Shown here: piece after piece, positions 1 to 64,000 of the stretch | Position numbering within the stretch: the stretch's first letter is position 1 | How the letters are laid out: every line of letters starts with the position of its first letter | Assembly: GCF_900110915.1 (NCBI RefSeq) | Contig: NZ_FOFG01000002.1 | Span: 62,001 to 126,000 of the forward strand | Source of the DNA: Faunimonas pinastri | GTDB taxonomy: Bacteria; Pseudomonadota; Alphaproteobacteria; Rhizobiales; Afifellaceae | Reading direction: 5' to 3' | DNA length: 64,000 nt | Made by a program: the position numbers and the translations under genes | Notes under the pieces: generated by a model | What the model was told of the DNA's origin: nothing | The model's input: the letters and a program-made list of their open reading frames with translations, nothing else | The model's database searches: none

Positions 1-300
1 GTGGCGGGCGCGTTCCTCGCGCTTGTGGTTCTGCGGTTCGCGCCGGAACCGGCCTGGATGCTGCCCGGCATCTGGCAGGTGCTGGTCAGCCTCGGCATTT
101 TCGCCTCCGCCCGCACCCTGCCCCGCGCGGTGACGCTCGGCGGCGCCTGGTATTTCGTCGCCGGCTTTGCCGTGCTGATGATCTGCGGCGGCAGCCACAC
201 CGTCTCGCCCTGGGCGATGGGAATTCCCTTTGCCGGCGGGCAGCTGCTGCTCGCCGCGATCCTGTACTTCTCCTCCGGAGAGCATCATGGCCAAGCCTGA
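1..300 (+). CDS. membrane protein, C-terminal part (5' end outside window)
   Basis: The frame is open from the first base to a TGA at 298-300, so this is most likely the C-terminal part of a longer protein; the GTG at base 1 is just where the window begins. The 99 visible residues hold about four hydrophobic stretches (roughly 1-12, 19-37, 44-64 and 70-90) separated by short loops such as RTLPR, with no catalytic motif I recognise. It reads as an integral inner-membrane protein of unknown function. Its stop lies 14 bases inside the next gene, so the two are probably co-translated, and a UppS-like gene follows directly. The function is not identified. Confidence 0.6.
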   Translation: MAGAFLALVVLRFAPEPAWMLPGIWQVLVSLGIFASARTLPRAVTLGGAWYFVAGFAVLMICGGSHTVSPWAMGIPFAGGQLLLAAILYFSSGEHHGQA

Positions 301-667
301 TCCCGCCGCGGCTCCCTTTTCCTATGACGGGCTCGACCGCGTCATTCATGAGAAGGCCCGGCTGGGCGTCCTGACCTCGCTGATCGGCCACCCCAAGGGC
401 CTGGCCTTCGCCGACCTGAAGCAGCTCTGCGGTCTGACCGACGGCAATCTCAGCCGGCATCTGCAGGTGCTGCAGGAAGCGGGGCTGGTCGACATCATCA
501 AGGGCTACGAGGGCAACCGGCCGCATACGAGTTGCAAGCTCACCGCCGAAGGTCGCCGTCGCTTCGTGGAGTACCTCTCCGTGCTGGAGCAGGTCGTGCG
601 CGACGCCGCCAAGGCCGCCGAGGGGGAAGAACTGCCGCCGTCCCGCTTGCGCCTCTTTCCGACCTGA
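287..667 (+). CDS. winged-helix transcriptional regulator (HTH_34/ArsR-MarR-like)
   Basis: A 126-residue one-domain DNA-binding protein. Residues about 17-95 form a winged helix: a first helix with HEKARLGVLTSL, the turn GLAFADLKQLCGLTDGNLSRHLQVLQEAGLV as recognition unit (about residues 46-76), and a wing with tyrosine and arginine before KLTAEGRRRF. This is the pattern of small transcriptional regulators that carry a 'winged helix DNA-binding' domain and no separate ligand domain. The ATG at 287 is preceded by a CCGGAG ribosome site; an in-frame upstream codon at 230 would bury the start in the membrane gene. It overlaps the preceding membrane protein gene and lies 38 bases before the UppS-like gene, so it likely regulates this small operon; its target is inferred only. 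Confidence 0.8.
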   Translation: MAKPDPAAAPFSYDGLDRVIHEKARLGVLTSLIGHPKGLAFADLKQLCGLTDGNLSRHLQVLQEAGLVDIIKGYEGNRPHTSCKLTAEGRRRFVEYLSVLEQVVRDAAKAAEGEELPPSRLRLFPT

Positions 668-705
668 CAGGCGAAATCCGTTTTTATTTGCGAGGAGACT
701 TTACA

Positions 706-1455
706 GTGCAAACCTCTTTTCTTTCCAAACTGCACGTCGGCGTCATCATGGACGGCAACGGGCGCTGGGCGACGCAGCAGGGCCTGCCGCGCGGGCTTGG
801 CCACGAGGCCGGGGTGGACGCCACCCGGCGTGTGATGGAAGCGGCACCCGGCATGGGAGTGGGTACGCTGACGCTCTTCGCATTCTCCAGCGACAACTGG
901 CGCCGCCCGGACGAGGAGGTCGCCACGCTGATGCACCTCCTGGAGATCTATCTCCGCTCCGAGACGCACCAACTCGTGGAGAAAGGCATCAGACTGAACC
1001 TGATCGGTCGGCGTGACCGGCTTCCCCCGGGCCTGCGGGAGGAGATCGACCGCGCCGAAGCGATGACGGCGGCGGGCGATCGTCTGCACGTGCGCCTGGC
1101 CGTCGACTATTCCGCCCGCGACGCGATCCTCGCTGCCGCCGCACGGATCAGCGCCGGCGAGGATCTCACCCGGCCCGGCTTCTCGCGCCTGGTCAGCGGC
1201 GACATCGTCCGCGACGTGGATCTGGTGATCCGCACCAGCGGCGAACAGCGGCTTTCCGACTTCATGCTTTGGGAGAGCGCCTACGCGGAGCTGTTCTTCA
1301 CGCAGCGCATGTGGCCGGACTTCACCGGCGAGGATCTCGCCGAGGCTCTTGCCGCCTTCGGCGGGCGCCAGCGGCGCTTCGGCACCACTCCGTCGCAGGC
1401 GGCGCTCAAGGTCGCGGCGGCACACACGATGCCCGCGCAGCCCGTCGCCGCCTGA
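706..1455 (+). CDS. uppS: UppS-like cis-prenyl (undecaprenyl) diphosphate synthase, second-type
   Basis: Predicted cis-prenyltransferase of 249 residues that condenses isopentenyl diphosphate onto farnesyl diphosphate to make a Z-polyprenyl diphosphate, the precursor of the lipid carrier for peptidoglycan and polysaccharide. Seen: the catalytic start motif MDGNGRW (Asp16), FAFSSDNWRRP near residue 65, RTSGEQRLSDF near 176 and WPDF near 203, all signatures of the family. The usual NYGGR motif is replaced by DYSARD (about 134). The GTG start at 706 follows a GAGGAG site with good spacing. The gene is not in the usual frr-uppS-cdsA-dxr cluster but behind a small regulator and a membrane protein, so it is likely a paralog of the housekeeping enzyme; product chain length cannot be told from sequence. 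Confidence 0.85.
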   Translation: MQTSFLSKLHVGVIMDGNGRWATQQGLPRGLGHEAGVDATRRVMEAAPGMGVGTLTLFAFSSDNWRRPDEEVATLMHLLEIYLRSETHQLVEKGIRLNLIGRRDRLPPGLREEIDRAEAMTAAGDRLHVRLAVDYSARDAILAAAARISAGEDLTRPGFSRLVSGDIVRDVDLVIRTSGEQRLSDFMLWESAYAELFFTQRMWPDFTGEDLAEALAAFGGRQRRFGTTPSQAALKVAAAHTMPAQPVAA

Positions 1456-1525
1456 CGAACGAACCCCCTTCAGGGGCTGCGTGCTTTCACTTGACGGGAG
1501 CTTCGCCTCGCGTCCTCATGCCGGG

Positions 1526-1903
1526 ATGATCTTTCGGGGACATCTCGGGACGCGGCGGCTGGCGGCCGTGCTCCTGGTGCTTGCGCTCGTCGCGGCCGGA
1601 ATCGGCCGTGCCTGCGCCGGGGTCCCCGCGTCCCCGCCGCTTCCCCAGCAACTCGGCGGCTTCCCCGTCGAGCTCTGTCATTCGGAGCCCACGGGGGCGC
1701 CGGATCATCGGGGCTCGCCATCGCATCCGATGGATTGCTGCGGAGACGGCTGTCTCTGCGCCCCGGCTATCCTGCCCTCGCCCCTGAGCCTCGCCCGGCT
1801 GGCTTCGCCTGCTCCGCTGGCCGCTGCCGCCGTCAGCACCTGGAAACTTCGGTTCGCGCAGCTGCGTTCGCCTCGCCAGTCACAGGGACCTCCTGCCGCC
1901 TGA
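1526..1903 (+). CDS. DUF2946-like small exported Cys/His protein
   Basis: A 125-residue protein with a hydrophobic N-terminal segment (about residues 10-30, LAAVLLVLALVAAGIG) that can act as signal peptide or anchor. Residues about 50-78 are rich in possible metal ligands: LCHSE, HRGSPSHPMDCC and GDGCLCAP. Short exported proteins with such a Cys/His patch placed before copper chaperone genes match the DUF2946-type family, whose function is unknown. It heads a same-strand group with PCuAC, CopC and CopD genes, which suggests a role in periplasmic copper handling. The start ATG at 1526 was chosen because the signal-like segment begins right after it; longer in-frame versions begin in proline/arginine-rich non-signal sequence. 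The family call is tentative. Confidence 0.6.
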   Translation: MIFRGHLGTRRLAAVLLVLALVAAGIGRACAGVPASPPLPQQLGGFPVELCHSEPTGAPDHRGSPSHPMDCCGDGCLCAPAILPSPLSLARLASPAPLAAAAVSTWKLRFAQLRSPRQSQGPPAA

Positions 1904-1975
1904 CCGGAACCGACAGGCAATTTCCGTGCGCCGTCCGTTTCTCGACGGCGGCTCTCGCCCGGTACAGGATAAACC

Positions 1976-2476
1976 ATGGCTCTTTTTCTTCGCGCCGGCT
2001 TTGCCGCCGGCCTCCTCCTTGCTTCCGCCGTCGCGAGCTCCGCGCGGGCTGAAGACTTTAACCTCGGCGATCTTGCCGTGCAGCATCCCTGGACTCGGGC
2101 GACGCCGCCCGGAGCTCAGGTTGCGGCGGGTTACATCACGATCCGCAACAATGGCAGCACGGCGGACCGCCTCGTCGGCGGCTCGCTGGAAGCGGCCTCC
2201 GGCTTCGAATTGCACGACATGTCGATGAAGGACGGGGTGATGCGGATGCGGCCCGCCGCTCCGGTCGAGATCCCGCCCGGCGGCTCCGTGACGCTTTCGC
2301 CTTCCGGCACGCACGCGATGTTCACCGGGCTGAAGCACGTCCTGACGAAAGGCAGTGCCATCGCCGGCACGCTGGTCTTCGACCATGCGGGTACGCTCCC
2401 CGTCCGCTTCTCCGTGGAAGCGATCGGCGCGAAAGCCCCGGCTTCGGCAGCCATGCCCGGCATGAAGATGAACTGA
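1976..2476 (+). CDS. PCuAC-type periplasmic copper chaperone
   Basis: Periplasmic Cu(I) chaperone of the PCu(A)C (formerly DUF461) family, 166 residues with a signal peptide ending at about residue 25 (SSARA). In this family Cu(I) is bound by two His and two Met in a pattern H-x-M followed by H-x-M; here His80 and Met82/Met84 (ELHDMSM) and His113/Met115 (THAMF) are present in the expected spacing. A C-terminal Met/His-type tail (MPGMKMN) may add weak copper sites. Family members pass copper to the CuA or CuB centre of cytochrome oxidase, often with a Sco protein. It stands between the DUF2946-like gene and copC-copD, and a haem A synthase gene (ctaA) lies elsewhere in the window. Confidence 0.9.
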   Translation: MALFLRAGFAAGLLLASAVASSARAEDFNLGDLAVQHPWTRATPPGAQVAAGYITIRNNGSTADRLVGGSLEAASGFELHDMSMKDGVMRMRPAAPVEIPPGGSVTLSPSGTHAMFTGLKHVLTKGSAIAGTLVFDHAGTLPVRFSVEAIGAKAPASAAMPGMKMN

Positions 2477-2574
2477 GCCGCCGGCCCACGACCTGCAGTT
2501 CACGGCCCACCGGTAAGCCCTGGGACCGCTTCGCCTCGCGGAAATCCGCGCCCCATCACCACAAAGGAATTCCC

Positions 2575-2946
2575 ATGACCATCATCGCCCGCACGATCGT
2601 GGCCGCCGCCGCGATCGGCCTAGGCCTTTCCTCCACGGCCTTTGCCCATGCTCATCTGAAGACGACCGTGCCCGCCGCCGAAAGCACGGTTTCCACCTCA
2701 CCGGCCGAACTCGACCTCGGTTTCTCCGAAGGTCTCGACGTCGCCTTCTCAAGGGCTGCGCTCAAGGGCGCCGACGGAAAGCTCGTCGAAACCGGCAAAG
2801 CCGCGCTCAAGGCAGGCGACGGCAGGACGCTGGTGGTGCCGCTCATGGCGCCGCTCCAGCCCGGTTACTACACCGTGGACTGGCAGGCCCTTTCCACCGA
2901 CGGTCACAAGACCACCGGCAGCTACGGCTTCACGTTCAAGCCATGA
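2575..2946 (+). CDS. copC: CopC-family periplasmic copper-binding protein
   Basis: Small periplasmic copper-binding protein, 123 residues. A signal peptide runs to about residue 24 (STAFA), leaving HAHL as the mature N-terminus; this free N-terminal His together with a later His (about residue 111, in STDGHKTTG) forms the Cu(II) site typical of CopC. The middle is the beta-sandwich sequence expected for the family, ending SYGFTFKP. No Met-rich Cu(I) loop is visible, so it is probably the Cu(II)-only type. An AAAGGA ribosome site precedes the ATG. Its last codons overlap the copD start (ATGA at 2943-2946), which argues for coupled synthesis and delivery of copper from CopC to CopD. Confidence 0.9.
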   Translation: MTIIARTIVAAAAIGLGLSSTAFAHAHLKTTVPAAESTVSTSPAELDLGFSEGLDVAFSRAALKGADGKLVETGKAALKAGDGRTLVVPLMAPLQPGYYTVDWQALSTDGHKTTGSYGFTFKP

Positions 2947-3830
2947 TCACGCCGGGCGCCGCGCTGACGGGCTGTCGTTTCCTGCACGATGCATTCGCGA
3001 TGCTCGTGTGGGGATCGGCGTTCTTCGTCGCGGCGCTCGTCCCTCGATCGCTGCGGGTCGATACGGCCCGCAGCCTCCGCCTCGTGTGCGGCATCGCGGT
3101 CGCGATCATTCTCATCACGGCTCTCGCGGCGCTGCCGATCCAGGCCGCCGGTCTTGGCGACGGCTGGACGGACGCACTCAGAGGCGAGATCCTCCGCGCA
3201 GTGGTCACCCGGACCAGCGCCGGTTCAGCATGGGTTCTTCAGGCCGCCTCGGCGCTCCTCCTCTGCGCCGCCCTCGCCGCCCAGCCCGGATTGCGCCCTG
3301 CCGCGATCGCGGCAGCAGCAGCCATCGTCCTCGGCGGCCTTACCGCCTCCGGCCACGCGGCAATGCATGGCGGCTGGCTGGGCGTTGCTCACCGCGCCAA
3401 CGACGCCATTCATCTGCTCTCCGGCGGGTTCTGGTTCGGCGCGCTGATCCCGCTTTTTCCCGTTCTTCGCGCGCTCGACCGGCCGGAGGCGCAGCACGCC
3501 GCCGCAGTCGCGCTCCGCCGTTTTTCCAGCCTCGGCCATCTCGCCGTCGCGCTCGTGGTTCTGACCGGAGCCGTCAGCACGGCGCTGGTTTTGGGGCGCC
3601 TGCCGACCGACCTGAAATCACCCTATCAGGCGCTGCTTCTCGGGAAGATTTCGCTCGTGACGGTCATGAGCGGGCTCGCGATCGTGAACCGCTATGTCGT
3701 GGTGCCGCGCATGGCTAGCGATCGCCGGGATGCCCTTGCCGCGCTCCGCACCGGCATCCGGGCCGAGATCCTGCTCGGCTTTGTCGTCATCGGACTGGTG
3801 GCCGCGTTCGGCATGATGGACCCGGCCTGA
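2943..3830 (+). CDS. copD: CopD-family copper transport membrane protein
   Basis: Inner-membrane protein of 295 residues with about eight hydrophobic segments, matching the CopD copper-import/resistance family. Conserved His residues that could guide copper through the membrane are visible: HDAF near residue 15, and the cluster SGHAAMHGGWLGVAHRAND with IHLLSGGFWFGAL around residues 137-168, which is the most diagnostic stretch of the family. It starts within the copC stop (ATGA overlap) and is the last gene of the copper group; a strong bidirectional hairpin follows 36 bases downstream. Function inferred from the family and the CopC partner: transfer of copper from periplasm to cytoplasm or to oxidase assembly. 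Confidence 0.9.
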   Translation: MITPGAALTGCRFLHDAFAMLVWGSAFFVAALVPRSLRVDTARSLRLVCGIAVAIILITALAALPIQAAGLGDGWTDALRGEILRAVVTRTSAGSAWVLQAASALLLCAALAAQPGLRPAAIAAAAAIVLGGLTASGHAAMHGGWLGVAHRANDAIHLLSGGFWFGALIPLFPVLRALDRPEAQHAAAVALRRFSSLGHLAVALVVLTGAVSTALVLGRLPTDLKSPYQALLLGKISLVTVMSGLAIVNRYVVVPRMASDRRDALAALRTGIRAEILLGFVVIGLVAAFGMMDPA

Positions 3831-3865
3831 CCTCGACGGACCGGTCGGAACCCCTCGCCACAAAC

Positions 3866-3898
3866 AAAACCGGAGCCGCCCAGGGCAGCTCCGGTTTT
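3866..3898. terminator. bidirectional rho-independent terminator between copD and the DpaA-like gene
   Basis: AAAACCGGAGC (3866-3876) pairs perfectly with GCTCCGGTTTT (3888-3898) around an 11-base loop. The A-run before and T-run after make it usable on both strands, as expected between the convergent copD and the minus-strand lipoprotein gene. Confidence 0.85.
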
Positions 3899-3917
3899 CT
3901 CTCTATGCAATCTGAAA

Positions 3918-5306
3918 TCAGCGCGGCAGCGAGACGATTGAACCCGTCGAACCGGCGGCAGCTGCGGTTGCCGCAGTGTTCGTCTGGAGCGCCGCCGGGA
4001 TCACCGGAGCGGTCTCGTTTTCGGGAGTGGAGTTCTTGCCGATCAGGCGAGCGAAGAGGCTCCGATGCTTCGGCTGTTCGCTCTCGGCATAGGCGGTCGC
4101 GCCAACCGGAGGCTCCGCACCAAAGTCCGAAGCAGGCGCTGCGGCAGGTTCCCTGGCCGCAAGCATCGGCTGCGATACGGCGACGGGAGCGGCCTTCGCC
4201 TTGGCAGTGGCCGGCACTGCCGCCGGGGCCTTCTGGATCGAGCCGGTATGGATGGGGTCCACGGCCTTCTGCGCCGAAGCAGCCACGGCCGGGGTAAGTT
4301 GCGCAACAGCGGTGGGCGCCGGAGCCGCCGGAGTGCTCAGTTTGGTGGCTTCCGCGGCCTTGGGCGCCCCGAAAATCGAGGCCAGCATGGTCGGATGAGG
4401 GTTGAGCTTGTCCTGCTCGCGTCTCTCGGACTTGATCTGGTCCTGCTGAAGCTGCGCCAGCACGATCTGCGTCTTGGCGTCGTCCTGCGCTTCCTTCTGC
4501 GCGACGGCGACACGAAGCGGCTCCGGCACGGTCATCACCGGGCATGCACCCGTCGGGTTGAAGGCGATGCCGTTCTGCGAATTGGAGTTGAAGACATACT
4601 GCCCGGAGCAGACGTCGACCTTCGGCTCCTGATGCGTCACCTCGAAATGGTCGTAGCCGACCTTCAGCATTTTCCAGAACGGCATGTTCGGGTCGCCGTA
4701 ATGCTTGGCCATGTTTTCCGGCGTCATGCGGAAGGGATAGGCCTGCACCTGAAAGGCGCGCTGACCACCCTCGAAGGCCGTGCGTGCAAAGGTCCAGATT
4801 TCCTGCATCTGGTCGTCGTTCATGGCGTAGCAGCCGGCCGACGAGCAGATGCCATGCACCATCAGCGCCACCCCCGTGCGGCTGTGCGCACGGTCATAGG
4901 CGTTGGGGAAACCGATATTGAAGGAGAGGTAATAGGCCGACTTGGGATTCATCTGGCCGGGATAGATCGTATAGAAGCCTTCCGGCGACTGCCGGTCGCC
5001 TTCCTTGACCTTGGGCCCGAGCCCGCCGGACCACTTGCAGATCTGGTAGCTCTTGACCAGCGCGAACCGACCGGTGGTCTTCTGCTGCTTCCAGACCTCG
5101 AAGCTGGAATCTTCCTTGAAGATCCGAACCAGGATCGGCGACTTCTCGTCCATGTCGTTCTTGACGAGGAGCGCCCTGGTTTCCGAGGAGAAGGGCCGGA
5201 CCTGCTTCGGCAACTGGGCCACGTCCGTGCAGGAGGCCAGCACCAGGGCCGCCATCGCGCCGACCAGGAAAGCGCCAACGCGCCCAAACCGCCTGATGCT
5301 CAGCAT
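3918..5306 (-). CDS. YafK/DpaA-like L,D-transpeptidase-fold lipoprotein
   Basis: Predicted envelope enzyme of about 462 residues. A lipoprotein signal ends LVLASC (lipidated Cys about residue 26). Residues about 50-240 carry a YkuD-fold domain of the YafK branch: MVHGICSSAGCYAM contains the catalytic His (about 151) and Cys (about 159). In E. coli the YafK relative (DpaA) cleaves the bond between Braun lipoprotein and peptidoglycan rather than forming cross-links, so hydrolysis or release is as likely here as transpeptidation. The C-terminal 200 residues are Ala/Pro-rich low complexity with coiled-coil potential around 290-320 (QLQQDQIKSERREQDK). The ATG at 5306 follows GGGA at proper spacing; an in-frame ATG at 5318 is an alternative. 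It is a monocistron between accA and the copper genes. Confidence 0.85.
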   Translation of the reverse strand: MLSIRRFGRVGAFLVGAMAALVLASCTDVAQLPKQVRPFSSETRALLVKNDMDEKSPILVRIFKEDSSFEVWKQQKTTGRFALVKSYQICKWSGGLGPKVKEGDRQSPEGFYTIYPGQMNPKSAYYLSFNIGFPNAYDRAHSRTGVALMVHGICSSAGCYAMNDDQMQEIWTFARTAFEGGQRAFQVQAYPFRMTPENMAKHYGDPNMPFWKMLKVGYDHFEVTHQEPKVDVCSGQYVFNSNSQNGIAFNPTGACPVMTVPEPLRVAVAQKEAQDDAKTQIVLAQLQQDQIKSERREQDKLNPHPTMLASIFGAPKAAEATKLSTPAAPAPTAVAQLTPAVAASAQKAVDPIHTGSIQKAPAAVPATAKAKAAPVAVSQPMLAAREPAAAPASDFGAEPPVGATAYAESEQPKHRSLFARLIGKNSTPENETAPVIPAALQTNTAATAAAAGSTGSIVSLPR

Positions 5307-5448
5307 CGCCAATCCCATCTTCCGGATGCACCAGGCACCGATACGACCGGATATGCGCGCCCAGGGTTAACGAACCCTTAAGCGGCGGACGGCCTTAAAG
5401 TGCCTGAATGTCTAGCCCCGGCGCGATACTTAGCACAGCTGTGGTTAA

Positions 5449-6405
5449 TCAGGAAAGAGTGCGCCCGATATCGAGGAACTTCTGCCGGCGGCTCCGCACC
5501 AAATCTTCCGGAGAAAGGACTGAAAGCTCCGAAAGGGTGCGCTCGATCACGTCCCCCGTGCGGGCGATCACCTCGTCCGGCGCGCGATGGGCGCCGCCGA
5601 GAGGCTCGGGAATGATGCCGTCGATCACCTTGAGACCCTGAAGATCGGCCGCCGTGATCTTCATCGCGGTCGCCGCATCCTGCGCGCGGGTCGAATCACG
5701 CCAGAGAATCGAAGCGGCGCCTTCCGGCGAGATGACGCTGTAGACCGCATGTTCGAGCATGAAGACGCGGTTGGCGGTGGCGATGGCGATGGCGCCACCG
5801 GAGCCGCCCTCGCCAAGCACGATCGCGACATTCGGAACGCGGAGATTGAGGCAGGCCTCGGTGGAACGGGCGATCGCCTCGGCCTGCCCGCGCTCCTCGG
5901 CATTGACGCCGGGATAGGCGCCCGCCGTATCGACCAGCGAGATCACCGGCAACTTGAAGCGCTGGGCCAGCTCCATGATGCGGACGGCCTTGCGATAGCC
6001 CTCCGGGCGGGCCATGCCGAAATTGTGCTGCAGGCGGGTCTGCGTGTCCGCGCCCTTTTCCTGGGCAAGAACCGCGACCGGCTGCCCCTTGAAGCGGCCG
6101 AAGCCGGCGATCAGCGCCTGATCCTCGGAGAACTTCCGGTCACCTGCCAGCGGCGTGAACTCGTCGATCAGGCCGGCAATGTAGTGGACCGCATGCGGGC
6201 GGTCGGGGTGGCGCGCCACCTGCGTCTTCTGCCACGGGGTCAGGCGGGAATAGGCGACCTTGAGCGCCTCGCGCGCCTTCTCCTCCAGGGTGGCGATCTC
6301 GTCGGAGACGGAAACGCCATCCTCTCCGTTCTGCAGTCGCCGCAACTCCTGGATCTGCCCCATCAGATCGGCAACCGGCTTTTCGAAATCGAGGAACGTC
6401 CGCAT
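5449..6405 (-). CDS. accA: acetyl-CoA carboxylase carboxyltransferase subunit alpha
   Basis: Alpha subunit of the carboxyltransferase of acetyl-CoA carboxylase, which moves the carboxyl group from carboxybiotin to acetyl-CoA to give malonyl-CoA, the first step of fatty acid synthesis. The 318-residue length equals that of known AccA. Visible family signatures are FLDFEKPVADL at the N-terminus, the HYIAGLIDEFTPLAGDR stretch, and the oxyanion-forming GEGGSGGAIAI near residue 200 followed by VYSVISPEGAASILWRD. It works with AccD, not in this window. The ATG at 6405 is preceded by AGGTGA; the in-frame GTG at 6417 lacks a site. It follows xerD by 82 bases on the same strand. Confidence 0.95.
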   Translation of the reverse strand: MRTFLDFEKPVADLMGQIQELRRLQNGEDGVSVSDEIATLEEKAREALKVAYSRLTPWQKTQVARHPDRPHAVHYIAGLIDEFTPLAGDRKFSEDQALIAGFGRFKGQPVAVLAQEKGADTQTRLQHNFGMARPEGYRKAVRIMELAQRFKLPVISLVDTAGAYPGVNAEERGQAEAIARSTEACLNLRVPNVAIVLGEGGSGGAIAIATANRVFMLEHAVYSVISPEGAASILWRDSTRAQDAATAMKITAADLQGLKVIDGIIPEPLGGAHRAPDEVIARTGDVIERTLSELSVLSPEDLVRSRRQKFLDIGRTLS

Positions 6406-6487
6406 ACTCACCTGCACTGAACACGGGGGTCTGGCGCATGGCGCCGGTCCGGATTGGGCCGCAACCTGACGATGAGGGAGCGTTCAG

Positions 6488-7450
6488 TCAAGCAGTCCCC
6501 TCGCCTTCGAGCGAGCGGGCGAGCGGATGATGGTCCTGGACGAGCTGCCTCAGGCGCTCGTCCAGCACATGCGTGTAGATCTGCGTGGTCGATATGTCGG
6601 CGTGCCCGAGCAGGGTCTGAACGACGCGAAGATCCGCCCCGCCGGACAGGAGATGCGTGGCGAAGGCATGCCGCAGGACGTGGGGAGAAAGGCGCGAGGG
6701 CGAGATCCCGGCGCGCACCGCGACATCCTTGAGATCGCGCGCGAAGGACTGGCGGGTGATATGCCCGCTCTCGCTTTGCGCCGGGAACATCCAGTCGCTC
6801 TTGGCCCCGCGTGCGAGCCGGTAGGCCTCCACGGCCGCGATGGCCGATGGGTTCAGCGGGACAAGGCGCTCACGCCCGCCCTTGCCACGGACGGTGATGA
6901 ACTCCCGGCCGGCCTTGCCGGCGGAGGCCGGAAGCGCGATCAGCTCGGAAATGCGCAGCCCCGTTGCGTAAAGAAGTTCGAGGATGGCCAGCGTGCGCAG
7001 CGCGGCCACGCGCCTGGACGGGCTCGCCTCCGGCGCCTCGGCGGCGTCACGGGCCGCGTGTAGCAGCCGGTCGACCTCGTCCACGGTCAGCACGGCGGGC
7101 AAGGCGCGGCGCGGCTTGGGGCTCTCGGCCGTGGCGGTCGGGTCGTCCTCCCGCTCGCCCTCCTCCATGAGAAAGCGGAAGAACTGCCGGAGCGCGGAAA
7201 GACGACGCGCCTGCGACGTTGCGGCGAAGCCACGCGCATGCAGATCCTGCAGATAGTCGCGAATATCGCTCGCGGTGGCGGAAGCAAGCCCGCCGGCGTT
7301 CAGCCGGAAATCGTCGAGGTCGCGGCGATAGGCGTCGAGCGTGTTGGCGCTGGCGCCGCGTTCGGCCGAGAGCATTTCCAGAAAGGCTTCCTGCAGGAGC
7401 CCGTCCCCGGAACTCGGCCTGCCCTTTTCAGCCGGCCCGCCGGCGTTCAT
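6488..7450 (-). CDS. xerD: tyrosine recombinase XerD
   Basis: Site-specific tyrosine recombinase of 320 residues that with XerC resolves chromosome dimers at dif. The N-terminal SAM-like core-binding domain covers residues about 18-100. The catalytic domain shows the full set: Arg166 (TGLRISEL), Lys190 in the beta-hairpin ([12 protein letters not shown]), His257 and Arg260 ([12 protein letters not shown]), His283 (LGHADIST) and nucleophile Tyr292 (QIYTHV). The segment [15 protein letters not shown] is typical of XerC/D rather than of phage integrases, and no att repeats or phage genes are near. Its ATG overlaps the stop of the small membrane protein gene (ATGA at 7447-7450), so the two are translationally coupled. 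XerC versus XerD is decided by sequence feel plus the alphaproteobacterial position next to aroK. Confidence 0.9.
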
Positions 7451-7590
7451 TGATTGAAGCGATCGGAGGGGATGCGGACCGTGATCTCGTGCGGCTCCGG
7501 ATTGACGTAGTGTACAAGGGCGATCATGCCCCCGAACACGAGACCGGCAAGGATCAGGAGAAGCACGATCAGACGGATGAGTGTCGGCAT
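7447..7590 (-). CDS. 47-residue single-span membrane protein coupled to xerD
   Basis: A short gene of 47 codons starting at the ATG complementary to 7588-7590. The product has one hydrophobic segment (about residues 4-28, [18 protein letters not shown]) and a short soluble tail ending in [17 protein letters not shown]. The tail looks conserved in style with small proteins encoded between aroK and xerD in other Hyphomicrobiales, from memory only. Its TGA overlaps the xerD ATG by the ATGA arrangement, and it lies divergent to aroK, so it is the first gene of the xerD transcript. No function is known. It is too small for many gene finders but the overlap, the clean membrane segment and the position make it credible. 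Confidence 0.75.
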
Positions 7591-7787
7591 CGACCAGGTT
7601 GCTTTCGTTGTGTGCCTTATTGTCTGTACCCTGCCCATCCTGAATGAAAGATGGTTAAAGTGATATTCAAGGCTTCGTTGTTTCTCGCCGCATCGGCGGC
7701 CGTCCGGCATTCCGCCGGATCGGGGCGTTCCGCTTGAGCTTGACAGGGGAAGCGACTGCGTCGCACGAAAGCGCGCAGGAGGGAGCC

Positions 7788-8375
7788 ATGCAGGCCGAGG
7801 AGATTCTGGCGGGCGAGGAGCGCAGGGCGCGGATCGTCGCCGGGCTTGGATCGCGCAACATCGTACTGGTCGGCCTGATGGGCGCGGGCAAGACGAGCGT
7901 CGGGCGTCGGCTGGCTCTCGCACTGGGCCTGTCCTTTGTCGATGCGGACGTGGAAATCGAGGCCGCCGCCAACCAGACCATCGCTGAAATCTTCAGTGCC
8001 TATGGCGAAGAGGCGTTTCGCGCCGGGGAACGTCGCGTCATATCGCGGCTTCTCGCCGAAGGACCCAAGGTGGTTGCAACCGGCGGAGGCGCCTTCATGA
8101 GCGAGGAGACCCGCCAGCGCATTCGCGGGAACGGCATCTCCGTCTGGCTCAAGGCCGACGTGCGGGTGCTGCTGGAGCGGGTGCGGCGCAAGTCGCATCG
8201 GCCCTTGCTGCAATCCGATCCCGAGGGCACGCTCCGCCGACTGCAGAACGAACGCGGCCCGACCTATGCGACGGCCGACCTTACCGTGAATTCCCATGAA
8301 GGGCCGTTCCACCTGACCATCGCGGAACTGCTCGACCGTCTCGAAACCTATCTGGCGCAAGAGAACAAAGCGTGA
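7788..8375 (+). CDS. aroK: shikimate kinase
   Basis: Cytoplasmic ATP-dependent kinase that phosphorylates the 3-hydroxyl of shikimate in chorismate synthesis, 195 residues. Visible: the Walker A loop GLMGAGKTS (about residues 29-37), the shikimate-binding DAD (Asp52/Asp54), FRAGERR with its substrate-binding Arg, the VVATGGGAF loop near residue 98, and the lid region RKSHRPLLQ. The ATG at 7788 has a strong AGGAGGGA ribosome site; an earlier in-frame TTG at 7734 has none. The N-terminus is about 20 residues longer than minimal AroK, as in other rhizobia. The stop overlaps the aroB start (GTGA at 8372-8375), the usual aroK-aroB coupling. Confidence 0.95.
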   Translation: MQAEEILAGEERRARIVAGLGSRNIVLVGLMGAGKTSVGRRLALALGLSFVDADVEIEAAANQTIAEIFSAYGEEAFRAGERRVISRLLAEGPKVVATGGGAFMSEETRQRIRGNGISVWLKADVRVLLERVRRKSHRPLLQSDPEGTLRRLQNERGPTYATADLTVNSHEGPFHLTIAELLDRLETYLAQENKA

Positions 8376-9484
8376 CGTCACAGACCATCCGCGTCGAACT
8401 CGGCACGCGCAGCTACGACATCCTCATCGGCGAAGGCCTGCTCGCCCAGGCGGGCGAGCGCATCGCCGCCGTGCTGCCGGGTGCCCGCGTGGCGCTGGTC
8501 ACCGACGAGAACGTCGCCCGCATCCACCTTGAGACGGTAAGCGCCTCGCTCGAGCGTGCCGGCATCGGCGTCACGACGGTGGTGGTGCCCGCCGGCGAGG
8601 CCTCCAAGAAGTTCGACCGGCTGCAGGAGGTGGTGGAAACCGTGGTCGGGGCACGGCTGGAGCGCGGCGACGCGGTCGTGGCGCTCGGCGGCGGCGTCAT
8701 CGGCGACCTCGCAGGCTTCGCCGCCGCGATCGTGCGACGCGGCATGCGCTTCGTGCAGATCCCGACCACGCTTCTGGCGCAGGTGGATTCCAGCGTCGGC
8801 GGCAAGACGGGCATCAACTCGCGGCACGGCAAGAACCTCGTCGGCGCTTTCTACCAGCCGCAGCTGGTGCTGGCCGCGACGGATGCTCTGGACACCCTGC
8901 CCCGGCGCGAGTTCGCCGCCGGCTATGCGGAAGTCGCGAAATATGGACTGATCGGCGACGCGGCCTTTTTCGCCTGGCTGGAAGCGAACTGGCAGGACGT
9001 CTTCTCCGGCGGCCCGGCGCGCACCGAGGCCATCGCGCGGAGTTGCCAGGCCAAGGCGGACACGGTCGCCGCCGACGAGCGCGAGACGGGCGAGCGCGCC
9101 CTGCTCAATCTCGGCCACACCTTCGGCCACGCGCTGGAAGCCGCCTGCGGCTACGATGCGGACCGTCTCGTGCACGGCGAAGGGGTCGCGATCGGCACCG
9201 CGCTGGCGCATCGCTTCTCCGTCGAGCTCGGCCTTTGCCCCGCCGAGGATGCGGAGCGCGTGGAGCGCCATCTCCAGGCTGTGGGATTGCCCACGCGGAT
9301 TTCGGATATTCCGGGCGGACCCCTTTCCGCGGACGAGTTGATGACCCACATTGGGCAGGACAAGAAAGTCAAACGCGGGCGGCTCACCTTTATCCTGACC
9401 CATGGCATCGGCCGGTCCTTCATTGCCGACGATGTCTCGCCCGAGCGTGTGCGTGACTTTCTCCAAAGGGAGCTTTCGACCTAA
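8372..9484 (+). CDS. aroB: 3-dehydroquinate synthase
   Basis: NAD- and metal-dependent enzyme that turns DAHP into 3-dehydroquinate, step two of the shikimate pathway, 370 residues. Signatures seen: the NAD site GGGVIGDLAGFAAA near residue 107, the substrate loop IPTTLLAQVDSSVGGKTGIN, and metal ligands in GYAEVAKYGLI (Glu), NLGHTFGHALE (His) and HGEGVAIG (His). GTG start fused to the aroK stop (GTGA), so both are made from one message. A CorC-like gene begins three bases after the stop, extending the operon. Confidence 0.96.
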   Translation: MTSQTIRVELGTRSYDILIGEGLLAQAGERIAAVLPGARVALVTDENVARIHLETVSASLERAGIGVTTVVVPAGEASKKFDRLQEVVETVVGARLERGDAVVALGGGVIGDLAGFAAAIVRRGMRFVQIPTTLLAQVDSSVGGKTGINSRHGKNLVGAFYQPQLVLAATDALDTLPRREFAAGYAEVAKYGLIGDAAFFAWLEANWQDVFSGGPARTEAIARSCQAKADTVAADERETGERALLNLGHTFGHALEAACGYDADRLVHGEGVAIGTALAHRFSVELGLCPAEDAERVERHLQAVGLPTRISDIPGGPLSADELMTHIGQDKKVKRGRLTFILTHGIGRSFIADDVSPERVRDFLQRELST

Positions 9485-9487
9485 GCC

Positions 9488-10771
9488 ATGTGGCTCTGGG
9501 CCTTCATCGCCATCATCGTCGTCCTCGTCCTGGTATCCGCATTTTTCTCCGGGTCGGAGACGGCCCTCACGGCTTCATCCCGCGCGCGAATGCACCAGTT
9601 GCAGAAGTCCGGCGACGAGCGCGCCGGTATCGTGGAACAGTTGCTGAACTCCAAGGAGCGGCTGATCGGCGCGCTGCTTCTCGGCAACAACCTCGCCAAC
9701 ATCCTGTCGTCAGCTCTGGCGACCTCGGTGCTGATCCAGATCTTCGGCCAGACCGGCGTGGTCTATGCGACCATCGGGATGACGGCGCTGCTGCTGGTCT
9801 TCGCCGAAGTGCTGCCCAAGACCTGGGCGATCACGGTGCCGGACCGCTTTTCGCTGGCGGTCGCCCCGATCGTCCGCTGGGTCGTGCTCATTTTCAGCCC
9901 CGTCGTGCGCACGGTGGAATGGATCGTCGCGATCGTTCTGCGCGCCTGCGGCCTGAATGCGCAGGCGAATTCGCTGATCTCGGCCGAAGACGAACTCCGC
10001 GGCGCGGTCGATCTCCTGCACATGCAGGGCAGCGTGCTGAAGGGCCAGCGCGACATGCTGGGCGGGCTGCTCGACCTCAGCGAACTCGATGTGTCCGACG
10101 TCATGGTGCACCGGACCGCGATGCAGGGGGTGAACGCCGACGAGCCGATCGACAAGATCGTCGATATCGCGCTCTCCAGCCCCTACACGCGGCTGCCGCT
10201 CTGGCGCGACGAGGCCGACAACATCGTCGGCATCCTGCACGGCAAGGACCTGCTGCGGGCGCTCCGGCATACCCGCGGCGACTTCTCCAAGATCGACATC
10301 GATTCCGTGGCCTCGCCGCCCTGGTTCGTGCTCGACAGCACGCCGCTTCGCGTCCAGCTCAGCGAGTTCCTGCGCCGCAAGTCGCACTTCGCGCTGGTCG
10401 TGGACGAGTATGGCGAGGTGATGGGGCTGGTCACGCTGGAGGACATCATCGAGGAGATCGTCGGCAACATTTCCGACGAGCACGATGTCGCCATGCAGGG
10501 CGTGCGTCCGCAGCTGGACGGCACGATTCTCGTCGATGGCTCCGTGCCGATTCGCGATCTCAACCGCGCGCTGGACTGGTCGCTGCCGGATGAGGAAGCG
10601 ACCACCATCGCGGGGCTCGTCATCCACGAGGCGCATACGATTCCCGAAGCGGGCCAGGAATTCACCTTCCATAATTACCGCTTCAAGGTTCTGCGGAAAT
10701 CCCGCAACCGCATTACGCAGTTGCGGGTTTCCCCGCTTGTTGCGACGCTGCCCGCGGCGGCAAAGGCCTGA
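9488..10771 (+). CDS. CNNM/CBS/CorC_HlyC-domain membrane protein
   Basis: Inner-membrane protein of 427 residues with the three-part layout of the CorC/HlyC (TlyC-like) group. Residues about 1-195 are a CNNM (DUF21) membrane domain with the opening motif SAFFSGSETALTASSRARM and about four hydrophobic segments; about 205-335 hold a CBS pair (VMVHRTAMQGV, then KSHFALVVDEYGEVMGLVTLEDIIEEIVGNISDE); the last 80 residues are the CorC_HlyC domain with DGSVPIRDLNRALDW. The family is linked to magnesium or cobalt efflux and to ion sensing by adenine nucleotides; the older hemolysin name is misleading. It follows aroB by three bases, a position common in alphaproteobacteria. Confidence 0.9.
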   Translation: MWLWAFIAIIVVLVLVSAFFSGSETALTASSRARMHQLQKSGDERAGIVEQLLNSKERLIGALLLGNNLANILSSALATSVLIQIFGQTGVVYATIGMTALLLVFAEVLPKTWAITVPDRFSLAVAPIVRWVVLIFSPVVRTVEWIVAIVLRACGLNAQANSLISAEDELRGAVDLLHMQGSVLKGQRDMLGGLLDLSELDVSDVMVHRTAMQGVNADEPIDKIVDIALSSPYTRLPLWRDEADNIVGILHGKDLLRALRHTRGDFSKIDIDSVASPPWFVLDSTPLRVQLSEFLRRKSHFALVVDEYGEVMGLVTLEDIIEEIVGNISDEHDVAMQGVRPQLDGTILVDGSVPIRDLNRALDWSLPDEEATTIAGLVIHEAHTIPEAGQEFTFHNYRFKVLRKSRNRITQLRVSPLVATLPAAAKA

Positions 10772-10784
10772 CGGGCAGCGAAGG

Positions 10785-10804
10785 CCGGTCGCATCCGCGA
10801 CCGG
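10785..10804. terminator. hairpin between CorC-like and bolA-like genes
   Basis: CCGGTCGC (10785-10792), loop ATCC, then GCGACCGG (10797-10804) and TT. An eight-base-pair stem lying between two convergent genes; the T-run is weak, so efficiency is uncertain. Confidence 0.5.
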
Positions 10805-10813
10805 TTCGCACGG

Positions 10814-11107
10814 TCAGCTCGGGCGGCCGGCCGGTCTCGCCTCCTCGCCCGGCGCGGAGGGGTGCACGGCCAGCGCGTGCACCCCTCCGGCCAGTTCCTC
10901 GGCCAGGATGCGGTTGACGGTGCGGTGGCGCTCCAGCCGGGATTGCCCGGCAAAGGTGGTGGAAACGATATTGACCCGGAAGTGGGTTTCGCCTCCGGGA
11001 CGGTGGCCTGCGTGGCCGGCATGCAGATGTGACTCGTCGATCACATCCAGCTGCTCGGGCGCCAGGGCATCGGCGAGTTTGGCCTCGATACGGGCCTTGA
11101 TTGACAT
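10814..11107 (-). CDS. BolA family protein
   Basis: Cytoplasmic BolA-type protein, 97 residues, of the group that binds monothiol glutaredoxins through a shared 2Fe-2S cluster and acts in iron sensing and cluster delivery. The motifs ESHLHAGHAGH (a His-rich ligand loop), THFRVNIVSTTFAGQSRLERHRTVNRIL and GGVHALAVHPSAP match the class II KH-like fold of the family. The ATG at 11107 has a GGAGG-type site upstream in the minus reading; a longer in-frame version to 11170 would overlap the divergent J-domain gene and is not needed. It is transcribed away from the J-domain protein gene with 65 bases between. Confidence 0.9.
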   Translation of the reverse strand: MSIKARIEAKLADALAPEQLDVIDESHLHAGHAGHRPGGETHFRVNIVSTTFAGQSRLERHRTVNRILAEELAGGVHALAVHPSAPGEEARPAGRPS

Positions 11108-11172
11108 GATTGCGACCTCCTGATGGGCTGTCCCGCCTTGAGGGCGAGGGAGCGGATGGGCATATTGCACTT

Positions 11173-11790
11173 ATGAAGCTGGAATCTGCTTATTTCGACA
11201 AGATCCGGATGCGGACCACCGAGGCGGCCGAGCCGAAGGCGCATGCGCACAGCTGCGACGCACCTGGCTGCGCGCAGGGCGGCGAATTCCGCGCGCCCAA
11301 GGGGCGGAATTCGGAAGGCGAATATTACTGGTTCTGCCTCGATCACGTGCGCGCCTACAACAAGTCCTACAACTTCTTTTCCGGGATGAAGGACGAGGCC
11401 ATCGAGGCCTACCAGAAGGACGCGACCTTCGGTCACCGGCCGACCTGGAAGATGGGCGTCAACGCCAAGGCGGCCGACCAGCCGCCGCCGACCGGCCGCA
11501 CCAAGACCCAGTGGCCGGGCCGCAAGAACCCGTTTCACACCTTCAGCGCCGAGCAGGGTCCGCGCCGCGCCGCGCCGGAGCCGAGGCGCCGGGCCCATAA
11601 CATGGAGCGAAAATCCCTCGCCGTGCTGGGCCTCGGCGACCGGGCGACGGCCCAGGAGGTAAAGACCCGCTACAAGCTGCTGGTGAAGCAGAACCATCCG
11701 GATGCCAATGGCGGCGACCGATCCTACGAGGACCGCTTCCGCGAGATCATCCAGGCCTACAATTACCTCAAGAGCGTCGGCTACGTCTGA
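11173..11790 (+). CDS. J-domain (DnaJ-like) protein upstream of cobS
   Basis: A 205-residue protein with a C-terminal J domain (about residues 138-203): [12 protein letters not shown], helix II YKLLVKQ, the essential NHPDANGGD loop and [13 protein letters not shown]. The J domain should stimulate the ATPase of an Hsp70. The N-terminal 125 residues contain a [17 protein letters not shown] stretch and a [10 protein letters not shown] motif, giving two or three Cys plus His that could bind zinc, and no Gly/Phe or classical DnaJ zinc domain. This N-terminal part is typical of the alphaproteobacterial protein encoded before cobS. Client unknown; cobS starts 49 bases later, so co-transcription is likely. 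Confidence 0.85.
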
Positions 11791-11839
11791 TATCCCCGCC
11801 AGTGACATAGCCGGACAAGTGATTCCGAAGGATTTTGAC

Positions 11840-12826
11840 ATGAGTGAAACGGCTGAAAACCTCCACGCCGTGCCGGACATGACGGTGTCGGTGCGACAGG
11901 TCTTCGGGATCGATTCCGACCTTGAGGTGCCCGCCTTCTCGCAGGCCAACGAGCATGTCCCGGATCTCGACCCGGACTACCTCTTCGACCGCACGACCAC
12001 GCTCGCCATTCTCGCCGGCTTTGCCCGCAACCGCCGCGTCATGGTGACCGGCTATCACGGCACCGGCAAGTCGACCCACATCGAGCAGGTAGCCGCGCGC
12101 CTGAACTGGCCCTGCGTGCGCGTCAACCTCGACAGCCACATCAGCCGTATCGACCTCGTCGGCAAGGACGCCATCGTCGTGCGTGACGGCCATCAGGTGA
12201 CGGAATTCCGCGACGGTATCCTGCCGTGGGCGCTGCAGACGAATACGGCGCTGGTCTTCGACGAATACGACGCGGGACGGCCGGACGTGATGTTCGTGAT
12301 CCAGCGCGTGCTGGAACTTTCCGGCCGGCTGACGCTGCTCGACCAGAACCGGGTGATCCGCCCCCACCCCGCCTTCCGGCTCTTCGCGACTACCAACACG
12401 ATCGGCCTCGGCGATACGTCCGGGCTCTATCACGGCACGCAGCAGATCAATCAGGGCCAGATGGACCGGTGGTCCATCGTCACCACGCTGAACTACCTGC
12501 CGCACGACAACGAGGTGGACATCGTCACGGCCAAGGTGAAGTCGCTGTCGAGCCCCAAGGGCCGCGAACAGGCCAGCCGCATGGTCCGCGTGGCCGATTT
12601 GACGCGCAACGCCTTCATGAACGGCGACCTCTCCACCGTGATGAGCCCGCGGACCGTGATCACCTGGGGTGAGAACGCGGAGATCTTCGGCGATCTCGGC
12701 TTCGCCTTCCGCGTGACCTTCCTCAACAAGTGCGACGAACTCGAACGCCCGCTGGTGGCCGAATTCTACCAGCGCGCCTTCGGCAAGGAACTGCCGGAAT
12801 CCAGCGTCAACGTCGCCCTGAGCTGA
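11840..12826 (+). CDS. cobS: cobaltochelatase AAA+ subunit CobS
   Basis: AAA+ ATPase subunit of the aerobic cobaltochelatase CobNST, which inserts cobalt into hydrogenobyrinate a,c-diamide during cobalamin synthesis, 328 residues. Seen: Walker [10 protein letters not shown] (about 71-79), Walker [14 protein letters not shown], sensor-1 region [13 protein letters not shown] and an arginine-rich C-terminus. The MoxR-like form and the following cobT confirm the pair. The ATG at 11840 opens the known N-terminus ([12 protein letters not shown]); earlier in-frame sequence overlaps the J-domain gene. CobN and the rest of the cobalamin pathway are not in the window, the usual rhizobial situation where cobST stand apart. 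Confidence 0.95.
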
Positions 12827-12895
12827 GTTCGCCCCGCCGAAACAGAACGCCGAAACGAAGCGCCGAGAAGAAGCGCCGAAACCGAAAGCTGATCC

Positions 12896-14782
12896 ATGTC
12901 ATCCGGCAGCAAGCACGACAATCCGGTCGATCCGTTCAAGCAGGCCGTGGCCGCCTGCGTTCGGGCCGTTTCCGGCGAGCGTGAACTGGAGGTCACCTTT
13001 GCGGCCGACCGTCCCCTGCTTGCCGGCAACAACGCCCGCCTGCCGGAACCGCCGCGCCGCCTGACCGCTCGCGACGCGGCGATCACCCGCGGGCTGGGCG
13101 ACGCCATGGCGCTGCGCCTCGCCTGTCACGATACCGGCGTGCACCGCCGCTTCGCGCCCCAGGGGACGCAGGGGCGCGCGATCTACGACGCGGTGGAGCA
13201 GGCGCGCTGCGAAGCGATCGGCTCGCGGCGGATGGAGGGGGTCAAGGCGAACCTCTCCGCCATGCTGGAAGAGAAATACCATCGTTCCGAATACCAGGAC
13301 GTCCACGATCGGGCGGACGCGCCGATGGAGGATGCGATCGCGCTGATGGTGCGCGAGCGGCTGTCCGGCTCGCCACCCCCGGAAACGGCGCGGCAGATCG
13401 TCGAGGTCTGGCGCGAGCATATCGAGGAGAAGGCGGGATCCGACCTCGACGGGCTGGTGGGCAGCATCGAGAACCAGAACGCCTTCGCCGAAGCCGTGCG
13501 GCGGCTTCTCACCTCGCTCGACATGGGCGAGGACAGCGGCGCCCCCTCCGAGGACGAGGATCAGGACCAGGGCGACGATGGCCAGGGCAACCCGGAGAAC
13601 GGCGAGGCGCAGAACGGCGAGTCGGACGACGACCTGCAGGACAAGTCCCCGGAGAGCCAGCAGACCGAGGTGACCGGCGACGAGGACGAGACCGGCGAGG
13701 CCGAGGATTCCGAGACGGCGTCGGAGGACATGCAGGACGATGACGCGGAAGCGGAGACGGAGCCCTCCGGCGAGTCGCGCCGGCCGGACCCTTCGTCCCG
13801 AAACGAACCGCAGTCCGACTACAAGGTGTACTCCACGCGCCACGACGAGATCGTCACGGCCGAGGAACTCTGCACCGGTGAGGAACTGGAGCGGCTCCGC
13901 GCCTTCCTCGATAAGCAGCTCTCAACCTTGCAGGGTGCCGTCGCCCGGCTGGCGAACCGGCTGCAGCGCAAGCTGCTGGCCCAGCAGAACCGCTCCTGGG
14001 ACTTCGACCTGGAAGAAGGGCTGCTCGATCCCGCGCGGCTTTCCCGCGTCGTCACCGATCCCACCGCGCCGCTTTCCTTCAAGCAGGAACGCGATACGGA
14101 ATTCCGCGACACGGTCGTGACGCTGCTTCTCGACAATTCCGGGTCCATGCGCGGCCGGCCGATCACGGTGGCGGCGACCTGCGCCGATATCCTGGCGCGC
14201 ACGCTGGAGCGTTGCGGCGTGAAAGTCGAGATCCTCGGCTTCACGACCCGGGCGTGGAAGGGCGGACAGGCGCGCGAGGAGTGGCTGCGCGCCGGCAAGC
14301 CCGTCGCGCCCGGCCGCCTCAACGATCTCCGCCACATCATCTACAAGAGTGCGGATGCGCCCTGGCGACGTGCGCGACGCAATCTCGGCCTGATGATGCG
14401 CGAAGGGTTGCTCAAGGAGAATATCGACGGCGAGGCTCTGGAATGGGCCTACAAGCGCCTGATGGGCCGCCCGGAGCAGCGCCGCATCCTGATGGTGATT
14501 TCCGACGGTGCGCCGGTGGACGACTCCACCCTCTCTGTGAACAACGGCAACTACCTGGAGCGCCATCTCCGCTTCATCATCGATGAGATCGAGAATCGCT
14601 CCCCGGTGGAGTTGATCGCGATCGGCATCGGCCATGACGTCACGCGCTACTACAAGCGTGCGGTGACCATCGTCGACGCCGAGGAACTGGCGGGCGCCAT
14701 GACCGACAAGCTCGCCGAGCTCTTCGACGACAAGCCCCCACGTCCCGAAGTCGCCCACGGCCGCCGCAGGCGCGCCGCTTGA
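12896..14782 (+). CDS. cobT: cobaltochelatase subunit CobT
   Basis: Second AAA-module-associated subunit of cobaltochelatase, 628 residues. The N-terminal part (about 1-210) is the CobT domain; about 215-296 is a strongly acidic linker (runs of DED, EDET, DDAEAE); the C-terminal part is a von Willebrand A domain with the metal-ion-dependent adhesion motif [11 protein letters not shown] (about 409-419) and ISDGAPVDD later. In CobNST the VWA domain is thought to bind the CobN subunit and sense metal. The gene follows cobS by 69 bases. Its TGA (14780-14782) overlaps the TTG start of the esterase-like gene. Confidence 0.95.
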
Positions 14783-15762
14783 GGCGGTCCCTTACGGCGG
14801 CGCTGCTTCTTGGCGCCGCCTTCCTGTCGCCGCTAGCCGGCCGGGCCTCCGCCGACCCGGTGGAGATCACCGCGCGCAGGATCGAGCATTTCGGCATTGC
14901 CGGCCTGACGGAGCGTTTCGGCCGCCTGACATTCCTCGGCGGCCTCGATCTTGTCGGTCACGACCGGCGCTTCGGCGGGTGGTCCGGCATCGCCGTCTCC
15001 GACGATGGCGCTGGCGTATTGATGATCAGCGACAACGGCTATTATCTCACCGGCACGATGGAGCACGAGGCTGGCCGCCTGACCGGCTTCGGCCATGCCG
15101 ACATGGGAACGCTGTTTCCCGGCGGCCCTGAGTCGAAGCAGAACAGCGACGCGGAGGATGTCGCCCTCGATCCGAAGCGGCCGGGCTGCGGCCTGATCTC
15201 GCTGGAACGGCGGTCGACGCCGCTGCTCTCCTTCTGCATGAAGAACGGGCGGACGGACGGCTTCAAGCCCGTGCCGGTGCCGCCGGATGTCCTGAAGCTT
15301 CGCTTCAACCGCAGCCTCGAAAGCGTTGCCTATGCTCCGCCGACCTCTCCGGCGGCGGGTCGCGTCGTGATCATCGGAGAGAGCCCGTTCACGCGCGAGG
15401 GAAAGACCATGCGCGGCTGGATCCTGGGCAGCGGCTCCTTCGAGATCGTGCGGCACGATGATTACGACATCAGCAGCGCCCGGTTCATGCCGAACGGCGA
15501 CCTGATGCTGCTGGAACGCCGCTTCACCCCGGCCACCGGAATCCGCATGCGGCTGGTGCTGATTCCCGGTGAAACCATCAAGCCCGGCGCGACCGTGGAC
15601 GGCGAGATGCTGCTGGATGTCGGCATGGCGACCCAGATCGACAACATGGAAGGTCTGGATATTCATCGCCTGCCGGATGGCCGCACCGTCGTGACGCTGG
15701 TTTCCGACGACAACACGAATATCCTGGAGCGCACGCTGCTGCTGCAGTTCAGGCTGGACTGA
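14779..15762 (+). CDS. exported esterase-like (phytase-like fold) protein
   Basis: A 327-residue protein with a signal peptide (about 1-25, [21 protein letters not shown]). The mature sequence matches the 'esterase-like activity of phytase' family: [24 protein letters not shown] near residue 70 and LESVAYAP, with repeated DxDG-like blades suggesting a beta-propeller. Substrate unknown. The start is taken as the TTG at 14779, which overlaps the cobT stop as TTGA and gives an intact signal peptide; no ATG lies in the early part. The same order cobT-esterase occurs in other Hyphomicrobiales, so it may be linked to cobalt or cobamide metabolism, but that is inference. Confidence 0.8.
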
Positions 15763-15798
15763 GGAAACACGGAGACCCGGGGTCTGCCGGTGAACGCG

Positions 15799-16434
15799 TC
15801 AGGCGACCGATTGCCGGCGCGGCAGGATGCTGCCGATGATTACGCGGTAAGGCACCAGCGCGAGCACGTCGATCAACACTTTGACCGAAAAATCGCCGAG
15901 CGCCCAGGAAATCCAGCGAGGCGCGCTGACCGGGTAGACCCCGAAGAGCGGCGCGCTTTCCGCCGCGAAGGTATCGTTCGCGCCCAGCACGAAGAACACC
16001 GGGGCGAAGGCGAGCGAGAAGAAGACGACCGTGTCGACCAGCGAGCCGGCAAGGCTGGATGCGGCCGGAGCCTTCCACCAGCGCGTCTGGCGCAGGCGGT
16101 TGAACAGGCCGATATCCGTCAACTGCCCTGCGAGAAAGCCGCAGCCGGAGGCGATGGCCACCCGCGGCGCCGAGACGAAGACCGACAGCACGACCGCGAC
16201 GGCAAAACCGACATAGACCACGCGACGCGCAGCCTTCGGACCGTAGATCCGGTTCGTCAGGTCGTTGACGAGAAAGGCCAGCGGATAGCTGAAGGCGCCC
16301 CAGGTCAGGATACCGGCAAGGTCGATCCGCCCCAGCCTGGCATGCAGCGGGTGCTGGACCAGGATATTGGAGAGAACGACAACGATCGCCATGGCCACGA
16401 TGGCCACGGCGATCCCAGACTTCTTATCGGACAT
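15799..16434 (-). CDS. queuosine precursor transporter (YhhQ/VUT family)
   Basis: Inner-membrane protein of 211 residues with about six hydrophobic segments. The motifs GAFSYPLAFLVNDLTNRIYG (about 46-65), FLAGQLTDIGLFN and SLAGSLVDTVVFFSLAF are those of the COG1738 (VUT) family, for which E. coli YhhQ was shown to import the queuosine precursors preQ0 and preQ1 for tRNA modification. No preQ riboswitch is obvious upstream. It lies between the convergent esterase gene and rpmB on the same strand, 25 bases after rpmB ends. Confidence 0.9.
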   Translation of the reverse strand: MSDKKSGIAVAIVAMAIVVVLSNILVQHPLHARLGRIDLAGILTWGAFSYPLAFLVNDLTNRIYGPKAARRVVYVGFAVAVVLSVFVSAPRVAIASGCGFLAGQLTDIGLFNRLRQTRWWKAPAASSLAGSLVDTVVFFSLAFAPVFFVLGANDTFAAESAPLFGVYPVSAPRWISWALGDFSVKVLIDVLALVPYRVIIGSILPRRQSVA

Positions 16435-16459
16435 GGAGGCTGACGAAGGCCCGAGCTGC

Positions 16460-16762
16460 TTACGCGGCTTCGGTAACCGTCTCGCTCTGCTTCTTCAGCA
16501 CTTCGCGACGCAGCAGGCTGACGCGCGGCGAAAGCTCCTCGTCCTTAGCCTTCACGAGGAAAGCATCGAGACCACCGCGGTGTTCGACGGTGCGCAGAGC
16601 CGCAGCGGAGACGCGAAGGTGCACGGTGCGCTCGAGGACTTCGCTCATCAGCGAGACGTTGCAGAGATTCGGCAGGAAGCGACGGCGCGACTTGTTGTTC
16701 GCGTGGCTCACATTGTTGCCCGTCAGCACAGCCTTGCCGGTCAGTTCGCAGCGGCGCGCCAT
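16460..16762 (-). CDS. rpmB: 50S ribosomal protein L28
   Basis: Ribosomal protein L28, 100 residues. The start [20 protein letters not shown] with following [12 protein letters not shown] is the canonical bacterial L28 N-terminus, and [18 protein letters not shown] closes the conserved part. It is a zinc-independent form without the CxxC pair of some L28 proteins: only Cys5 and one later Cys remain. The ATG at 16762 has GAGG upstream; a longer in-frame frame to 16813 is not part of the family. Standing alone without rpmG is normal for alphaproteobacteria. Confidence 0.97.
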
Positions 16763-16970
16763 GGTAAACCTCATTCTTTCAAGGATCGACCTGAATGCTT
16801 GCACGCGCGGCACGCGGCAACGGCCTGATCGGATATGTTTTCAGATGCGCTCGCTATAGTGATCCGGCCCCGCCCCGTCAAGAACCGAGGCAAGCAGAAC
16901 CAACCGGAAAGCCTTTCCGGAAGCCAGTCTCCACCCAATATAGGGACGAGATCGAACAGAGAAGTCCCCG

Positions 16971-17789
16971 GTGGCGAAAAGCTTGCACTTTTTCCTTCCC
17001 CGCGCCTGGTGCGCGACCCTCCTTCTGCTTGCGGGAATCGCCCTGCCCGCATGGTCCGCGCCGGCATCGGCAGAAGGCGTGACCGTGCAATACGGCCTTC
17101 GCTTCATCGGCCTGCCGATCGGCACGGCCAGCCTGAAGCTCCAAACAGAGGGCTCCCGCTATACGGTGGAGGGCAAGGGCAAGGTCGGCGGGCTGATGAG
17201 CCTGATCTCCGATGGCAAGGGCACGGCCAACGTCCATGGCGCGGTTTTGCCGGGCAGGCTCGCCCCCGCAGCCTTCAGCGAGGACAGGATCGAGGACGGC
17301 CAGCACGAGCGGACGTCCTTCGACCTCGACGGTACGACGGCGACCAATGTGAAGGTCGATCCAATGCCGAAGTTCAAGGCAGACCGCGTGCCAATGACGG
17401 ATGCGAACCGGCTGGGCGTCATCGATCCGCTGACCGCGCTGGTCGTTCCCGGCAAGGGCACCGACGCCTGCAACCGCACGCAGCCGGTCTTCTATGCCAC
17501 GGAGCGCTTCGACATGGTGCTGAGCTACGACCACACGGAAACGGTGAGAGGCGGCTCGCGCGGCTACAACGGCCCGGCCGTCGTCTGCGCGGTCCGCTAT
17601 CGCCCGATCGCCGGCCACCGTCCCAACAAGCGGACCACGAAGTTCATGATCGCCACCAAGGATATCGCGATCTGGCTCGCGCCCGTTCCCGGAACGGATC
17701 TCAACGTCCCCGTCAGGATCCACGTCGCGACCATGTCGGGTCCCGTCAACGTCGTCGCCACCGGCTTCATCCCGGAAACGCCGGAATAG
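16971..17789 (+). CDS. DUF3108 domain exported protein
   Basis: Exported 272-residue protein with signal peptide about 1-34 (LLLLAGIALPAWSAPASA). The mature part starts VTVQYGLRFIGLPIGTASLKLQTEGSRY, the beginning of a DUF3108 beta-rich domain, and continues to VNVVATGFIP. The family has no established function; such proteins are periplasmic or surface-linked beta-barrel-like folds possibly acting on lipids. A GTG at 16971 is the likely start since it puts the signal peptide at the N-terminus. Conserved position in Hyphomicrobiales between rpmB (divergent) and the helicase gene. Confidence 0.8.
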   Translation: MAKSLHFFLPRAWCATLLLLAGIALPAWSAPASAEGVTVQYGLRFIGLPIGTASLKLQTEGSRYTVEGKGKVGGLMSLISDGKGTANVHGAVLPGRLAPAAFSEDRIEDGQHERTSFDLDGTTATNVKVDPMPKFKADRVPMTDANRLGVIDPLTALVVPGKGTDACNRTQPVFYATERFDMVLSYDHTETVRGGSRGYNGPAVVCAVRYRPIAGHRPNKRTTKFMIATKDIAIWLAPVPGTDLNVPVRIHVATMSGPVNVVATGFIPETPE

Positions 17790-17931
17790 AACGCCGCGCC
17801 GACAAGCTCTCCCGAAATCAGCAACCGCCACAACCTGCGATTATCTGTTTCCGCCCGGCCCCGGCCTCGTGCTAAGGCACGAGCGCGAGCGGCATTCGCA
17901 ACGGCCAGGAATCCGAGCCTCTGATCTCTTG

Positions 17932-20900
17932 ATGAATCCTACCCAATCTCGCGCCGGACGCTGGGACTCCCGAAACGTCACGGCCGTGCTCGGCCCGACC
18001 AACACCGGCAAGACCCACCTGGCGATCGAACGCATGCTCGGCCACGAGACCGGCGTGATCGGCCTGCCGCTGCGACTCCTCGCGCGCGAGGTCTATACGC
18101 GCGTCGCCGAGCGGGCCGGTGCCCATAACGTCGCGCTGATCACCGGCGAGGAGAAGATCCTGCCGCCGAATCCGCGTTACTGGGTTTCCACCGTGGAAGC
18201 CATGCCGCGCGAGACGGACGCCGCCTTCGTCGCCATCGACGAGGTGCAGCTCGCGGCCGACCTGGAGCGCGGTCACGTCTTTACCGACCGCATCCTGAAT
18301 CTTCGTGGCAGCCAGGAAACCCTGCTGCTCGGCGCCGCCACCATGCGCGGCATCATCGAGCAGCTCCTCCCGGGCGTCCACGTCGTCACGCGCCCGCGCA
18401 TGTCCGTGCTGGCCTATGCCGGGCAGAAGAAGATCACCCGCCTGCCCGAGCGCTCGGCCGTCGTCACCTTTTCCGCCGACGAGGTCTATGCCGTCGCCGA
18501 GCTGATCCGCCGCCAGCGGGGCGGTGCCGCCGTTGTGCTGGGCGCTCTCTCCCCGCGCACGCGCAACAAGCAGGTCGAGCTCTACCAGAACGGCGACGTG
18601 GATTTCCTCGTCGCCACCGATGCGATCGGCATGGGGCTCAATCTCGATCTCGACCATGTCGCCTTCGCCGCGGATTCCAAGTTCGACGGTCACCAGTTTC
18701 GCGAATTGACGGCCGCTGAGCTGGCGCAGATCGCGGGCCGAGCTGGCCGGCACATGCGCGACGGCACTTTCGGTGTCACCGGCCGCGTGGCGCCCTTTCC
18801 GGACCCGCTGGTGGAAGCGATCGAGAGCCACCGCTTCGAGCCGGTGAAGACGCTGCAATGGCGCAACGGCGAACTCGACTTTTCCAGCCTCGCGGCGCTG
18901 AAAGAGAGCCTCGAGCGACCGGCCAGCGTTGCCGGTCTCAGCAAGGCGCCACCGACCGACGACCAGGTCACGCTGGAAATGCTCGCCCGCGATGGCGAGA
19001 TTCGCGATCGGGCCCAGGGCAAGACCGCCGTGCGGCGCCTGTGGGATGTTTGCCGCCTGCCCGATTATCGCCGCATCGCTCCCGCGCAACACGCGCAGAT
19101 CGTCGGCGATATCTTTACCTTCTTGTCCGATGGCGGTGTGGTGCCGGATGACTGGATCGCTTCGCAGATCCGCCATGCGAACCACACGGAGGGGGATATC
19201 GATACCCTTTCCAGCCGCATCGCGCATATCCGCACATGGACCTTCGTCGCCAACCAGCCGGATTGGCTCGGTGACGCAGTCCATTGGCGAGAAGAAGCAA
19301 GGGCTGTAGAAGACGCCCTTTCCGATGCCCTTCACGAACGGCTGACGAAACGCTTTGTCGACCGGCGCACGAGTGTTCTGATGCGCCGGCTCAGGGAGAA
19401 TACGATGCTTGAAGCCGAGATCACCGTCTCGGGCGAGGTGCTGGTCGAGGGTCAGCACGTCGGAGTCCTGCAGGGCTTCCGTTTTACGCCGGATGTGCAG
19501 GCCGAAGGCGCGGAGGCGAAAGCCCTTCGAGCGGCGGCCCAGAAGGCGCTGGCGACCGCGATCGTCGATCGCGCCGAACGCCTGGCCAAGGCGGCGGATT
19601 CGGAAATTATCCTGTCCTCGGACGGTAATTTGCGCTGGCGCGGCGAGCCCATCGGCCGTCTGCTCGCGACAGAGGATGCGCTGAAGCCCCGGATCCTGAT
19701 CCTGGCCGACGAGCAGTTGACGGGGCCGGCACGCGACATGGTCGAGGCCCGCCTGCAATCGTGGCTCACCACCCATATCGGCACGCTGCTGCAGCCGCTG
19801 ATGACGCTTGCCACCGACCAGACGCTGACGGGCATCGCCCGGGGCGTCGCGTTCCGGCTGGTGGAGAATTACGGAGTTCTCGACCGCCGCGACGTGGCGG
19901 AGGAGATCCGTTCGCTGGATCAGGAAGCCCGCGCGCAGCTGCGTCGATTCGGTGTCCGCTTCGGCTCGCACCACATCTACCTGCCGGCCCTGCTGAAGCC
20001 CGCGCCGAGCACCCTCCTCGCCCAGCTCTGGGCGCTGAAGGAGAAGGATCTCGAGATCCCGGGCCTCGCCGAGCTGCCCGCCGTCTCCAGTTCCGGCCGG
20101 ACCTCGGTCAACGTCGAGACCGATTTCGATCCGGCGGTGTATCGCCGCTTCGGCTTCCGCGTCTATGGACGTCGCGCCATCCGCATCGACATCCTTGAGC
20201 GCCTCGCAGACCTGATCCGTCCGGCGCTGAGCTGGAATGCCGGCAGCGAAGGCGAGCGTCCGGACGGTGCCGTGGACGGTCAGCGCGGCTTCGTCGTCAC
20301 ACAGGCGATGACGTCGCTGCTCGGCGCCTCCGGCGAGGACATGGCCGTGATCCTGAAGGGTCTGGGCTATCGCATGGACCGGCGCCCCAAGCCGCAGCCC
20401 GTCGCAGCCGAGACGCAGCCGGCCGAACCGGTCGTTCCGGCAAACGAGACCGAAGAAGCTCCGGCCGCGTCCACGATCGCCGAATCGGTGCCCGATGCTG
20501 AGGTGACTCCCGCCGCTGAAATCGCGCCCGAGACCGCGGTGACGGATGAGCAGGCCGGGCTGGAAGCCGAAACCCAGGAAGCTTCCGCCCCCGAGGAGAC
20601 GGCTCCGGCCCTCGACGCACATGGCGAGCCCGAACAGGTCGAGGAAGTCGCCGAGCCCGAACAGGCCGTCCATGAGGATGAGATCGCCGGCGCAGCCGCT
20701 CAGGAGCAGGAAGTCGCCGAAGCCGAGCCGGCCAGCGTGGCGTCAGAGGCTTCCGCTTCCGATGGCAGCGTAACCGAAGATACGGCTGCGAGCGCTGAGC
20801 CGGACACCATCGAAGTCTGGCAGCCGGCTCCGCATGGCGGCCGTGGGCGTGGCCAGGGTGGTCGTCCCAATCGCCAGAACGCCCGCGGCGGCCAGACCGA

Positions 20901-21300
20901 CGAAGGCGAACAGCGGACCGGTGGGCGCGAACGGCGCGGGGGCCAAAATCGGGGTGGCCAGAATCGAGGTGGTCAGAACCGGGCTAGCGAGAACCGCGGT
21001 GAGCAGCGCGGGGAAGGCCCGAACCGGGGCGAAACCCGCGCCCCGCAAGAGGGTCGCACCCAGGAGCCGCGCGAGGGGCAGCGTCAGGGACGCCGTCCCG
21101 ATCAGCGTCCCGACAATCGCTCCGACCAGCGCGGCGAGCAGCGTCGCGATCGGCCGGATCGGGGTCCGCGCAAGCCCGACCAGAACCGCTTCCAGGATCG
21201 CAACCCGCGTCCGCCGCGTGATCGCCCGGTCGACCCGGACAATCCGTTCGCGGCTCTGGCAGCTCTGAAGTCGAGCCTGGAGAAAAGCGGCCCGAAGTGA
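17932..21300 (+). CDS. SUV3/MgpS-type DExH RNA helicase with disordered Gly/Arg tail
   Basis: Superfamily 2 helicase of 1122 residues, of the alphaproteobacterial group related to mitochondrial SUV3. Walker A GPTNTGKTHLA (about 21-31), motif II IDEVQLA (about 102-108), and motifs V/VI ATDAIGMGLNLDLD and QIAGRAGRH are all intact, so it is a likely ATP-dependent RNA helicase. The C-terminal third (after about residue 820) is low complexity: first an acidic Glu/Ala-rich part, then an Arg/Gly/Gln/Asn-rich part with tandem NRGGQ units and RPDQRPDNR repeats, then the conserved-looking end NPFAALAALKSSLE. The tail resembles an RGG RNA-binding region. ATG at 17932. Its TGA overlaps the S4 gene GTG (GTGA at 21297). 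Confidence 0.9.
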   Translation: MNPTQSRAGRWDSRNVTAVLGPTNTGKTHLAIERMLGHETGVIGLPLRLLAREVYTRVAERAGAHNVALITGEEKILPPNPRYWVSTVEAMPRETDAAFVAIDEVQLAADLERGHVFTDRILNLRGSQETLLLGAATMRGIIEQLLPGVHVVTRPRMSVLAYAGQKKITRLPERSAVVTFSADEVYAVAELIRRQRGGAAVVLGALSPRTRNKQVELYQNGDVDFLVATDAIGMGLNLDLDHVAFAADSKFDGHQFRELTAAELAQIAGRAGRHMRDGTFGVTGRVAPFPDPLVEAIESHRFEPVKTLQWRNGELDFSSLAALKESLERPASVAGLSKAPPTDDQVTLEMLARDGEIRDRAQGKTAVRRLWDVCRLPDYRRIAPAQHAQIVGDIFTFLSDGGVVPDDWIASQIRHANHTEGDIDTLSSRIAHIRTWTFVANQPDWLGDAVHWREEARAVEDALSDALHERLTKRFVDRRTSVLMRRLRENTMLEAEITVSGEVLVEGQHVGVLQGFRFTPDVQAEGAEAKALRAAAQKALATAIVDRAERLAKAADSEIILSSDGNLRWRGEPIGRLLATEDALKPRILILADEQLTGPARDMVEARLQSWLTTHIGTLLQPLMTLATDQTLTGIARGVAFRLVENYGVLDRRDVAEEIRSLDQEARAQLRRFGVRFGSHHIYLPALLKPAPSTLLAQLWALKEKDLEIPGLAELPAVSSSGRTSVNVETDFDPAVYRRFGFRVYGRRAIRIDILERLADLIRPALSWNAGSEGERPDGAVDGQRGFVVTQAMTSLLGASGEDMAVILKGLGYRMDRRPKPQPVAAETQPAEPVVPANETEEAPAASTIAESVPDAEVTPAAEIAPETAVTDEQAGLEAETQEASAPEETAPALDAHGEPEQVEEVAEPEQAVHEDEIAGAAAQEQEVAEAEPASVASEASASDGSVTEDTAASAEPDTIEVWQPAPHGGRGRGQGGRPNRQNARGGQTDEGEQRTGGRERRGGQNRGGQNRGGQNRASENRGEQRGEGPNRGETRAPQEGRTQEPREGQRQGRRPDQRPDNRSDQRGEQRRDRPDRGPRKPDQNRFQDRNPRPPRDRPVDPDNPFAALAALKSSLEKSGPK
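20941..21000 (+). repeat. four tandem 15-bp repeats in helicase tail
   Basis: Four copies of a 15-base unit at 20941-20955, 20956-20970, 20971-20985 and 20986-21000, consensus GGYCAGAAYCGNGGT with the last copy most diverged. In frame, each codes five residues (GQNRG type), so length changes would alter the disordered tail without frameshift. Confidence 0.85.
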
Positions 21301-21605
21301 CCGAAGGTAGCCCACAGCGAATCGACAAGTGGCTCTGGCACGCCCGTTTCGTGAAGACACGGACGGGCGCGCAGAAACTGGCTGTGTCGGGCGATGTGCG
21401 CGTGAACCGGGAAAAGGTATCATCCGCCAGCCGGCTCGTTCACGCCGGTGACGTGCTGACCATCGCGACGGACCAGGCCGTGCGGGTGATCCACATTCTC
21501 GGTATCTCAGAGCGGCGCGGCCCTTTCGATGAGGCGCGCCTGCTCTACCGGGACGCGTCCACGCCCGGGCGGGAGGCGAGTTCGGAGCCTCTGGAACAAC
21601 CTTAG
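21297..21605 (+). CDS. S4-domain RNA-binding protein (Hsp15-like)
   Basis: A 102-residue protein with an S4 RNA-binding domain at about residues 8-70: [23 protein letters not shown] and [10 protein letters not shown] with [12 protein letters not shown]. The layout equals HslR/Hsp15, a heat-shock protein that binds free 50S subunits carrying nascent chains and helps recycle stalled ribosomes. GTG start within the helicase stop (GTGA) indicates coupled translation with the RNA helicase, consistent with joint work on RNA. The C-terminal 25 residues are charged and probably disordered. Confidence 0.9.
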
Positions 21606-21702
21606 AAAAACATTCTCAACCGAACCGGCCGTGCGGCGGTGCGTCCCTTGCCCGGCCCACCGAAACCCGGTACTCCGCGCCGGTTCATTCTCGGAGACAG
21701 CC

Positions 21703-22041
21703 ATGACCTATGTGGTCACCGATAATTGCGTCCGCTGCAAATACATGGACTGCGTGGAAGTCTGTCCCGTCGACTGCTTCTATGAAGGCGAGAACATGCT
21801 CGTCATTCATCCCGACGAGTGCATTGACTGCGGCGTCTGCGAACCCGAATGCCCGGCCGATGCGATCCGCCCCGATACGGAGCCGGGGCTCGACAAGTGG
21901 CTGACGATCAACGCGGATTATGCCGACAAGTGGCCGAACATCACGATCAAGCGCGACGCGCTTCCGGATGCCAAGGAAATGGACGGCCAGGAAGGCAAGT
22001 TCGAGAAGTATTTCTCGGCGGAGCCGGGCCAGGGCGACTGA
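21703..22041 (+). CDS. fdxA: seven-iron ferredoxin FdxA
   Basis: Ferredoxin of 112 residues with a [3Fe-4S] and a [4Fe-4S] cluster. The N-terminal cysteines follow the pattern [18 protein letters not shown] and the second group [12 protein letters not shown], the arrangement of Azotobacter-type FdxA (7Fe). Start [10 protein letters not shown] is diagnostic. It supplies low-potential electrons in the cytoplasm; partner not evident. It is followed by carD in a conserved alphaproteobacterial order. An in-frame longer version would begin inside the S4 gene and is discarded. Confidence 0.95.
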
Positions 22042-22091
22042 TCGCGCCCGCTGATCCACAGAAATCTTAACCGACTGGCTTCATACGACTC

Positions 22092-22111
22092 GCCGGGACC
22101 ATGGCCCCGGC
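22092..22111 (+). terminator. 20-bp palindrome after fdxA, possible terminator
   Basis: GCCGGGACCATGGCCCCGGC is a near-perfect inverted repeat (one A/C mismatch in each half) 50 bases after fdxA. No T-run follows, so it may be a stabilising hairpin or protein site rather than a true terminator. Confidence 0.35.
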
Positions 22112-22120
22112 AGCAAATCA

Positions 22121-22149
22121 TTGATTTCCTGCGGATTTTGCTCTATATA
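22121..22149 (+). promoter_or_regulatory. sigma-70-like promoter of carD
   Basis: TTGATT (22121-22126), a 17-base spacer and TATATA (22144-22149), set in an AT-rich stretch unusual for this GC-rich sequence. Transcription would begin near 22156, giving a leader of about 190 bases before the carD ATG at 22346. The 304-base gap 22042-22345 otherwise holds only the palindrome at 22092 and the leader hairpins. Confidence 0.6.
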
Positions 22150-22184
22150 TCAAATCTCTGACTGATCAACCCCCGAGATGGGAA

Positions 22185-22202
22185 ATCCAGCGACAGCTGG
22201 AT
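22185..22202 (+). other. stem-loop in the carD leader
   Basis: ATCCAGC, loop GACA, GCTGGAT: a perfect seven-base-pair stem some 30 bases after the predicted transcription start. A second possible stem (GCGCG/CGCGC around a TTCTGGTT loop) lies near 22225-22245. Together they suggest a folded 5' leader; no known riboswitch class is recognised. Confidence 0.45.
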
Positions 22203-22345
22203 CGAGGTGAGCGTGGCCCCGCAGGGATCGCGCGTTCTGGTTCGCGCATGTCTCAGGCATGAATCCGGCCTTCTCCCGCAACCGTCTTGAAAAGGGTGTG
22301 ATGTGGCAGCGTTGGGCTGCGGAGACGAGCAGGAGTTCGAAGCGT

Positions 22346-22912
22346 ATGACGATAAAGAAGGCGGTTACGCGTCACGGTTTCAAGACGGGTGAAAGCATCG
22401 TCTATCCCGCTCACGGCGTCGGCAGGATCATCGACATCGAAGAGCAGCAGGTCGCGGGCATGCAGCTCGAGCTTTTCGTCATTACCTTCGAAAAAGACAA
22501 GATGACGCTGCGGGTCCCGATCGCCAAGGCTGCGTCCGTGGGGATGCGCAAGCTGGCGGACGAAGAGACCATCGGCAAGGCTCTGGAACTTGTCCGGGGC
22601 CGGCCGCGCGTCAAGCGCACCATGTGGAGCCGTCGTGCGCAGGAATACGAAGCCAAGATCAATTCCGGCGACCTGATCTCGATTTCGGAAGTCGTGCGCG
22701 ATCTCTATCGCTCCGAGAGCCAGCCCGAGCCGTCCTATTCCGAGCGCCAGCTTTACGAGCAGGCAATCGACCGGATGTCCCGCGAGGTTGCCTCGATCGA
22801 GAACACGACGGAAGCCGAGGCGGTGAGCAAGATCGAGAAGTCGATCGAGAGCAGCCCGAAGCGCAAGCGCGCTGCCGGGGCCGACGAACAGGTCCAGGAA
22901 GAAGCCGCCTGA
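22346..22912 (+). CDS. carD: CarD/CdnL family RNA polymerase-binding regulator
   Basis: Transcription factor of 188 residues that binds the beta subunit of RNA polymerase and stabilises open complexes at sigma-70 promoters, including rRNA promoters. The RNAP-interaction domain is seen at about residues 10-65: FKTGESIVYPAHGVGRI, then LELFVITFEKDKMTLRVPIAKA. The rest is the helical DNA-binding domain (RPRVKRTMWSRRAQEYEAKINSGDL) and a charged tail. The ATG at 22346 has an AGGAG site at ten bases; upstream in-frame ATGs at 22259 and 22301 lack one. A strong terminator follows directly, so carD is monocistronic, with its own promoter and a long leader. Confidence 0.93.
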   Translation: MTIKKAVTRHGFKTGESIVYPAHGVGRIIDIEEQQVAGMQLELFVITFEKDKMTLRVPIAKAASVGMRKLADEETIGKALELVRGRPRVKRTMWSRRAQEYEAKINSGDLISISEVVRDLYRSESQPEPSYSERQLYEQAIDRMSREVASIENTTEAEAVSKIEKSIESSPKRKRAAGADEQVQEEAA

Positions 22913-22934
22913 TCCAGGTAGCCAATCTCGATAA

Positions 22935-22962
22935 AAAGCCCCGAAGCAAGCTTCGGGGCTTT
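22935..22962. terminator. bidirectional terminator between carD and the SWFGD/BON gene
   Basis: AAAGCCCCGAAGC, loop AA, GCTTCGGGGCTTT: a 13-base-pair perfect stem with A-run before and T-run after. It can end carD on the plus strand and the BON protein transcript on the minus strand. Confidence 0.9.
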
Positions 22963-23035
22963 CTTATTGGGAATGCCGGGGCGTTGTGGGGCGGACATGT
23001 CCGCCCCTTCCGGCCGACCGAGCAAGCCTGATGGC

Positions 23036-24112
23036 CTAGTTGCGCGTCGTGGTGTTTCCGGTCGTCGTGCCTGTCATACCCGTACCGGTCGTGGAACCGC
23101 TCACCGTGGACGTGCCCGTCACGTTGCGGTTCTGCGTGTTGGCGGAAGACGCACCGGTGCCGGAAGTCCCTCCAAAGTCGGAGCGATCAGAACCGAACTG
23201 GTTCTCGTCCTGCTCGACGCGCAGATTGTTCTGCACGTGCGTCACGCCGCTCACCTGCTCGGCGATATCCTCGGCATGGCGCTTGGAGAATCGGTTGTTG
23301 ACCGTGCCATCCAGCGTAACTTCCGAGTCCGATACCTTCACGTCGATGTTAGAGGCGTCGATGCGCCAGTCGTCGGTCAGGCGGTCCGAGACGTCCTCGC
23401 GAATTCGGTCGTCCGACCGTCGATAGCCTTTCGGACCACGGCCGCGAAACTCGTCCTGCTGGCGACGGCGTTCGGCATCCTCATCGCCGAACCAGGACGA
23501 GACCTCGTCGCTGGCGCGATCCCAGAAGCCGCGCTCCTCGCCGCGACCGTAATTGCGGCCGGAACCGCGGCCGAACTGATTGCCGTAAGACTCGGAGCCG
23601 TAGTCGGACCCCCGGCCCTGCTCGCCATACCCACGGTAGCTACCGGCGCCGAACTGACCACCGCGATTGAATCCACCCGAGTGGTTCCAGTCGCTGCGCC
23701 CCTGTCCGCTCCCGAAGCCGCGCTGCTCGCCACGGTCGTAGCCGCCTCGATCCCAGTTTCCCCGGGCAGCGTCGCGGCCGGAGTCACGGGAGTAATCCTC
23801 ACGGCCATAGCCGGCACCGGATTCGCCGGAGTCGGAATAACCGCCGCGCGACCCGCGATCGCCGTCAAAGCCACCGCGGCCGGATCGCATTCCGCCGAAA
23901 TCGCCGGAATAGCCGCCATCGCGGCCATAGTTCTGACCGTAGTCGCCGCCATAGCTGCGCTGCTCCTCGCGATTGTAGCCGCCGCCATAGCCCCGGGATT
24001 CCTGGGTACGGCCGCGACCGTAGTCCTGATACCCATAGTCGTTTCGGCTCCGGTCGTCCTCGCGGTCGCGATCGATCTCGGAGTTGTTCCTCCAACGGTT
24101 CTGGTCTGCCAT
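23036..24112 (-). CDS. SWFGD/BON-domain protein with Gly/Arg/Tyr-rich region
   Basis: A 358-residue protein in three parts. Residues about 20-195 are low complexity, dominated by Gly, Arg, Tyr, Asp and Ser (RGYGGGYNREEQRSYGG style). Residues 201-232 hold the SWFGD element (SSWFGDEDAERRRQ and RGRGPKGYRRSDDRI), which leads into a BON domain at about 234-299 ending in GVTHVQNNLRV. The last 50 residues are Ser/Thr/Gly-rich. No signal peptide is seen, so it may be cytoplasmic, though most BON proteins are periplasmic or osmotic-shock linked. The ATG at 24112 is preceded by GGAGA. Function is not established; stress protection is a guess from family relatives. Confidence 0.85.
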   Translation of the reverse strand: MADQNRWRNNSEIDRDREDDRSRNDYGYQDYGRGRTQESRGYGGGYNREEQRSYGGDYGQNYGRDGGYSGDFGGMRSGRGGFDGDRGSRGGYSDSGESGAGYGREDYSRDSGRDAARGNWDRGGYDRGEQRGFGSGQGRSDWNHSGGFNRGGQFGAGSYRGYGEQGRGSDYGSESYGNQFGRGSGRNYGRGEERGFWDRASDEVSSWFGDEDAERRRQQDEFRGRGPKGYRRSDDRIREDVSDRLTDDWRIDASNIDVKVSDSEVTLDGTVNNRFSKRHAEDIAEQVSGVTHVQNNLRVEQDENQFGSDRSDFGGTSGTGASSANTQNRNVTGTSTVSGSTTGTGMTGTTTGNTTTRN

Positions 24113-24254
24113 GGTATTTCTCCATTGCTGAGCTTGGTTACCGTTTTTCAACGGTTGCCATCACAACGGGCAGACGCGGAGGGTCGTTCCGAGAGTTCTC
24201 ATTTCGGGACAGGAGGCGGCTCCAGCTCTCGGCAAGCAGATGCAGAGGCTTCGT

Positions 24255-26072
24255 TTAAAGCCGGTCTGTCGGCGTCGCCGCGTCGATGATGCGCAGCTGC
24301 GCCCGCGGGGTGCCGCCCCAGTGGTCGAGACAAAGCGTTCCGGCGAGATGCAAAGGGCGTCCACGGGAAGCGAGCAGCAATTCGCCCAGCGGCGTCTCGG
24401 CTGCACGAAACGCCATGGCCTTCAGGCCCGGCCCCTGCCCGCCCGAGACGGTCAACCGGACATGGCCGCTGCCGACCACCTCCACATAATTCAACCGGTG
24501 CGCCGGCAAGGCGAAGATCGGCGAAGGGTGGCCCGAACCGAACGGCCCCACCTTCTCCAGCGACTGGATGAAATCGACATGGGCGCCGGCGTCGGAGATC
24601 GCGCTGTCGATGAGGAGCGATCGATCGCGTCGCCCCTCTTCCACCTGCCCGGCAAGCCTTTCTTCCAGAAAGGCCTGGAGTTCGCCCAGCCGGTGCTGGG
24701 ACACCGTGAGGCCGGCCGCCATCGCATGGCCGCCGCCCTTGGCCAGAATTCCCGCCTCGACCGCCGCCCGGATCGCCTCCCCGAGATCGACGCCGGAAAT
24801 GGAGCGCCCGGAGCCGGTCCCGAAGCCGTTCTCTCCAAGAGCGATAGCCAGCGCCGGCCGCTCGAATCGTTCCTTCAGCCGCGATGCGACCAGGCCGACC
24901 ACGCCCGGATGCCATTCCGGACGGCTGACCACGAGGACAGCGGGCTCGCGACCACTCGCGATCAGCGCCTCGACCTCGGCTGTGGCCTCGCTGACCGCCT
25001 CCACTTCGATCGCCTGCCGCTCCGCGTTCAATTGATCGAGAATCCCGGCGATCCGTTCCGCTTCGGCCGGCTCGCGCGTCGTCAGCAATTGCGCGCCCAG
25101 CGACGCATTGCCGATGCGCCCGCCCGCATTGATCCGAGGACCCAGCAGAAAACCGAGACGGCCGGCATCCAATGGCCCCTTGAGCCGCGACACGGCGGCG
25201 AGGGCCGAGAGGCCGGGATACCCGCCCCCGCGCATGCCGATCAGCCCCTTGATGACGAAGGCGCGGTTGACGCCCTTGAGGGGGACCATGTCGCAGACGG
25301 TGCCGAGCGCCACGAGATTGACCAGCCCGAGCAGATCCGGCTCCTTGCGGGCCGCGAAGAAACCGCGGCGCCTGAGTTCGCGCTGCAGGCCGACCGCCGC
25401 CAGGAAGGTGACGCCGACGGCCGCGAGATGCCCCTGGCCGGAAAGGCAGTCCTGCCGGTTCGGATTCACGACCGCGACCGCGGCCGGGAGACTCGGGCCC
25501 ATCTGGTGATGATCGATAACGAGCACGTCCACGCCACGCTCGCGTGCGTGATCCAGCGCCTCGAAGCTCGTGGATCCGCAATCGACGCAGACGATCAGGC
25601 TGGCACCCTCGTCCACCAGGGTATCGATGGCGCCGGCATTCGGGCCGTAACCTTCGAAGATGCGGTCCGGGATGTAGATGCGAGGCGTCAGGCCGAGATC
25701 GGCCAGCGCGCGGTGCAGAAGCGCGGAGGATGTCGCGCCATCCACGTCGTAGTCGCCGAAGATCGCAACCGCTTCGCCTCGCTCCACCGCGTCGGCCAGG
25801 CGAGCCGCGGCCGCTTCCATGTCGGTCAGCGTCGCGGGATCGGGAAGGTCGCCGCGCAACGAGGGGACCAGAAAGGCCGCAGCCTTCTCGGCATCCACCC
25901 CACGCCCCGCCAGCACACGGGCGAGGATCTCGTCCAGCCCGTGCCGCTGGCTCATGGTGAGCGCGGCGGCCTCGCCGGCTCCGTCCAGCCGGGCGCGCCA
26001 GGCGCGTCCGGAGACAGAGCGGCTCACGCCAAGGAAGTCACGATCAGGCGTTGATTCGGCGAAACCCCACAT
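24255..26072 (-). CDS. recJ: single-stranded-DNA-specific exonuclease RecJ
   Basis: 5'-3' single-strand exonuclease of 605 residues used in RecF recombination and mismatch repair. DHH-family motifs are present: FGDYDVDGATSS (Asp107, Asp109, Asp111) and VLVIDHHQMG near 187, then CVDCGS and the DHHA1-type GxxGxGHAMAAGLTV stretch (GGGHAMAAGL) in the second half, with an OB-fold-like region at the end. Metal-binding residues appear complete. It lies 59 bases after hom on the same strand, likely in one transcript with hom and the aminotransferase. Confidence 0.95.
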   Translation of the reverse strand: MWGFAESTPDRDFLGVSRSVSGRAWRARLDGAGEAAALTMSQRHGLDEILARVLAGRGVDAEKAAAFLVPSLRGDLPDPATLTDMEAAAARLADAVERGEAVAIFGDYDVDGATSSALLHRALADLGLTPRIYIPDRIFEGYGPNAGAIDTLVDEGASLIVCVDCGSTSFEALDHARERGVDVLVIDHHQMGPSLPAAVAVVNPNRQDCLSGQGHLAAVGVTFLAAVGLQRELRRRGFFAARKEPDLLGLVNLVALGTVCDMVPLKGVNRAFVIKGLIGMRGGGYPGLSALAAVSRLKGPLDAGRLGFLLGPRINAGGRIGNASLGAQLLTTREPAEAERIAGILDQLNAERQAIEVEAVSEATAEVEALIASGREPAVLVVSRPEWHPGVVGLVASRLKERFERPALAIALGENGFGTGSGRSISGVDLGEAIRAAVEAGILAKGGGHAMAAGLTVSQHRLGELQAFLEERLAGQVEEGRRDRSLLIDSAISDAGAHVDFIQSLEKVGPFGSGHPSPIFALPAHRLNYVEVVGSGHVRLTVSGGQGPGLKAMAFRAAETPLGELLLASRGRPLHLAGTLCLDHWGGTPRAQLRIIDAATPTDRL

Positions 26073-26131
26073 GCCTGCAGTCTATCAGCCGGCAGCAATG
26101 GCGTCGAATGACGTGCCGTCGCGGCGGAGTT

Positions 26132-27448
26132 TCAGAATTCTTCGATCCGGATCAGTTGCGGCCGCCCGTGAACGTCCCCTTCCGCCTCGAACTGGGCCAG
26201 GACGCCGCGCACCGCCTCTTCCGTCGTCTCATGCGTGATGATCACCACGGACTGGACGAGGTCGAGTTCGCTCCTCGGAGCCGCACCGGCGGGGCGGTTG
26301 CGCTGGACGATGGACGCCAGCGAGATCCCGGCATCGGCCATGCGGCGCGCGATGGACGCGAAAGCGCCGGGGCGATCCGGCAGGTTCAGGCGGAGATAAT
26401 AGCCCCCGGCATGCTTCTGGATCTTGGCCCGGACATAGGGCTCCATCGAGGATGTCGGCCGCCCGAGCGGCGGCGTCCGCGCCCCGCGCGCGAGATCCAC
26501 GATGTCGCCGACCACGGCGGAAGCGGTCGCGTTGCCGCCGGCACCCGGTCCCGACAACATCAGGCTGCCAATGAAATCGCCGTCGATCGCCACGGCGTTG
26601 GTCACGCCCTTGATGCGGGCGATGTCGCAATCCTTCGGCACCATGGCCGGGTGGACGCGCTGCTCGATTCCACTCTCGGCACGCTTGGCGACGCCGATCA
26701 GCTTGATGCGATAGCCCAGTTCCTCGGCGGCGGCGAAATCCACCGGCTCGATGGAGGAAATGCCCTCGATGAAGATGGAATCGCGGTCGATCCGGGTGCC
26801 GAAGGCAATGCTGGTCAGGATCGAAAGCTTGTGGGCGGCATCATAGCCTTCCACGTCGAAGGTCGGATCGGCCTCGGCATAGCCCAGCGCCTGCGCGTCG
26901 CGCAGGCAATCGCCGAAGCTGATTCCCTCCGCCTCCATCCGACTGAGGATGTAGTTGCAGGTGCCGTTCAGGATACCGTAGACGCGCGAAACGCGATTGC
27001 CGCCAAGGGCCTCGCGCAAGGTCTTGATCACCGGAATGCCGCCGCCGACCGCCGCTTCGAAAGCCAGCGCACCGCCGTGTTCTTCCGAAAGCTGTGCCAG
27101 CCGGTTGCCATGCTTGGCCAGCAGCGCCTTGTTGGCGGTCACGACGCTCTTGCCGTGCTCCAGCGCTGTCGTGACGCTTTGAAGCGCCACGCCGTCCTCG
27201 CCGCCCATCAACTCGACGAACACATCCGTCGCGTCGGAGCGGGCGAGCGCGACCGGGTCATCGAACCATTCGATCCCGGTCGTGGAGAAGTCGCGGGAGC
27301 GACTGCGATCACGGGCACTGATTCCCGTGACACGGACCGGTCTCCCGATCCGTGCAGCGAGATCATCGCCGTGTTGCTCTATGAGGCGGGCGACCGAAGA
27401 ACCGACAGTCCCCAGCCCCGCCAAGCCGAGACGAAGCGGCTCCTGCAT
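26132..27448 (-). CDS. hom: homoserine dehydrogenase
   Basis: NAD(P)-dependent enzyme reducing aspartate semialdehyde to homoserine, on the way to threonine, methionine and isoleucine; 438 residues. N-terminal Rossmann motif GLAGLGTVGSSV (about 8-19), VVTANKALLAKHG with its catalytic Lys, the substrate region NGTCNYILSRMEAEG and DPTFDVEGYDAAHKLSIL, and a C-terminal ACT domain (YYLRLNLPDRPGAFASIARRM) for threonine feedback. It follows the aminotransferase gene by 26 bases. This hom has no fused aspartokinase. Confidence 0.96.
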   Translation of the reverse strand: MQEPLRLGLAGLGTVGSSVARLIEQHGDDLAARIGRPVRVTGISARDRSRSRDFSTTGIEWFDDPVALARSDATDVFVELMGGEDGVALQSVTTALEHGKSVVTANKALLAKHGNRLAQLSEEHGGALAFEAAVGGGIPVIKTLREALGGNRVSRVYGILNGTCNYILSRMEAEGISFGDCLRDAQALGYAEADPTFDVEGYDAAHKLSILTSIAFGTRIDRDSIFIEGISSIEPVDFAAAEELGYRIKLIGVAKRAESGIEQRVHPAMVPKDCDIARIKGVTNAVAIDGDFIGSLMLSGPGAGGNATASAVVGDIVDLARGARTPPLGRPTSSMEPYVRAKIQKHAGGYYLRLNLPDRPGAFASIARRMADAGISLASIVQRNRPAGAAPRSELDLVQSVVIITHETTEEAVRGVLAQFEAEGDVHGRPQLIRIEEF

Positions 27449-27474
27449 GCGTCAAACCCGTCCGAAAAGAGAGA

Positions 27475-28695
27475 TCAGCGTCCTGCGCTGATCGGGACGA
27501 CGTTGTGCAATGTTTTGTCGGCGGTGGCAAGGAAGCGACCGATATTGCGGGCCGCCTGCCTGATCCGCTGCTCGTTCTCCACAAGAGCGATACGGACGTA
27601 TTGGTCGCCGTTCTCGCCAAAGCCGATGCCGGGAGCGACCGCGACATCCGCCTTCTCGATCAGAAGCTTGGAGAACTCCAGGCTGCCGAGCCCGCGCATC
27701 TGCTCGGGGATCGGCGCCCAGGCGAACATGCTCGCATTCGGCGCCGGGATCTCCCACCCGGCGCGAGCGAACGATTCCACCATCACGTCGCGGCGCTTGC
27801 GATAGATGGAACGCATCTCCTGGATGCAGTCGTCCGGCCCGTTCAGCGCGGCGCTGGCCGCCACCTGGATGGGGGTATAGGCGCCGTAGTCGAGATAGGA
27901 CTTAACGCGCGCGAGCGCCGCGATCAGCCGTTCGTTGCCGACGGCGAAGCCCATGCGCAGGCCCGCCATGGAGAACGTCTTCGACATGGAGGTGAACTCC
28001 ACCGTCACGTCCATCGCGCCCGGCACCTGCAGCACCGAGGGCGGCGGATTGCGGTCGTCGAAATAAACCTCGGCATAAGCGAGATCCGACAGGATGAAGA
28101 TTTCGTGCTTCTTCGCGAAGGCCACCACGTCGCGATAGAAGTCGAGATCGGCGACATAGGCGGTCGGGTTCGCGGGATAGCAGAGAATCACCGCGATCGG
28201 CTTCGGCACGGAATGCAGCACCGCGCGCTCCAGCGCGTGGAAGAACTCCGGGCTCGGCTCCGCCGGAATGTAGCGCAGCGCGCCGCCGACCATCAGGAAG
28301 CCGAAGGCATGGATGGGGTAGCTCGGATTGGGCACCAGCACCACGTCGCCCGGCGCCGTGATCGCCTGCGCCATGTTGGCGAAGCCTTCCTTGGAACCGA
28401 GCGTGGCGACCACCTGGCGATCCGGATCGAGCCGGACGCCGAAGCGGCGCGCATAATAGGCGGCCTGCGCCTTGCGCAGACCCGGCACGCCGCGAGAAGC
28501 CGAATAGCGGTTGGTGCGCGGCTTGGAGACCGCGTCGACCAGCTTTTCCAGAATGTGCGGAGGCGTCGGCAGATCGGGGTTGCCCATGCCGAGATCCACG
28601 ATATCGGCGCCACCGGCTCGCGCCTTTGCCTTAAGCCGGTTGACCTGCTCGAAGACATAGGGCGGCAAGCGCCTGATCTTGTGAAACTCTTCCAT
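27475..28695 (-). CDS. class I/II aminotransferase (AlaC / LL-DAP aminotransferase-like)
   Basis: PLP enzyme of fold type I, 406 residues. Visible features: DLGMGNPDLPTPPHILEKL (N-terminal arm), YSASRGVPGLRKA, PNPSYPIHAFGF, the cofactor Asn in YPANPTAYVADLDFY, and the PLP Lys in FTSMSKTFSMAGLRMGFAVG. Relatives are annotated as glutamate-pyruvate (AlaC) or LL-diaminopimelate aminotransferase; sequence alone does not choose, and alphaproteobacteria make DAP mostly by the succinylase route. Upstream of hom in a likely operon, as in Sinorhizobium-type genomes, which suggests amino acid biosynthesis of the aspartate family. Confidence 0.85.
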   Translation of the reverse strand: MEEFHKIRRLPPYVFEQVNRLKAKARAGGADIVDLGMGNPDLPTPPHILEKLVDAVSKPRTNRYSASRGVPGLRKAQAAYYARRFGVRLDPDRQVVATLGSKEGFANMAQAITAPGDVVLVPNPSYPIHAFGFLMVGGALRYIPAEPSPEFFHALERAVLHSVPKPIAVILCYPANPTAYVADLDFYRDVVAFAKKHEIFILSDLAYAEVYFDDRNPPPSVLQVPGAMDVTVEFTSMSKTFSMAGLRMGFAVGNERLIAALARVKSYLDYGAYTPIQVAASAALNGPDDCIQEMRSIYRKRRDVMVESFARAGWEIPAPNASMFAWAPIPEQMRGLGSLEFSKLLIEKADVAVAPGIGFGENGDQYVRIALVENEQRIRQAARNIGRFLATADKTLHNVVPISAGR

Positions 28696-28771
28696 CGCTC
28701 TTTCCCGACGGCCCGTTTGAATCAGGAGGGCTTAATCCTGTTGAAGATAGCGGTAAATCGGCAATCCGTCT

Positions 28772-29302
28772 TCATTGTGTCGCAGCCGGCGTGCCGTCCG
28801 TATTCTGCTGGCTCAGGTTCTGCAGGTCCTGCGCGGATTGCTGCTGTTGCTGTTTGCCGAGGCGCAGCAGTTCGTCCTGGTCGCTCTTCAGCCGGGCTTC
28901 CTCGCCCGTACCGATGCGCTTTCCCTGCTGCTGCTGCGCGCTTCTGTCGAGCCGCTTCTTCGCCGCGTCAACCGTGTCCACGGACTTCATCCTCGGATCG
29001 GCGGGCCCGAAGGTACGGAACGCTCCGGGATAGGGCTGGTTCGGATCGGCACTTGCAGCCGCGCGCTGGCGCATCTCGGTGACCGCCTTCACCTGCGCGG
29101 CCGCCTTGTCGGGCGCGAGCTTCGGATCGGGAGCGGGTGCGGTCGGAGCGAGCTGTGCGGCCGTCGGCCCGAACGCCTCCTGCCCGAAGCAACCGGACAA
29201 AGCGAGGCTCATGCCAGCCAGAACCACGCCAAGCGCCGCCTTGCGCTTCGCAAATCCAAGCTTCGGGGCGTTCTCCACTCGCAAGCACCTTTCCGACTGC
29301 AT
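28772..29302 (-). CDS. Gln-rich predicted lipoprotein between aminotransferase and phaC
   Basis: A 176-residue protein with a lipoprotein signal: a basic start, a hydrophobic core ALGVVLAGMSLALSG and a lipobox LSGC with Cys38. The mature part is rich in Ala, Pro and Gln, with a QAFGPTAAQLAPTAPAP-like linker, then a helical region (AKKRLDRSAQQQQGKRIGTGEEARLKSD) and a terminal Gln-rich LGKQQQQQSAQDLQNLSQQ. It probably sits in the inner or outer membrane. A hypothetical gene in this position (between the aminotransferase and phaC) is known from rhizobial genomes; function not identified. The ATG at 29302 was chosen over one at 29332 because it leaves a normal signal length. Confidence 0.7.
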   Translation of the reverse strand: MQSERCLRVENAPKLGFAKRKAALGVVLAGMSLALSGCFGQEAFGPTAAQLAPTAPAPDPKLAPDKAAAQVKAVTEMRQRAAASADPNQPYPGAFRTFGPADPRMKSVDTVDAAKKRLDRSAQQQQGKRIGTGEEARLKSDQDELLRLGKQQQQQSAQDLQNLSQQNTDGTPAATQ

Positions 29303-29449
29303 TATGACCTTCCCGGCTTTGCCGCGGGACAATGATCGCTACGAAGCTTTAAGCGCAATCCCTATCTGAATCGAGCCCGTGTATAATACGCGTCGCGTCG
29401 GCAGCAGAAGCGACACAAGCTTCATTACGAACCGGCGGTGAGGAGGATC

Positions 29450-31291
29450 ATGACCCGCAAGCCCAGGAGCGACACCGCGCCCTCCCGGCCCGATCAGGCG
29501 TCGGCAGCCAGCCCCGACGGGCGCGCCGATCCGGACCTCCTCGCGCGCAATCTTTCCGCCGCGATGGAGGTGGGGATGCGCGTTTTCTCCGCCCTCCTCT
29601 CCCGGTCCGGGCCGGATGGCGACCAGCCGGGCGCGATGAGCTCGCATCTGGGTGTCGCCCTGCGCGCGCTCTCGCCGGTGATCGGCTACTGGACCGCAAA
29701 TCCCGAGCGGCAGAGCGTGGCCCAGGCACGCCTTCTCGCGCAGTTCGCCGCGATCTTCACGACGGCGGCGCTGAAGGCGCGCGGCGAGACGCCGGAAGGC
29801 ACGATGCAGCCGGGGGCGCGCGACCGCCGTTTTTCCGCGCCGGAATGGACCGAGAACCCGCTCCTCGATTCGCTGAAGCAGGTGTATCTGGCCGGGGGTC
29901 GCTGGGCGCGGCAACTCGTCGACGAGACGGAGGGGCTGGACGAGGACGAGCGCCTGAAAGCCCGGTTCTTCCTGACGCAAATCGTCAGCGCGATGGCCCC
30001 CACCAACTTCCCCGCCCTCAATCCGGAAGTCTTGCAGGAGGCGAAGGCCAGCGATGGCGAAAGCCTGCTGCGCGGCATGCGGTTTCTGGACGAGGACGTG
30101 CAGGCGCCCGGCGGCGGGATCCGGCTCCGCCAGTCCGATCCCCGCCCTTTCGAGCTCGGGCGGGACCTTGCGTCGACGCCGGGCAAGGTCGTCGCCCAGA
30201 ACGACCTCTGCCAGATCATCCAGTACGCGCCCGCGACCGGAAAGGTCCTGAAGCGGCCGCTGCTGATCGTGCCGCCCTGGATCAACAAGTTCTACGTGCT
30301 CGATCTCGGCCCCGACAAATCCTTCATCCGGTGGGCGGTCGAACAGGGCCACACCGTGTTCCTGATCTCCTGGGTCAATCCGGACGAGCGCCACGCAACG
30401 AAGGATTTCGCGGCCTATGTGCGGGAGGGCATCTTTGCCGCGCTCGACGTCGTGGAAGCCATCACGGGCGAGCGGCAAACCAATGTCATCGGCTATTGCA
30501 TCGGCGGTACGCTGCTGGCCATGGCGCTCGCCCGCCTGGCGGCGCTCGGCGAGGACCGCATCGCCACCGCCACCATGATGACCGCGCAGGTGGATTTCCG
30601 GAATGCCGGCGACCTCAGGGTCTTCGTCGACGAGGAACAGATCGCGGCGCTTGAAAAGGACATGGCGGCGACGGGTTTCCTCCCGGGCGCGCAGATGGCC
30701 AACGTCTTCAACATGCTGAGGCCGGACGACCTGATCTGGCCTTACGTCATCGACACCTACTACAAGGGCAAGGAGCCCCGCCCCTTCGACATCCTGCACT
30801 GGAATGCCGATTCCACGCGCCTGCCGGCGGCCAATCACTCCTTCTATCTTCGCAACTGCTACCTGGAGAACAATCTCGCGCGCGGGCTGATGGAGATCGA
30901 GGGAGAGAAGGTGGAGCTCGGGCGCGTCCGCGTTCCCCTCTACCACCTGGCGGCGGAGGGCGACCATATCTCGCCCGCCCGCTCGATCTTCGCCGGAGCG
31001 CGGCTCTTCGGCGGCCCCGCGCGTTTCGTGCTTGCCGGCTCCGGTCACATCGCCGGGGTCATCAATCCGCCATCGCGCGGCAAGTACCATTTCCGGGCCG
31101 GCGAAACCGACGCGGCGACGCTGGAGGAATGGCAGGCGAAAGCCGAGCTGCGACCCGGCTCCTGGTGGCCGGACTGGCACGATTGGGTGAGCCGCGCGGA
31201 TGACCGAAAGGTCGGGGCACGCCAGCCCGGAAGCCGCGACTTTCCCCCGATCGAGGATGCGCCCGGCTCCTATGTTCGCGTCAGCGGCTGA
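29450..31291 (+). CDS. phaC: class I polyhydroxyalkanoate synthase
   Basis: Poly(3-hydroxyalkanoate) synthase of 613 residues, which polymerises hydroxyacyl-CoA into storage polyester on granules. The lipase-like box GYCIGG (Gly348-Tyr349-Cys350) gives the nucleophile Cys350; Asp505 (EGDHIS) and His533 (SGHIAGV) complete the triad. Other family parts: VPPWINKFYVLDLGP, WNADSTRLPAANHSFYLRN. Single-gene length is that of class I (no PhaE/R). The ATG at 29450 has an AGGAGG site. A TATAAT box occurs at 29382-29387 in the divergent promoter region, though a good -35 is not visible. phaA and phaB are not here, as usual. Confidence 0.95.
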   Translation: MTRKPRSDTAPSRPDQASAASPDGRADPDLLARNLSAAMEVGMRVFSALLSRSGPDGDQPGAMSSHLGVALRALSPVIGYWTANPERQSVAQARLLAQFAAIFTTAALKARGETPEGTMQPGARDRRFSAPEWTENPLLDSLKQVYLAGGRWARQLVDETEGLDEDERLKARFFLTQIVSAMAPTNFPALNPEVLQEAKASDGESLLRGMRFLDEDVQAPGGGIRLRQSDPRPFELGRDLASTPGKVVAQNDLCQIIQYAPATGKVLKRPLLIVPPWINKFYVLDLGPDKSFIRWAVEQGHTVFLISWVNPDERHATKDFAAYVREGIFAALDVVEAITGERQTNVIGYCIGGTLLAMALARLAALGEDRIATATMMTAQVDFRNAGDLRVFVDEEQIAALEKDMAATGFLPGAQMANVFNMLRPDDLIWPYVIDTYYKGKEPRPFDILHWNADSTRLPAANHSFYLRNCYLENNLARGLMEIEGEKVELGRVRVPLYHLAAEGDHISPARSIFAGARLFGGPARFVLAGSGHIAGVINPPSRGKYHFRAGETDAATLEEWQAKAELRPGSWWPDWHDWVSRADDRKVGARQPGSRDFPPIEDAPGSYVRVSG

Positions 31292-31394
31292 GGCCGGGCC
31301 GACGCTCGTAAACCCTTTGGCTGATCTCTTCAGCCTTCCACTTGCCTACACGATGGCGCATCGCCAAGATCGTTTCAACCAATCGGAGAACCTC

Positions 31395-32549
31395 ATGTCC
31401 CTGCATCGCAGAATGGCTGCTTTCGCGGCAGCCACTGCCCTCGCATCGTCCCTGTCCGTCCTCGTGGCGGCTCCTGCGCACGCCATAGAGCCTAAGGACG
31501 CGGCTAAGGCGCTCGGCGTCGCCATGGCCGATGGCGACGAGTCCAAGGTCACATTCGAACAGGCGACGATGGACGGCGCCAATGTGGTCGTGACCGGCCT
31601 GAGCTTCGCGCAGGGCGAAACCAGCCAGGGCACTCTTCGCTTCGACAAGACCGTGATACAGGCGCCGGTGGACGGCACCGGCGACGTCGCCTTCACCTCG
31701 CCGAAGGTGGATTTCACGGGCGGCACCATTGCCGGCAATGCGATCGGCAGCGTGGAAAGCGCGGCACTCACCGATCTGCGCGTGATGCGGCAGGATGCGA
31801 TAACCGGCAAGAAGATCGCCGAAGGCGCCGTCTTTTCGTCCGGCGAGGCCCACAACATCCACTTCCGCCCGTCCTCGCAGCAGGACGAGATGACGGTGGA
31901 CCAGTTCGTCGTCCACTCCGGCGACATCGTCGACAACGTGCCTCAGCAGAGCAGCGGCAAGGCCGACCACATCATCGTGCCGGCCACCTGGTTCGCGCAG
32001 GCCAACGTGACGCCGAAGACGCTGGGCTACGACCGGCTCGATTTCGCGCTGAACTGGGACGGCGCGCGCGATCCGAAGACGCAGCTCGTCACCCTGAACG
32101 ACTTCACGCTGGACCTGAAGGACGGCGGCACACTGAAGCTGACCGGCCAGGTCGGCAACGTGCCGGTCGGCGCGGCGGCTCCCGATTCGCCCGGTGCCAT
32201 CGCCAGCCAGGCCGTTATCCACAATCTGAAGCTTCGCTACGAGGATCACTCGCTCGCGTCCCGCATCCTCAAGGCGCAGTCCGAGCAGCAGGGCGTGTCG
32301 CCGGACCAGTATGCCCAGCAGCTCGGCATGGCCCTGCCCTTCCTGCTCTCCGCGATCGGCAACCAGAAATTCGCTTCCGAGGTCTCCGGGGCGGTTTCCA
32401 CCTTCCTCAAGAACCCGCAGTCCTTGACGGTCACGCTGGCTCCGAACCCGCCGGTTTCCGGAGCGGAGATCGTGCAACTCGTGCAGACTGCCCCCGACAC
32501 GGCTCCGGACCGGCTGAACGCACATGTGACGGCGAACAGTTCGCAATAA
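31395..32549 (+). CDS. exported protein of unknown family, paralog of next gene (short member)
   Basis: A 384-residue protein with a signal peptide about 1-30 (MAAFAAATALASSLSVLVAAPAHA). The body is rich in short beta strands alternating with turns (VVVTGLSF, TLRFDKTVIQAP, FTSPKVDFTGG), with no catalytic motif. Residues about 190-384 form a module that recurs in the next gene: VPATWFAQ/LGYDRLDFAL, LNDFTLDLKDGGTLKLTG, ALPFLLSAIGNQK and LTVTLAPNPPV. The ATG at 31395 has GGAG and gives an exact signal peptide. It is 40 bases before its larger paralog and 103 after phaC. Function unknown; a periplasmic or outer-membrane-facing beta-rich domain is the most I can say. Confidence 0.75.
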   Translation: MSLHRRMAAFAAATALASSLSVLVAAPAHAIEPKDAAKALGVAMADGDESKVTFEQATMDGANVVVTGLSFAQGETSQGTLRFDKTVIQAPVDGTGDVAFTSPKVDFTGGTIAGNAIGSVESAALTDLRVMRQDAITGKKIAEGAVFSSGEAHNIHFRPSSQQDEMTVDQFVVHSGDIVDNVPQQSSGKADHIIVPATWFAQANVTPKTLGYDRLDFALNWDGARDPKTQLVTLNDFTLDLKDGGTLKLTGQVGNVPVGAAAPDSPGAIASQAVIHNLKLRYEDHSLASRILKAQSEQQGVSPDQYAQQLGMALPFLLSAIGNQKFASEVSGAVSTFLKNPQSLTVTLAPNPPVSGAEIVQLVQTAPDTAPDRLNAHVTANSSQ

Positions 32550-32589
32550 TGAACTCTGTCGCCAATTAACGAGATCGTCGGGGGGCGAA

Positions 32590-34665
32590 ATGCCGCAAAA
32601 GTTAGTTCTTCACGCGCTGCTGCTGGCATCCGTTTCCGGGCCGGTCCTTATGGGGACGGCCCGGGCCGACGGGCAGAGCGAAGCGCTCGTCAAGGGCTTC
32701 ATCGCAGCGGTGGGGCTGTCCAGGGACTGGTCCGCCAACGCCGCATCGGTGCGCTCGGAAGGAGCGGACACGATCGCGGAAAACGTGCTGATCTCCAACG
32801 GCGGCCAGCAGTTCAGCGTTAAGATCGGGCGGCTTCGGCTGCGTGACCTCCACGCGGCGACCGGTGGAGGCTTCGCGGCGTCCGAAGCGGAGCTCTCCGG
32901 CGTGCAGCTCCGCACGCCGAGCGAGGACGAGGATGTCTCGTCCATCAAGATCGCCTCACCGCTGATCGGCAACCTCGGCGCCATCCGCGTCGATGTCAGC
33001 AATCCGGCTTCCCTCTCCGGAGCGGCCTACGAGGCTATGTCAAAGTCCTCTTTCGGCTCTCTCGACGTGCAGTCCGTGACCTCGACCGTCAAGGAGAAGG
33101 CGCAGGATTCCGACCAGCTGACCCCGACGGCCCGGATGTCGATGGACAGCCTGCACCTGGACGAATTGAAGGACGGCGTGATCGCCAGCTTCAACTCCGG
33201 GCCGATACGCTCCGACATGCAACCCGCCGGCAAGATGCCGGGTTGGACGCTCTCGGGAGCGGCACTGACCGGCGCCCATCTCGATGTCGGGGCGGCCGCT
33301 CATGTCTACCAGCCATCGGCCTACGTCGACGGCAAGGGCGATGCCCAGTGGCGAACGGTCCTCCGGCAGGCCGCCATGAAGGACGTGACGAGCAAGCGTC
33401 TGGACGATGATCGTTTCAGCGCCCATCTCGGAAACATCAGTCTCGAAGATTTCCAGATGCGCCAGCCCGCGAAACCGTTCGGCGCGGATGTCGGCTGGCT
33501 GATGAACCACCGTCCGAATGGACCGCTCGACCCGAACAGCGTCGAACATCTCGCCAACGTGACCAGCGCCTATCGCCTCGGACGCATGGTGCTGTCCGAT
33601 TTCGCCGCGACGGACGGCACGGCGGATGCTCCTGTGGAGGCGACGTTCGATGAAGTCAGCTTCGAGGGCTTCGACATCGACGGCTTGGAAGCATTCGCCT
33701 TGCGGGACCTCAAGATCTCCAGTCCCGAAGCCCGTGGCGGCTTGCAATCGCTCCAGTTCGGTGGCCTCCGATTGCCGCCTCGCGAGTACTTCAAGGCCCT
33801 TCTCGAAGCCGAGAACGCTCACGACCAACCCGCCATCACGCTCGCGGCGCGCAAGATGGTCCCAGGGTTGGAGCGGTTCCATCTCGATCATTTCGCTTTC
33901 GGCACTTCGCCTCAGAAGACGATGACGTTGAAGGCGCTGGATGTCCATGCGACGCCGGGCGCAACTTTCGATGCCCCCGCGTCTGCCGAGGATGTCACTC
34001 TCGATACGCTGGTCGTTCCAGCAGAGCTGATCCGAAGCGACGAAAACGCCGAGATCCTGGATGCTCTCGGCTATAGCCAGTTCGTCCTGGACGGTACGGG
34101 CAAGGGTACCTATGAGGCGTCCGCCGGCCGGTTCGACGGCAGCACGACGCTCACCTTGAAGGATGCCGGCGCGTTCACGCTGTCCGCCGATCTTTCTGGC
34201 ATGACGCAGCAATGGTTCGAGGCCTTCGAAAAGGTGCAGGCCCGCGCCGGCAGGGACGTGGAGAGCCTCGCTGCCCAGCAGGCCGTTCTCGCCGCATTTG
34301 GCAAGCTTACCCTCAACGGAGCATCAGTCCGCGTCAGCGACCGTTCGATCGTCGGTCGCGCGTTCGCCCTGGCGGCGGAGAAGAAGGGCCAGACCGGCCC
34401 GGAGATGCAGCAGCAGACGGTTGCGGCGTTGCCCTTCCTGCTGCAAAGCGGGTTGAAGAACCCGGGACTGGTCAAGACCCTGACCGGCCCGCTGCAGGAG
34501 TTCCTGGGCGGCGGCAAGACGCTGGTTCTGACGCTGGCGCCGAAATCGCCCGTTCCGCTCGAGGAGGTCGCCAGCGCCGCACAGAGCGACCCGCAATCCA
34601 TCCCGCAGATCCTGAACCTTCAGGCAGCCTCGCAAGCCAACCCACCTGCCCGGACGCAACCCTGA
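32590..34665 (+). CDS. large exported protein sharing a C-terminal module with the previous gene
   Basis: A 691-residue protein with signal peptide about 1-26 (LLLASVSGPVLMGTARA). The long middle (about 30-470) is made of repeated beta-strand-like segments (GRLRLRDLHAATGGGF, FDEVSFEGFDIDGLEAFALRDLKISSP, LQFGGLRLPPREYF). Residues about 472-691 match the C-terminus of the upstream protein: LVVPAELIRSDEN/LGYSQFVLDG, GSTTLTLKDAGAFTLS, ALPFLLQSGLKNPG and LVLTLAPKSPV. Downstream is a strong hairpin shared with aspS. No function recognised; the shared module and tandem order suggest duplication with later growth of the middle. The likely place is the periplasm. Confidence 0.8.
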   Translation: MPQKLVLHALLLASVSGPVLMGTARADGQSEALVKGFIAAVGLSRDWSANAASVRSEGADTIAENVLISNGGQQFSVKIGRLRLRDLHAATGGGFAASEAELSGVQLRTPSEDEDVSSIKIASPLIGNLGAIRVDVSNPASLSGAAYEAMSKSSFGSLDVQSVTSTVKEKAQDSDQLTPTARMSMDSLHLDELKDGVIASFNSGPIRSDMQPAGKMPGWTLSGAALTGAHLDVGAAAHVYQPSAYVDGKGDAQWRTVLRQAAMKDVTSKRLDDDRFSAHLGNISLEDFQMRQPAKPFGADVGWLMNHRPNGPLDPNSVEHLANVTSAYRLGRMVLSDFAATDGTADAPVEATFDEVSFEGFDIDGLEAFALRDLKISSPEARGGLQSLQFGGLRLPPREYFKALLEAENAHDQPAITLAARKMVPGLERFHLDHFAFGTSPQKTMTLKALDVHATPGATFDAPASAEDVTLDTLVVPAELIRSDENAEILDALGYSQFVLDGTGKGTYEASAGRFDGSTTLTLKDAGAFTLSADLSGMTQQWFEAFEKVQARAGRDVESLAAQQAVLAAFGKLTLNGASVRVSDRSIVGRAFALAAEKKGQTGPEMQQQTVAALPFLLQSGLKNPGLVKTLTGPLQEFLGGGKTLVLTLAPKSPVPLEEVASAAQSDPQSIPQILNLQAASQANPPARTQP

Positions 34666-34687
34666 GCAGGACGCAGGCTGCAACGAA

Positions 34688-34719
34688 AAAGGGCGCGGAG
34701 CCGAAGCTCCGCGCCCTTT
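34688..34719. terminator. bidirectional terminator between the exported paralog and aspS
   Basis: AAAGGGCGCGGAGC, tetraloop CGAA, GCTCCGCGCCCTTT: a perfect 14-base-pair stem flanked by A- and T-rich ends. It can stop both the plus-strand exported-protein transcript and the minus-strand aspS transcript. Confidence 0.93.
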
Positions 34720-34737
34720 CTGTGTCCGCAGACCGGA

Positions 34738-36513
34738 TCAGGCCTTCGGCGCTGTCCGGATGTGCAGCTCGCGCAGCTGCTTGGGCGTCGCTTCCGAGGG
34801 AGCACCCATCAGAAGATCCTCGGCCTGCTGGTTCATCGGGAACATGGTGATCTCGCGCAGGTTCTTGGCCCCGCACAGAAGCATCACGATGCGATCGAGA
34901 CCGGCCGCCATGCCGCCATGCGGCGGTGCGCCGAACTGCAGCGCGCGCAGCATGCCGCCGAAGCGCTCTTCCAGCACCTCCTCGCCATAGCCCGCGATAC
35001 CGAAGGCCTTCTTCATGATCTCGGCCTTGTGGTTGCGGATGGCGCCCGAGACGATCTCGAAGCCGTTGCAGACCGCGTCATACTGGAAGGCGTCGATGGT
35101 CAGCGGATCCTTGCTTTCCAGCGCCTCCAGCCCGCCCTGCGGCATGGAGAAGGGATTGTGCGAGAAGTCGACCTTCTTGTCCTCGTCGTTCCACTCGAAC
35201 ATGGGGAAGTCGACGATCCAGGCGAGCGCGAAGCGGTTCTCGTCGATCAGGCCGAGCTCCTGCCCGACGCGCGTGCGGGCGGAGCCGGCGAAATCGAAGA
35301 AGTTCTTCGGCTGACCCGCCACGAAGAACACGGCATCGCCGGTCTTCAGGCCGAGCTGCGACTGGATCGCGGCCGTGCGCTCCGGCCCGATGTTCTTGGC
35401 GACCGGACCCGCGCCGCCGTCTTCGCCCTCGCGGAAGAAGATGTAGCCGAGGCCGGGCTGGCCGGAACTCTGCGCCCAGGAGTTCATGCGGTCGCAGAAG
35501 GCGCGATTGCCGCCACCGGGAGCCGGGATCGCCCAGACCTGAACGTTGGGATCGGCCTCGATCATCCGTGCGAAGACCTTGAAGTCGGACCCGGCGAAAT
35601 GCTCGGTAACCTCGGCCATCTTGATCGGATTGCGGAGATCCGGCTTGTCGCTGCCGTACCAGCGGATGGAATCGGCATAGCGGATGCGCGGGAACTCGGC
35701 GGTGACCGGCTTGCCTTCGGCGAACGCCTCGAAGATGCCGCGGATCACCGGCTCCATCGTGGAGAGCACGTCTTCCTGCGTGACGAAGCTCATCTCGATG
35801 TCGAGCTGGTAGAACTCGCCCGGCAGGCGGTCGGCGCGCGGATCCTCGTCGCGGAAGCAGGGAGCGATCTGGAAATAGCGGTCGAAGCCCGCCATCATGA
35901 TCAGCTGCTTGAACTGCTGCGGCGCCTGCGGCAGGGCGTAGAACGTGCCGGGATGGATGCGCGAGGGCACCAGGAAGTCGCGCGCGCCTTCCGGCGAGGA
36001 AGCCGTCAGGATCGGCGTCTGGAATTCGTTGAAGCCCTGCTCCCGCATCAGCTCACGCATCTTCGCGACGACCGCCACGCGGCGCATGATGTTGCGGTGA
36101 AGCGTCTCGCGGCGCAGGTCCAGGAAACGATACTTGAGGCGCGTGTCCTCGGGATAGTCGGGTTCGCCGAAGACCGGCACCGGCAGTTCCGGCGCTTCCG
36201 ACAGCACCTCGATCTCGCTGGCATGCACCTCGATGGCACCGGTGGCGAGGTTGGGGTTCGCCGTCTCCGGCGAGCGCGCCTTCACCTTGCCGTCGATGCG
36301 CAGGCACCATTCCGAACGGACCGTCTCCGCTGTCGCGAAAGCGGCCGAATCCGGATCGACGACGATCTGGGTCAGTCCGTAATGGTCGCGAAGATCGATG
36401 AACAGCAGTCCACCATGGTCGCGGACGCGGTGGACCCATCCGGAGAGCCGAACCTCGGCGCCGGCGTCGTCCTGCCGGAGCGCGCCGCAGGTATGTGTTC
36501 TATAGCGATGCAT
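34738..36513 (-). CDS. aspS: aspartyl-tRNA synthetase
   Basis: Class II aminoacyl-tRNA synthetase, 591 residues, normal for bacterial AspRS. The N-terminal OB domain ([34 protein letters not shown]), class II motif 1 ([21 protein letters not shown]), motif 2 ([21 protein letters not shown]) and the bacterial GAD insertion region followed by motif 3 ([14 protein letters not shown]) are all present. The ATG at 36513 gives [10 protein letters not shown], the family start. Divergent from rnd with 135 bases between. Whether it also charges tRNA-Asn cannot be told here. Confidence 0.97.
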
Positions 36514-36648
36514 GATGGCCCGCAGTGTTGCCGATTTGTTGAATTCCGGCGCGAAAAGCGCAGATGGCGGTTGTGGTGTCAAGGCCGGTGGAAATGCGGC
36601 GATTTTCCGTTTGCGGATCGCGACGAATGCCTTTTTGATGGCCCGCGC

Positions 36649-37839
36649 ATGACAGACTCCGCAGAATTCACGGTCTTTACCGATCCCACCGAGGTTGCCG
36701 CGCTTTGCGGTCGGCTTAAGCATTCACCCTTTGTCACGGTCGACACGGAGTTCATCCGCGAGAGCACCTATTGGGCGCAGCTCTGCCTGATCCAGATCGC
36801 GAGCCCCGACGAGGTCGCCATCATCGACCCGCTCGCGCCCGGCATGGACCTCGCGCCCTTCTTCGCCCTGATGGCGGACGAGACGGTGCTGAAGGTGTTC
36901 CACGCCGCCCGCCAGGACATCGAGATCTTCGTGAAGCTCTCCGATGCCGTGCCGCGCCCCCTGTTCGATACGCAGGTGGCCGCCATGGTCTGCGGCTTCG
37001 GCGACCAGGTAAGCTACGACCAGCTCGTCCAGCGCCTCGCGGGCAAACAGATCGACAAGTCGTCCCGCTTCACCGACTGGGCCCGCCGTCCGCTGACGGG
37101 CAAGCAGCTCGCCTACGCCGCCGCCGACGTCATCTATCTCCGCGACGTCTATGCCGGCCTGCAGGCCGATCTGGAGGAACGCGGGCGCACGCAGTGGGTG
37201 TCGGAGGAAATGGCGATCCTCGCCGATCCCGCGACCTACCGCACCCATCCCGAAGATGCGTGGGAGCGGCTGAAGATGCGGGTCAAGAAACCCCGCCAGC
37301 TTGCCGCCCTCCAGGCCCTTGCCGCCTGGCGCGAACGGGAGGCGCAGCAGCGCGACCAGCCGCGCGGGCGCGTGCTCAAGGACGACGCGATCTATGAGCT
37401 GGCGATCCAGCAGCCGCGCGATGCCGAGGCGTTGGCCCAGCTCCGCAGCCTTCCGCGCGGGTTCGAACGCTCCAGCGCCGGGCGGGGCATCCTCGAAGCG
37501 ATCGCTTCCGCGCTGGCCCTGCCGGAAGCCGACCTGCCGCATCTGCCGCGCCAGCGTCCCGCGCCGGAACATGCGAGCGCCGCCGCCGACCTCCTGAAGG
37601 TGCTGCTCAAGATGGTGTCCGAGCAGCACCGGGTCGCCTCCCGCGTCATCGCGACTTCGGAAGACCTGGAGCAGATCGCCGTCAATGACGAGCCGGACGT
37701 GCCGGCCATGCATGGCTGGCGGCGCGAACTCTTCGGCGAACTGGCGCTTTCCCTGAAACGCGGCGATCTCGCCCTGGCCCTGTCGCGACGCGGCATCGTG
37801 GCCATGGACACCACGAAGGAGGCCGCGGCCGCCGAATAG
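36649..37839 (+). CDS. rnd: ribonuclease D
   Basis: 3'-5' exoribonuclease of 396 residues acting on tRNA 3' ends. DEDDy exonuclease domain: [11 protein letters not shown] (Asp, Glu), [11 protein letters not shown] (Asp) and [13 protein letters not shown] (Tyr/Asp), then two HRDC-like helical domains ([19 protein letters not shown] at about 215-235, and a second towards the end). The ATG at 36649 starts [10 protein letters not shown]; the open frame reaching far back under aspS is not a real fusion. Convergent with ppx; a stem-loop follows the stop. Confidence 0.93.
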
Positions 37840-37867
37840 CGGCCGCTTCTTTCGCGCAGTTCTGGAG

Positions 37868-37898
37868 CGCCGCCCGATCGACCGACCGGGCGGCGTTT
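37868..37898 (+). terminator. terminator after rnd
   Basis: CGCCGCCCG (37868-37876) pairs with CGGGCGGCG (37887-37895) around a ten-base loop and is followed by TTT. It touches the ppx stop at 37898, so it serves convergent rnd and ppx. Confidence 0.6.
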
Positions 37899-39415
37899 CA
37901 GTCTGCGATCCTGATCCTGGAAGCAAAGCCGCCGATCGCGGCGAGCTGCTTCACGCGGGTCGCCAGCCGCGCTCCCGCGAGATCGGCGAGATCCGCCGGC
38001 AGGACAAGCTCGATCGTCTTGCCGTTCCGACGCAGCTGCGTCCGGGGAATGACGCCCGGCATAGAAGCGGACACCAGATAGGCCACGCGGAACGCCGCCG
38101 CGAGCGCCCTCGCCCGCTCCCGGTAGCGCATCGGCGCGATCTCGCGGATGCCGCTGCCGAGCTCATCGTCGGACAGCCCGGCGTGCCGGTAATAGACCGC
38201 GAGCGCCAGATAGGCGCGGCCAGGATGGTCGACCGCGATGAAGGATGCGTTGGCGATGACGTTGAAGCTCTGCTCGCCGCGATAGTCCGGATGCGCACGC
38301 CAGCCGATATCCGCGAGATGGCAGGCGGCGGCGCGGAGCCGGCGCTCTTCAGGTCGCTCGCCGATGCTAAGGACGTCCATCGCCATCTCGGTCCAGTCGA
38401 CCAGCTCGTCGCCATGTTCGGGCGAGCGGGAGCGCCAGACTGACAGTTCGCGCGCGGCGAGAATGAGCGGATCCTCAGCCTGTTCCCGTGGCGGGATCTT
38501 TTCGAAGAGATGGCCTTCGCGCAGGCCCAGTGCCGAAATCATCACCGACTTCGGCTTGCCGATCCGCAGCACCTCCGCGAGCACCGTGGCGCCGAAGGGC
38601 AGCAGCGTCTGGCGGAGCTTCGAGACGGCCTCGATCCCGGGAATGCCCTCCGGCTCGCGGCGGAGCAGGGTTTCCAGGAAGACCTGCAACTCATCCACAG
38701 CGATCCGGTAGCCGTGCATCACATGCAGCGGATAGCCGGTCTGGTGCATGTGGAGCCGCGCCATCGCGCGCCAGGTGCCGCCGATGGCGTAGAAGGTCCG
38801 GTCCTTGAGGTTCGGCAGCACGGAAGAGCCGGAGAGCGCCTTGCGGGCAATCTCCTGCGCCGTCTTGAGCGAGCCCTTGGAGCCGCTCTGCAACCGCAGG
38901 CCGCCGAGCAGCAGGCTGTCGCCCTTGCCCACCCGGCTGCCGTTCACGTCGATCAGTTCCAGGCTGCCGCCACCGAGATCGCCGGCGATGCCGTCGGGAT
39001 CGGAAAAGCCCGAAACGATGCCGAGCGCCGAGACCCGCGCCTCGTCGGGACCGCTCAGCAGCGTGACCGGCACGCCGCAGATTTTTTCCACCTCGGCAAG
39101 GAAGGCCGGGCCGTTCGCCGCCTCGCGGGCCGCGGCGGTGGCAAGCACATCGAGTTCGCCGACGCGCATCTGCTTGGCCAGAGCGGCAAACCGCCTGAGG
39201 CCGTTCAGCGTCTTTTCGACCGCGTCCTCGGCGAGGCGGCCGGTTTCCGCGACACCCGCGCCGAGACCGGCCATGATCTTCTCGTTGAAGAGCGGGGTGG
39301 GCGCGCGCTCCAGCCTTTCGTAGACGACCAGGCGCACGGAGTTGGAACCGATGTCGATGACGCCGATCGGGGACGATTCCGATGTGCGCTCGCGAATGGG
39401 GAGATGATCAGACAC
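37898..39415 (-). CDS. ppx: exopolyphosphatase (Ppx/GppA family)
   Basis: Exopolyphosphatase/guanosine pentaphosphatase of 505 residues that removes phosphate from polyphosphate ends or pppGpp. ASKHA-fold signatures: [15 protein letters not shown] (about 19-33), [37 protein letters not shown] near residue 143, and a C-terminal HD-like helical domain ([16 protein letters not shown]). It overlaps the ppk stop by eight bases (ppk ends at 39408, ppx begins at 39415), so ppk and ppx form one coupled operon: one enzyme makes and the other breaks polyphosphate. Confidence 0.95.
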
Positions 39416-41606
39416 TGTCTTCCGGTACGAATGCTCTGGGCGAGGACGATTTCAACGACTTGCCACGGCCGGAAAGACTGGGGTTCGTCATGAAATATTG
39501 ATGGGCGTTGAAGGGTTCCTCTCCCTCCTCGGGATGGATCCGGCGAGACGTTCCGTCCGGCAGCACGGTCCAGCTCTGCTCGTTGTCCTTCAGGTTCGCG
39601 ACCATGATCTGGTCGAGGATCTGCCTGTGAACGGTCGGATTGTCGATGGGCACCATCGCCTCGACACGGCGGTCGAGATTGCGCGGCATCAGGTCGGCGG
39701 AGCCGATATAGACCACCGCCTGGTCGGACGGCAGGCCCTGGCCGTTGCCGAAGCACAGAATGCGGGAATGCTCCAGGAAACGGCCGACGATGGACTTGAC
39801 CCGGATGTTCTCGGACAGACCCGGGATGCCCGGTCGCAGGCAGCAGATACCGCGCACGATGAGGTCCACCGAGACGCCCTGCTGGCTCGCCACATAGAGG
39901 TGATCGATGATCTCGCGGTCCACCAGCGAATTCATCTTCATCCAGATCTGTGCCGGCCGGCCCGCCCGCGCATGCTCTGTCTCGGTGGCGATGTGTTCGA
40001 GGATTCGGGCGCGCAGCGTGTAGGGAGAAATCGCGATCCGCTTCATCTCCTGCGGCGGCGCATAGCCGGTGATGAAGTTGAACATCCGCGCCACGTCGCG
40101 CGCGATCACGGGATCGGCCGTGAAATAGCTGAGATCGGTATAGATGCGGGCGGTGATCGGGTGATAGTTGCCCGTGCCGATATGGACGTAGCTCGCCAGC
40201 CCGCCGGCCTCGCGCCGCACCACCTGCGAGAGCTTGGCGTGCGTCTTCAGTTCCAGGAAGCCGTAGACGACCTGTGCGCCGGCGCGCTCCAGATCCTTCG
40301 CCCAGCGGATATTGGCTTCCTCGTCGAAACGCGCCTTGAGTTCGACCAGCGCCGTCACCGACTTGCCCGCCTCGGCGGCCTCGGTCAGCGCCTTGACGAT
40401 GGGCGAGTCCTTCGAGGTCCGGTAAAGCGTCTGCTTGATCGCGACCACATCCGGGTCGGAGGCCGCCTGCCGGAGGAACTGCACCACCACGTCGAACGAT
40501 TCGTAGGGGTGGTGGACGACGATATCCTTCTGGCGGATCGCGGCGAAGCAATCGCCGCCATGCTCGCGGATGCGCTCGGGGAACCGCGCCGTATAGGGCG
40601 TGAACTTGAGTTCGGGGCGGTCGAGCCCCACCAGCTGCGAGACGCTGTGGATGCCGAGCATGCCCGGCATGATCTGAACTTCGCTGTCCTCCACGGCGAG
40701 CGCGTTCTGCACCACCGCCTTCAGCGCGTCCGGCATGCCTTCGCTGACTTCCAGCCGGATCACCGAGCCGCGACGGCGCTGCTTCAGCGCGCGCTCGAAG
40801 AGCCGCACGAGGTCTTCCGCCTCTTCCTCGATCTCGATGTCGGAATCGCGGATGACGCGGAACGCGCCGCGCCCGTTCACGGTGTAGCCGGGGAACAGGC
40901 GGGGAATGAAGAGCCCGACCACTTCCTCCAGCGCGATGAAACGCATCGGCTCCGAGGAATCGGTGCGCGGCAGGGCGATGAAGCGATCCAGCGTGGCGGG
41001 CATGCGGATCAGCGCCGTCATGGCCCGCCGGTCGGCCGAGTTCAGCTGCAACGCCAGCGAGAAGCCGAGATTGGGGATGAACGGGAAAGGATGCGCCGGG
41101 TCGATCGCCAGCGGCGTCAGCACCGGGAAGATCGCGTCCAGGAAGAAGTCGTCCAGCCAGTGGAGATCGTCCCCGCCCAGATCGCCGGAATCGAGGACCA
41201 CGATGCCGTTTTCGGCCATCTCGCCATGCAACGCCTGCCACTGGGCCTGCTGCACGTCGACCAGCGCCATGACCTTGCGGCCGATCTCGACCAGCTGCTC
41301 GCTGGGGGTCAGGCCATCGTCGCTGAGCGGCGCGATCCCTTCCCTCGCCTGCCCGCGAAGGCCGGCGACGCGCACCATCACGAACTCGTCGAGATTGCTG
41401 CCGGAAATAGAGAGAAAGCGCAGCCGCTCCAGCAGCGGATGATTGGGGTTGCAGGATTCCTCCAGCACCCTTCGATTGAATTCGAGCCAGGAGATCTCGC
41501 GATTGATGAACCGCTTCGGACTGGTCGCAAGCTCATGGTCGATGCTGACCGGCACGGCGACCTCGGCCGGTTCGATGCTGCCGAGATCGGAAATCGCTTC
41601 AGACAT
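39408..41606 (-). CDS. ppk: polyphosphate kinase 1
   Basis: Membrane-associated enzyme of 732 residues that builds polyphosphate from ATP. The N-terminal four-part PPK1 layout is clear: [18 protein letters not shown] (about 33-50), the PHX middle domain, [18 protein letters not shown], then two PLD-like catalytic domains with [15 protein letters not shown], including the autophosphorylated His, and a second HxK-type [11 protein letters not shown] region. The ATG at 41606 gives [10 protein letters not shown]; a GTG nine bases earlier is possible. Ends eight bases inside ppx. Upstream comes the HdaA-like gene, 86 bases away. Confidence 0.95.
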
Positions 41607-41692
41607 TCGTATCACCCGGATTACACGCCGGGATCGTCTTTCGCGTCCATGTCTGACAGCCGGATGACAGTGCCGTCTTCATCTCTCGCAAC

Positions 41693-42367
41693 CTATTCGA
41701 ATCGAGCCAGAACCTGCGCCGCCAATGCCCGGGTGATCCCGCGCCGCTCGGTGAGCGCTTCCCGGTCCAGTGTCTCGACAACCCTAACGGCAGAAGCGAG
41801 GGATCTTTCCATTCGCGCCAGCAAAAAGTCGACGACGCTTTTCTCCACGATGATCTGCCGGTCGGCGAAGAGCTTCACCAGCACCTGCCGGAGCAGGGTC
41901 TCGTCCGGCTGCGGCAGGTCGAGGGCCGCCGCCATGCGGAGCCGGGAAAGCAGGTCCGGCAGCGCGACCCGCCAATCCGCCACCGGCTGGCGGGAAACGA
42001 GCAGGACGGAGCCCCTGAGTTCGCGCGCCGCGTTCAGGAGATGGAACAGCGCCCGCTCCGGAACAGCGCCGGGACGCAAACCGTCCACCACGACGGCTCC
42101 CGTGGCGAAAGCCGCGCCGGGCTGATCCTCGTCGAGTTGATCCGGGCGAAGAAAGATTGCCTCGCTCCGCTCCGCCCAGATATGGGCCAGATGCGTTTTC
42201 CCGGCGCCCAGCGGCCCGGTCAGCACCAGCGTCGGCGCCGGCCAGTTCGGCCAAAGGTCGATCAGCTTCAACGCGGGAGCGTTGGTGGGCGTCACAACGT
42301 AGCTGTCCCGGCTGAATTCCGGATCGTGGGGCAAGCCCAAGGGCAATTGTCGAGGCGCTTCAATCAT
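41693..42367 (-). CDS. HdaA/DnaA-like AAA protein (replication initiation control)
   Basis: A 224-residue DnaA-related AAA+ protein without the DNA-binding domain IV, matching HdaA, which with the sliding clamp promotes ATP hydrolysis by DnaA and so prevents over-initiation. The N-terminal QLPLGL at about 7-12 is a beta-clamp binding motif. Walker A is LVLTGPLGAGKTHLAHIW; the Walker B segment is weak (ATGAVVVDGLRPG). The ATG at 42367 is the likely start; a GTG at 42382 overlaps the upstream stop as GTGA and is an alternative giving five more residues. Order AI-2E permease, hdaA, ppk is shared with other Hyphomicrobiales. Confidence 0.85.
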   Translation of the reverse strand: MIEAPRQLPLGLPHDPEFSRDSYVVTPTNAPALKLIDLWPNWPAPTLVLTGPLGAGKTHLAHIWAERSEAIFLRPDQLDEDQPGAAFATGAVVVDGLRPGAVPERALFHLLNAARELRGSVLLVSRQPVADWRVALPDLLSRLRMAAALDLPQPDETLLRQVLVKLFADRQIIVEKSVVDFLLARMERSLASAVRVVETLDREALTERRGITRALAAQVLARFE

Positions 42368-42378
42368 CTGTCTGGCGA

Positions 42379-43467
42379 TCACACTTCGGGACCGGGGTCG
42401 CTCAGGTCGATTTCGACGGCTCCCCGATAAATCGAGCTCTGCTCGTAGCGTTCGATGGCGAACCGCACCAGTACGCCGAGCGCGGCAGCCACAGGAACGG
42501 CGAGCAGCATGCCGACGAAGCCGAAAAGGCTCGCGGCCACGAACAGCGCGAACATCAGCCAGACCGGATGCACACCGACGCTGCCGCCGACCAGCCGGGG
42601 CTGCAGGATGTTGCCTTCCACGAACTGCCCGAACAGGAAGATGCCGGCGACCGCGAGCACCCAGGGCCATTCCGGCCAGAACTGGAACAGTGCCACGCTG
42701 ACCGCCAGCACGAAACCGGTGACGGAGCCGACATAGGGGATGAAGCTGATGATGCCGGCGGCCGCCCCGATCAGCAGCGCGAAGTTCAGCTTCACCATGG
42801 TCAGCGCGAAGGCGTAATAGACACCGAGGATCAGGCAGAGGCCACCCTGCCCGCGAATGAACCCGGCCATGGCGCGGTCGATCCGTCGGCACAGCAGGCG
42901 GACGGTTTCCACATGGTCGCGCGGCAGCAGGCTGTCCACGCGGTCCAGCATCCGGTCCCAGTCGTAGAGCATGTAGAAGGCGACCACCGGCGTCACGATG
43001 ACGAGGCTGCCGATGTTGATCACGGCCTGTCCGCCCGCCCAGATCGAGGTGATAACCGTACCCAGCCAGCTCGTCGCCTGGCCCGCCAGTTGCTCGATCG
43101 TGGCGCGGGAATTCGGCATGCCGAGATATTCGCCGACGCGGGACTTGGAGAGTTCGTCCACCAGATCCTGCACCCGCGCGGCGAAGGCCGGCACGAAGGC
43201 AACCAGCGCCATGAGCTGGTCGTAGAGCAGCGGGATCAGGATCAGCATCGCCGCGCCGAACAGGAGCACCGAGATGAGCAGGATCGAGACAGTGGACCAG
43301 AGCCGGCTGAGGCCGAGCTTCTCGAAGCGGTCCGCGATGGGGTCCAGCGCATAGGCCAGCGCCATTCCCAGCACGAATGGCAGCAGCACGCCGCGCACCA
43401 TCCAGAGAAATAGCACGACGAAGACGAGAGAGACGATCCAGAAGACCGGTTGGCGCCTCAGGGTCAC
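42379..43467 (-). CDS. AI-2E family (PerM-like) transporter
   Basis: Integral membrane protein of 362 residues with about eight hydrophobic segments, of the PerM/AI-2E exporter-like family. Typical parts: LLPFVLGMALAYALDPI near the N-terminus, a large loop at about 80-150, GIISFIPYVGSVTGFVLAV, and EGNILQPRLVGGSVGVHPVWLMFAL. The transported substrate is unknown; the name from TqsA is historical and need not mean autoinducer-2. The GTG start at 43467 overlaps the stop of the CDP-alcohol phosphatidyltransferase gene (GTGA), and its own stop overlaps the possible GTG of the hdaA-like gene, a chain of coupled genes. Confidence 0.9.
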   Translation of the reverse strand: MTLRRQPVFWIVSLVFVVLFLWMVRGVLLPFVLGMALAYALDPIADRFEKLGLSRLWSTVSILLISVLLFGAAMLILIPLLYDQLMALVAFVPAFAARVQDLVDELSKSRVGEYLGMPNSRATIEQLAGQATSWLGTVITSIWAGGQAVINIGSLVIVTPVVAFYMLYDWDRMLDRVDSLLPRDHVETVRLLCRRIDRAMAGFIRGQGGLCLILGVYYAFALTMVKLNFALLIGAAAGIISFIPYVGSVTGFVLAVSVALFQFWPEWPWVLAVAGIFLFGQFVEGNILQPRLVGGSVGVHPVWLMFALFVAASLFGFVGMLLAVPVAAALGVLVRFAIERYEQSSIYRGAVEIDLSDPGPEV

Positions 43468-44024
43468 GCTCCGGGTTCCTTTGATTGCTCGTCCACTCCA
43501 GCCATATGCCTTACCCAGTCGACGAGGTAGGCGCCGGCCGACCCGACCGTCAGACCCGCCACCACGATCACAAGTGACTGTACCACAGGCGCAAGGTCGT
43601 GAGTGCCTGCTTTCAAGGCAAGGCTGGTCGCCACCAGAACGATCTGGGCGGCGGTATTGAACTTGGAAACCCAGAGCGGCTTCATCTTGATCGGACGGCC
43701 GAGTATCGACGCCAGCACCACCGCGCCGACGATGAGGATATCGCGGCTGACCACCAGAACGATGAGCCACGCCGGAATCGCGCCCCGGGTGCCCAGCGAC
43801 AGGAACACGGAAACCAGAAGCGCCTTGTCGGCGATCGGATCGAGATAGGAGCCGAGGACGGAGGACCAGCCGAACTGCTTGGCGAGAAAGCCGTCCAGCG
43901 CGTCGGAGATCCCGGCCAGGATGAACAGCACGAGGCAGGCGGTATAGCGCTCTTCGATCACCAGCCAGACGATCAGCGGCACAGCCAGAAGGCGCGCGAT
44001 CGTGATGAAATTCGGCAGCGTCAA
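43464..44024 (-). CDS. CDP-alcohol phosphatidyltransferase
   Basis: Inner-membrane phospholipid enzyme of 186 residues. The family signature is read at about 41-63 as D-x2-D-G-x2-A-K-x8-G-x3-D-x3-D (ALDGFLAKQF and GSYLDPIADK); all four aspartates are present, but the Arg usual after Ala is Lys. N-terminal MTLPNFITIARLLAVPLIVW and four further hydrophobic segments agree with PgsA- or cardiolipin-synthase-like proteins that join a CDP-diacylglycerol to an alcohol such as glycerol 3-phosphate or phosphatidylglycerol. The exact product cannot be assigned. It ends inside the start of the AI-2E gene. Confidence 0.88.
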   Translation of the reverse strand: MTLPNFITIARLLAVPLIVWLVIEERYTACLVLFILAGISDALDGFLAKQFGWSSVLGSYLDPIADKALLVSVFLSLGTRGAIPAWLIVLVVSRDILIVGAVVLASILGRPIKMKPLWVSKFNTAAQIVLVATSLALKAGTHDLAPVVQSLVIVVAGLTVGSAGAYLVDWVRHMAGVDEQSKEPGA

Positions 44025-44150
44025 AGGGTCACCGGGAGGAACGATGTAGATCGCCAGTCAATGGGGGCTGGCGAGCTTCCTTGCAAGCCTGCCGGATCGC
44101 TTCGCCTCGTGCCGGATAACGCCGCCCCGCTGGTCCCGACCGCCCCGCTG

Positions 44151-45236
44151 TTACGCCCGCTGCAGGGGAACCCGGATGCCCTGCGTGCGCAGCGCGCCGG
44201 CGTTCCACACGACCGTCGTCAGTAAGAGGAGCGCGACGGCCTGATGGGTCAGCGCGAGGTGAACGGGAACGACGAGAAGCAGCGTTGCGATGCCGAGCGC
44301 CACCTGCAGGAAGACCACCGCGACCATCAACGCAGCGCGGCGGCGGCCGTCAGCTTCCCCCTGCCGCCAGAGAGCGCCGGCATGGATAATCACCGCGACC
44401 AGTACGGCGTAGGCCCAGACGCGATGATCGAACTGGATGGTCGGGATGTTGTCGACGAAGTTCATCCAGAACGGCCGCATCATCCCCATGCCCGCAGGCA
44501 CGAGGTGCCCGTCCATCAGCGGCCAGGTATTGTAGGTGAGGCCGGCATGATGTCCGGCGACCAGCGCCCCCAGCGCGATCTGCACGAAGACCATGGCGAC
44601 CAGCAGCCGGGCGCCCCACCGCATGCCGGAGGAAACCGGCTGACGGTTCGGCCCCAGGCGGACGAACATCGCGACCACGGCAGAGAAGAACATGCAGGCA
44701 AGCGTCAGGTGCAAGGCGAGCTTCACCGGCTCCACCGCCGTCATGCCCGGCTTCAGGCCCGAGGCCACCATGATCCAGCCGACGAGCCCCTGCGTGCCCA
44801 GCAGAAACAGGAGACCGACGAGACCGATCGCGATGCGACGCGTCATCGTGCGCATCACGGCGAACCAGACGATACCGGCAAGGAAGACCAGCCCGATGAA
44901 CCGACCGAGCTGGCGATGCGACCATTCCCACCAGAAGATACCCTTGAACTGCGAGAGCGTCATGCCCTCGTTCAGGATCTCGTACTGCGAGCTCTGCTGG
45001 TAGTTCGCGAATTCGGCCTGCCACGCCTGATCCGTCAGCGGCGGGATCGCGCCGCTGATCGGATTCCACTGCGTGATCGACAGGCCGGAACCGGTGAGCC
45101 GCGTCGCGCCGCCCACCAGCACCATCGCGAAGACGAGCACCGCGATGACGGCCAGCCAGGCACGAAGAGGCCTCAGGCTGCGCCGGCGGGCCGTATTGGC
45201 CGCCCTGGGGGAACGATCGAGAGTCGTGACGGACAT
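44151..45236 (-). CDS. ctaA: haem A synthase (COX15/CtaA type 2)
   Basis: Inner-membrane enzyme of 361 residues that oxidises haem O to haem A for cytochrome aa3 oxidase. Eight hydrophobic segments and the paired His motifs of the family are visible: GGATRLTGSGLSITQWNPISGAIPP (a hallmark near residue 42), FWWEWSHRQLGRFIGL (His), LALHLTLACMFF (His), ALVAGHHAGLTYNTWPLMDG (HH) and FDHRVWAYAVL and LTHQAVALLLLTTV (His). A single gene without neighbours of the cta operon, which is common. It may profit from the copper chaperone made at 1976-2476, since haem A goes into the same oxidase. Confidence 0.94.
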   Translation of the reverse strand: MSVTTLDRSPRAANTARRRSLRPLRAWLAVIAVLVFAMVLVGGATRLTGSGLSITQWNPISGAIPPLTDQAWQAEFANYQQSSQYEILNEGMTLSQFKGIFWWEWSHRQLGRFIGLVFLAGIVWFAVMRTMTRRIAIGLVGLLFLLGTQGLVGWIMVASGLKPGMTAVEPVKLALHLTLACMFFSAVVAMFVRLGPNRQPVSSGMRWGARLLVAMVFVQIALGALVAGHHAGLTYNTWPLMDGHLVPAGMGMMRPFWMNFVDNIPTIQFDHRVWAYAVLVAVIIHAGALWRQGEADGRRRAALMVAVVFLQVALGIATLLLVVPVHLALTHQAVALLLLTTVVWNAGALRTQGIRVPLQRA

Positions 45237-45378
45237 GCGAATACCTCTGCCCCCCCGAATACTCCCTGCCCCGGCCCGTCACAAGAACCGGATGCCGGCG
45301 CGACACGCCGCCGCGAATGCGGCAGCGTGGACGCTGGATTCATGTAGAATGGGCGCAAGGAACGACGGGGAAGGATCG

Positions 45379-45600
45379 ATGCGGCAACGGATTCGCAAGC
45401 TGACGGGGGCAGCCGCCCTGCTCGTCCTCGTCGTCTGCTACGCGCTGGTGGTGATGACCATAGCCGTGACGCGAATACCGGATGCGTCGAAGCTCGGGCA
45501 GCTCGTCTTCTATATCGTCGCCGGCTTTCTGTGGGTGCTCCCGGCGGGCGCCCTGATCAGCTGGATGTCGAAGCCGGACCAAACGGCCCGGCGCGGCTGA
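45379..45600 (+). CDS. DUF2842 family small membrane protein
   Basis: A 73-residue membrane protein with two hydrophobic segments (about 9-30, LTGAAALLVLVVCYALVVMT, and 42-63, VFYIVAGFLWVLPAGALISWM) and a short RxR tail. The segment PGLWVLPAG-type sequence, here YIVAGFLWVLPA, is the mark of DUF2842, a small alphaproteobacterial family of unknown role. The ATG at 45379 has GGAAGGA upstream. It is divergent from ctaA, as in related genomes, and convergent with the Wzc-like gene. Confidence 0.85.
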   Translation: MRQRIRKLTGAAALLVLVVCYALVVMTIAVTRIPDASKLGQLVFYIVAGFLWVLPAGALISWMSKPDQTARRG

Positions 45601-45604
45601 GGGG

Positions 45605-47671
45605 TCAGGCCGCTGCGCTGGCGCTCTCCCGCGCTCCGTCGCGGCTGGTGTAGCGGACGATCAGGGCATTGCGCGCGCCGAGCTCCAGCGCCTTCTCGTG
45701 CAGGTCCAGCCGCCGGTCCATGTCCAGTTCGGGATTGCAGACCAGCACGACGAGATCGGCCTTGATGTGGCTGTTCGGCCAATCCGCGAGCGTATCCGCC
45801 AGGACGATCACGCGGTCGTAGCTATGGCTGAGGGCACCGACGACCAGCGAAAGGCGCTGCATCGGCGGGTCCTTCTGCATCGCGCCCATCGGCATCACGT
45901 CGATGCCGGCCGCCTCGTTGCGATGGATCACGTCGCCGAAAGCCACTTCGCCGGAGAGGAGATCGCCAAGACCGGGCTGGTCCGCGCTGCCCAGGCCGGA
46001 CTGCGGATGCAGGCCGACATCGACCAGGATAATCCTGAGCTGCCGCAGGGCGGCAAGCCGGGCGCTGGCAACGGCGATCTCGCCCACCCGCTCGCTTCCA
46101 TCGGCACCGGCGAACACCACCGTTCGCAGCCCATCCTCGGCCAGCACGTCGGCCAGTTCGCCCGTGCCCGGGCGGTCATCGAGCGTCGGCGCGGCCGGGG
46201 TCACCGCCACCAGTTCGCGAGACGGTGTGACGGCCGGTTCGGGCGCGGCCGTGAGAGCCGGCGCCGGCGCGAAGTCGACGTAGCGGAAAGCGCGCCCGGA
46301 GGTGAACTCGCGCAGGAGCAGGATCGCGCCGGCAAGCAGCAGCATCACCACCGCCGCGAGGATCGACATCATGGTCTTCTTCGGGAAGGACGGCTTCTGC
46401 GGCGCGACGGCGCGGGAGATGATGCGCGCGTCCGCCGGTAGATAGGTCGTGTCCGTCCGGGCTACCGCCTCGCGATAGCGTCCGAGCAGCGTCTGCAGGA
46501 GATCGCGCTGCGCCGCCGCTTCGCGTTCCAGCGCCCGGAGCTCGATGGACTGATCGTCGGAACTGGCCGATGCTGCCTTGGCCTGGTTGAGGGTCGCCTG
46601 GGCCGACTGTTCACGCGCGGCGGAGATCCGCGACGCGGCCTCCATCGACTGCAGGATCTTCTGCGCTTCCTGCCGGATCTGCCGCTCCAGTCCCTGGAGC
46701 TGGCTATTCAACGAGCGCATCTGCGGATGGGCGGGCAGCAGGGTGGTGGAAAGATCCGCGATCTGCCCCCGCAGCGCCACTTCGCGCTCGCGCAAACGCT
46801 GGATCAGCGGTGAATTCAGGACCTCTTCAGCACTGTCGAGGCTGCCGCCGCCGGACAGCACGGAGCGGATCAGCTGGGCCCGGGATTCGGCCTGGGCGTG
46901 ATCGGCCTTGGCGCGCGCCAGTTCGGCGTTGAGGTCGTTGAGCTGCTGCGTCTGCAAGTCGCCGTTCTGCGTGCCGACATCGAAGAGCCCGTGGCTCGCG
47001 CGATAATCCGACACCTTCTGTTCGGCCTGCTGCACCTTGCCGCGCAGCGACTCGATTTCCTGCTGCAACCACTGGGTCGCCGCGACCGTCGCGTCCTGCT
47101 TGGACTTCTGCTGCTGCGAGACGAACTCGTCGGCGATCGCATTCACGACGTCGGCCGCAAGCTGCGGATTGGAGCCTTCGAACTCCGCCGCCAGAACCCG
47201 CGACGTGTTGACGGGGTAGACCGAGAGCCGGCTGTAATAGGTATCCATCACCCGGTCGCGAACGCTGGATTCCGCCGGGTTCTTGCCGATGCCGATCGAA
47301 ATCAGGAAGGATTTCAGGGCCGAGGGCCGAGCATTCGGATCGAATTCGGGACGGTGCGTCAGGTCCAGCTTGTCGATCACCGCGGAAGCGATCTCGCGGG
47401 AGCGCAGCACTTCCACCTGGCTGGCGATGGCGGATGCGTCGTAATCGGTGGAGGAAGGATTGCCCGTCGCGTCGCGCGGCTTGGTAAGCGGCGATTCCCG
47501 ATCCTCGATGAGAATGCGGGTGTCCGCCGTATAAAGCGGCCTGACGAAGCCGAGCGCGACATAGGTAACGATCGCGGCGAGCAGTGCCAGCACGATCAGC
47601 AGCCACAGCTTTCGCAGCAATGCCGACCCGAGCGCTGCCACATCCAGTTCCGCTTCCCGGACCTGCTCCAT
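45605..47671 (-). CDS. Wzc/GumC-like polysaccharide co-polymerase with degenerate kinase domain
   Basis: A 688-residue membrane protein controlling exopolysaccharide length and export. N-terminal Wzz segment: a transmembrane helix about 20-40, RPLYTADTRILIEDRES, and two predicted coiled-coil stretches (about 200-260 and 330-400); a GNVR-like ARIISRAVAPQKPSFPKK element and second transmembrane helix at about 425-450. The C-terminal 190 residues have the fold order of a BY-kinase but lack a usable Walker A: the expected GKS/T loop is replaced by FAGADGSERVGE, Walker A' is ILVDVGLHPQ without the second Asp, and there is no tyrosine cluster at the end. The ATG at 47671 follows GAGGGAG; an in-frame ATG 42 bases earlier is possible. 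Divergent from the Wza-like gene. Confidence 0.85.
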   Translation of the reverse strand: MEQVREAELDVAALGSALLRKLWLLIVLALLAAIVTYVALGFVRPLYTADTRILIEDRESPLTKPRDATGNPSSTDYDASAIASQVEVLRSREIASAVIDKLDLTHRPEFDPNARPSALKSFLISIGIGKNPAESSVRDRVMDTYYSRLSVYPVNTSRVLAAEFEGSNPQLAADVVNAIADEFVSQQQKSKQDATVAATQWLQQEIESLRGKVQQAEQKVSDYRASHGLFDVGTQNGDLQTQQLNDLNAELARAKADHAQAESRAQLIRSVLSGGGSLDSAEEVLNSPLIQRLREREVALRGQIADLSTTLLPAHPQMRSLNSQLQGLERQIRQEAQKILQSMEAASRISAAREQSAQATLNQAKAASASSDDQSIELRALEREAAAQRDLLQTLLGRYREAVARTDTTYLPADARIISRAVAPQKPSFPKKTMMSILAAVVMLLLAGAILLLREFTSGRAFRYVDFAPAPALTAAPEPAVTPSRELVAVTPAAPTLDDRPGTGELADVLAEDGLRTVVFAGADGSERVGEIAVASARLAALRQLRIILVDVGLHPQSGLGSADQPGLGDLLSGEVAFGDVIHRNEAAGIDVMPMGAMQKDPPMQRLSLVVGALSHSYDRVIVLADTLADWPNSHIKADLVVLVCNPELDMDRRLDLHEKALELGARNALIVRYTSRDGARESASAAA

Positions 47672-47815
47672 TCCCGCCCACTCCCTCGCTTTCCCGAACC
47701 GTCGCACAGTCATGGTAAGCGCGAGGTTAATACTGCAACCGAACCGGGAAACGGATTTAGCCTTGCGTTAACCATGATCTGTCAAGCATCGGCCGAATAG
47801 TTCGAGGCCAGCCCG

Positions 47816-48376
47816 ATGCTCCGGATCCGACATATCCTTCTTCTTCCGTGTCTTGCCGCGACGCTGGCGGGATGCGCGACCAACGACCGGCCCCTGCCCC
47901 CGATGGCGGTGATGCAGAACCCCTATCGACTGGATTCCGGCGACGAGCTTCGCATCACGGTTTTCGGCCAGACGGATCTTTCCAATACTTACCGCGTGGA
48001 TCAGTCCGGCAGCATCACGATGCCGTTGATCGGCTCGATACCCGCGCGCGGCGCGACTACGGTGGAGATGCAGCAGCGGATCGCCACGAAGCTCTCGCAG
48101 TCGTTCCTGCGCAATCCCAACGTCACGGTGGAAGTCGCGGCCAACCGGCCCTTCTTCGTGCTGGGCGAGGTTACCCAGCCCGGGCAATACGCCTATGTGC
48201 CCGGAATGACGGCGGAAATGGCGATCGCCGTCTCCGGCGGCTTCTCGCCGCGCGCCAATATGGGTCTCGTACGCGTCTCCCGTACGGTCAACGGCGTCCG
48301 TTACGAGGGGAAGATCTCGGTCGACGAGCAGATCAGGCCGGGCGACACGATTTACGTCTCGGAAAGACTGTTTTGA
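47816..48376 (+). CDS. Wza/GumB-like polysaccharide export lipoprotein
   Basis: Outer-membrane polysaccharide export protein of 186 residues with a lipoprotein signal (LAATLAGC, Cys20). The poly_export domain follows at about 36-110 (YRLDSGDELRITVFGQTDLSNTYRVDQSG, then MPLIGSIPARG) and one SLBB-like domain (NRPFFVLGEVTQPGQYAYVPGM). It has the short alphaproteobacterial or GumB form, with only one SLBB and no C-terminal helix of E. coli Wza, so it probably forms the periplasmic part of the channel. Its partner is the divergent Wzc-like gene; 92 bases downstream is the initiating transferase. Confidence 0.9.
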   Translation: MLRIRHILLLPCLAATLAGCATNDRPLPPMAVMQNPYRLDSGDELRITVFGQTDLSNTYRVDQSGSITMPLIGSIPARGATTVEMQQRIATKLSQSFLRNPNVTVEVAANRPFFVLGEVTQPGQYAYVPGMTAEMAIAVSGGFSPRANMGLVRVSRTVNGVRYEGKISVDEQIRPGDTIYVSERLF

Positions 48377-48468
48377 ACAGACCTGCGGTAGTAACGTAAC
48401 AAGAAGACACCACCTGTATCCCGAGCCGGGCCGCAGCGTTTCGCGGCGGTGGGGCAACGGGACAAGCG

Positions 48469-49998
48469 ATGAGTTTAAGCGAACAGCACGCTCAGAATTC
48501 CGACTATCCCGCAGCCGAGCGTGCCAGCGAGTTCATAGCGGACGGCGCCCTCAGCGAGGCGGCTCTGCAGGTCGCCCGCAACCTCAAGCGGCGGGTCCTC
48601 TCCCCGTCCCTTCTCGCCCTTCTCGTCCGGCTGACGGATTTCCTCGCGCTGACGCTTTGCGGCGCGATCGTCTGCGCGGTCTACGTCGCCAGCAGCGATG
48701 GATTCGATGCGGCCTACATCGCCGCCTTCCTGATACTGCCGCTGATCACCGTGGGCCTCATCGGGCTCTTCGGCGGCTATACCTTTGCCGCCTATCGCCG
48801 CAGCATTCCGGAAATCGGCCGCGGCGGCGGGCTCTGGGCGGCTGTTCTCGGCTGCTTCACGCTGGTGATCTTCTTCCTGAAAGCCGGCCACGAATTCTCC
48901 CGCGTCTGGGCGGCGACATGGTTCCTCGCGGGCTTTGCGGTCCTCACCGTCGATCGCCTGATCTTTGCCCGGCTCGTGCAGAGCTGGATTCGCACCGGCG
49001 TCCTGGAACGGCGCAGCGTGCTGGTCGGCGGCGGGCCGGAAGGCGTGGAGCTCCTGAAGGCGCTGGAGAACGAGCCGCTCAGCGATATCAGGCTGCTCGG
49101 CATCTTCGACGACCGGGAGGACGCACGCGTTCCGGCGCTGGCATCCGGGCTGCCCAAGCTCGGCCGCATCAACGATCTCGTCGAATTCGGGCGCCACGCG
49201 GAAATCGACGCGGTCATCATCGCCCTGCCGCTGGCGGCGGAGCAGCGCCTCGTGCAGCTCCTGCGCACGCTATGGGTGCTGCCGGTCGACATCAAGGTTT
49301 CCGCGCAGAGCATGAAGCTCCGGCTCCGGCCGCGTTCCTATTCCTATATCGGCTCGGTGCCGTTTCTCGACGTCTTCGACAAGCCCATCGTCGGCTGGGA
49401 CTCGGTCGCCAAGCGGATCTTCGATGTGGTGATGGCCTCGCTCGCGCTGATCGTGATCTCGCCGATCCTGCTCGGCGCCATGCTGGCGGTGAAACTCGAT
49501 TCGTCCGGCCCGGTGTTCTTCCGGCAGCGGCGCTACGGCTTCAACAACGAGCCGATCGAAGTGCTGAAGCTCCGCTCGATGTACCACCACATGTCGGACC
49601 CGGCGGCGCGGCAGATGGTGCAGCGTGGCGATCCGCGCGTCACGCGCGTGGGCCGCTTCATCCGCCGCACCTCCATCGACGAGCTGCCGCAGCTCATCAA
49701 CGTGCTGCGGGGCCAGCTGTCGCTGGTCGGGCCGCGCCCGCATGCGCTCGGCGCCCACACGCACGACCAGCTCTACGAGCAGATCGTCGACGGCTACTTC
49801 GCGCGCCATCGCGTCAAGCCGGGCGTCACCGGCTGGGCGCAGATCAACGGCCTGCGCGGCGAGGTGGAAAGCGAGGAGGAGATCCGCGATCGCGTGGAGC
49901 ACGACCTCTACTACATCGAGAACTGGTCGGTGCTCTTCGACCTCTACATCCTGTTCCTGACGCCCTTCCGCATCATCAGCACGGACCAGGCCTTTTGA
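48469..49998 (+). CDS. initiating undecaprenyl-phosphate glycosyl-1-phosphate transferase
   Basis: Polyisoprenyl-phosphate hexose-1-phosphate transferase (PHPT) of 509 residues that starts repeat-unit synthesis by putting a sugar phosphate on undecaprenyl phosphate. Four to five N-terminal membrane spans (about 45-185), a CoA_binding_3-like Rossmann part ([14 protein letters not shown]), then the C-terminal catalytic bacterial sugar transferase domain with [54 protein letters not shown] and [14 protein letters not shown]. Closest to WcaJ/GumD or ExoY-type; which sugar is not decidable. TTGA overlap with the next gene. Confidence 0.92.
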
Positions 49999-51287
49999 GC
50001 ACGACGCATCCGATCCCGCTGGACCGGCCGAGCGGCATTCCCCTCAGCCGGCTATCGGACGCGGCGCTCTGGCTCGCCGTGTTTCTAGGGGGCTTCGTGA
50101 TCGTCGAGCCGGCGCCCTACGAAGCATTCCTGGGGTTGCTGATTCCCCTCTGGCTGCTTGGCGGCCTGCGCATCCCGCGAGCCATCGGGCCATTGATCCT
50201 GCTGATGGTGACCTTCATGGTCGGCGGCCTCATCGCCTCCACGCAGATGAAGTACAGCTACCCGACCTATTACCCGATCACCGGCTTCCTGGCCCTCAGC
50301 GCCTGCTTCTTCGCCTGCGTCGTTGCCGACCACCCCCGCCGCCTGCCGGCGATCGTGAACGCCTGGCTGGCCGCCGCAATCGTCACCACGGCGCTCGGCG
50401 TCGTGGGCTATGCCGGTCTCACGCCGGAAGGCCTCTTCACCCGCTACGGGCGCGCCGATGGGGGTTTCCAGGACCCCAACGTCTTCGGTCCCTTCCTCGT
50501 CTTTCCCTATGCCGTGTTTCTCCAGCGCGCGCTGACCCGCTCCTTCCGCTCGCTGCTGCTGAACGGCCTCGGCGCCCTCTTCGTGCTTCTCGGCGTATTC
50601 CTGTCCTTCTCCCGCGGTGCGTGGGGCCTTGCCGTCTTCGCCACGTTGATGGTGATCGTGATGCTCTACGCGACCGAGAGGCGGTCGCTGGTGCGGGCAC
50701 GCTATGTGGCGCTGGCCATCGGCGGGCTCGTGCTCGCAGGCCTGCTCTTCGCCGTCATCCTGTCGATTCCCGCCATCGCCAAGCTCTTCGCGGAGCGTGC
50801 GCATGTCGTGCAGAATTACGACGCGCAGCATTTCGGCCGATTCGACCGACACGTGATCGGCTTCAACATGATGCTGAGCCGGCCCCTCGGAATAGGCGCG
50901 CTGCAGTTCGGGCATCTGTTCGGCGAAGACGAACACGATATCTGGCTGAAGACGCTGACCACTTATGGTTGGTTCGGCTTCTTCTCCTACCTGATCCTGG
51001 TCATCTGGACGCTGATCGCCAGCTTTCCCCTGCTCTTCCGCTCCGGCCCGAACCAGAAGACCGCACAGGTCGCCTATTTCGTCTTCTTCGGGCACATCGT
51101 TCTGGCGACGGTGATCGACATAGACCATTGGCGGCACGTGTACCTGCTGTTCGGCATTCTCTGGGGACTGATCGCGATCGAACGACGGCGGCGCAACGGG
51201 CTTGCCCGCGAGGCTGCCTTCGCCGGCGTTCATCCACGGGAAAAGTTCAGGGAGATTGCGGTTTCTCCGCAGGTGGGATTGCGCTGA
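49995..51287 (+). CDS. O-antigen ligase/polymerase (Wzy/RfaL-like) family protein
   Basis: Integral membrane protein of about 430 residues with ten or so hydrophobic segments and a large periplasmic loop (about 260-300) before the Wzy_C part. The run VFLSFSRGAWGLAVFATLM at about 195-213, PLGIGALQFGHLFGEDEHDIWLKTLTTYG around 296-324, and HNFWL-like motif (here DIWLKTL) fit the Wzy_C family that joins polysaccharide repeat units. The start is read as TTG at 49995, overlapping the stop of the transferase gene by four bases; no ATG exists in the first 60 codons. It ends just before the tRNA-Pro promoter. Confidence 0.85.
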   Translation: MSTTHPIPLDRPSGIPLSRLSDAALWLAVFLGGFVIVEPAPYEAFLGLLIPLWLLGGLRIPRAIGPLILLMVTFMVGGLIASTQMKYSYPTYYPITGFLALSACFFACVVADHPRRLPAIVNAWLAAAIVTTALGVVGYAGLTPEGLFTRYGRADGGFQDPNVFGPFLVFPYAVFLQRALTRSFRSLLLNGLGALFVLLGVFLSFSRGAWGLAVFATLMVIVMLYATERRSLVRARYVALAIGGLVLAGLLFAVILSIPAIAKLFAERAHVVQNYDAQHFGRFDRHVIGFNMMLSRPLGIGALQFGHLFGEDEHDIWLKTLTTYGWFGFFSYLILVIWTLIASFPLLFRSGPNQKTAQVAYFVFFGHIVLATVIDIDHWRHVYLLFGILWGLIAIERRRRNGLAREAAFAGVHPREKFREIAVSPQVGLR

Positions 51288-51306
51288 CAAAATCCGCTGG
51301 TATATT
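51279..51306 (+). promoter_or_regulatory. possible promoter of tRNA-Pro
   Basis: TTGCGC (51279-51284), a 16-base spacer and TATATT (51301-51306). It overlaps the end of the polymerase gene and would start transcription about 90 bases before the tRNA. A weak -35, so tentative. Confidence 0.4.
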
Positions 51307-51402
51307 CCGCGCCAATCGGAACATGGCTCCGACGCGGATCACCGGGTTTCATCTGGATGGTCGGTCAGAACCATGCCGTCGCTGAACTCGGTTCAGGCTC
51401 GA

Positions 51403-51476
<74 letters not shown>

Positions 51477-51513
51477 TATTTATGCCTGAGCCACTGCTCA
51501 GCGACGCCGTACG

Positions 51514-51539
51514 AGGCCAGGATCTCCGGATCCTGGCCT
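51514..51539 (+). terminator. terminator after tRNA-Pro
   Basis: AGGCCAGGATC, loop TCCG, GATCCTGGCCT then TTTTTCTTT: an 11-base-pair perfect stem with a T-run, closing the tRNA transcript. Confidence 0.92.
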
Positions 51540-51578
51540 TTTTCTTTGCGCGACAGCCTGAACGGCCCGATTCTGCGC

Positions 51579-51607
51579 AAAAAAAAAGCCCTGCGGTTGC
51601 AGGGCTT
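51579..51607 (-). terminator. minus-strand terminator after the 45-codon gene
   Basis: On the minus strand AAGCCCTGC, loop AACC, GCAGGGCTT is followed by a run of nine T. It lies 12 bases after the stop of the small gene at 51619-51756 and is the first strong terminator downstream of merR/ihfA/fabH. Confidence 0.85.
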
Positions 51608-51618
51608 CGGTTGGGGCT

Positions 51619-51756
51619 TCAGCCCAGGATTTCCAGGACGATCTTCCGGAGTTCTTCGCGGGAGAGTTCCCGCGGCTTCCGGGCTTCCTGTCTTGCTTCA
51701 ATATTCGGCTTCGAGGCCCGCTCATGAAGCGGCGAGCCATTCATTCTATCGATCAT
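51619..51756 (-). CDS. 45-residue small protein with own terminator
   Basis: A short minus-strand gene read by eye: ATG complementary to 51754-51756, 45 codons, TGA at 51619-51621. The protein is hydrophilic: a start with MIDRMNGSPLHERASKPN, then charged QEARKPRELSREELRKI and a short hydrophobic end VLEILG, an amphipathic helix in its last 16 residues. AGGA lies just ahead of the ATG, slightly close. A strong terminator follows 12 bases after the stop, which is the main support that this is a gene end. It sits 170 bases after merR, so it is either the last gene of that transcript or has its own promoter. No family recognised. Confidence 0.6.
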   Translation of the reverse strand: MIDRMNGSPLHERASKPNIEARQEARKPRELSREELRKIVLEILG

Positions 51757-51926
51757 TCGTTCCTATTTTTTCTTGATATGCCCTCGACCGGTCCGACGCT
51801 CTGGACATGCCTGCTGGCCTGGACGGGAGGGGTCGTTGGTCGCCTCGGCGACAGCAGCGGACAATACCGCCACGAAAGAGAAATGGGGCGCCTGGCCGGG
51901 AATTCAAGGCCCGACGGAAAAATACC

Positions 51927-52496
51927 TTAGCGGCTCTGGTCCAGCAGCTGCTTGGCTTCCGCCAGAAGGGTCAGCGCCGCTTCAAGCTGGTGGCGGCTCG
52001 CCGGGGAAAGGCCTCCGGTGGCCACGGAGGCAGCCAGAGGCGCGACCTCCTCGTCCCCGTAAAACGCGTCCATGTCGTCCGAGGGCGGCTCGCCACGGGC
52101 CGGCAGCGGCTGGCGCTCGTAGCCGCTGAGTTCACCCTCGCTCGCCCTCTCGTCCATGAAGACCGCGGCGCCCGCGTGCGTGCTCATGGCGGGCTCGATC
52201 TGGCGAGCATTCACCGTCTGCACCGAGCCGCTCTGCCCGGCACCGGCCACGAAGCCCACGCCCTTCTCCTTGAGAAGTCGCTGCACGCCCTTGATGGTGA
52301 AGCCTTCGCCGTAAAGCAGCAGGCGGATGCCCTTCAGGAGGTCCACGTCCTCCGGGCGGTAGTAGCGCCGCCCGCCTCCGCGCTTCAGCGGCTTGATCTG
52401 CGGAAAGCGCGTTTCCCAGAAGCGCAGCACATGCTGCGGCAGGTCGAGGTCTTCTGCGACTTCGCTGATGGTGCGGAAAGCGTCGGGGCTCTTCAT
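51927..52496 (-). CDS. MerR-family transcriptional regulator
   Basis: A 189-residue regulator with an N-terminal MerR winged-helix domain: [61 protein letters not shown] in pieces (about 8-68). The middle and end are poor in hydrophobic core, Ala/Glu-rich, with no Cys or metal sensor motif, so it is not a metal MerR. The helix-turn-helix and the long dimer-like C-terminus resemble the alphaproteobacterial MerR encoded with ihfA. It starts at the ATG at 52496; a longer frame to 52562 runs into ihfA. 16 bases after the ihfA stop, so the two are co-transcribed. Confidence 0.88.
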
Positions 52497-52512
52497 CGGA
52501 TGTACCGGGCGC

Positions 52513-52845
52513 TCAATCGGCCTCGGTCTCAACGGGCGCCGGCGCGTCGGCCAGTCCCTCATTGATCCGCTGCTTCATGATGTTGCTCGGCTTGAACACC
52601 GTCACCCGACGCGGCGGGATCGGCACTTCATGTCCGGTCTTGGGATTACGCCCCACGCGCAGGCCCTTGTCGCGCACGACGAAGGAGCCGAAGGACGACA
52701 GCTTCACCGTGTCCCCCTCCACGATCGCGTCGCAGATCTCCTGCAGCACCATTTCGACCATATCGGCCGATTCGGTACGCGACAGGCCCAAGCGCCGGTA
52801 CACGGCCTCGGCCAGATCGGCGCGGGTGATGGTCTTGCCCCCCAT
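52513..52845 (-). CDS. ihfA: integration host factor subunit alpha
   Basis: DNA-bending protein IHF alpha, 110 residues, the heterodimer partner of IHF beta in replication, recombination and transcription. The canonical elements are seen: [45 protein letters not shown], and the DNA-intercalating beta arm [22 protein letters not shown]. Encoded after fabH and before the merR-like gene, as in other Hyphomicrobiales. Confidence 0.96.
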
Positions 52846-52937
52846 TCAGAACTCTCGGAAGTGATTGAACGAAGATACGGTCAGTCAGCGTAAGCTGCTG
52901 AGAAATATGGGTCAACCGCCGTCATGAGCGACAGCGA

Positions 52938-53909
52938 TCACCAGCGCACGAGCGCCGAGCCCCAGGTGAAGCCGCCGCCCATGGCTTCCAGAAGCACGAG
53001 GTCGCCCTCCTGGATCCGGCCATCCTTTCGGGCAACGTCGAGCGCCAGGGGAATGGAGGCCGCGGACGTGTTGCCGTGGTACTTCACGGTGCTGACCACC
53101 TTGCTCTCGGCGATCTCCAGCTTCCGGGCGCTGGCATCGATGATGCGCTGGTTGGCCTGATGCGGAACGAACCAGTCGATATCGTCCGGCCCCGTTCCGG
53201 TCGCGGCGAAGGCGGCCATGATGACGTCGGTGATCATGCCGACCGCATACTTGAAGACCTCCCGGCCCTCCATGCGGAGGTGGCCGGCCGTTCGCGTGGA
53301 AGACACGCCGCCGTCCACGAAAAGCTTGTTCTTGTGGCGACCGTCGGAGCGGAGATGCGAGGTCAGCACGCCACGATCATCGTTGCCGCCGGGCTGTTCC
53401 TGCGCTTCCAGCACGACCGCACCGGCGCCGTCGCCGAAGAGCACGCACGTGGTGCGGTCGTTCCAGTCGAGGATGCGGGAGAAGGTTTCCGCGCCGATCA
53501 CCAGCGCCCGCTTGCCATTGCCGGCGCGCAGCAGCGCATCCGCCGTGGAAAGTGCGTAGACGAAACCCGTGCAGACGGCCTGAACGTCGAAGGCGGCGCC
53601 CTGATGGATGCCGAGTTTTTCCTGCACGATCACCGCCGTGGCGGGAAAGGTGTAGTCCGGCGTCGCCGTCGCCACGATGATGAGGTCGATGTCGTCCGGC
53701 CCGAAGCCGGCATCGGCGAGCGCCCGGGTGGCTGCTTCCACTGCCAGATCGGATGTGAACTGGCCTTCCGCCGCGATGTGGCGCTCTGAAATGCCGGTCC
53801 GCTGGACGATCCACTCGTCCGACGTCTCGACCATCGTTGCCAGTTCGGAATTCGTGAGAAGTTTCTCGGGCAAGTAGCTTCCGGTGCCGCGCACCACGGA
53901 ACGGATCAT
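52938..53909 (-). CDS. fabH: beta-ketoacyl-ACP synthase III
   Basis: KAS III, 323 residues, which condenses acetyl-CoA with malonyl-ACP to start fatty acid synthesis. Catalytic Cys in [13 protein letters not shown] (about 112), His in [10 protein letters not shown] and Asn in KYHGNTSAA complete the triad; the end is [13 protein letters not shown]. It overlaps plsX by four bases (ATGA at 53906-53909), so both lipid genes are co-translated. Confidence 0.96.
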
Positions 53910-54976
53910 ACCGGAATGACCTCTTTTATGTTTGTTTCGGCCAAGGCGGCCCGCTCGGCCTCTCCCGCGACCGTATCGCGGGCGATACGCTCCAGCAGAT
54001 TGCTATGCACCATTTCGCGAGCAAGTTCGATGGCGCTGGCGAGCCCCTCCGCGTCCGTCCCGCCATGGCTCTTGATCACCATGCCGTTCAGGCCGAGGAA
54101 CACCCCGCCATTGACCTTGCGGGGGTCCATCTTGTCGCGAACCATGTTGAAAGCCGGGCGCGCGAACAGATAGCCGATCTTCGAAAGAAGGCTGCGACTC
54201 ATCGCGGAGCGGAGATATTGCGCAATCTGCCGGGCGGTGCCTTCCGCCGTTTTGAGCGCGATGTTGCCGGCAAATCCCTCCGTCACCACCACGTCGACCA
54301 CGCCGCGGCCGATGTCGTCGCCTTCCACGAAGCCGTGATAGGCGAAGCCCGGATGATTGATCTCGCGCAGGATGCGGCCGGCCTCGCGGACTTCCTCCAC
54401 GCCCTTGATCTCTTCCACGCCGACATTCAGCAGTCCGACATTCGGGCGTTCCAGATCGAAGACGCATTGCGCCATCGCCGCGCCCATGATCGCGAACTGG
54501 GTCAGGAGTTGCGCGTCGGCACCGATCGTGGCGCCGACGTCCAGCACGATGCTCTCGCCGCGCAAGGTCGGCCAGATCGCCGCGATGGCCGGCCGCTGGA
54601 TGCCCGGCAGCATCTTGAGGCAGAAGCTCGACATCGCCATCAGTGCGCCGGTATTGCCGGCGGACACCGCCACGTCGGCCTCGCCGTCGCGCACGGCCTG
54701 GATCGCGCGCCACATGCTCGACTTGTAGCGTCCTTTGCGAAGCGCCTGGCTAGGCTTGTCGTTCATGCCGACCGCGACTTCGCAATGCTGGAATGTGGAG
54801 ACGGCCTTCAGCTTGGGATGCTGCTGGAGCAACGGTTCGACCGCGGCTGCGTCGCCATAGAGGAGGAAGGAAAGGTCCGGCCGCCGACCGAGCGCCACTT
54901 CCGCTCCGGCAAGGGCGACGGTCGGGCCGGCATCCCCTCCCATGGCGTCAAGCGCGATCCTTATTCCCTGTGACAT
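53906..54976 (-). CDS. plsX: phosphate acyltransferase PlsX
   Basis: Membrane-associated enzyme of 356 residues that makes acyl phosphate from acyl-ACP for the PlsY step of phosphatidic acid synthesis. Family marks: [18 protein letters not shown] near the start, [30 protein letters not shown] and [19 protein letters not shown]. Starts ATG at 54976, 90 bases after the DUF177 gene. Order DUF177-plsX-fabH-ihfA is conserved; rpmF is absent between them, normal in this order. Confidence 0.96.
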
Positions 54977-55065
54977 CTAACCCCGACCATCCTTCGCAGC
55001 GGACTGCGGAAAATACCTTTTGCCGCCGCTGTGGCAAGGCTGACGAACCATTTGCTACCGCGACC

Positions 55066-55596
55066 TTAGCTCTCAGTGCTCTTCAGCCGGGCAAGCGCCC
55101 CGAACGCCGACTCCTCGGCATCTTCCTGATCTTCGATATGGCCGGAGAAATCCACCCCCTCCGCCCGGGGATAGGGATCGAGCCCGAGAGCCAGATGTTC
55201 GGCGAGAATCGTTCCGAGGTCGATGCGGCCGTTCTGGAAGAGCTCCGACGTGTCGGTTTCCATCGCGTCGACCAGCACGTCCTTGGCCTGGTATTCCGCC
55301 CCGGCCACCTCGGCGGGCAGCAGCGTCAGGTCGATAGTCTCGTCCATGTGCTGGATGGCGGGACCGAGGCTGACGACGCAGGTTTGCACCACTTCCGCCT
55401 TCAACCGGCCGCGGAGCCGGAAGGACCGGCCGCGGACGGGCCGGATCTCGATTTGCGCGGTGAGCGAGCGGACCTCGGGAATATTCAGATCGGCGGCGAT
55501 GGCCCGGCATTCGTCCGCGTCGGCCTCGACCTTGTAGATCCGCCCGGAGGCAGGCACGTCGCGAGCGGAAACGGTATAGGAGAAAGGAGCGCTCAC
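55066..55596 (-). CDS. DUF177 (YceD-like) protein
   Basis: A 176-residue DUF177 protein related to YceD, linked with 23S rRNA or ribosome assembly in other bacteria. Read pieces: GRIYKVEADADECRAIAADLNIPEVRSLTAQIE, the CVVSLGPAIQHMDE stretch with one conserved Cys, and the acidic end VDFSGHIEDQEDAEESAFGALARLK. Its start overlaps the stop of the cytochrome bc1 chaperone gene (ATGA at 55593-55596). Function still undetermined. Confidence 0.9.
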   Translation of the reverse strand: MSAPFSYTVSARDVPASGRIYKVEADADECRAIAADLNIPEVRSLTAQIEIRPVRGRSFRLRGRLKAEVVQTCVVSLGPAIQHMDETIDLTLLPAEVAGAEYQAKDVLVDAMETDTSELFQNGRIDLGTILAEHLALGLDPYPRAEGVDFSGHIEDQEDAEESAFGALARLKSTES

Positions 55597-56141
55597 GGCT
55601 GCTGGTCCTCTTGGAAATGGATGGAGGGGAACGGGGCCGAACCCTGCCGGAGATCTTGAAGCCCGGTCCGATCGAAGGCCTCGACCGCTCCCTTGAGATA
55701 GGTAGCCAGACGGCCCGCCGCAAAATGCGGATCGCCGTCGACATAGACATTTCTCGCGACCGCGTTGGTCAGGGCGGCGGAATCACCGGTCGCGATGGCG
55801 TGGCTGTAGGCATCGATCCTGCCGGCAAAGAGGCCGAACAGCCCCTTCATGCGCTTCGGCACCTTGCGATCGCTGATTCCCATCTCGCGCAGCGCGTCGT
55901 CCATGTGCTCCACGAACACCTCGGAGAGGACACGGGCGAATTCCGGATCGCCGTCCGGGCGCTGCAACCGATGGATCACCGGCAGGAGATGCAGCGTCAG
56001 CGCCTCGAAACGGCCTTCGACCGTATCCGGCACGGAGAACTCCAGAAAGAGCTCCGGCCGCCTCGCCGCCGCGACGGTCCGGGCATAAAGCGCCTCGGCG
56101 GCGGTGCGCGTTTCGCGCCTGGATTTGGAAAACAGGATCAT
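55593..56141 (-). CDS. ubiquinol-cytochrome c chaperone (Cbp3-like)
   Basis: A 182-residue protein of the ubiquinol-cytochrome C chaperone family, which is needed to assemble the bc1 complex, like mitochondrial Cbp3. Seen: AEALYARTVAAARRPELFLEFSVPDTVEGRFE (about 12-43), LLPVIHRLQ, LSEVFVEHMDDALREMGISDRKVPKRMKG and YSHAIATGD. The ATG at 56141 has GGAG upstream. Divergent from bamE with 125 bases between. Coupled to DUF177 by a four-base overlap. Confidence 0.92.
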   Translation of the reverse strand: MILFSKSRRETRTAAEALYARTVAAARRPELFLEFSVPDTVEGRFEALTLHLLPVIHRLQRPDGDPEFARVLSEVFVEHMDDALREMGISDRKVPKRMKGLFGLFAGRIDAYSHAIATGDSAALTNAVARNVYVDGDPHFAAGRLATYLKGAVEAFDRTGLQDLRQGSAPFPSIHFQEDQQP

Positions 56142-56266
56142 GATCGCTCCTGCTCTAGCAGATCCCGCCATCTTCTCAAATTATCGGCAGAACCGCCGCC
56201 CTTTGCCCCCCGCCCATTGCAAAGCGCTGAGGACCCGGTTAGCTACGCGACAAAGGAAGGATCGAT

Positions 56267-56710
56267 ATGAAGAGCAGCCTTCACCGGAGTGCAGCGGCGT
56301 TGGTCGTTCTGGCGGCAGCGGCCGGCTTGTCCGCCTGCGCCAGCCAGACATTCGAGCGCGGCTATCTTCCATCGCAAATGGCCCTTCAGCAGATCTCGGT
56401 CGGCGCCAGCCGCGACCAGGTTCTCCTTGCGCTGGGCACACCTTCCACGACGGCCGATTTCGGCGGCGAGACCTTCTACTACATCTCCCAGAAGGCCGTG
56501 CGTCCGGTGGCCTTCATGAACCCGCATGTGGTCGACCAGCGCGTTCTGGCAGTGCATTTCGATGCCAGCCAGAAGGTCACCAGCATCAACGATTACGGCC
56601 TGAAGGATGGCCGGGTCTTCAACTTCACGCGGAATGTCACGCCGACGTCGGGCCAGGAAGTGTCCTTCCTCAGCCAGCTTCTCGCGGCGACCGGCCGCCT
56701 GAAAATGTAG
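56267..56710 (+). CDS. bamE: outer membrane assembly factor BamE
   Basis: Lipoprotein of the beta-barrel assembly machine, 147 residues. Lipobox LSACA (Cys about 24). The SmpA/OmlA domain: RGYLPSQMALQQISVGASRDQVLLALGTPSTTADFGGETFYYIS at about 31-75 with the GxS/T-P motif of the family, then AVHFDASQKVTSINDYGLKDG. Start ATG at 56267 after GGAAGGA. Faces the bc1 chaperone gene across a common promoter region. Confidence 0.94.
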   Translation: MKSSLHRSAAALVVLAAAAGLSACASQTFERGYLPSQMALQQISVGASRDQVLLALGTPSTTADFGGETFYYISQKAVRPVAFMNPHVVDQRVLAVHFDASQKVTSINDYGLKDGRVFNFTRNVTPTSGQEVSFLSQLLAATGRLKM

Positions 56711-56738
56711 CGCGGAGCTTCCACAACAGCGACTTCCC

Positions 56739-56770
56739 GATCGCCCTACGCTCCTAAGCGCGGGGCGATC
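56739..56770 (+). terminator. terminator after bamE
   Basis: GATCGCCC (56739-56746) pairs with GGGCGATC (56763-56770); the loop can form a further CGCT/AGCG stem. TGCTTTT follows. Lies between convergent bamE and thiL. Confidence 0.65.
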
Positions 56771-56782
56771 TGCTTTTCGGGG

Positions 56783-57763
56783 TCAGGTTCGGCCGTGATC
56801 GTAGGAGCGTCGGGCGAGATCCATCGGCCGCCCGCCGCGCAGGACTTCCACCGCTCCCGCCTCTTCGACCAATTCGCCAATGCGGGTCACGGCGATTCCG
56901 GCTCGCGCTGCCATGAAGCGGAACCTCTCTTCGTCTTCGGGCGGAACAGCGGCCAGGATCTCGTAGTCGTCGCCACCCGTCAGCAGCGCGGCCAGCACCG
57001 AATCGTCCTTCGCGACGGTGACGAGATCGGGATCGAGCGGCACCGAATCGGCATGGATCACCGCGCCGCAGCCGCTCGCGGCGACCAGTTTGTCGCAATC
57101 GCCGATCAAGCCGTCCGAGACATCCATGGCAGCCGAGGCGCAAGCGCGGACGGCTTCAGCAAGAGCTGTTCTCGGCTGGGGAACCCGGTAGCGGCCGATG
57201 AGTCTTTGCCGCGCCGCTGGCGGAAGCGGCCCAAGGATAGTCTCGCCCAGGAGCAATCGAAGGCCCGCCGCACCGCAGCCGATTTCGCCGGACACGTAGA
57301 GCCGGTCGCCGGGACGGCCGCCGAATCGATGCACCATCTCTCCCGCCGGCACCTTTCCGAAAGCGGTGATCGAGACTGTCAGCCCCGAGGCGATGCCGAT
57401 CGTATCGCCGCCGAGAAGCCGGGTGTCGAACTCCCGCTGATCCTCGGCGAGGCCACGGCAGAACTCCGCGATCCAGCCTTCCTCCACGTCGCGGGGGAAA
57501 GCCACGGTCATGATATAGCCCGCAGGCTTCGCGCCCTTGGAGGCGACGTCGGAAAGGTTCACCCGCAGCGCCTTGCGGGCGATGGTGTCGGCGGGATCGT
57601 CGGGGAGGAAGTGAACGCCGGCGGCCACCATGTCCGCCGTGACAACCAGTTCCTCGCCGGGCCCGAGCTGAAGGATCGCGGCATCGTCGGTGAGATCGAA
57701 GGCGCCCTCGCCCGCGAGCGGCCGGAAATAGCGCCGGATCAGGTCGAACTCGCCGATCGCCAT
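56783..57763 (-). CDS. thiL: thiamine-monophosphate kinase
   Basis: ATP-dependent kinase of 326 residues that converts thiamine monophosphate to the diphosphate. AIR-synthase-fold elements: DDAAILQLGPGEELVVTADMVAAGVHF (about 25-51), VNLSDVASKGAKPAGYIMTVAF, GGDTIGIA and MDVSDGLIGDCDKLVAASG. Start MAIGEFDLIRRYFRPL is that of bacterial ThiL. Only nine bases after the nusB stop, so it is the last gene of the rib-nusB-thiL group. Confidence 0.96.
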   Translation of the reverse strand: MAIGEFDLIRRYFRPLAGEGAFDLTDDAAILQLGPGEELVVTADMVAAGVHFLPDDPADTIARKALRVNLSDVASKGAKPAGYIMTVAFPRDVEEGWIAEFCRGLAEDQREFDTRLLGGDTIGIASGLTVSITAFGKVPAGEMVHRFGGRPGDRLYVSGEIGCGAAGLRLLLGETILGPLPPAARQRLIGRYRVPQPRTALAEAVRACASAAMDVSDGLIGDCDKLVAASGCGAVIHADSVPLDPDLVTVAKDDSVLAALLTGGDDYEILAAVPPEDEERFRFMAARAGIAVTRIGELVEEAGAVEVLRGGRPMDLARRSYDHGRT

Positions 57764-57772
57764 CTGCCTGTC

Positions 57773-58273
57773 TTACCGCGCCGCGACGGCCGTGAACTCT
57801 TCCGGTCGGCGCTCCCGCGCGACGTGGTCGAGCACGCCGTTGACGAGCGCCGGCTCGTCGGCCTCGAAGAAGGCGCGTGCCACGTCCATGTATTCCGAGA
57901 TCACGACCTTTGCCGGAACGTCGCGACGTTCCATCAACTCGAACACGCCGCAGCGGAGAATGGCGCGCAGCGTCAGGTCGATGCGCGTCAGCGGCCAGGT
58001 CGGCGGCAGCGCCTGATGGATCACCGGATCGATCCGGCGCTGCAGGTCCACGACGCCGCCCACCAGCCCCTTGAAGAAGGCCGGATCGGCGGGGCGAAGC
58101 TGCTCGCCCTCCAATTCCTTGCCAAGGCGATGCAGCTCGAATTCGGCAACGATCTCAGGCAGGCGGGTACCGCTGACATCCATCTGATAGAGCGCCTGCA
58201 CCGCTGCCAGCCGCGCGGCACCGCGCTGGTTGGCACCGCGGGTCGCCGCCGGTTGTTTGGCATCCTCACTCAT
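57773..58273 (-). CDS. nusB: transcription antitermination factor NusB
   Basis: NusB, 166 residues, binds boxA RNA with S10 and supports rRNA antitermination. Helical signature RGAARLAAVQALYQMDVSG (about 18-36), FKGLVGGV, VPAKVVISEYMDVARAFFE and FVNGVLD-type ALVNGVLDHVARE. Starts inside the ribH stop region (eight-base overlap, ATG at 58273). A longer in-frame frame to 58336 lies in ribH and is rejected. Confidence 0.95.
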   Translation of the reverse strand: MSEDAKQPAATRGANQRGAARLAAVQALYQMDVSGTRLPEIVAEFELHRLGKELEGEQLRPADPAFFKGLVGGVVDLQRRIDPVIHQALPPTWPLTRIDLTLRAILRCGVFELMERRDVPAKVVISEYMDVARAFFEADEPALVNGVLDHVARERRPEEFTAVAAR

Positions 58274-58715
58274 CGACAAGACCGAACTGCTCGCGGAGGA
58301 CCGCCATGTCGAACGCCGCCGCAGCCGCGCCCGCACCCTTGTTCTTGTCGTCCACCTTGGCGCGCCGCCAGGCCTGCTCGCCGTTTTCGACGGTCAGGAT
58401 GCCGTTCCCGACGGCCAGCCCCTCGTCCGTCGCCATGGTCATGATGGCGCGCGCGGACTCGTTGGCCACGATGTCGTAATGGCTGGTCTCGCCGCGGATC
58501 ACGCAGCCGAGCAGCACGTAGCCAGCATATTTCGCCTCGGCTTCCTGCGAAATGAGCGCCATGGAAAGCGCCGACGGAATCTCGAGCACGCCCGGAACGG
58601 AAACGCGGTCGTAGGTAGCGCTGCGCCGGTCGAGTTCGGCCGTTGCGCCCCTCACCAGCTCGTCGGCGAGGTCACCGTAGAAGCGGGCGTCGATAATCAG
58701 GAAATGACGGCTCAT
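58266..58715 (-). CDS. ribH: 6,7-dimethyl-8-ribityllumazine synthase
   Basis: Lumazine synthase, 149 residues, joins 5-amino-6-ribitylaminouracil with dihydroxybutanone phosphate. Motifs: DARFYGDLADELV, VPGVLEIPSALSMAL, GCVIRGETSHYDIVANESAR with the catalytic His, and GNGILTVENGEQAWRRA. The ATG at 58715 has GGAAAG upstream at six bases; an in-frame ATG at 58736 is possible but gives an unusual start. Overlaps nusB by eight bases; 30 bases after ribE. Confidence 0.95.
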   Translation of the reverse strand: MSRHFLIIDARFYGDLADELVRGATAELDRRSATYDRVSVPGVLEIPSALSMALISQEAEAKYAGYVLLGCVIRGETSHYDIVANESARAIMTMATDEGLAVGNGILTVENGEQAWRRAKVDDKNKGAGAAAAAFDMAVLREQFGLVDE

Positions 58716-58745
58716 TATGTGCTTTCCGGAAAACAACCGGCCGGC

Positions 58746-59354
58746 TCACGCCGGACGGCTTCCTATCAAACGTTCGAGATAGCGCGCGAACTGGTCAACC
58801 TCCAGATTGACCGTGTCGCCCGCCTTGCGATCTCCCCAGGTCGTCACCGCCAGCGTGTGCGGGATGACCATGATGGTGAAGCGGTTGCCTTCGACGGAAT
58901 TCACCGTCAGCGACGTTCCGTCGAGCGCGACCGATCCCTTTTCGGCGATGTAGCGGGCGAGCGTGCCGGGCACCTCGAAGGTGAAGCGCGCCATGCCGCC
59001 CTCCTCCTCGCGCGCCACGATCCGCGCCACGCCATCCACATGGCCGCTGACGATATGGCCGCCGAGTTCATCGCCGGCCTTGAGCGCGCGCTCAAGGTTC
59101 AGCTTGCGGCCGACCGTCCACTCGCCCATCGTCGTGCGGGCAAGCGTCTCGGTAGAAGCCTCCACCTCGAACCAGCCCGCAACATTGTTACGGCCCGTGG
59201 CGACGGCCGTGAGACAGGGGCCGGAGCAGGCGATGGACGCGCCGAGAACAATCGAATCCGGGTCGTATGCCGTCTGTATCCGCAGGCTGACGCCGGATTC
59301 CAGCGGCCTGACAGACAGCACTTCACCGACGTCGGAAACGATTCCCGTAAACAT
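58746..59354 (-). CDS. ribE: riboflavin synthase alpha chain
   Basis: Riboflavin synthase, 202 residues, dismutates two lumazines to riboflavin. Two repeated lumazine-binding halves: MFTGIVSDVGEVLSV and LGASIACSGPCLTAV in the first, GGHIVSGHVDGVARI and VALDGTSLTVNSVEGN in the second. The ATG at 59354 gives the usual MFTGIV start. It is separated from nrdR by 163 bases where ribD stands in related genomes (see findings). Confidence 0.96.
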   Translation of the reverse strand: MFTGIVSDVGEVLSVRPLESGVSLRIQTAYDPDSIVLGASIACSGPCLTAVATGRNNVAGWFEVEASTETLARTTMGEWTVGRKLNLERALKAGDELGGHIVSGHVDGVARIVAREEEGGMARFTFEVPGTLARYIAEKGSVALDGTSLTVNSVEGNRFTIMVIPHTLAVTTWGDRKAGDTVNLEVDQFARYLERLIGSRPA

Positions 59355-59486
59355 GCGCGCCCTCGAATAGCGAGGACATGGGATAGGCCGCCACGAATGC
59401 CGGCGCAAGCCGCTGCGCTGCAATGCTGCCCGAACGCTGCGTCAACGATCGCGGCGGGTTCCCGGCCCGGTGTCCCGGTCAACCGT

Positions 59487-59525
59487 CCCTGTCAGAGGCC
59501 CCTGTCAGACGCCCCTGTCAGGCGT
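59487..59525. repeat. three 13-bp tandem repeats at the 3' end of nrdR
   Basis: CCCTGTCAGAGGC, CCCTGTCAGACGC and CCCTGTCAGGCGT at 59487-59499, 59500-59512 and 59513-59525. The third copy includes the nrdR stop (59518-59520), so the other two look like copies of the gene end spread downstream. Confidence 0.8.
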
Positions 59526-60012
59526 CTTCATCGGCTCCGACCAGTCCGCGCCCGGTCAGCTCCCCGCTGGCAAGCTCGCCGATAAAGGCCTGGAAGTCCT
59601 TGGCTTCGCGGAAGTCGCGATAGACGGACGCGAAGCGGACGTAGGCTACGTCATCGAGACCCTTGAGGGCTTCCATGACGAGCAGGCCGATCTCGCCGGA
59701 GGGAATATCCTCCTCGCCGCGGCTTTCCAGCTGCCGCACGATGCCGGAGATCATCCGCTCCACGCGCTCCTCGTCGACCTGCCGCTTGCGCAGCGCGATT
59801 TCGACGGAGCGCTCCAGCTTGTCGCGGTCGAACGGAACGCGGCGGCCGGACTTCTTCACCACCCAGAGCTCGCGCAGTTGAACGCGCTCGAACGTCGTGA
59901 AACGACCGCCGCAATCCACGCAGATGCGCCGCCGCCGGATCGAGGCCGAGTCTTCGGTCGGCCGCGAGTCCTTCACCTGGGTGTTGTCGGCACCGCAATA
60001 GGGGCAACGCAT
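59518..60012 (-). CDS. nrdR: transcriptional repressor NrdR
   Basis: NrdR, 164 residues, represses ribonucleotide reductase genes in response to ATP/dATP. Zinc ribbon [17 protein letters not shown] and [17 protein letters not shown] (four Cys) followed by an ATP-cone (about 50-135: [35 protein letters not shown]). Sits 15 bases after glyA on the same strand, as usual. Its end is involved in the 13-base repeats. Confidence 0.96.
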
Positions 60013-60027
60013 GGGGCTTCCGCCGTC

Positions 60028-61335
60028 TTACTGATAGATCGGGAAGCGGTCGGTGAGTGCCCGCACCCGGACACCGACCTGCGCCTCGACCTCGCCGTTG
60101 CCCTCGGCACCGTTGCGCGAAAGGCCATTCAGCACCTCGATGATGAGCTCGCCGATCTCCTGGAACTCCGCGACACCGAAGCCGCGCGTGGTGCCGGCCG
60201 GCGTGCCCAGACGGATGCCCGACGTGATCGTCGGCTTTTCCGGATCGTCGGGAACGCCGTTCTTGTTGCAGGTGATGGCAGCACGGCCGAGCGCCTGCTC
60301 CGTAAGCTTGCCCGTCAGCTTCTTGGGGCGAAGATCCACCAGCATGAGATGGTTGTCCGTGCCGCCGGAGACGATGTCCACACCGCCGCGCTGAAGCGTT
60401 TCCGCAAGCGCCTTGGCGTTTTCGACCACATTCTTCGCGTAAAGCTTGAACTCCGGACGCAGCGCCTCGGCGAAAGCCACCGCCTTGCCCGCGATGACAT
60501 GCATCAACGGACCGCCCTGCAGGCCCGGGAAGATCGCGGAATTGATCTTCTTGGCGAGCGCCTCGTCATTGGTGAGGATCAGGCCGCCACGCGGGCCGCG
60601 CAGCGTCTTGTGCGTGGTCGACGTCGCGACATGGGCATGCGGGAACGGGCTCGGATGCTGGCCCGCGGCAACGAGGCCGGCGAAATGCGCCATGTCCACA
60701 AAGAGATAGGCGCCGACGGAATCGGCGATCTCGCGGAAGCGGGCGAAATCGATGTGCCGGCTGTAGGCGGAACCACCGGCGATGATGACCTTCGGCTTAT
60801 GGGTGGCGGCGAGGTCGGCGACCTGATCGATGTCGATGCGGCCGTCCTGCTTGCGGACCCCGTACTGCACCGCGTTGAACCACTTGCCGGACATGTTGGG
60901 CGCCGCGCCATGGGTCAGGTGACCGCCCGCGTCGAGGCTCATGCCGAGAATCGTGTCGCCCGGCTTCGCCAGCGCCATGAACACGGCCTGGTTCGCCTGG
61001 CTGCCGGAATTCGGCTGCACGTTGGCGAAGCCGCAGCCGAAGAGCCGGGTCACGCGGTCGATCGCAAGCTGCTCGACCACGTCGACGAACTCGCAGCCGC
61101 CGTAGTAGCGGCGTCCCGGGTAGCCCTCGGCGTATTTGTTGGTGAGAATGGAGCCCTGCGCTTCGAGAACCGCGCGCGACACGATGTTCTCCGAGGCGAT
61201 CAGCTCGATTTCGTGCTGCTGACGACCAAGCTCCTGACCGATGGCTTTCGCAATTTCGGGATCGACGGACTGCAGCGACGCGGAAAAGAACGCGCTCTGG
61301 TCGGTCGCCTGACGAGCTGAATCGGTCATCGACAT
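60028..61335 (-). CDS. glyA: serine hydroxymethyltransferase
   Basis: PLP enzyme of 435 residues that transfers the hydroxymethyl group of serine to tetrahydrofolate, giving glycine. Motifs: [35 protein letters not shown] (about 50-84), and the PLP Lys in [16 protein letters not shown]. Start ATG at 61335 follows AGAGG; ATG at 61329 is an alternative. In its upstream region there is a stem CTCGGC...GCCGAG near 61360-61385, but no riboswitch type I can name. Confidence 0.97.
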
Positions 61336-61490
61336 GGGCCTACCTCTGAAAAGAAAAGCTCTCGGCAGGGCTGGCCCCGCCGAGTCAAGGGGGCACTATC
61401 ACAAGCGCCCCATCGGGAAAAGCGTGCGCGTGGCACGGCCGGGCTTTCTACCCGGCCAGCCTTGCCCGTCGCCCCGGCCGGCTGACGGAC

Positions 61491-62759
61491 TTACTCGGTA
61501 TCGGGCGAGCCGATCATCGACGGGTTCTGGTTCAGCGCGACGGCGTTCGAGCTCTGGTCCATCTTGTAGATGTCGTCGCGGAAGTGAACGACGCCGTCGC
61601 TGGAAGCCCAGGCCGAGATATAGACGGTGAACAGCGCCGGGGCGTTGGCGACCTTCACGTCGAGGCGGTTGCCGGAGCGGATCTCCTCGTCGACGCGACC
61701 GCTGTCATAGCCGTTGTCGCGCAGGATCCAGGTCACGAGTTCGCGCACGTTCTGCACGCGCATGCAGCCCGACGACTCGAACCGGTAGTTCGAGCCGAAG
61801 AACCCCTTCTCCGGGGTATCGTGCAGGTAGACCGAATACGGATTGGAGAAGTTGATCTTCACATGGCCGAGCGAATTGTGCTCGCCCGGGTCCTGCCTGA
61901 AGAGATAATGCGTCGCCTCGTCGGAATTCCAGTTCACCTGGGAGGAGTCCACTTCCTGACCCGACTGGGTGTAGATGTGGATCTCGGACTCCTTCAGGTA
62001 GTTCGGATCCTTCTGCATGCGCGGGATCAGATCCTTGACGATCAGCGACGGCGGCACATGCCAGTAGGGATTGAAGTTGATTTCGGTCAGGCGACTGGAG
62101 AGAAGCGGCGTCTGCCGGTCGATGCGGCCGACCGTGGCGGTGTGGCGCTGGACGAGCTGGCCGTTTTCGACGACCTCGATCTGCGCCGCCGGAATGTCCA
62201 CCAGAACATAGCGACCTTCGGGCGAACCCATGGCGCCGATGCGCTGGATGTTGACCTGCAGCTGGTTCAGACGGAAATCGGCAGGAATGTTCATCGCCGC
62301 CAGCGTTTCCTTGCCGACGGAGCCATCGGCGAAGATACCGTAACGGACCTGGAAGCGGCGGACGGCGGCCTGGACGTAGGAATCGAAAGCCTGCGGGTCG
62401 CCACTCGCGGCGTTGAGGTCGCCCTCGGCCATCAGGCGCTCACGCAGGGCGGCGATGGCCGGCTCGCGCATGCCGAGCTTCAGCGGGTGATCGGCAGGAA
62501 CGTTCGGCCACCCACCGCGCGAGACGATGTCCTGGTAGCGGGCGATTGCCTGCTGCATGGCGGGCACGGTGCCGGGCGACAGGATGGGCTCGCGCGTCAT
62601 GACGGCAGAAGAACCGCCGGCCTGACCAACGAAATTGTCGCCCCACTCCGACTGCTGCACATTCTGCAGCACGGCGGCCATGGTTTCCTGGGCGTGGGCC
62701 ACTCCGGCGAGAAGGCCGAAGGTCAGCGCCGCCAATCCAATTTGCTTGATCGGGTTCAT
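61491..62759 (-). CDS. L,D-transpeptidase (LdtP/YcbB-like)
   Basis: Periplasmic enzyme of 422 residues that makes 3-3 cross-links or attaches proteins to peptidoglycan. Signal peptide about 1-23 (GLAALTFGLLAGVAHA). Peptidoglycan-binding-like part at about 120-160 (VQAAVRRFQVRYGIFADGSVGKETLAAM), YkuD domain about 183-340 with RYVLVDIPAAQIEVVENG, His313 (YLHDTPEKGFF) and Cys332 in FESSGCMRVQN. Adjacent and same-strand upstream is an ldtR-like regulator, the pair known from Liberibacter and rhizobia where LdtR activates this gene. The ATG at 62759 starts the signal peptide. Confidence 0.93.
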   Translation of the reverse strand: MNPIKQIGLAALTFGLLAGVAHAQETMAAVLQNVQQSEWGDNFVGQAGGSSAVMTREPILSPGTVPAMQQAIARYQDIVSRGGWPNVPADHPLKLGMREPAIAALRERLMAEGDLNAASGDPQAFDSYVQAAVRRFQVRYGIFADGSVGKETLAAMNIPADFRLNQLQVNIQRIGAMGSPEGRYVLVDIPAAQIEVVENGQLVQRHTATVGRIDRQTPLLSSRLTEINFNPYWHVPPSLIVKDLIPRMQKDPNYLKESEIHIYTQSGQEVDSSQVNWNSDEATHYLFRQDPGEHNSLGHVKINFSNPYSVYLHDTPEKGFFGSNYRFESSGCMRVQNVRELVTWILRDNGYDSGRVDEEIRSGNRLDVKVANAPALFTVYISAWASSDGVVHFRDDIYKMDQSSNAVALNQNPSMIGSPDTE

Positions 62760-63002
62760 CCGTCCACGTGGTCCCAACCGGCTGCCGCCGGATCGTGTTG
62801 CTGCACTCGCCCAAGGGCGCCCCCACCAGGGAGGCAAAGGCCTTCGGACTCGTCTCTGGATCGAGGGTGCGGCAGAAAACCTACGTCACGGTTAACAGAA
62901 CCGAAAAGGCCGCTACCTTCGGGGATCGCAAGCTATAAACGCTTTGTGGCCAATCCATGTCGGGACGAAGCGGCGGCTGGGGGTGAAGAACACCCCCGCG
63001 CC

Positions 63003-63518
63003 TCATAGGCGATACAGGATCTGGTCCGTCCAGAAGCGCTCCAGCCGCTGCAATCCCTTGTTCAGGATCACGAAATCGTCGCCGGAGAGCCCGCCGACCT
63101 TTTCGATCGACTGGATGTGCCGGTTGTAGAGGTCGTTCACGATTCTCGCGACCTCGAGTCCCGATTCCGTGAGCGACACCCGCACGGATCTCCGATCCGT
63201 GCGCGAGCGCTGGTGTCGGATATAGCCCGAATCCACCAGCTTCTTCAGATTGTAGGACACGTTCGAGCCGAGATAATAGCCGCGCGTACGCAGCTCCCCC
63301 GCGGTGAGTTCGGCATTACCGATATTGAACAGCAGCAACGCCTGCACGCTGTTCACATCGGACCGACCCATCCGATCGAACTCGTCTTTGATCACGTCCA
63401 GAAGACGACGATGCAGACGCTCCACCAACGTCAGCGCATCGAGGTAGAGCGCCTTCATATCGTCCTGTGCACTCTCCCCGGCTTCATACCGGGCGGCTGC
63501 CTGCTCGGACATCAGCAT
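63003..63518 (-). CDS. ldtR: MarR-family regulator LdtR
   Basis: MarR-type winged-helix regulator of about 171 residues. The long first helix and wing region read LYLDALTLVERLHRRLLDVIKDEFDRMGRSDVNSVQALLLFNIG, TAGELRTRGYYLGSNVSYNLKKLVDSGYI and HQRSRTDRRSVRVSLTESG, which I recognise as the LdtR form that controls an L,D-transpeptidase and cell-wall and stress genes, with benzbromarone known as an inhibitor in Liberibacter. The next gene downstream is that transpeptidase. Start: ATG at 63518 (GGGG upstream); a TTG at 63536 and an ATG at 63512 are options. It may bind the palindrome at 63635-63644, a guess. Confidence 0.88.
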   Translation of the reverse strand: MLMSEQAAARYEAGESAQDDMKALYLDALTLVERLHRRLLDVIKDEFDRMGRSDVNSVQALLLFNIGNAELTAGELRTRGYYLGSNVSYNLKKLVDSGYIRHQRSRTDRRSVRVSLTESGLEVARIVNDLYNRHIQSIEKVGGLSGDDFVILNKGLQRLERFWTDQILYRL

Positions 63519-63634
63519 TCCAAACCCCGTCTGCAAATACGATCTAGGACCTTATGATGGACGGTATCGTCTCGTTTTGAAGATGAACTTAAACGAAAGG
63601 CTTAATCAATTGTTTCTCGAATTGCCAGCGGAAA

Positions 63635-63644
63635 CGAACGTTCG
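63635..63644. promoter_or_regulatory. 10-bp palindrome upstream of ldtR
   Basis: CGAACGTTCG is a perfect palindrome 117 bases upstream of the ldtR start, in an AT-rich non-coding stretch. A second looser repeat, TCGTTT at 63572 and AAACGA at 63591, lies nearer. Either could be an operator for MarR-type autoregulation; no experimental support here. Confidence 0.25.
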
Positions 63645-63761
63645 CGATGGTGAAGGTAAACATAACGGGGTGATGAAAGGACGATTTCAAGCCGTGTCGC
63701 CTGTTTGTCTGAGCGAAGGTCCGGTATGATTATCAGCGTAATTACATAAAGCTTTACACAG

Positions 63762-63998
63762 TCAATTTTTATACAATTTATACATCTTCTCTGGCCTGCT
63801 CCGCCATTTCAGGTAGAAGATCGCGAGGAACCCGGCGAAGGCTGCAAGGTGAACCGCAATCTTCACGGGAGCGGTGCCGAAGAGATCCGCGAAAGCCGTG
63901 TACATAGCCAGTTCCACAAGGATGGCGACGCCCCAGAGGACCGGTCCCCAGGTGGCGCCGATCCAGAGGCCCACGGCGGCGAAGAGATCGATCAGCAC
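63762..63998 (-). CDS. membrane protein, 5' end beyond window (DUF6163-like?)
   Basis: The frame is open to the end of the window, so only the C-terminal 78 residues are visible. Three hydrophobic segments (about 2-23 ending LWIG, 26-43, 50-66) and a basic tail YLKWRSRPEKMYKLYKN indicate a small inner-membrane protein. In Hyphomicrobiales a DUF6163-type membrane protein is encoded beside ldtR; this may be it, but I base that on position and memory only. It is on the same strand as ldtR and ends 243 bases before it. Confidence 0.55.
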   Translation of the reverse strand: MLIDLFAAVGLWIGATWGPVLWGVAILVELAMYTAFADLFGTAPVKIAVHLAAFAGFLAIFYLKWRSRPEKMYKLYKN

Positions 63999-64000
63999 CA

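Follow-up and report, generated by a model that had tools for sequence, protein, structure and literature searches.

A tandem pair of exported, beta-rich proteins downstream of phaC belongs to a widespread alphaproteobacterial family absent from reference catalogues

A gene pair between phaC and aspS

The window analysed here, a 64,000-nucleotide stretch of Faunimonas pinastri DNA, contains two neighbouring forward-strand genes for a short protein of 384 aa (P1, positions 31395 to 32549) and a long one of 691 aa (P2, positions 32590 to 34665). Their reading frames and signal-peptide-like N-termini bear out what a sequence-only reading of this DNA had proposed, namely two exported proteins of 384 and 691 residues whose genes lie 40 bases apart. 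By inspection, both signal sequences are of the cleavable type, ending in AHA in P1 (...APAHA/IEP; residues ~1 to 30) and in ARA in P2 (...TARA/DGQ; residues ~1 to 26). In P1, the signal peptide is followed by an N-terminal module (~31 to 135), a predicted beta-sheet, and a C-terminal sheet with a helical cap (~190 to 384), while P2 consists of an N-terminal module (~27 to 130), an extra stretch of predicted beta-sheet, and a C-terminal part. There is no cysteine in either protein, and hence no lipobox.

As originally described, the pair is located after phaC, a co-directional gene for PHA synthase (positions 29438 to 31291, forward strand; identified by a Pfam PhaC_N match in an orthologue) that ends 103 bases before the start of P1. 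On the other side, the 72-base gap between P2 and the convergent gene aspS (positions 34738 to 36723, reverse strand), which we take from its recognisable sequence to encode aspartyl-tRNA synthetase, holds the hairpin AAAGGGCGCGGAGC-CGAA-GCTCCGCGCCCTTT. Spanning approximately positions 34689 to 34718, this hairpin has a perfect stem of 13 to 14 bp with an A-run on one side and a T-run on the other. A consensus terminator scan did not pick it up, but folding of 75 nt reveals it (minimum free energy -43 kcal/mol, z -5.4). Such a strong structure agrees with the proposal that the pair has its own terminator, and the hairpin is likely to act in both directions, on the pair and on aspS.

Homology of the short and long members

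The likeness of P1 and P2, first noticed by eye, is real and far exceeds chance. BLASTP aligned the two proteins at E 3e-12 over 102 residues. With 28 homologues in the short-member profile and 23 in the long-member one, the family profiles matched each other at E 1e-49 over 326 columns, compared with 1.3e-4 for the reversed target. The quoted motifs TLDLKDGGTLKL/TLTLKDAGAFTL, ALPFLL, and LTVTLAPNPP/LVLTLAPKSP are all present; so are the elements of a further motif given as VPA-x(20)-LGY, but with spacings of 12 and 14 rather than 20 residues. Similarly, the shared C-terminal module exists but had been underestimated at about 200 residues, since residues 62 to 384 of P1 are equivalent to residues 331 to 689 of P2, a module of ~320 residues.

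Homology extends to the N-terminal region as well, over ~100 residues of either protein (profile-profile E 6.6e-14; reversed, 0.0037), which reduces the extra beta-sheet region claimed for the long protein from 440 to ~300 residues. On these alignments, P2 is a length variant of P1 with ~300 additional residues of predicted beta-sheet in mid-protein. P1 also matches the N-terminal half of P2 (profile-profile E 2e-12 over 210 columns); because it matches the C-terminal part of P2 too, this suggests by transitivity that P2 holds a repeated sheet module. Direct comparison of the two halves of P2 is suggestive only (1.7e-4 versus 5e-3 reversed). In a tree of the C-terminal module, short members tend to group with short and long with long (6 label changes versus 17 when shuffled), and the deep forks are without support. 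The tree thus neither shows nor excludes a single ancient duplication into short and long members.

A widespread family without a curated model

Among 61 related genomes searched, the long protein found matches in 25 and the short protein in 30, and within the order the family is present in about half of the relatives sampled. At the level of the class, a profile of the C-terminal module had matches in 48 of 289 alphaproteobacterial genomes. Distant alphaproteobacterial members measure ~460 to 680 aa, and many of them begin with a hydrophobic, anchor-like helix in the place of a cleavable signal peptide. A Bacillota MAG contig also gave a weak match (33% over 51 residues), which may be due to chance.

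Gene arrangement was inspected at 34 loci, 12 from the window's own taxonomic family and 22 from other families. Members stand in tandem at 16 of them, normally short then long, with one locus reversed such that the long member comes first, 1.8 kb away. One locus carries three tandem members (379, 395, and 682 aa), and the same genome has an unlinked member of 779 aa. Since lone short or lone long genes are also common, the pair is not obligate, and the idea of an obligate two-component system is not supported.

The initial impression that the proteins contain no known domain was confirmed: no member, window proteins included, reached a cut-off in Pfam or NCBIfam. The Pfam cut-offs for AsmA, DUF748, and TamB were unreached by the window proteins and by 73 other members scanned, with DUF748 appearing in single members at only E 0.019 to 0.042. 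There was no Pfam match to PF06097 (DUF945) in the members scanned, and the window's own genome is likewise without a PF06097 match. Scattered hits below cut-off, to DUF937, to JHBP over 47 residues, and to extensin in a proline-rich tail, were rejected. Neither a single protein nor the profiles found anything convincing among PDB sequences, and a DUF945 profile searched against the PDB had no match. P1 and P2 thus represent a genuine, widespread alphaproteobacterial family that is absent from the reference family catalogues and merits an entry of its own.

Remote similarity to AsmA-type proteins

For comparison with beta-rich families, DUF2125, DUF945, DUF748, and AsmA proteins were collected from genomes and subjected to profile-profile alignment (hhalign) with reversed-profile controls. 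A union profile of short and distant members matched DUF748 at E 5e-8 (reversed, 0.027), and over 238 columns the short-member profile aligned with the N-terminal portion of that family (E 7.1e-7); the long-member profile alone gave nothing (E 0.0055). The union profile further matched AsmA at E 3.8e-6 and, over only 37 columns, DUF945 at E 2.6e-5 (reversed, 0.0067). While the reversed controls for these three pairs ranged from 0.007 to 0.2, other reversed controls of beta-rich profiles reached E 7.5e-6, so that only the DUF748 signal lies above noise, with AsmA and DUF945 near the noise ceiling. DUF2125 (PF09898) was discarded, its E values of 0.025 to 0.12 being hardly better than reversed, as was a DUF945 signal from the distant-member profile (E 1.3e-4), which covered the N-terminal anchor region only and was no stronger than other reversed controls. 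AsmA- and DUF945-like groups had been named beforehand as the known families to watch for; Pfam models gave no clear hit to either, and the profile-profile signal above its controls is only weak. From these alignments, we consider a distant kinship with AsmA-type proteins probable but unproven.

Predicted structures and strand periodicity

AlphaFold2, run on the family alignments, returned confident models for both P1 (pLDDT 90.5) and P2 (pLDDT 86.8). In either case, long antiparallel strands with short helices between them build a meandering sheet that ends in helices plus one or two strands, which fits the earlier description of the pair as beta-rich exported proteins and adds a helical C-terminal cap. 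In Foldseek, the only match of P1 under 0.001 was JlpA (E 5e-4). Its superposition is loose (Z 10.0, rmsd 6.7, 246 residues aligned), and porin barrels score nearly as well (Z 9.8). The top matches of P2 included LptD (E 1.4e-3), the bridge-like lipid-transfer protein LPD-3 (E 1.5e-3), LptH, and ApoB100; LptH had a probability of 1.00 but an E value of 0.03 over 135 columns. In VIA, the beta-belts of ApoB100 came first for P2 (Z 13.7, rmsd 9.2, 288 aligned). JlpA was not among the matches listed for P2. Nor were AsmA, TamB, and YhdP among the PDB matches listed, which is no evidence against that fold. The structural matches of both models are weak, with TM-scores mostly between 0.1 and 0.3, and their looseness speaks for a long open sheet as the predicted common feature, not for a particular family.

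Along the family profiles, hydrophobicity has a period of five residues (P2 sheet, z 5.3; P1, z 3.5), in a pattern hxhxx that runs across the predicted sheets of the short, long, and distant-member profiles with no clear two-residue periodicity. Odd/even (inside/outside) alternation of hydrophobic residues was not significant in most predicted strands. DUF748 shows both the five- and the two-residue periodicity, whereas AsmA, DUF945, and DUF2125 show the latter without the former.

A putative periplasmic groove and its alternatives

Work on how phospholipids pass across the periplasm is ongoing. In E. coli, AsmA-superfamily proteins with repeating beta-grooves have been proposed to transport phospholipids in the anterograde direction, and YhdP, TamB, and YdbH, the players known so far, come from this organism (PMC12977461). 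Our preferred reading, to which we assign a rough probability of 0.45, is that P1 and P2 are soluble periplasmic beta-groove proteins that bind lipid or another amphiphile. Each protein would form a long, curved, meandering antiparallel beta-sheet, that is, an open half-barrel or groove, which opens with the common N-terminal module and closes with the common C-terminal sheet and helical cap; short and long members would differ in the amount of sheet in between. The concave face might carry acyl chains or some other amphiphile, with the C-terminal helices serving as a lid or plug, and the proteins may shuttle or buffer periplasmic lipids in the manner of short AsmA/LptA-type groove proteins. 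Of the lipid- or polymer-binding bridge modules suggested at the outset, a lipid groove or bridge is compatible with the predicted fold and the weak remote homology; the function itself we infer.

The window's genome carries AsmA-type and TamB genes of its own, and the pair would therefore be accessory instead of the sole route. It is possible, if more doubtful, that the family as a whole, so far alphaproteobacterial, comprises soluble periplasmic beta-groove lipid carriers that take part in lipid traffic between the membranes alongside AsmA and TamB. Its marks would be the frequent tandem of a short and a long gene and the five-residue periodicity of the strands. A family this widespread in alphaproteobacteria and lacking a curated model, with a confidently predicted sheet fold and a weak link to the AsmA superfamily, would offer a small, soluble, and testable system for lipid transport.

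Proteins of the AsmA-like superfamily (AsmA, DUF748, TamB, YhdP, and YdbH) have the periplasmic location predicted for the pair, are likewise beta-rich, vary in length by added sheet, and share an anchor-like N-terminus with many distant members of our family. Together with the DUF748 similarity of the union and short profiles, these N-termini would fit a divergent branch of the superfamily proper, made of true AsmA/DUF748 homologues that lost their membrane anchor. We regard such descent as unlikely, however, given the failure of the long profile to match DUF748, the near-noise score of AsmA itself, and a hydrophobic periodicity unlike that of AsmA. The window proteins also differ from the superfamily in being of signal-peptide type without an N-terminal anchor, in lacking any Pfam hit, in having their own C-terminal helical cap, and in being far shorter than the envelope-spanning TamB or YhdP. 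DUF945 (YdgA), an anchored family, is beta-rich too and marginally similar by profile, but it differs in periodicity, gives no Pfam match, and aligns over those 37 columns only. The beta-taco proteins LptA/LptH and LptD have a groove-type sheet, and LptH matched the long model; in contrast, no sequence relation to them was found, and the pair is not beside lpt genes. With the open meandering sheet of JlpA (Campylobacter jejuni, PDB 3UAU) as the best structural match of P1, a structural or adhesive role in the periplasm or at the surface also comes into view, in which an open half-barrel would engage a protein or glycan partner instead of lipid. Yet JlpA is a lipoprotein and surface adhesin, and the window proteins have no lipobox and no sequence similarity to it (10% in the superposition); as the superposition is so loose and JlpA is missing among the matches listed for P2, we think this role improbable, about on a par with AsmA descent.

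Least probable, and by a wide gap, is an exported pair that serves PHA or carbon storage together with phaC. Within the window's own taxonomic family, phaC lies directly upstream and co-directional at 11 of 12 loci, including every locus that has a short member, but at the 22 loci outside that family it is never adjacent, and a general link with PHA metabolism is not supported by this comparison. Moreover, PHA granules are cytoplasmic, at odds with the export signals of both proteins. We see the phaC adjacency as a feature of that taxonomic family.

The most widely conserved neighbour is aspS, within 1.5 kb at 17 of the 34 loci and within 2.4 kb at four more, often followed by genes that we presume from recognisable sequence, not from a family search, to be rnd, ppx, and ppk. 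This aspS-rnd-ppx-ppk array we regard as inherited gene order, not as functional linkage. On the side away from aspS, a gene for a CSS-motif EAL protein (Pfam; cyclic-di-GMP phosphodiesterase type) lies near family members at 8 of the 34 loci.
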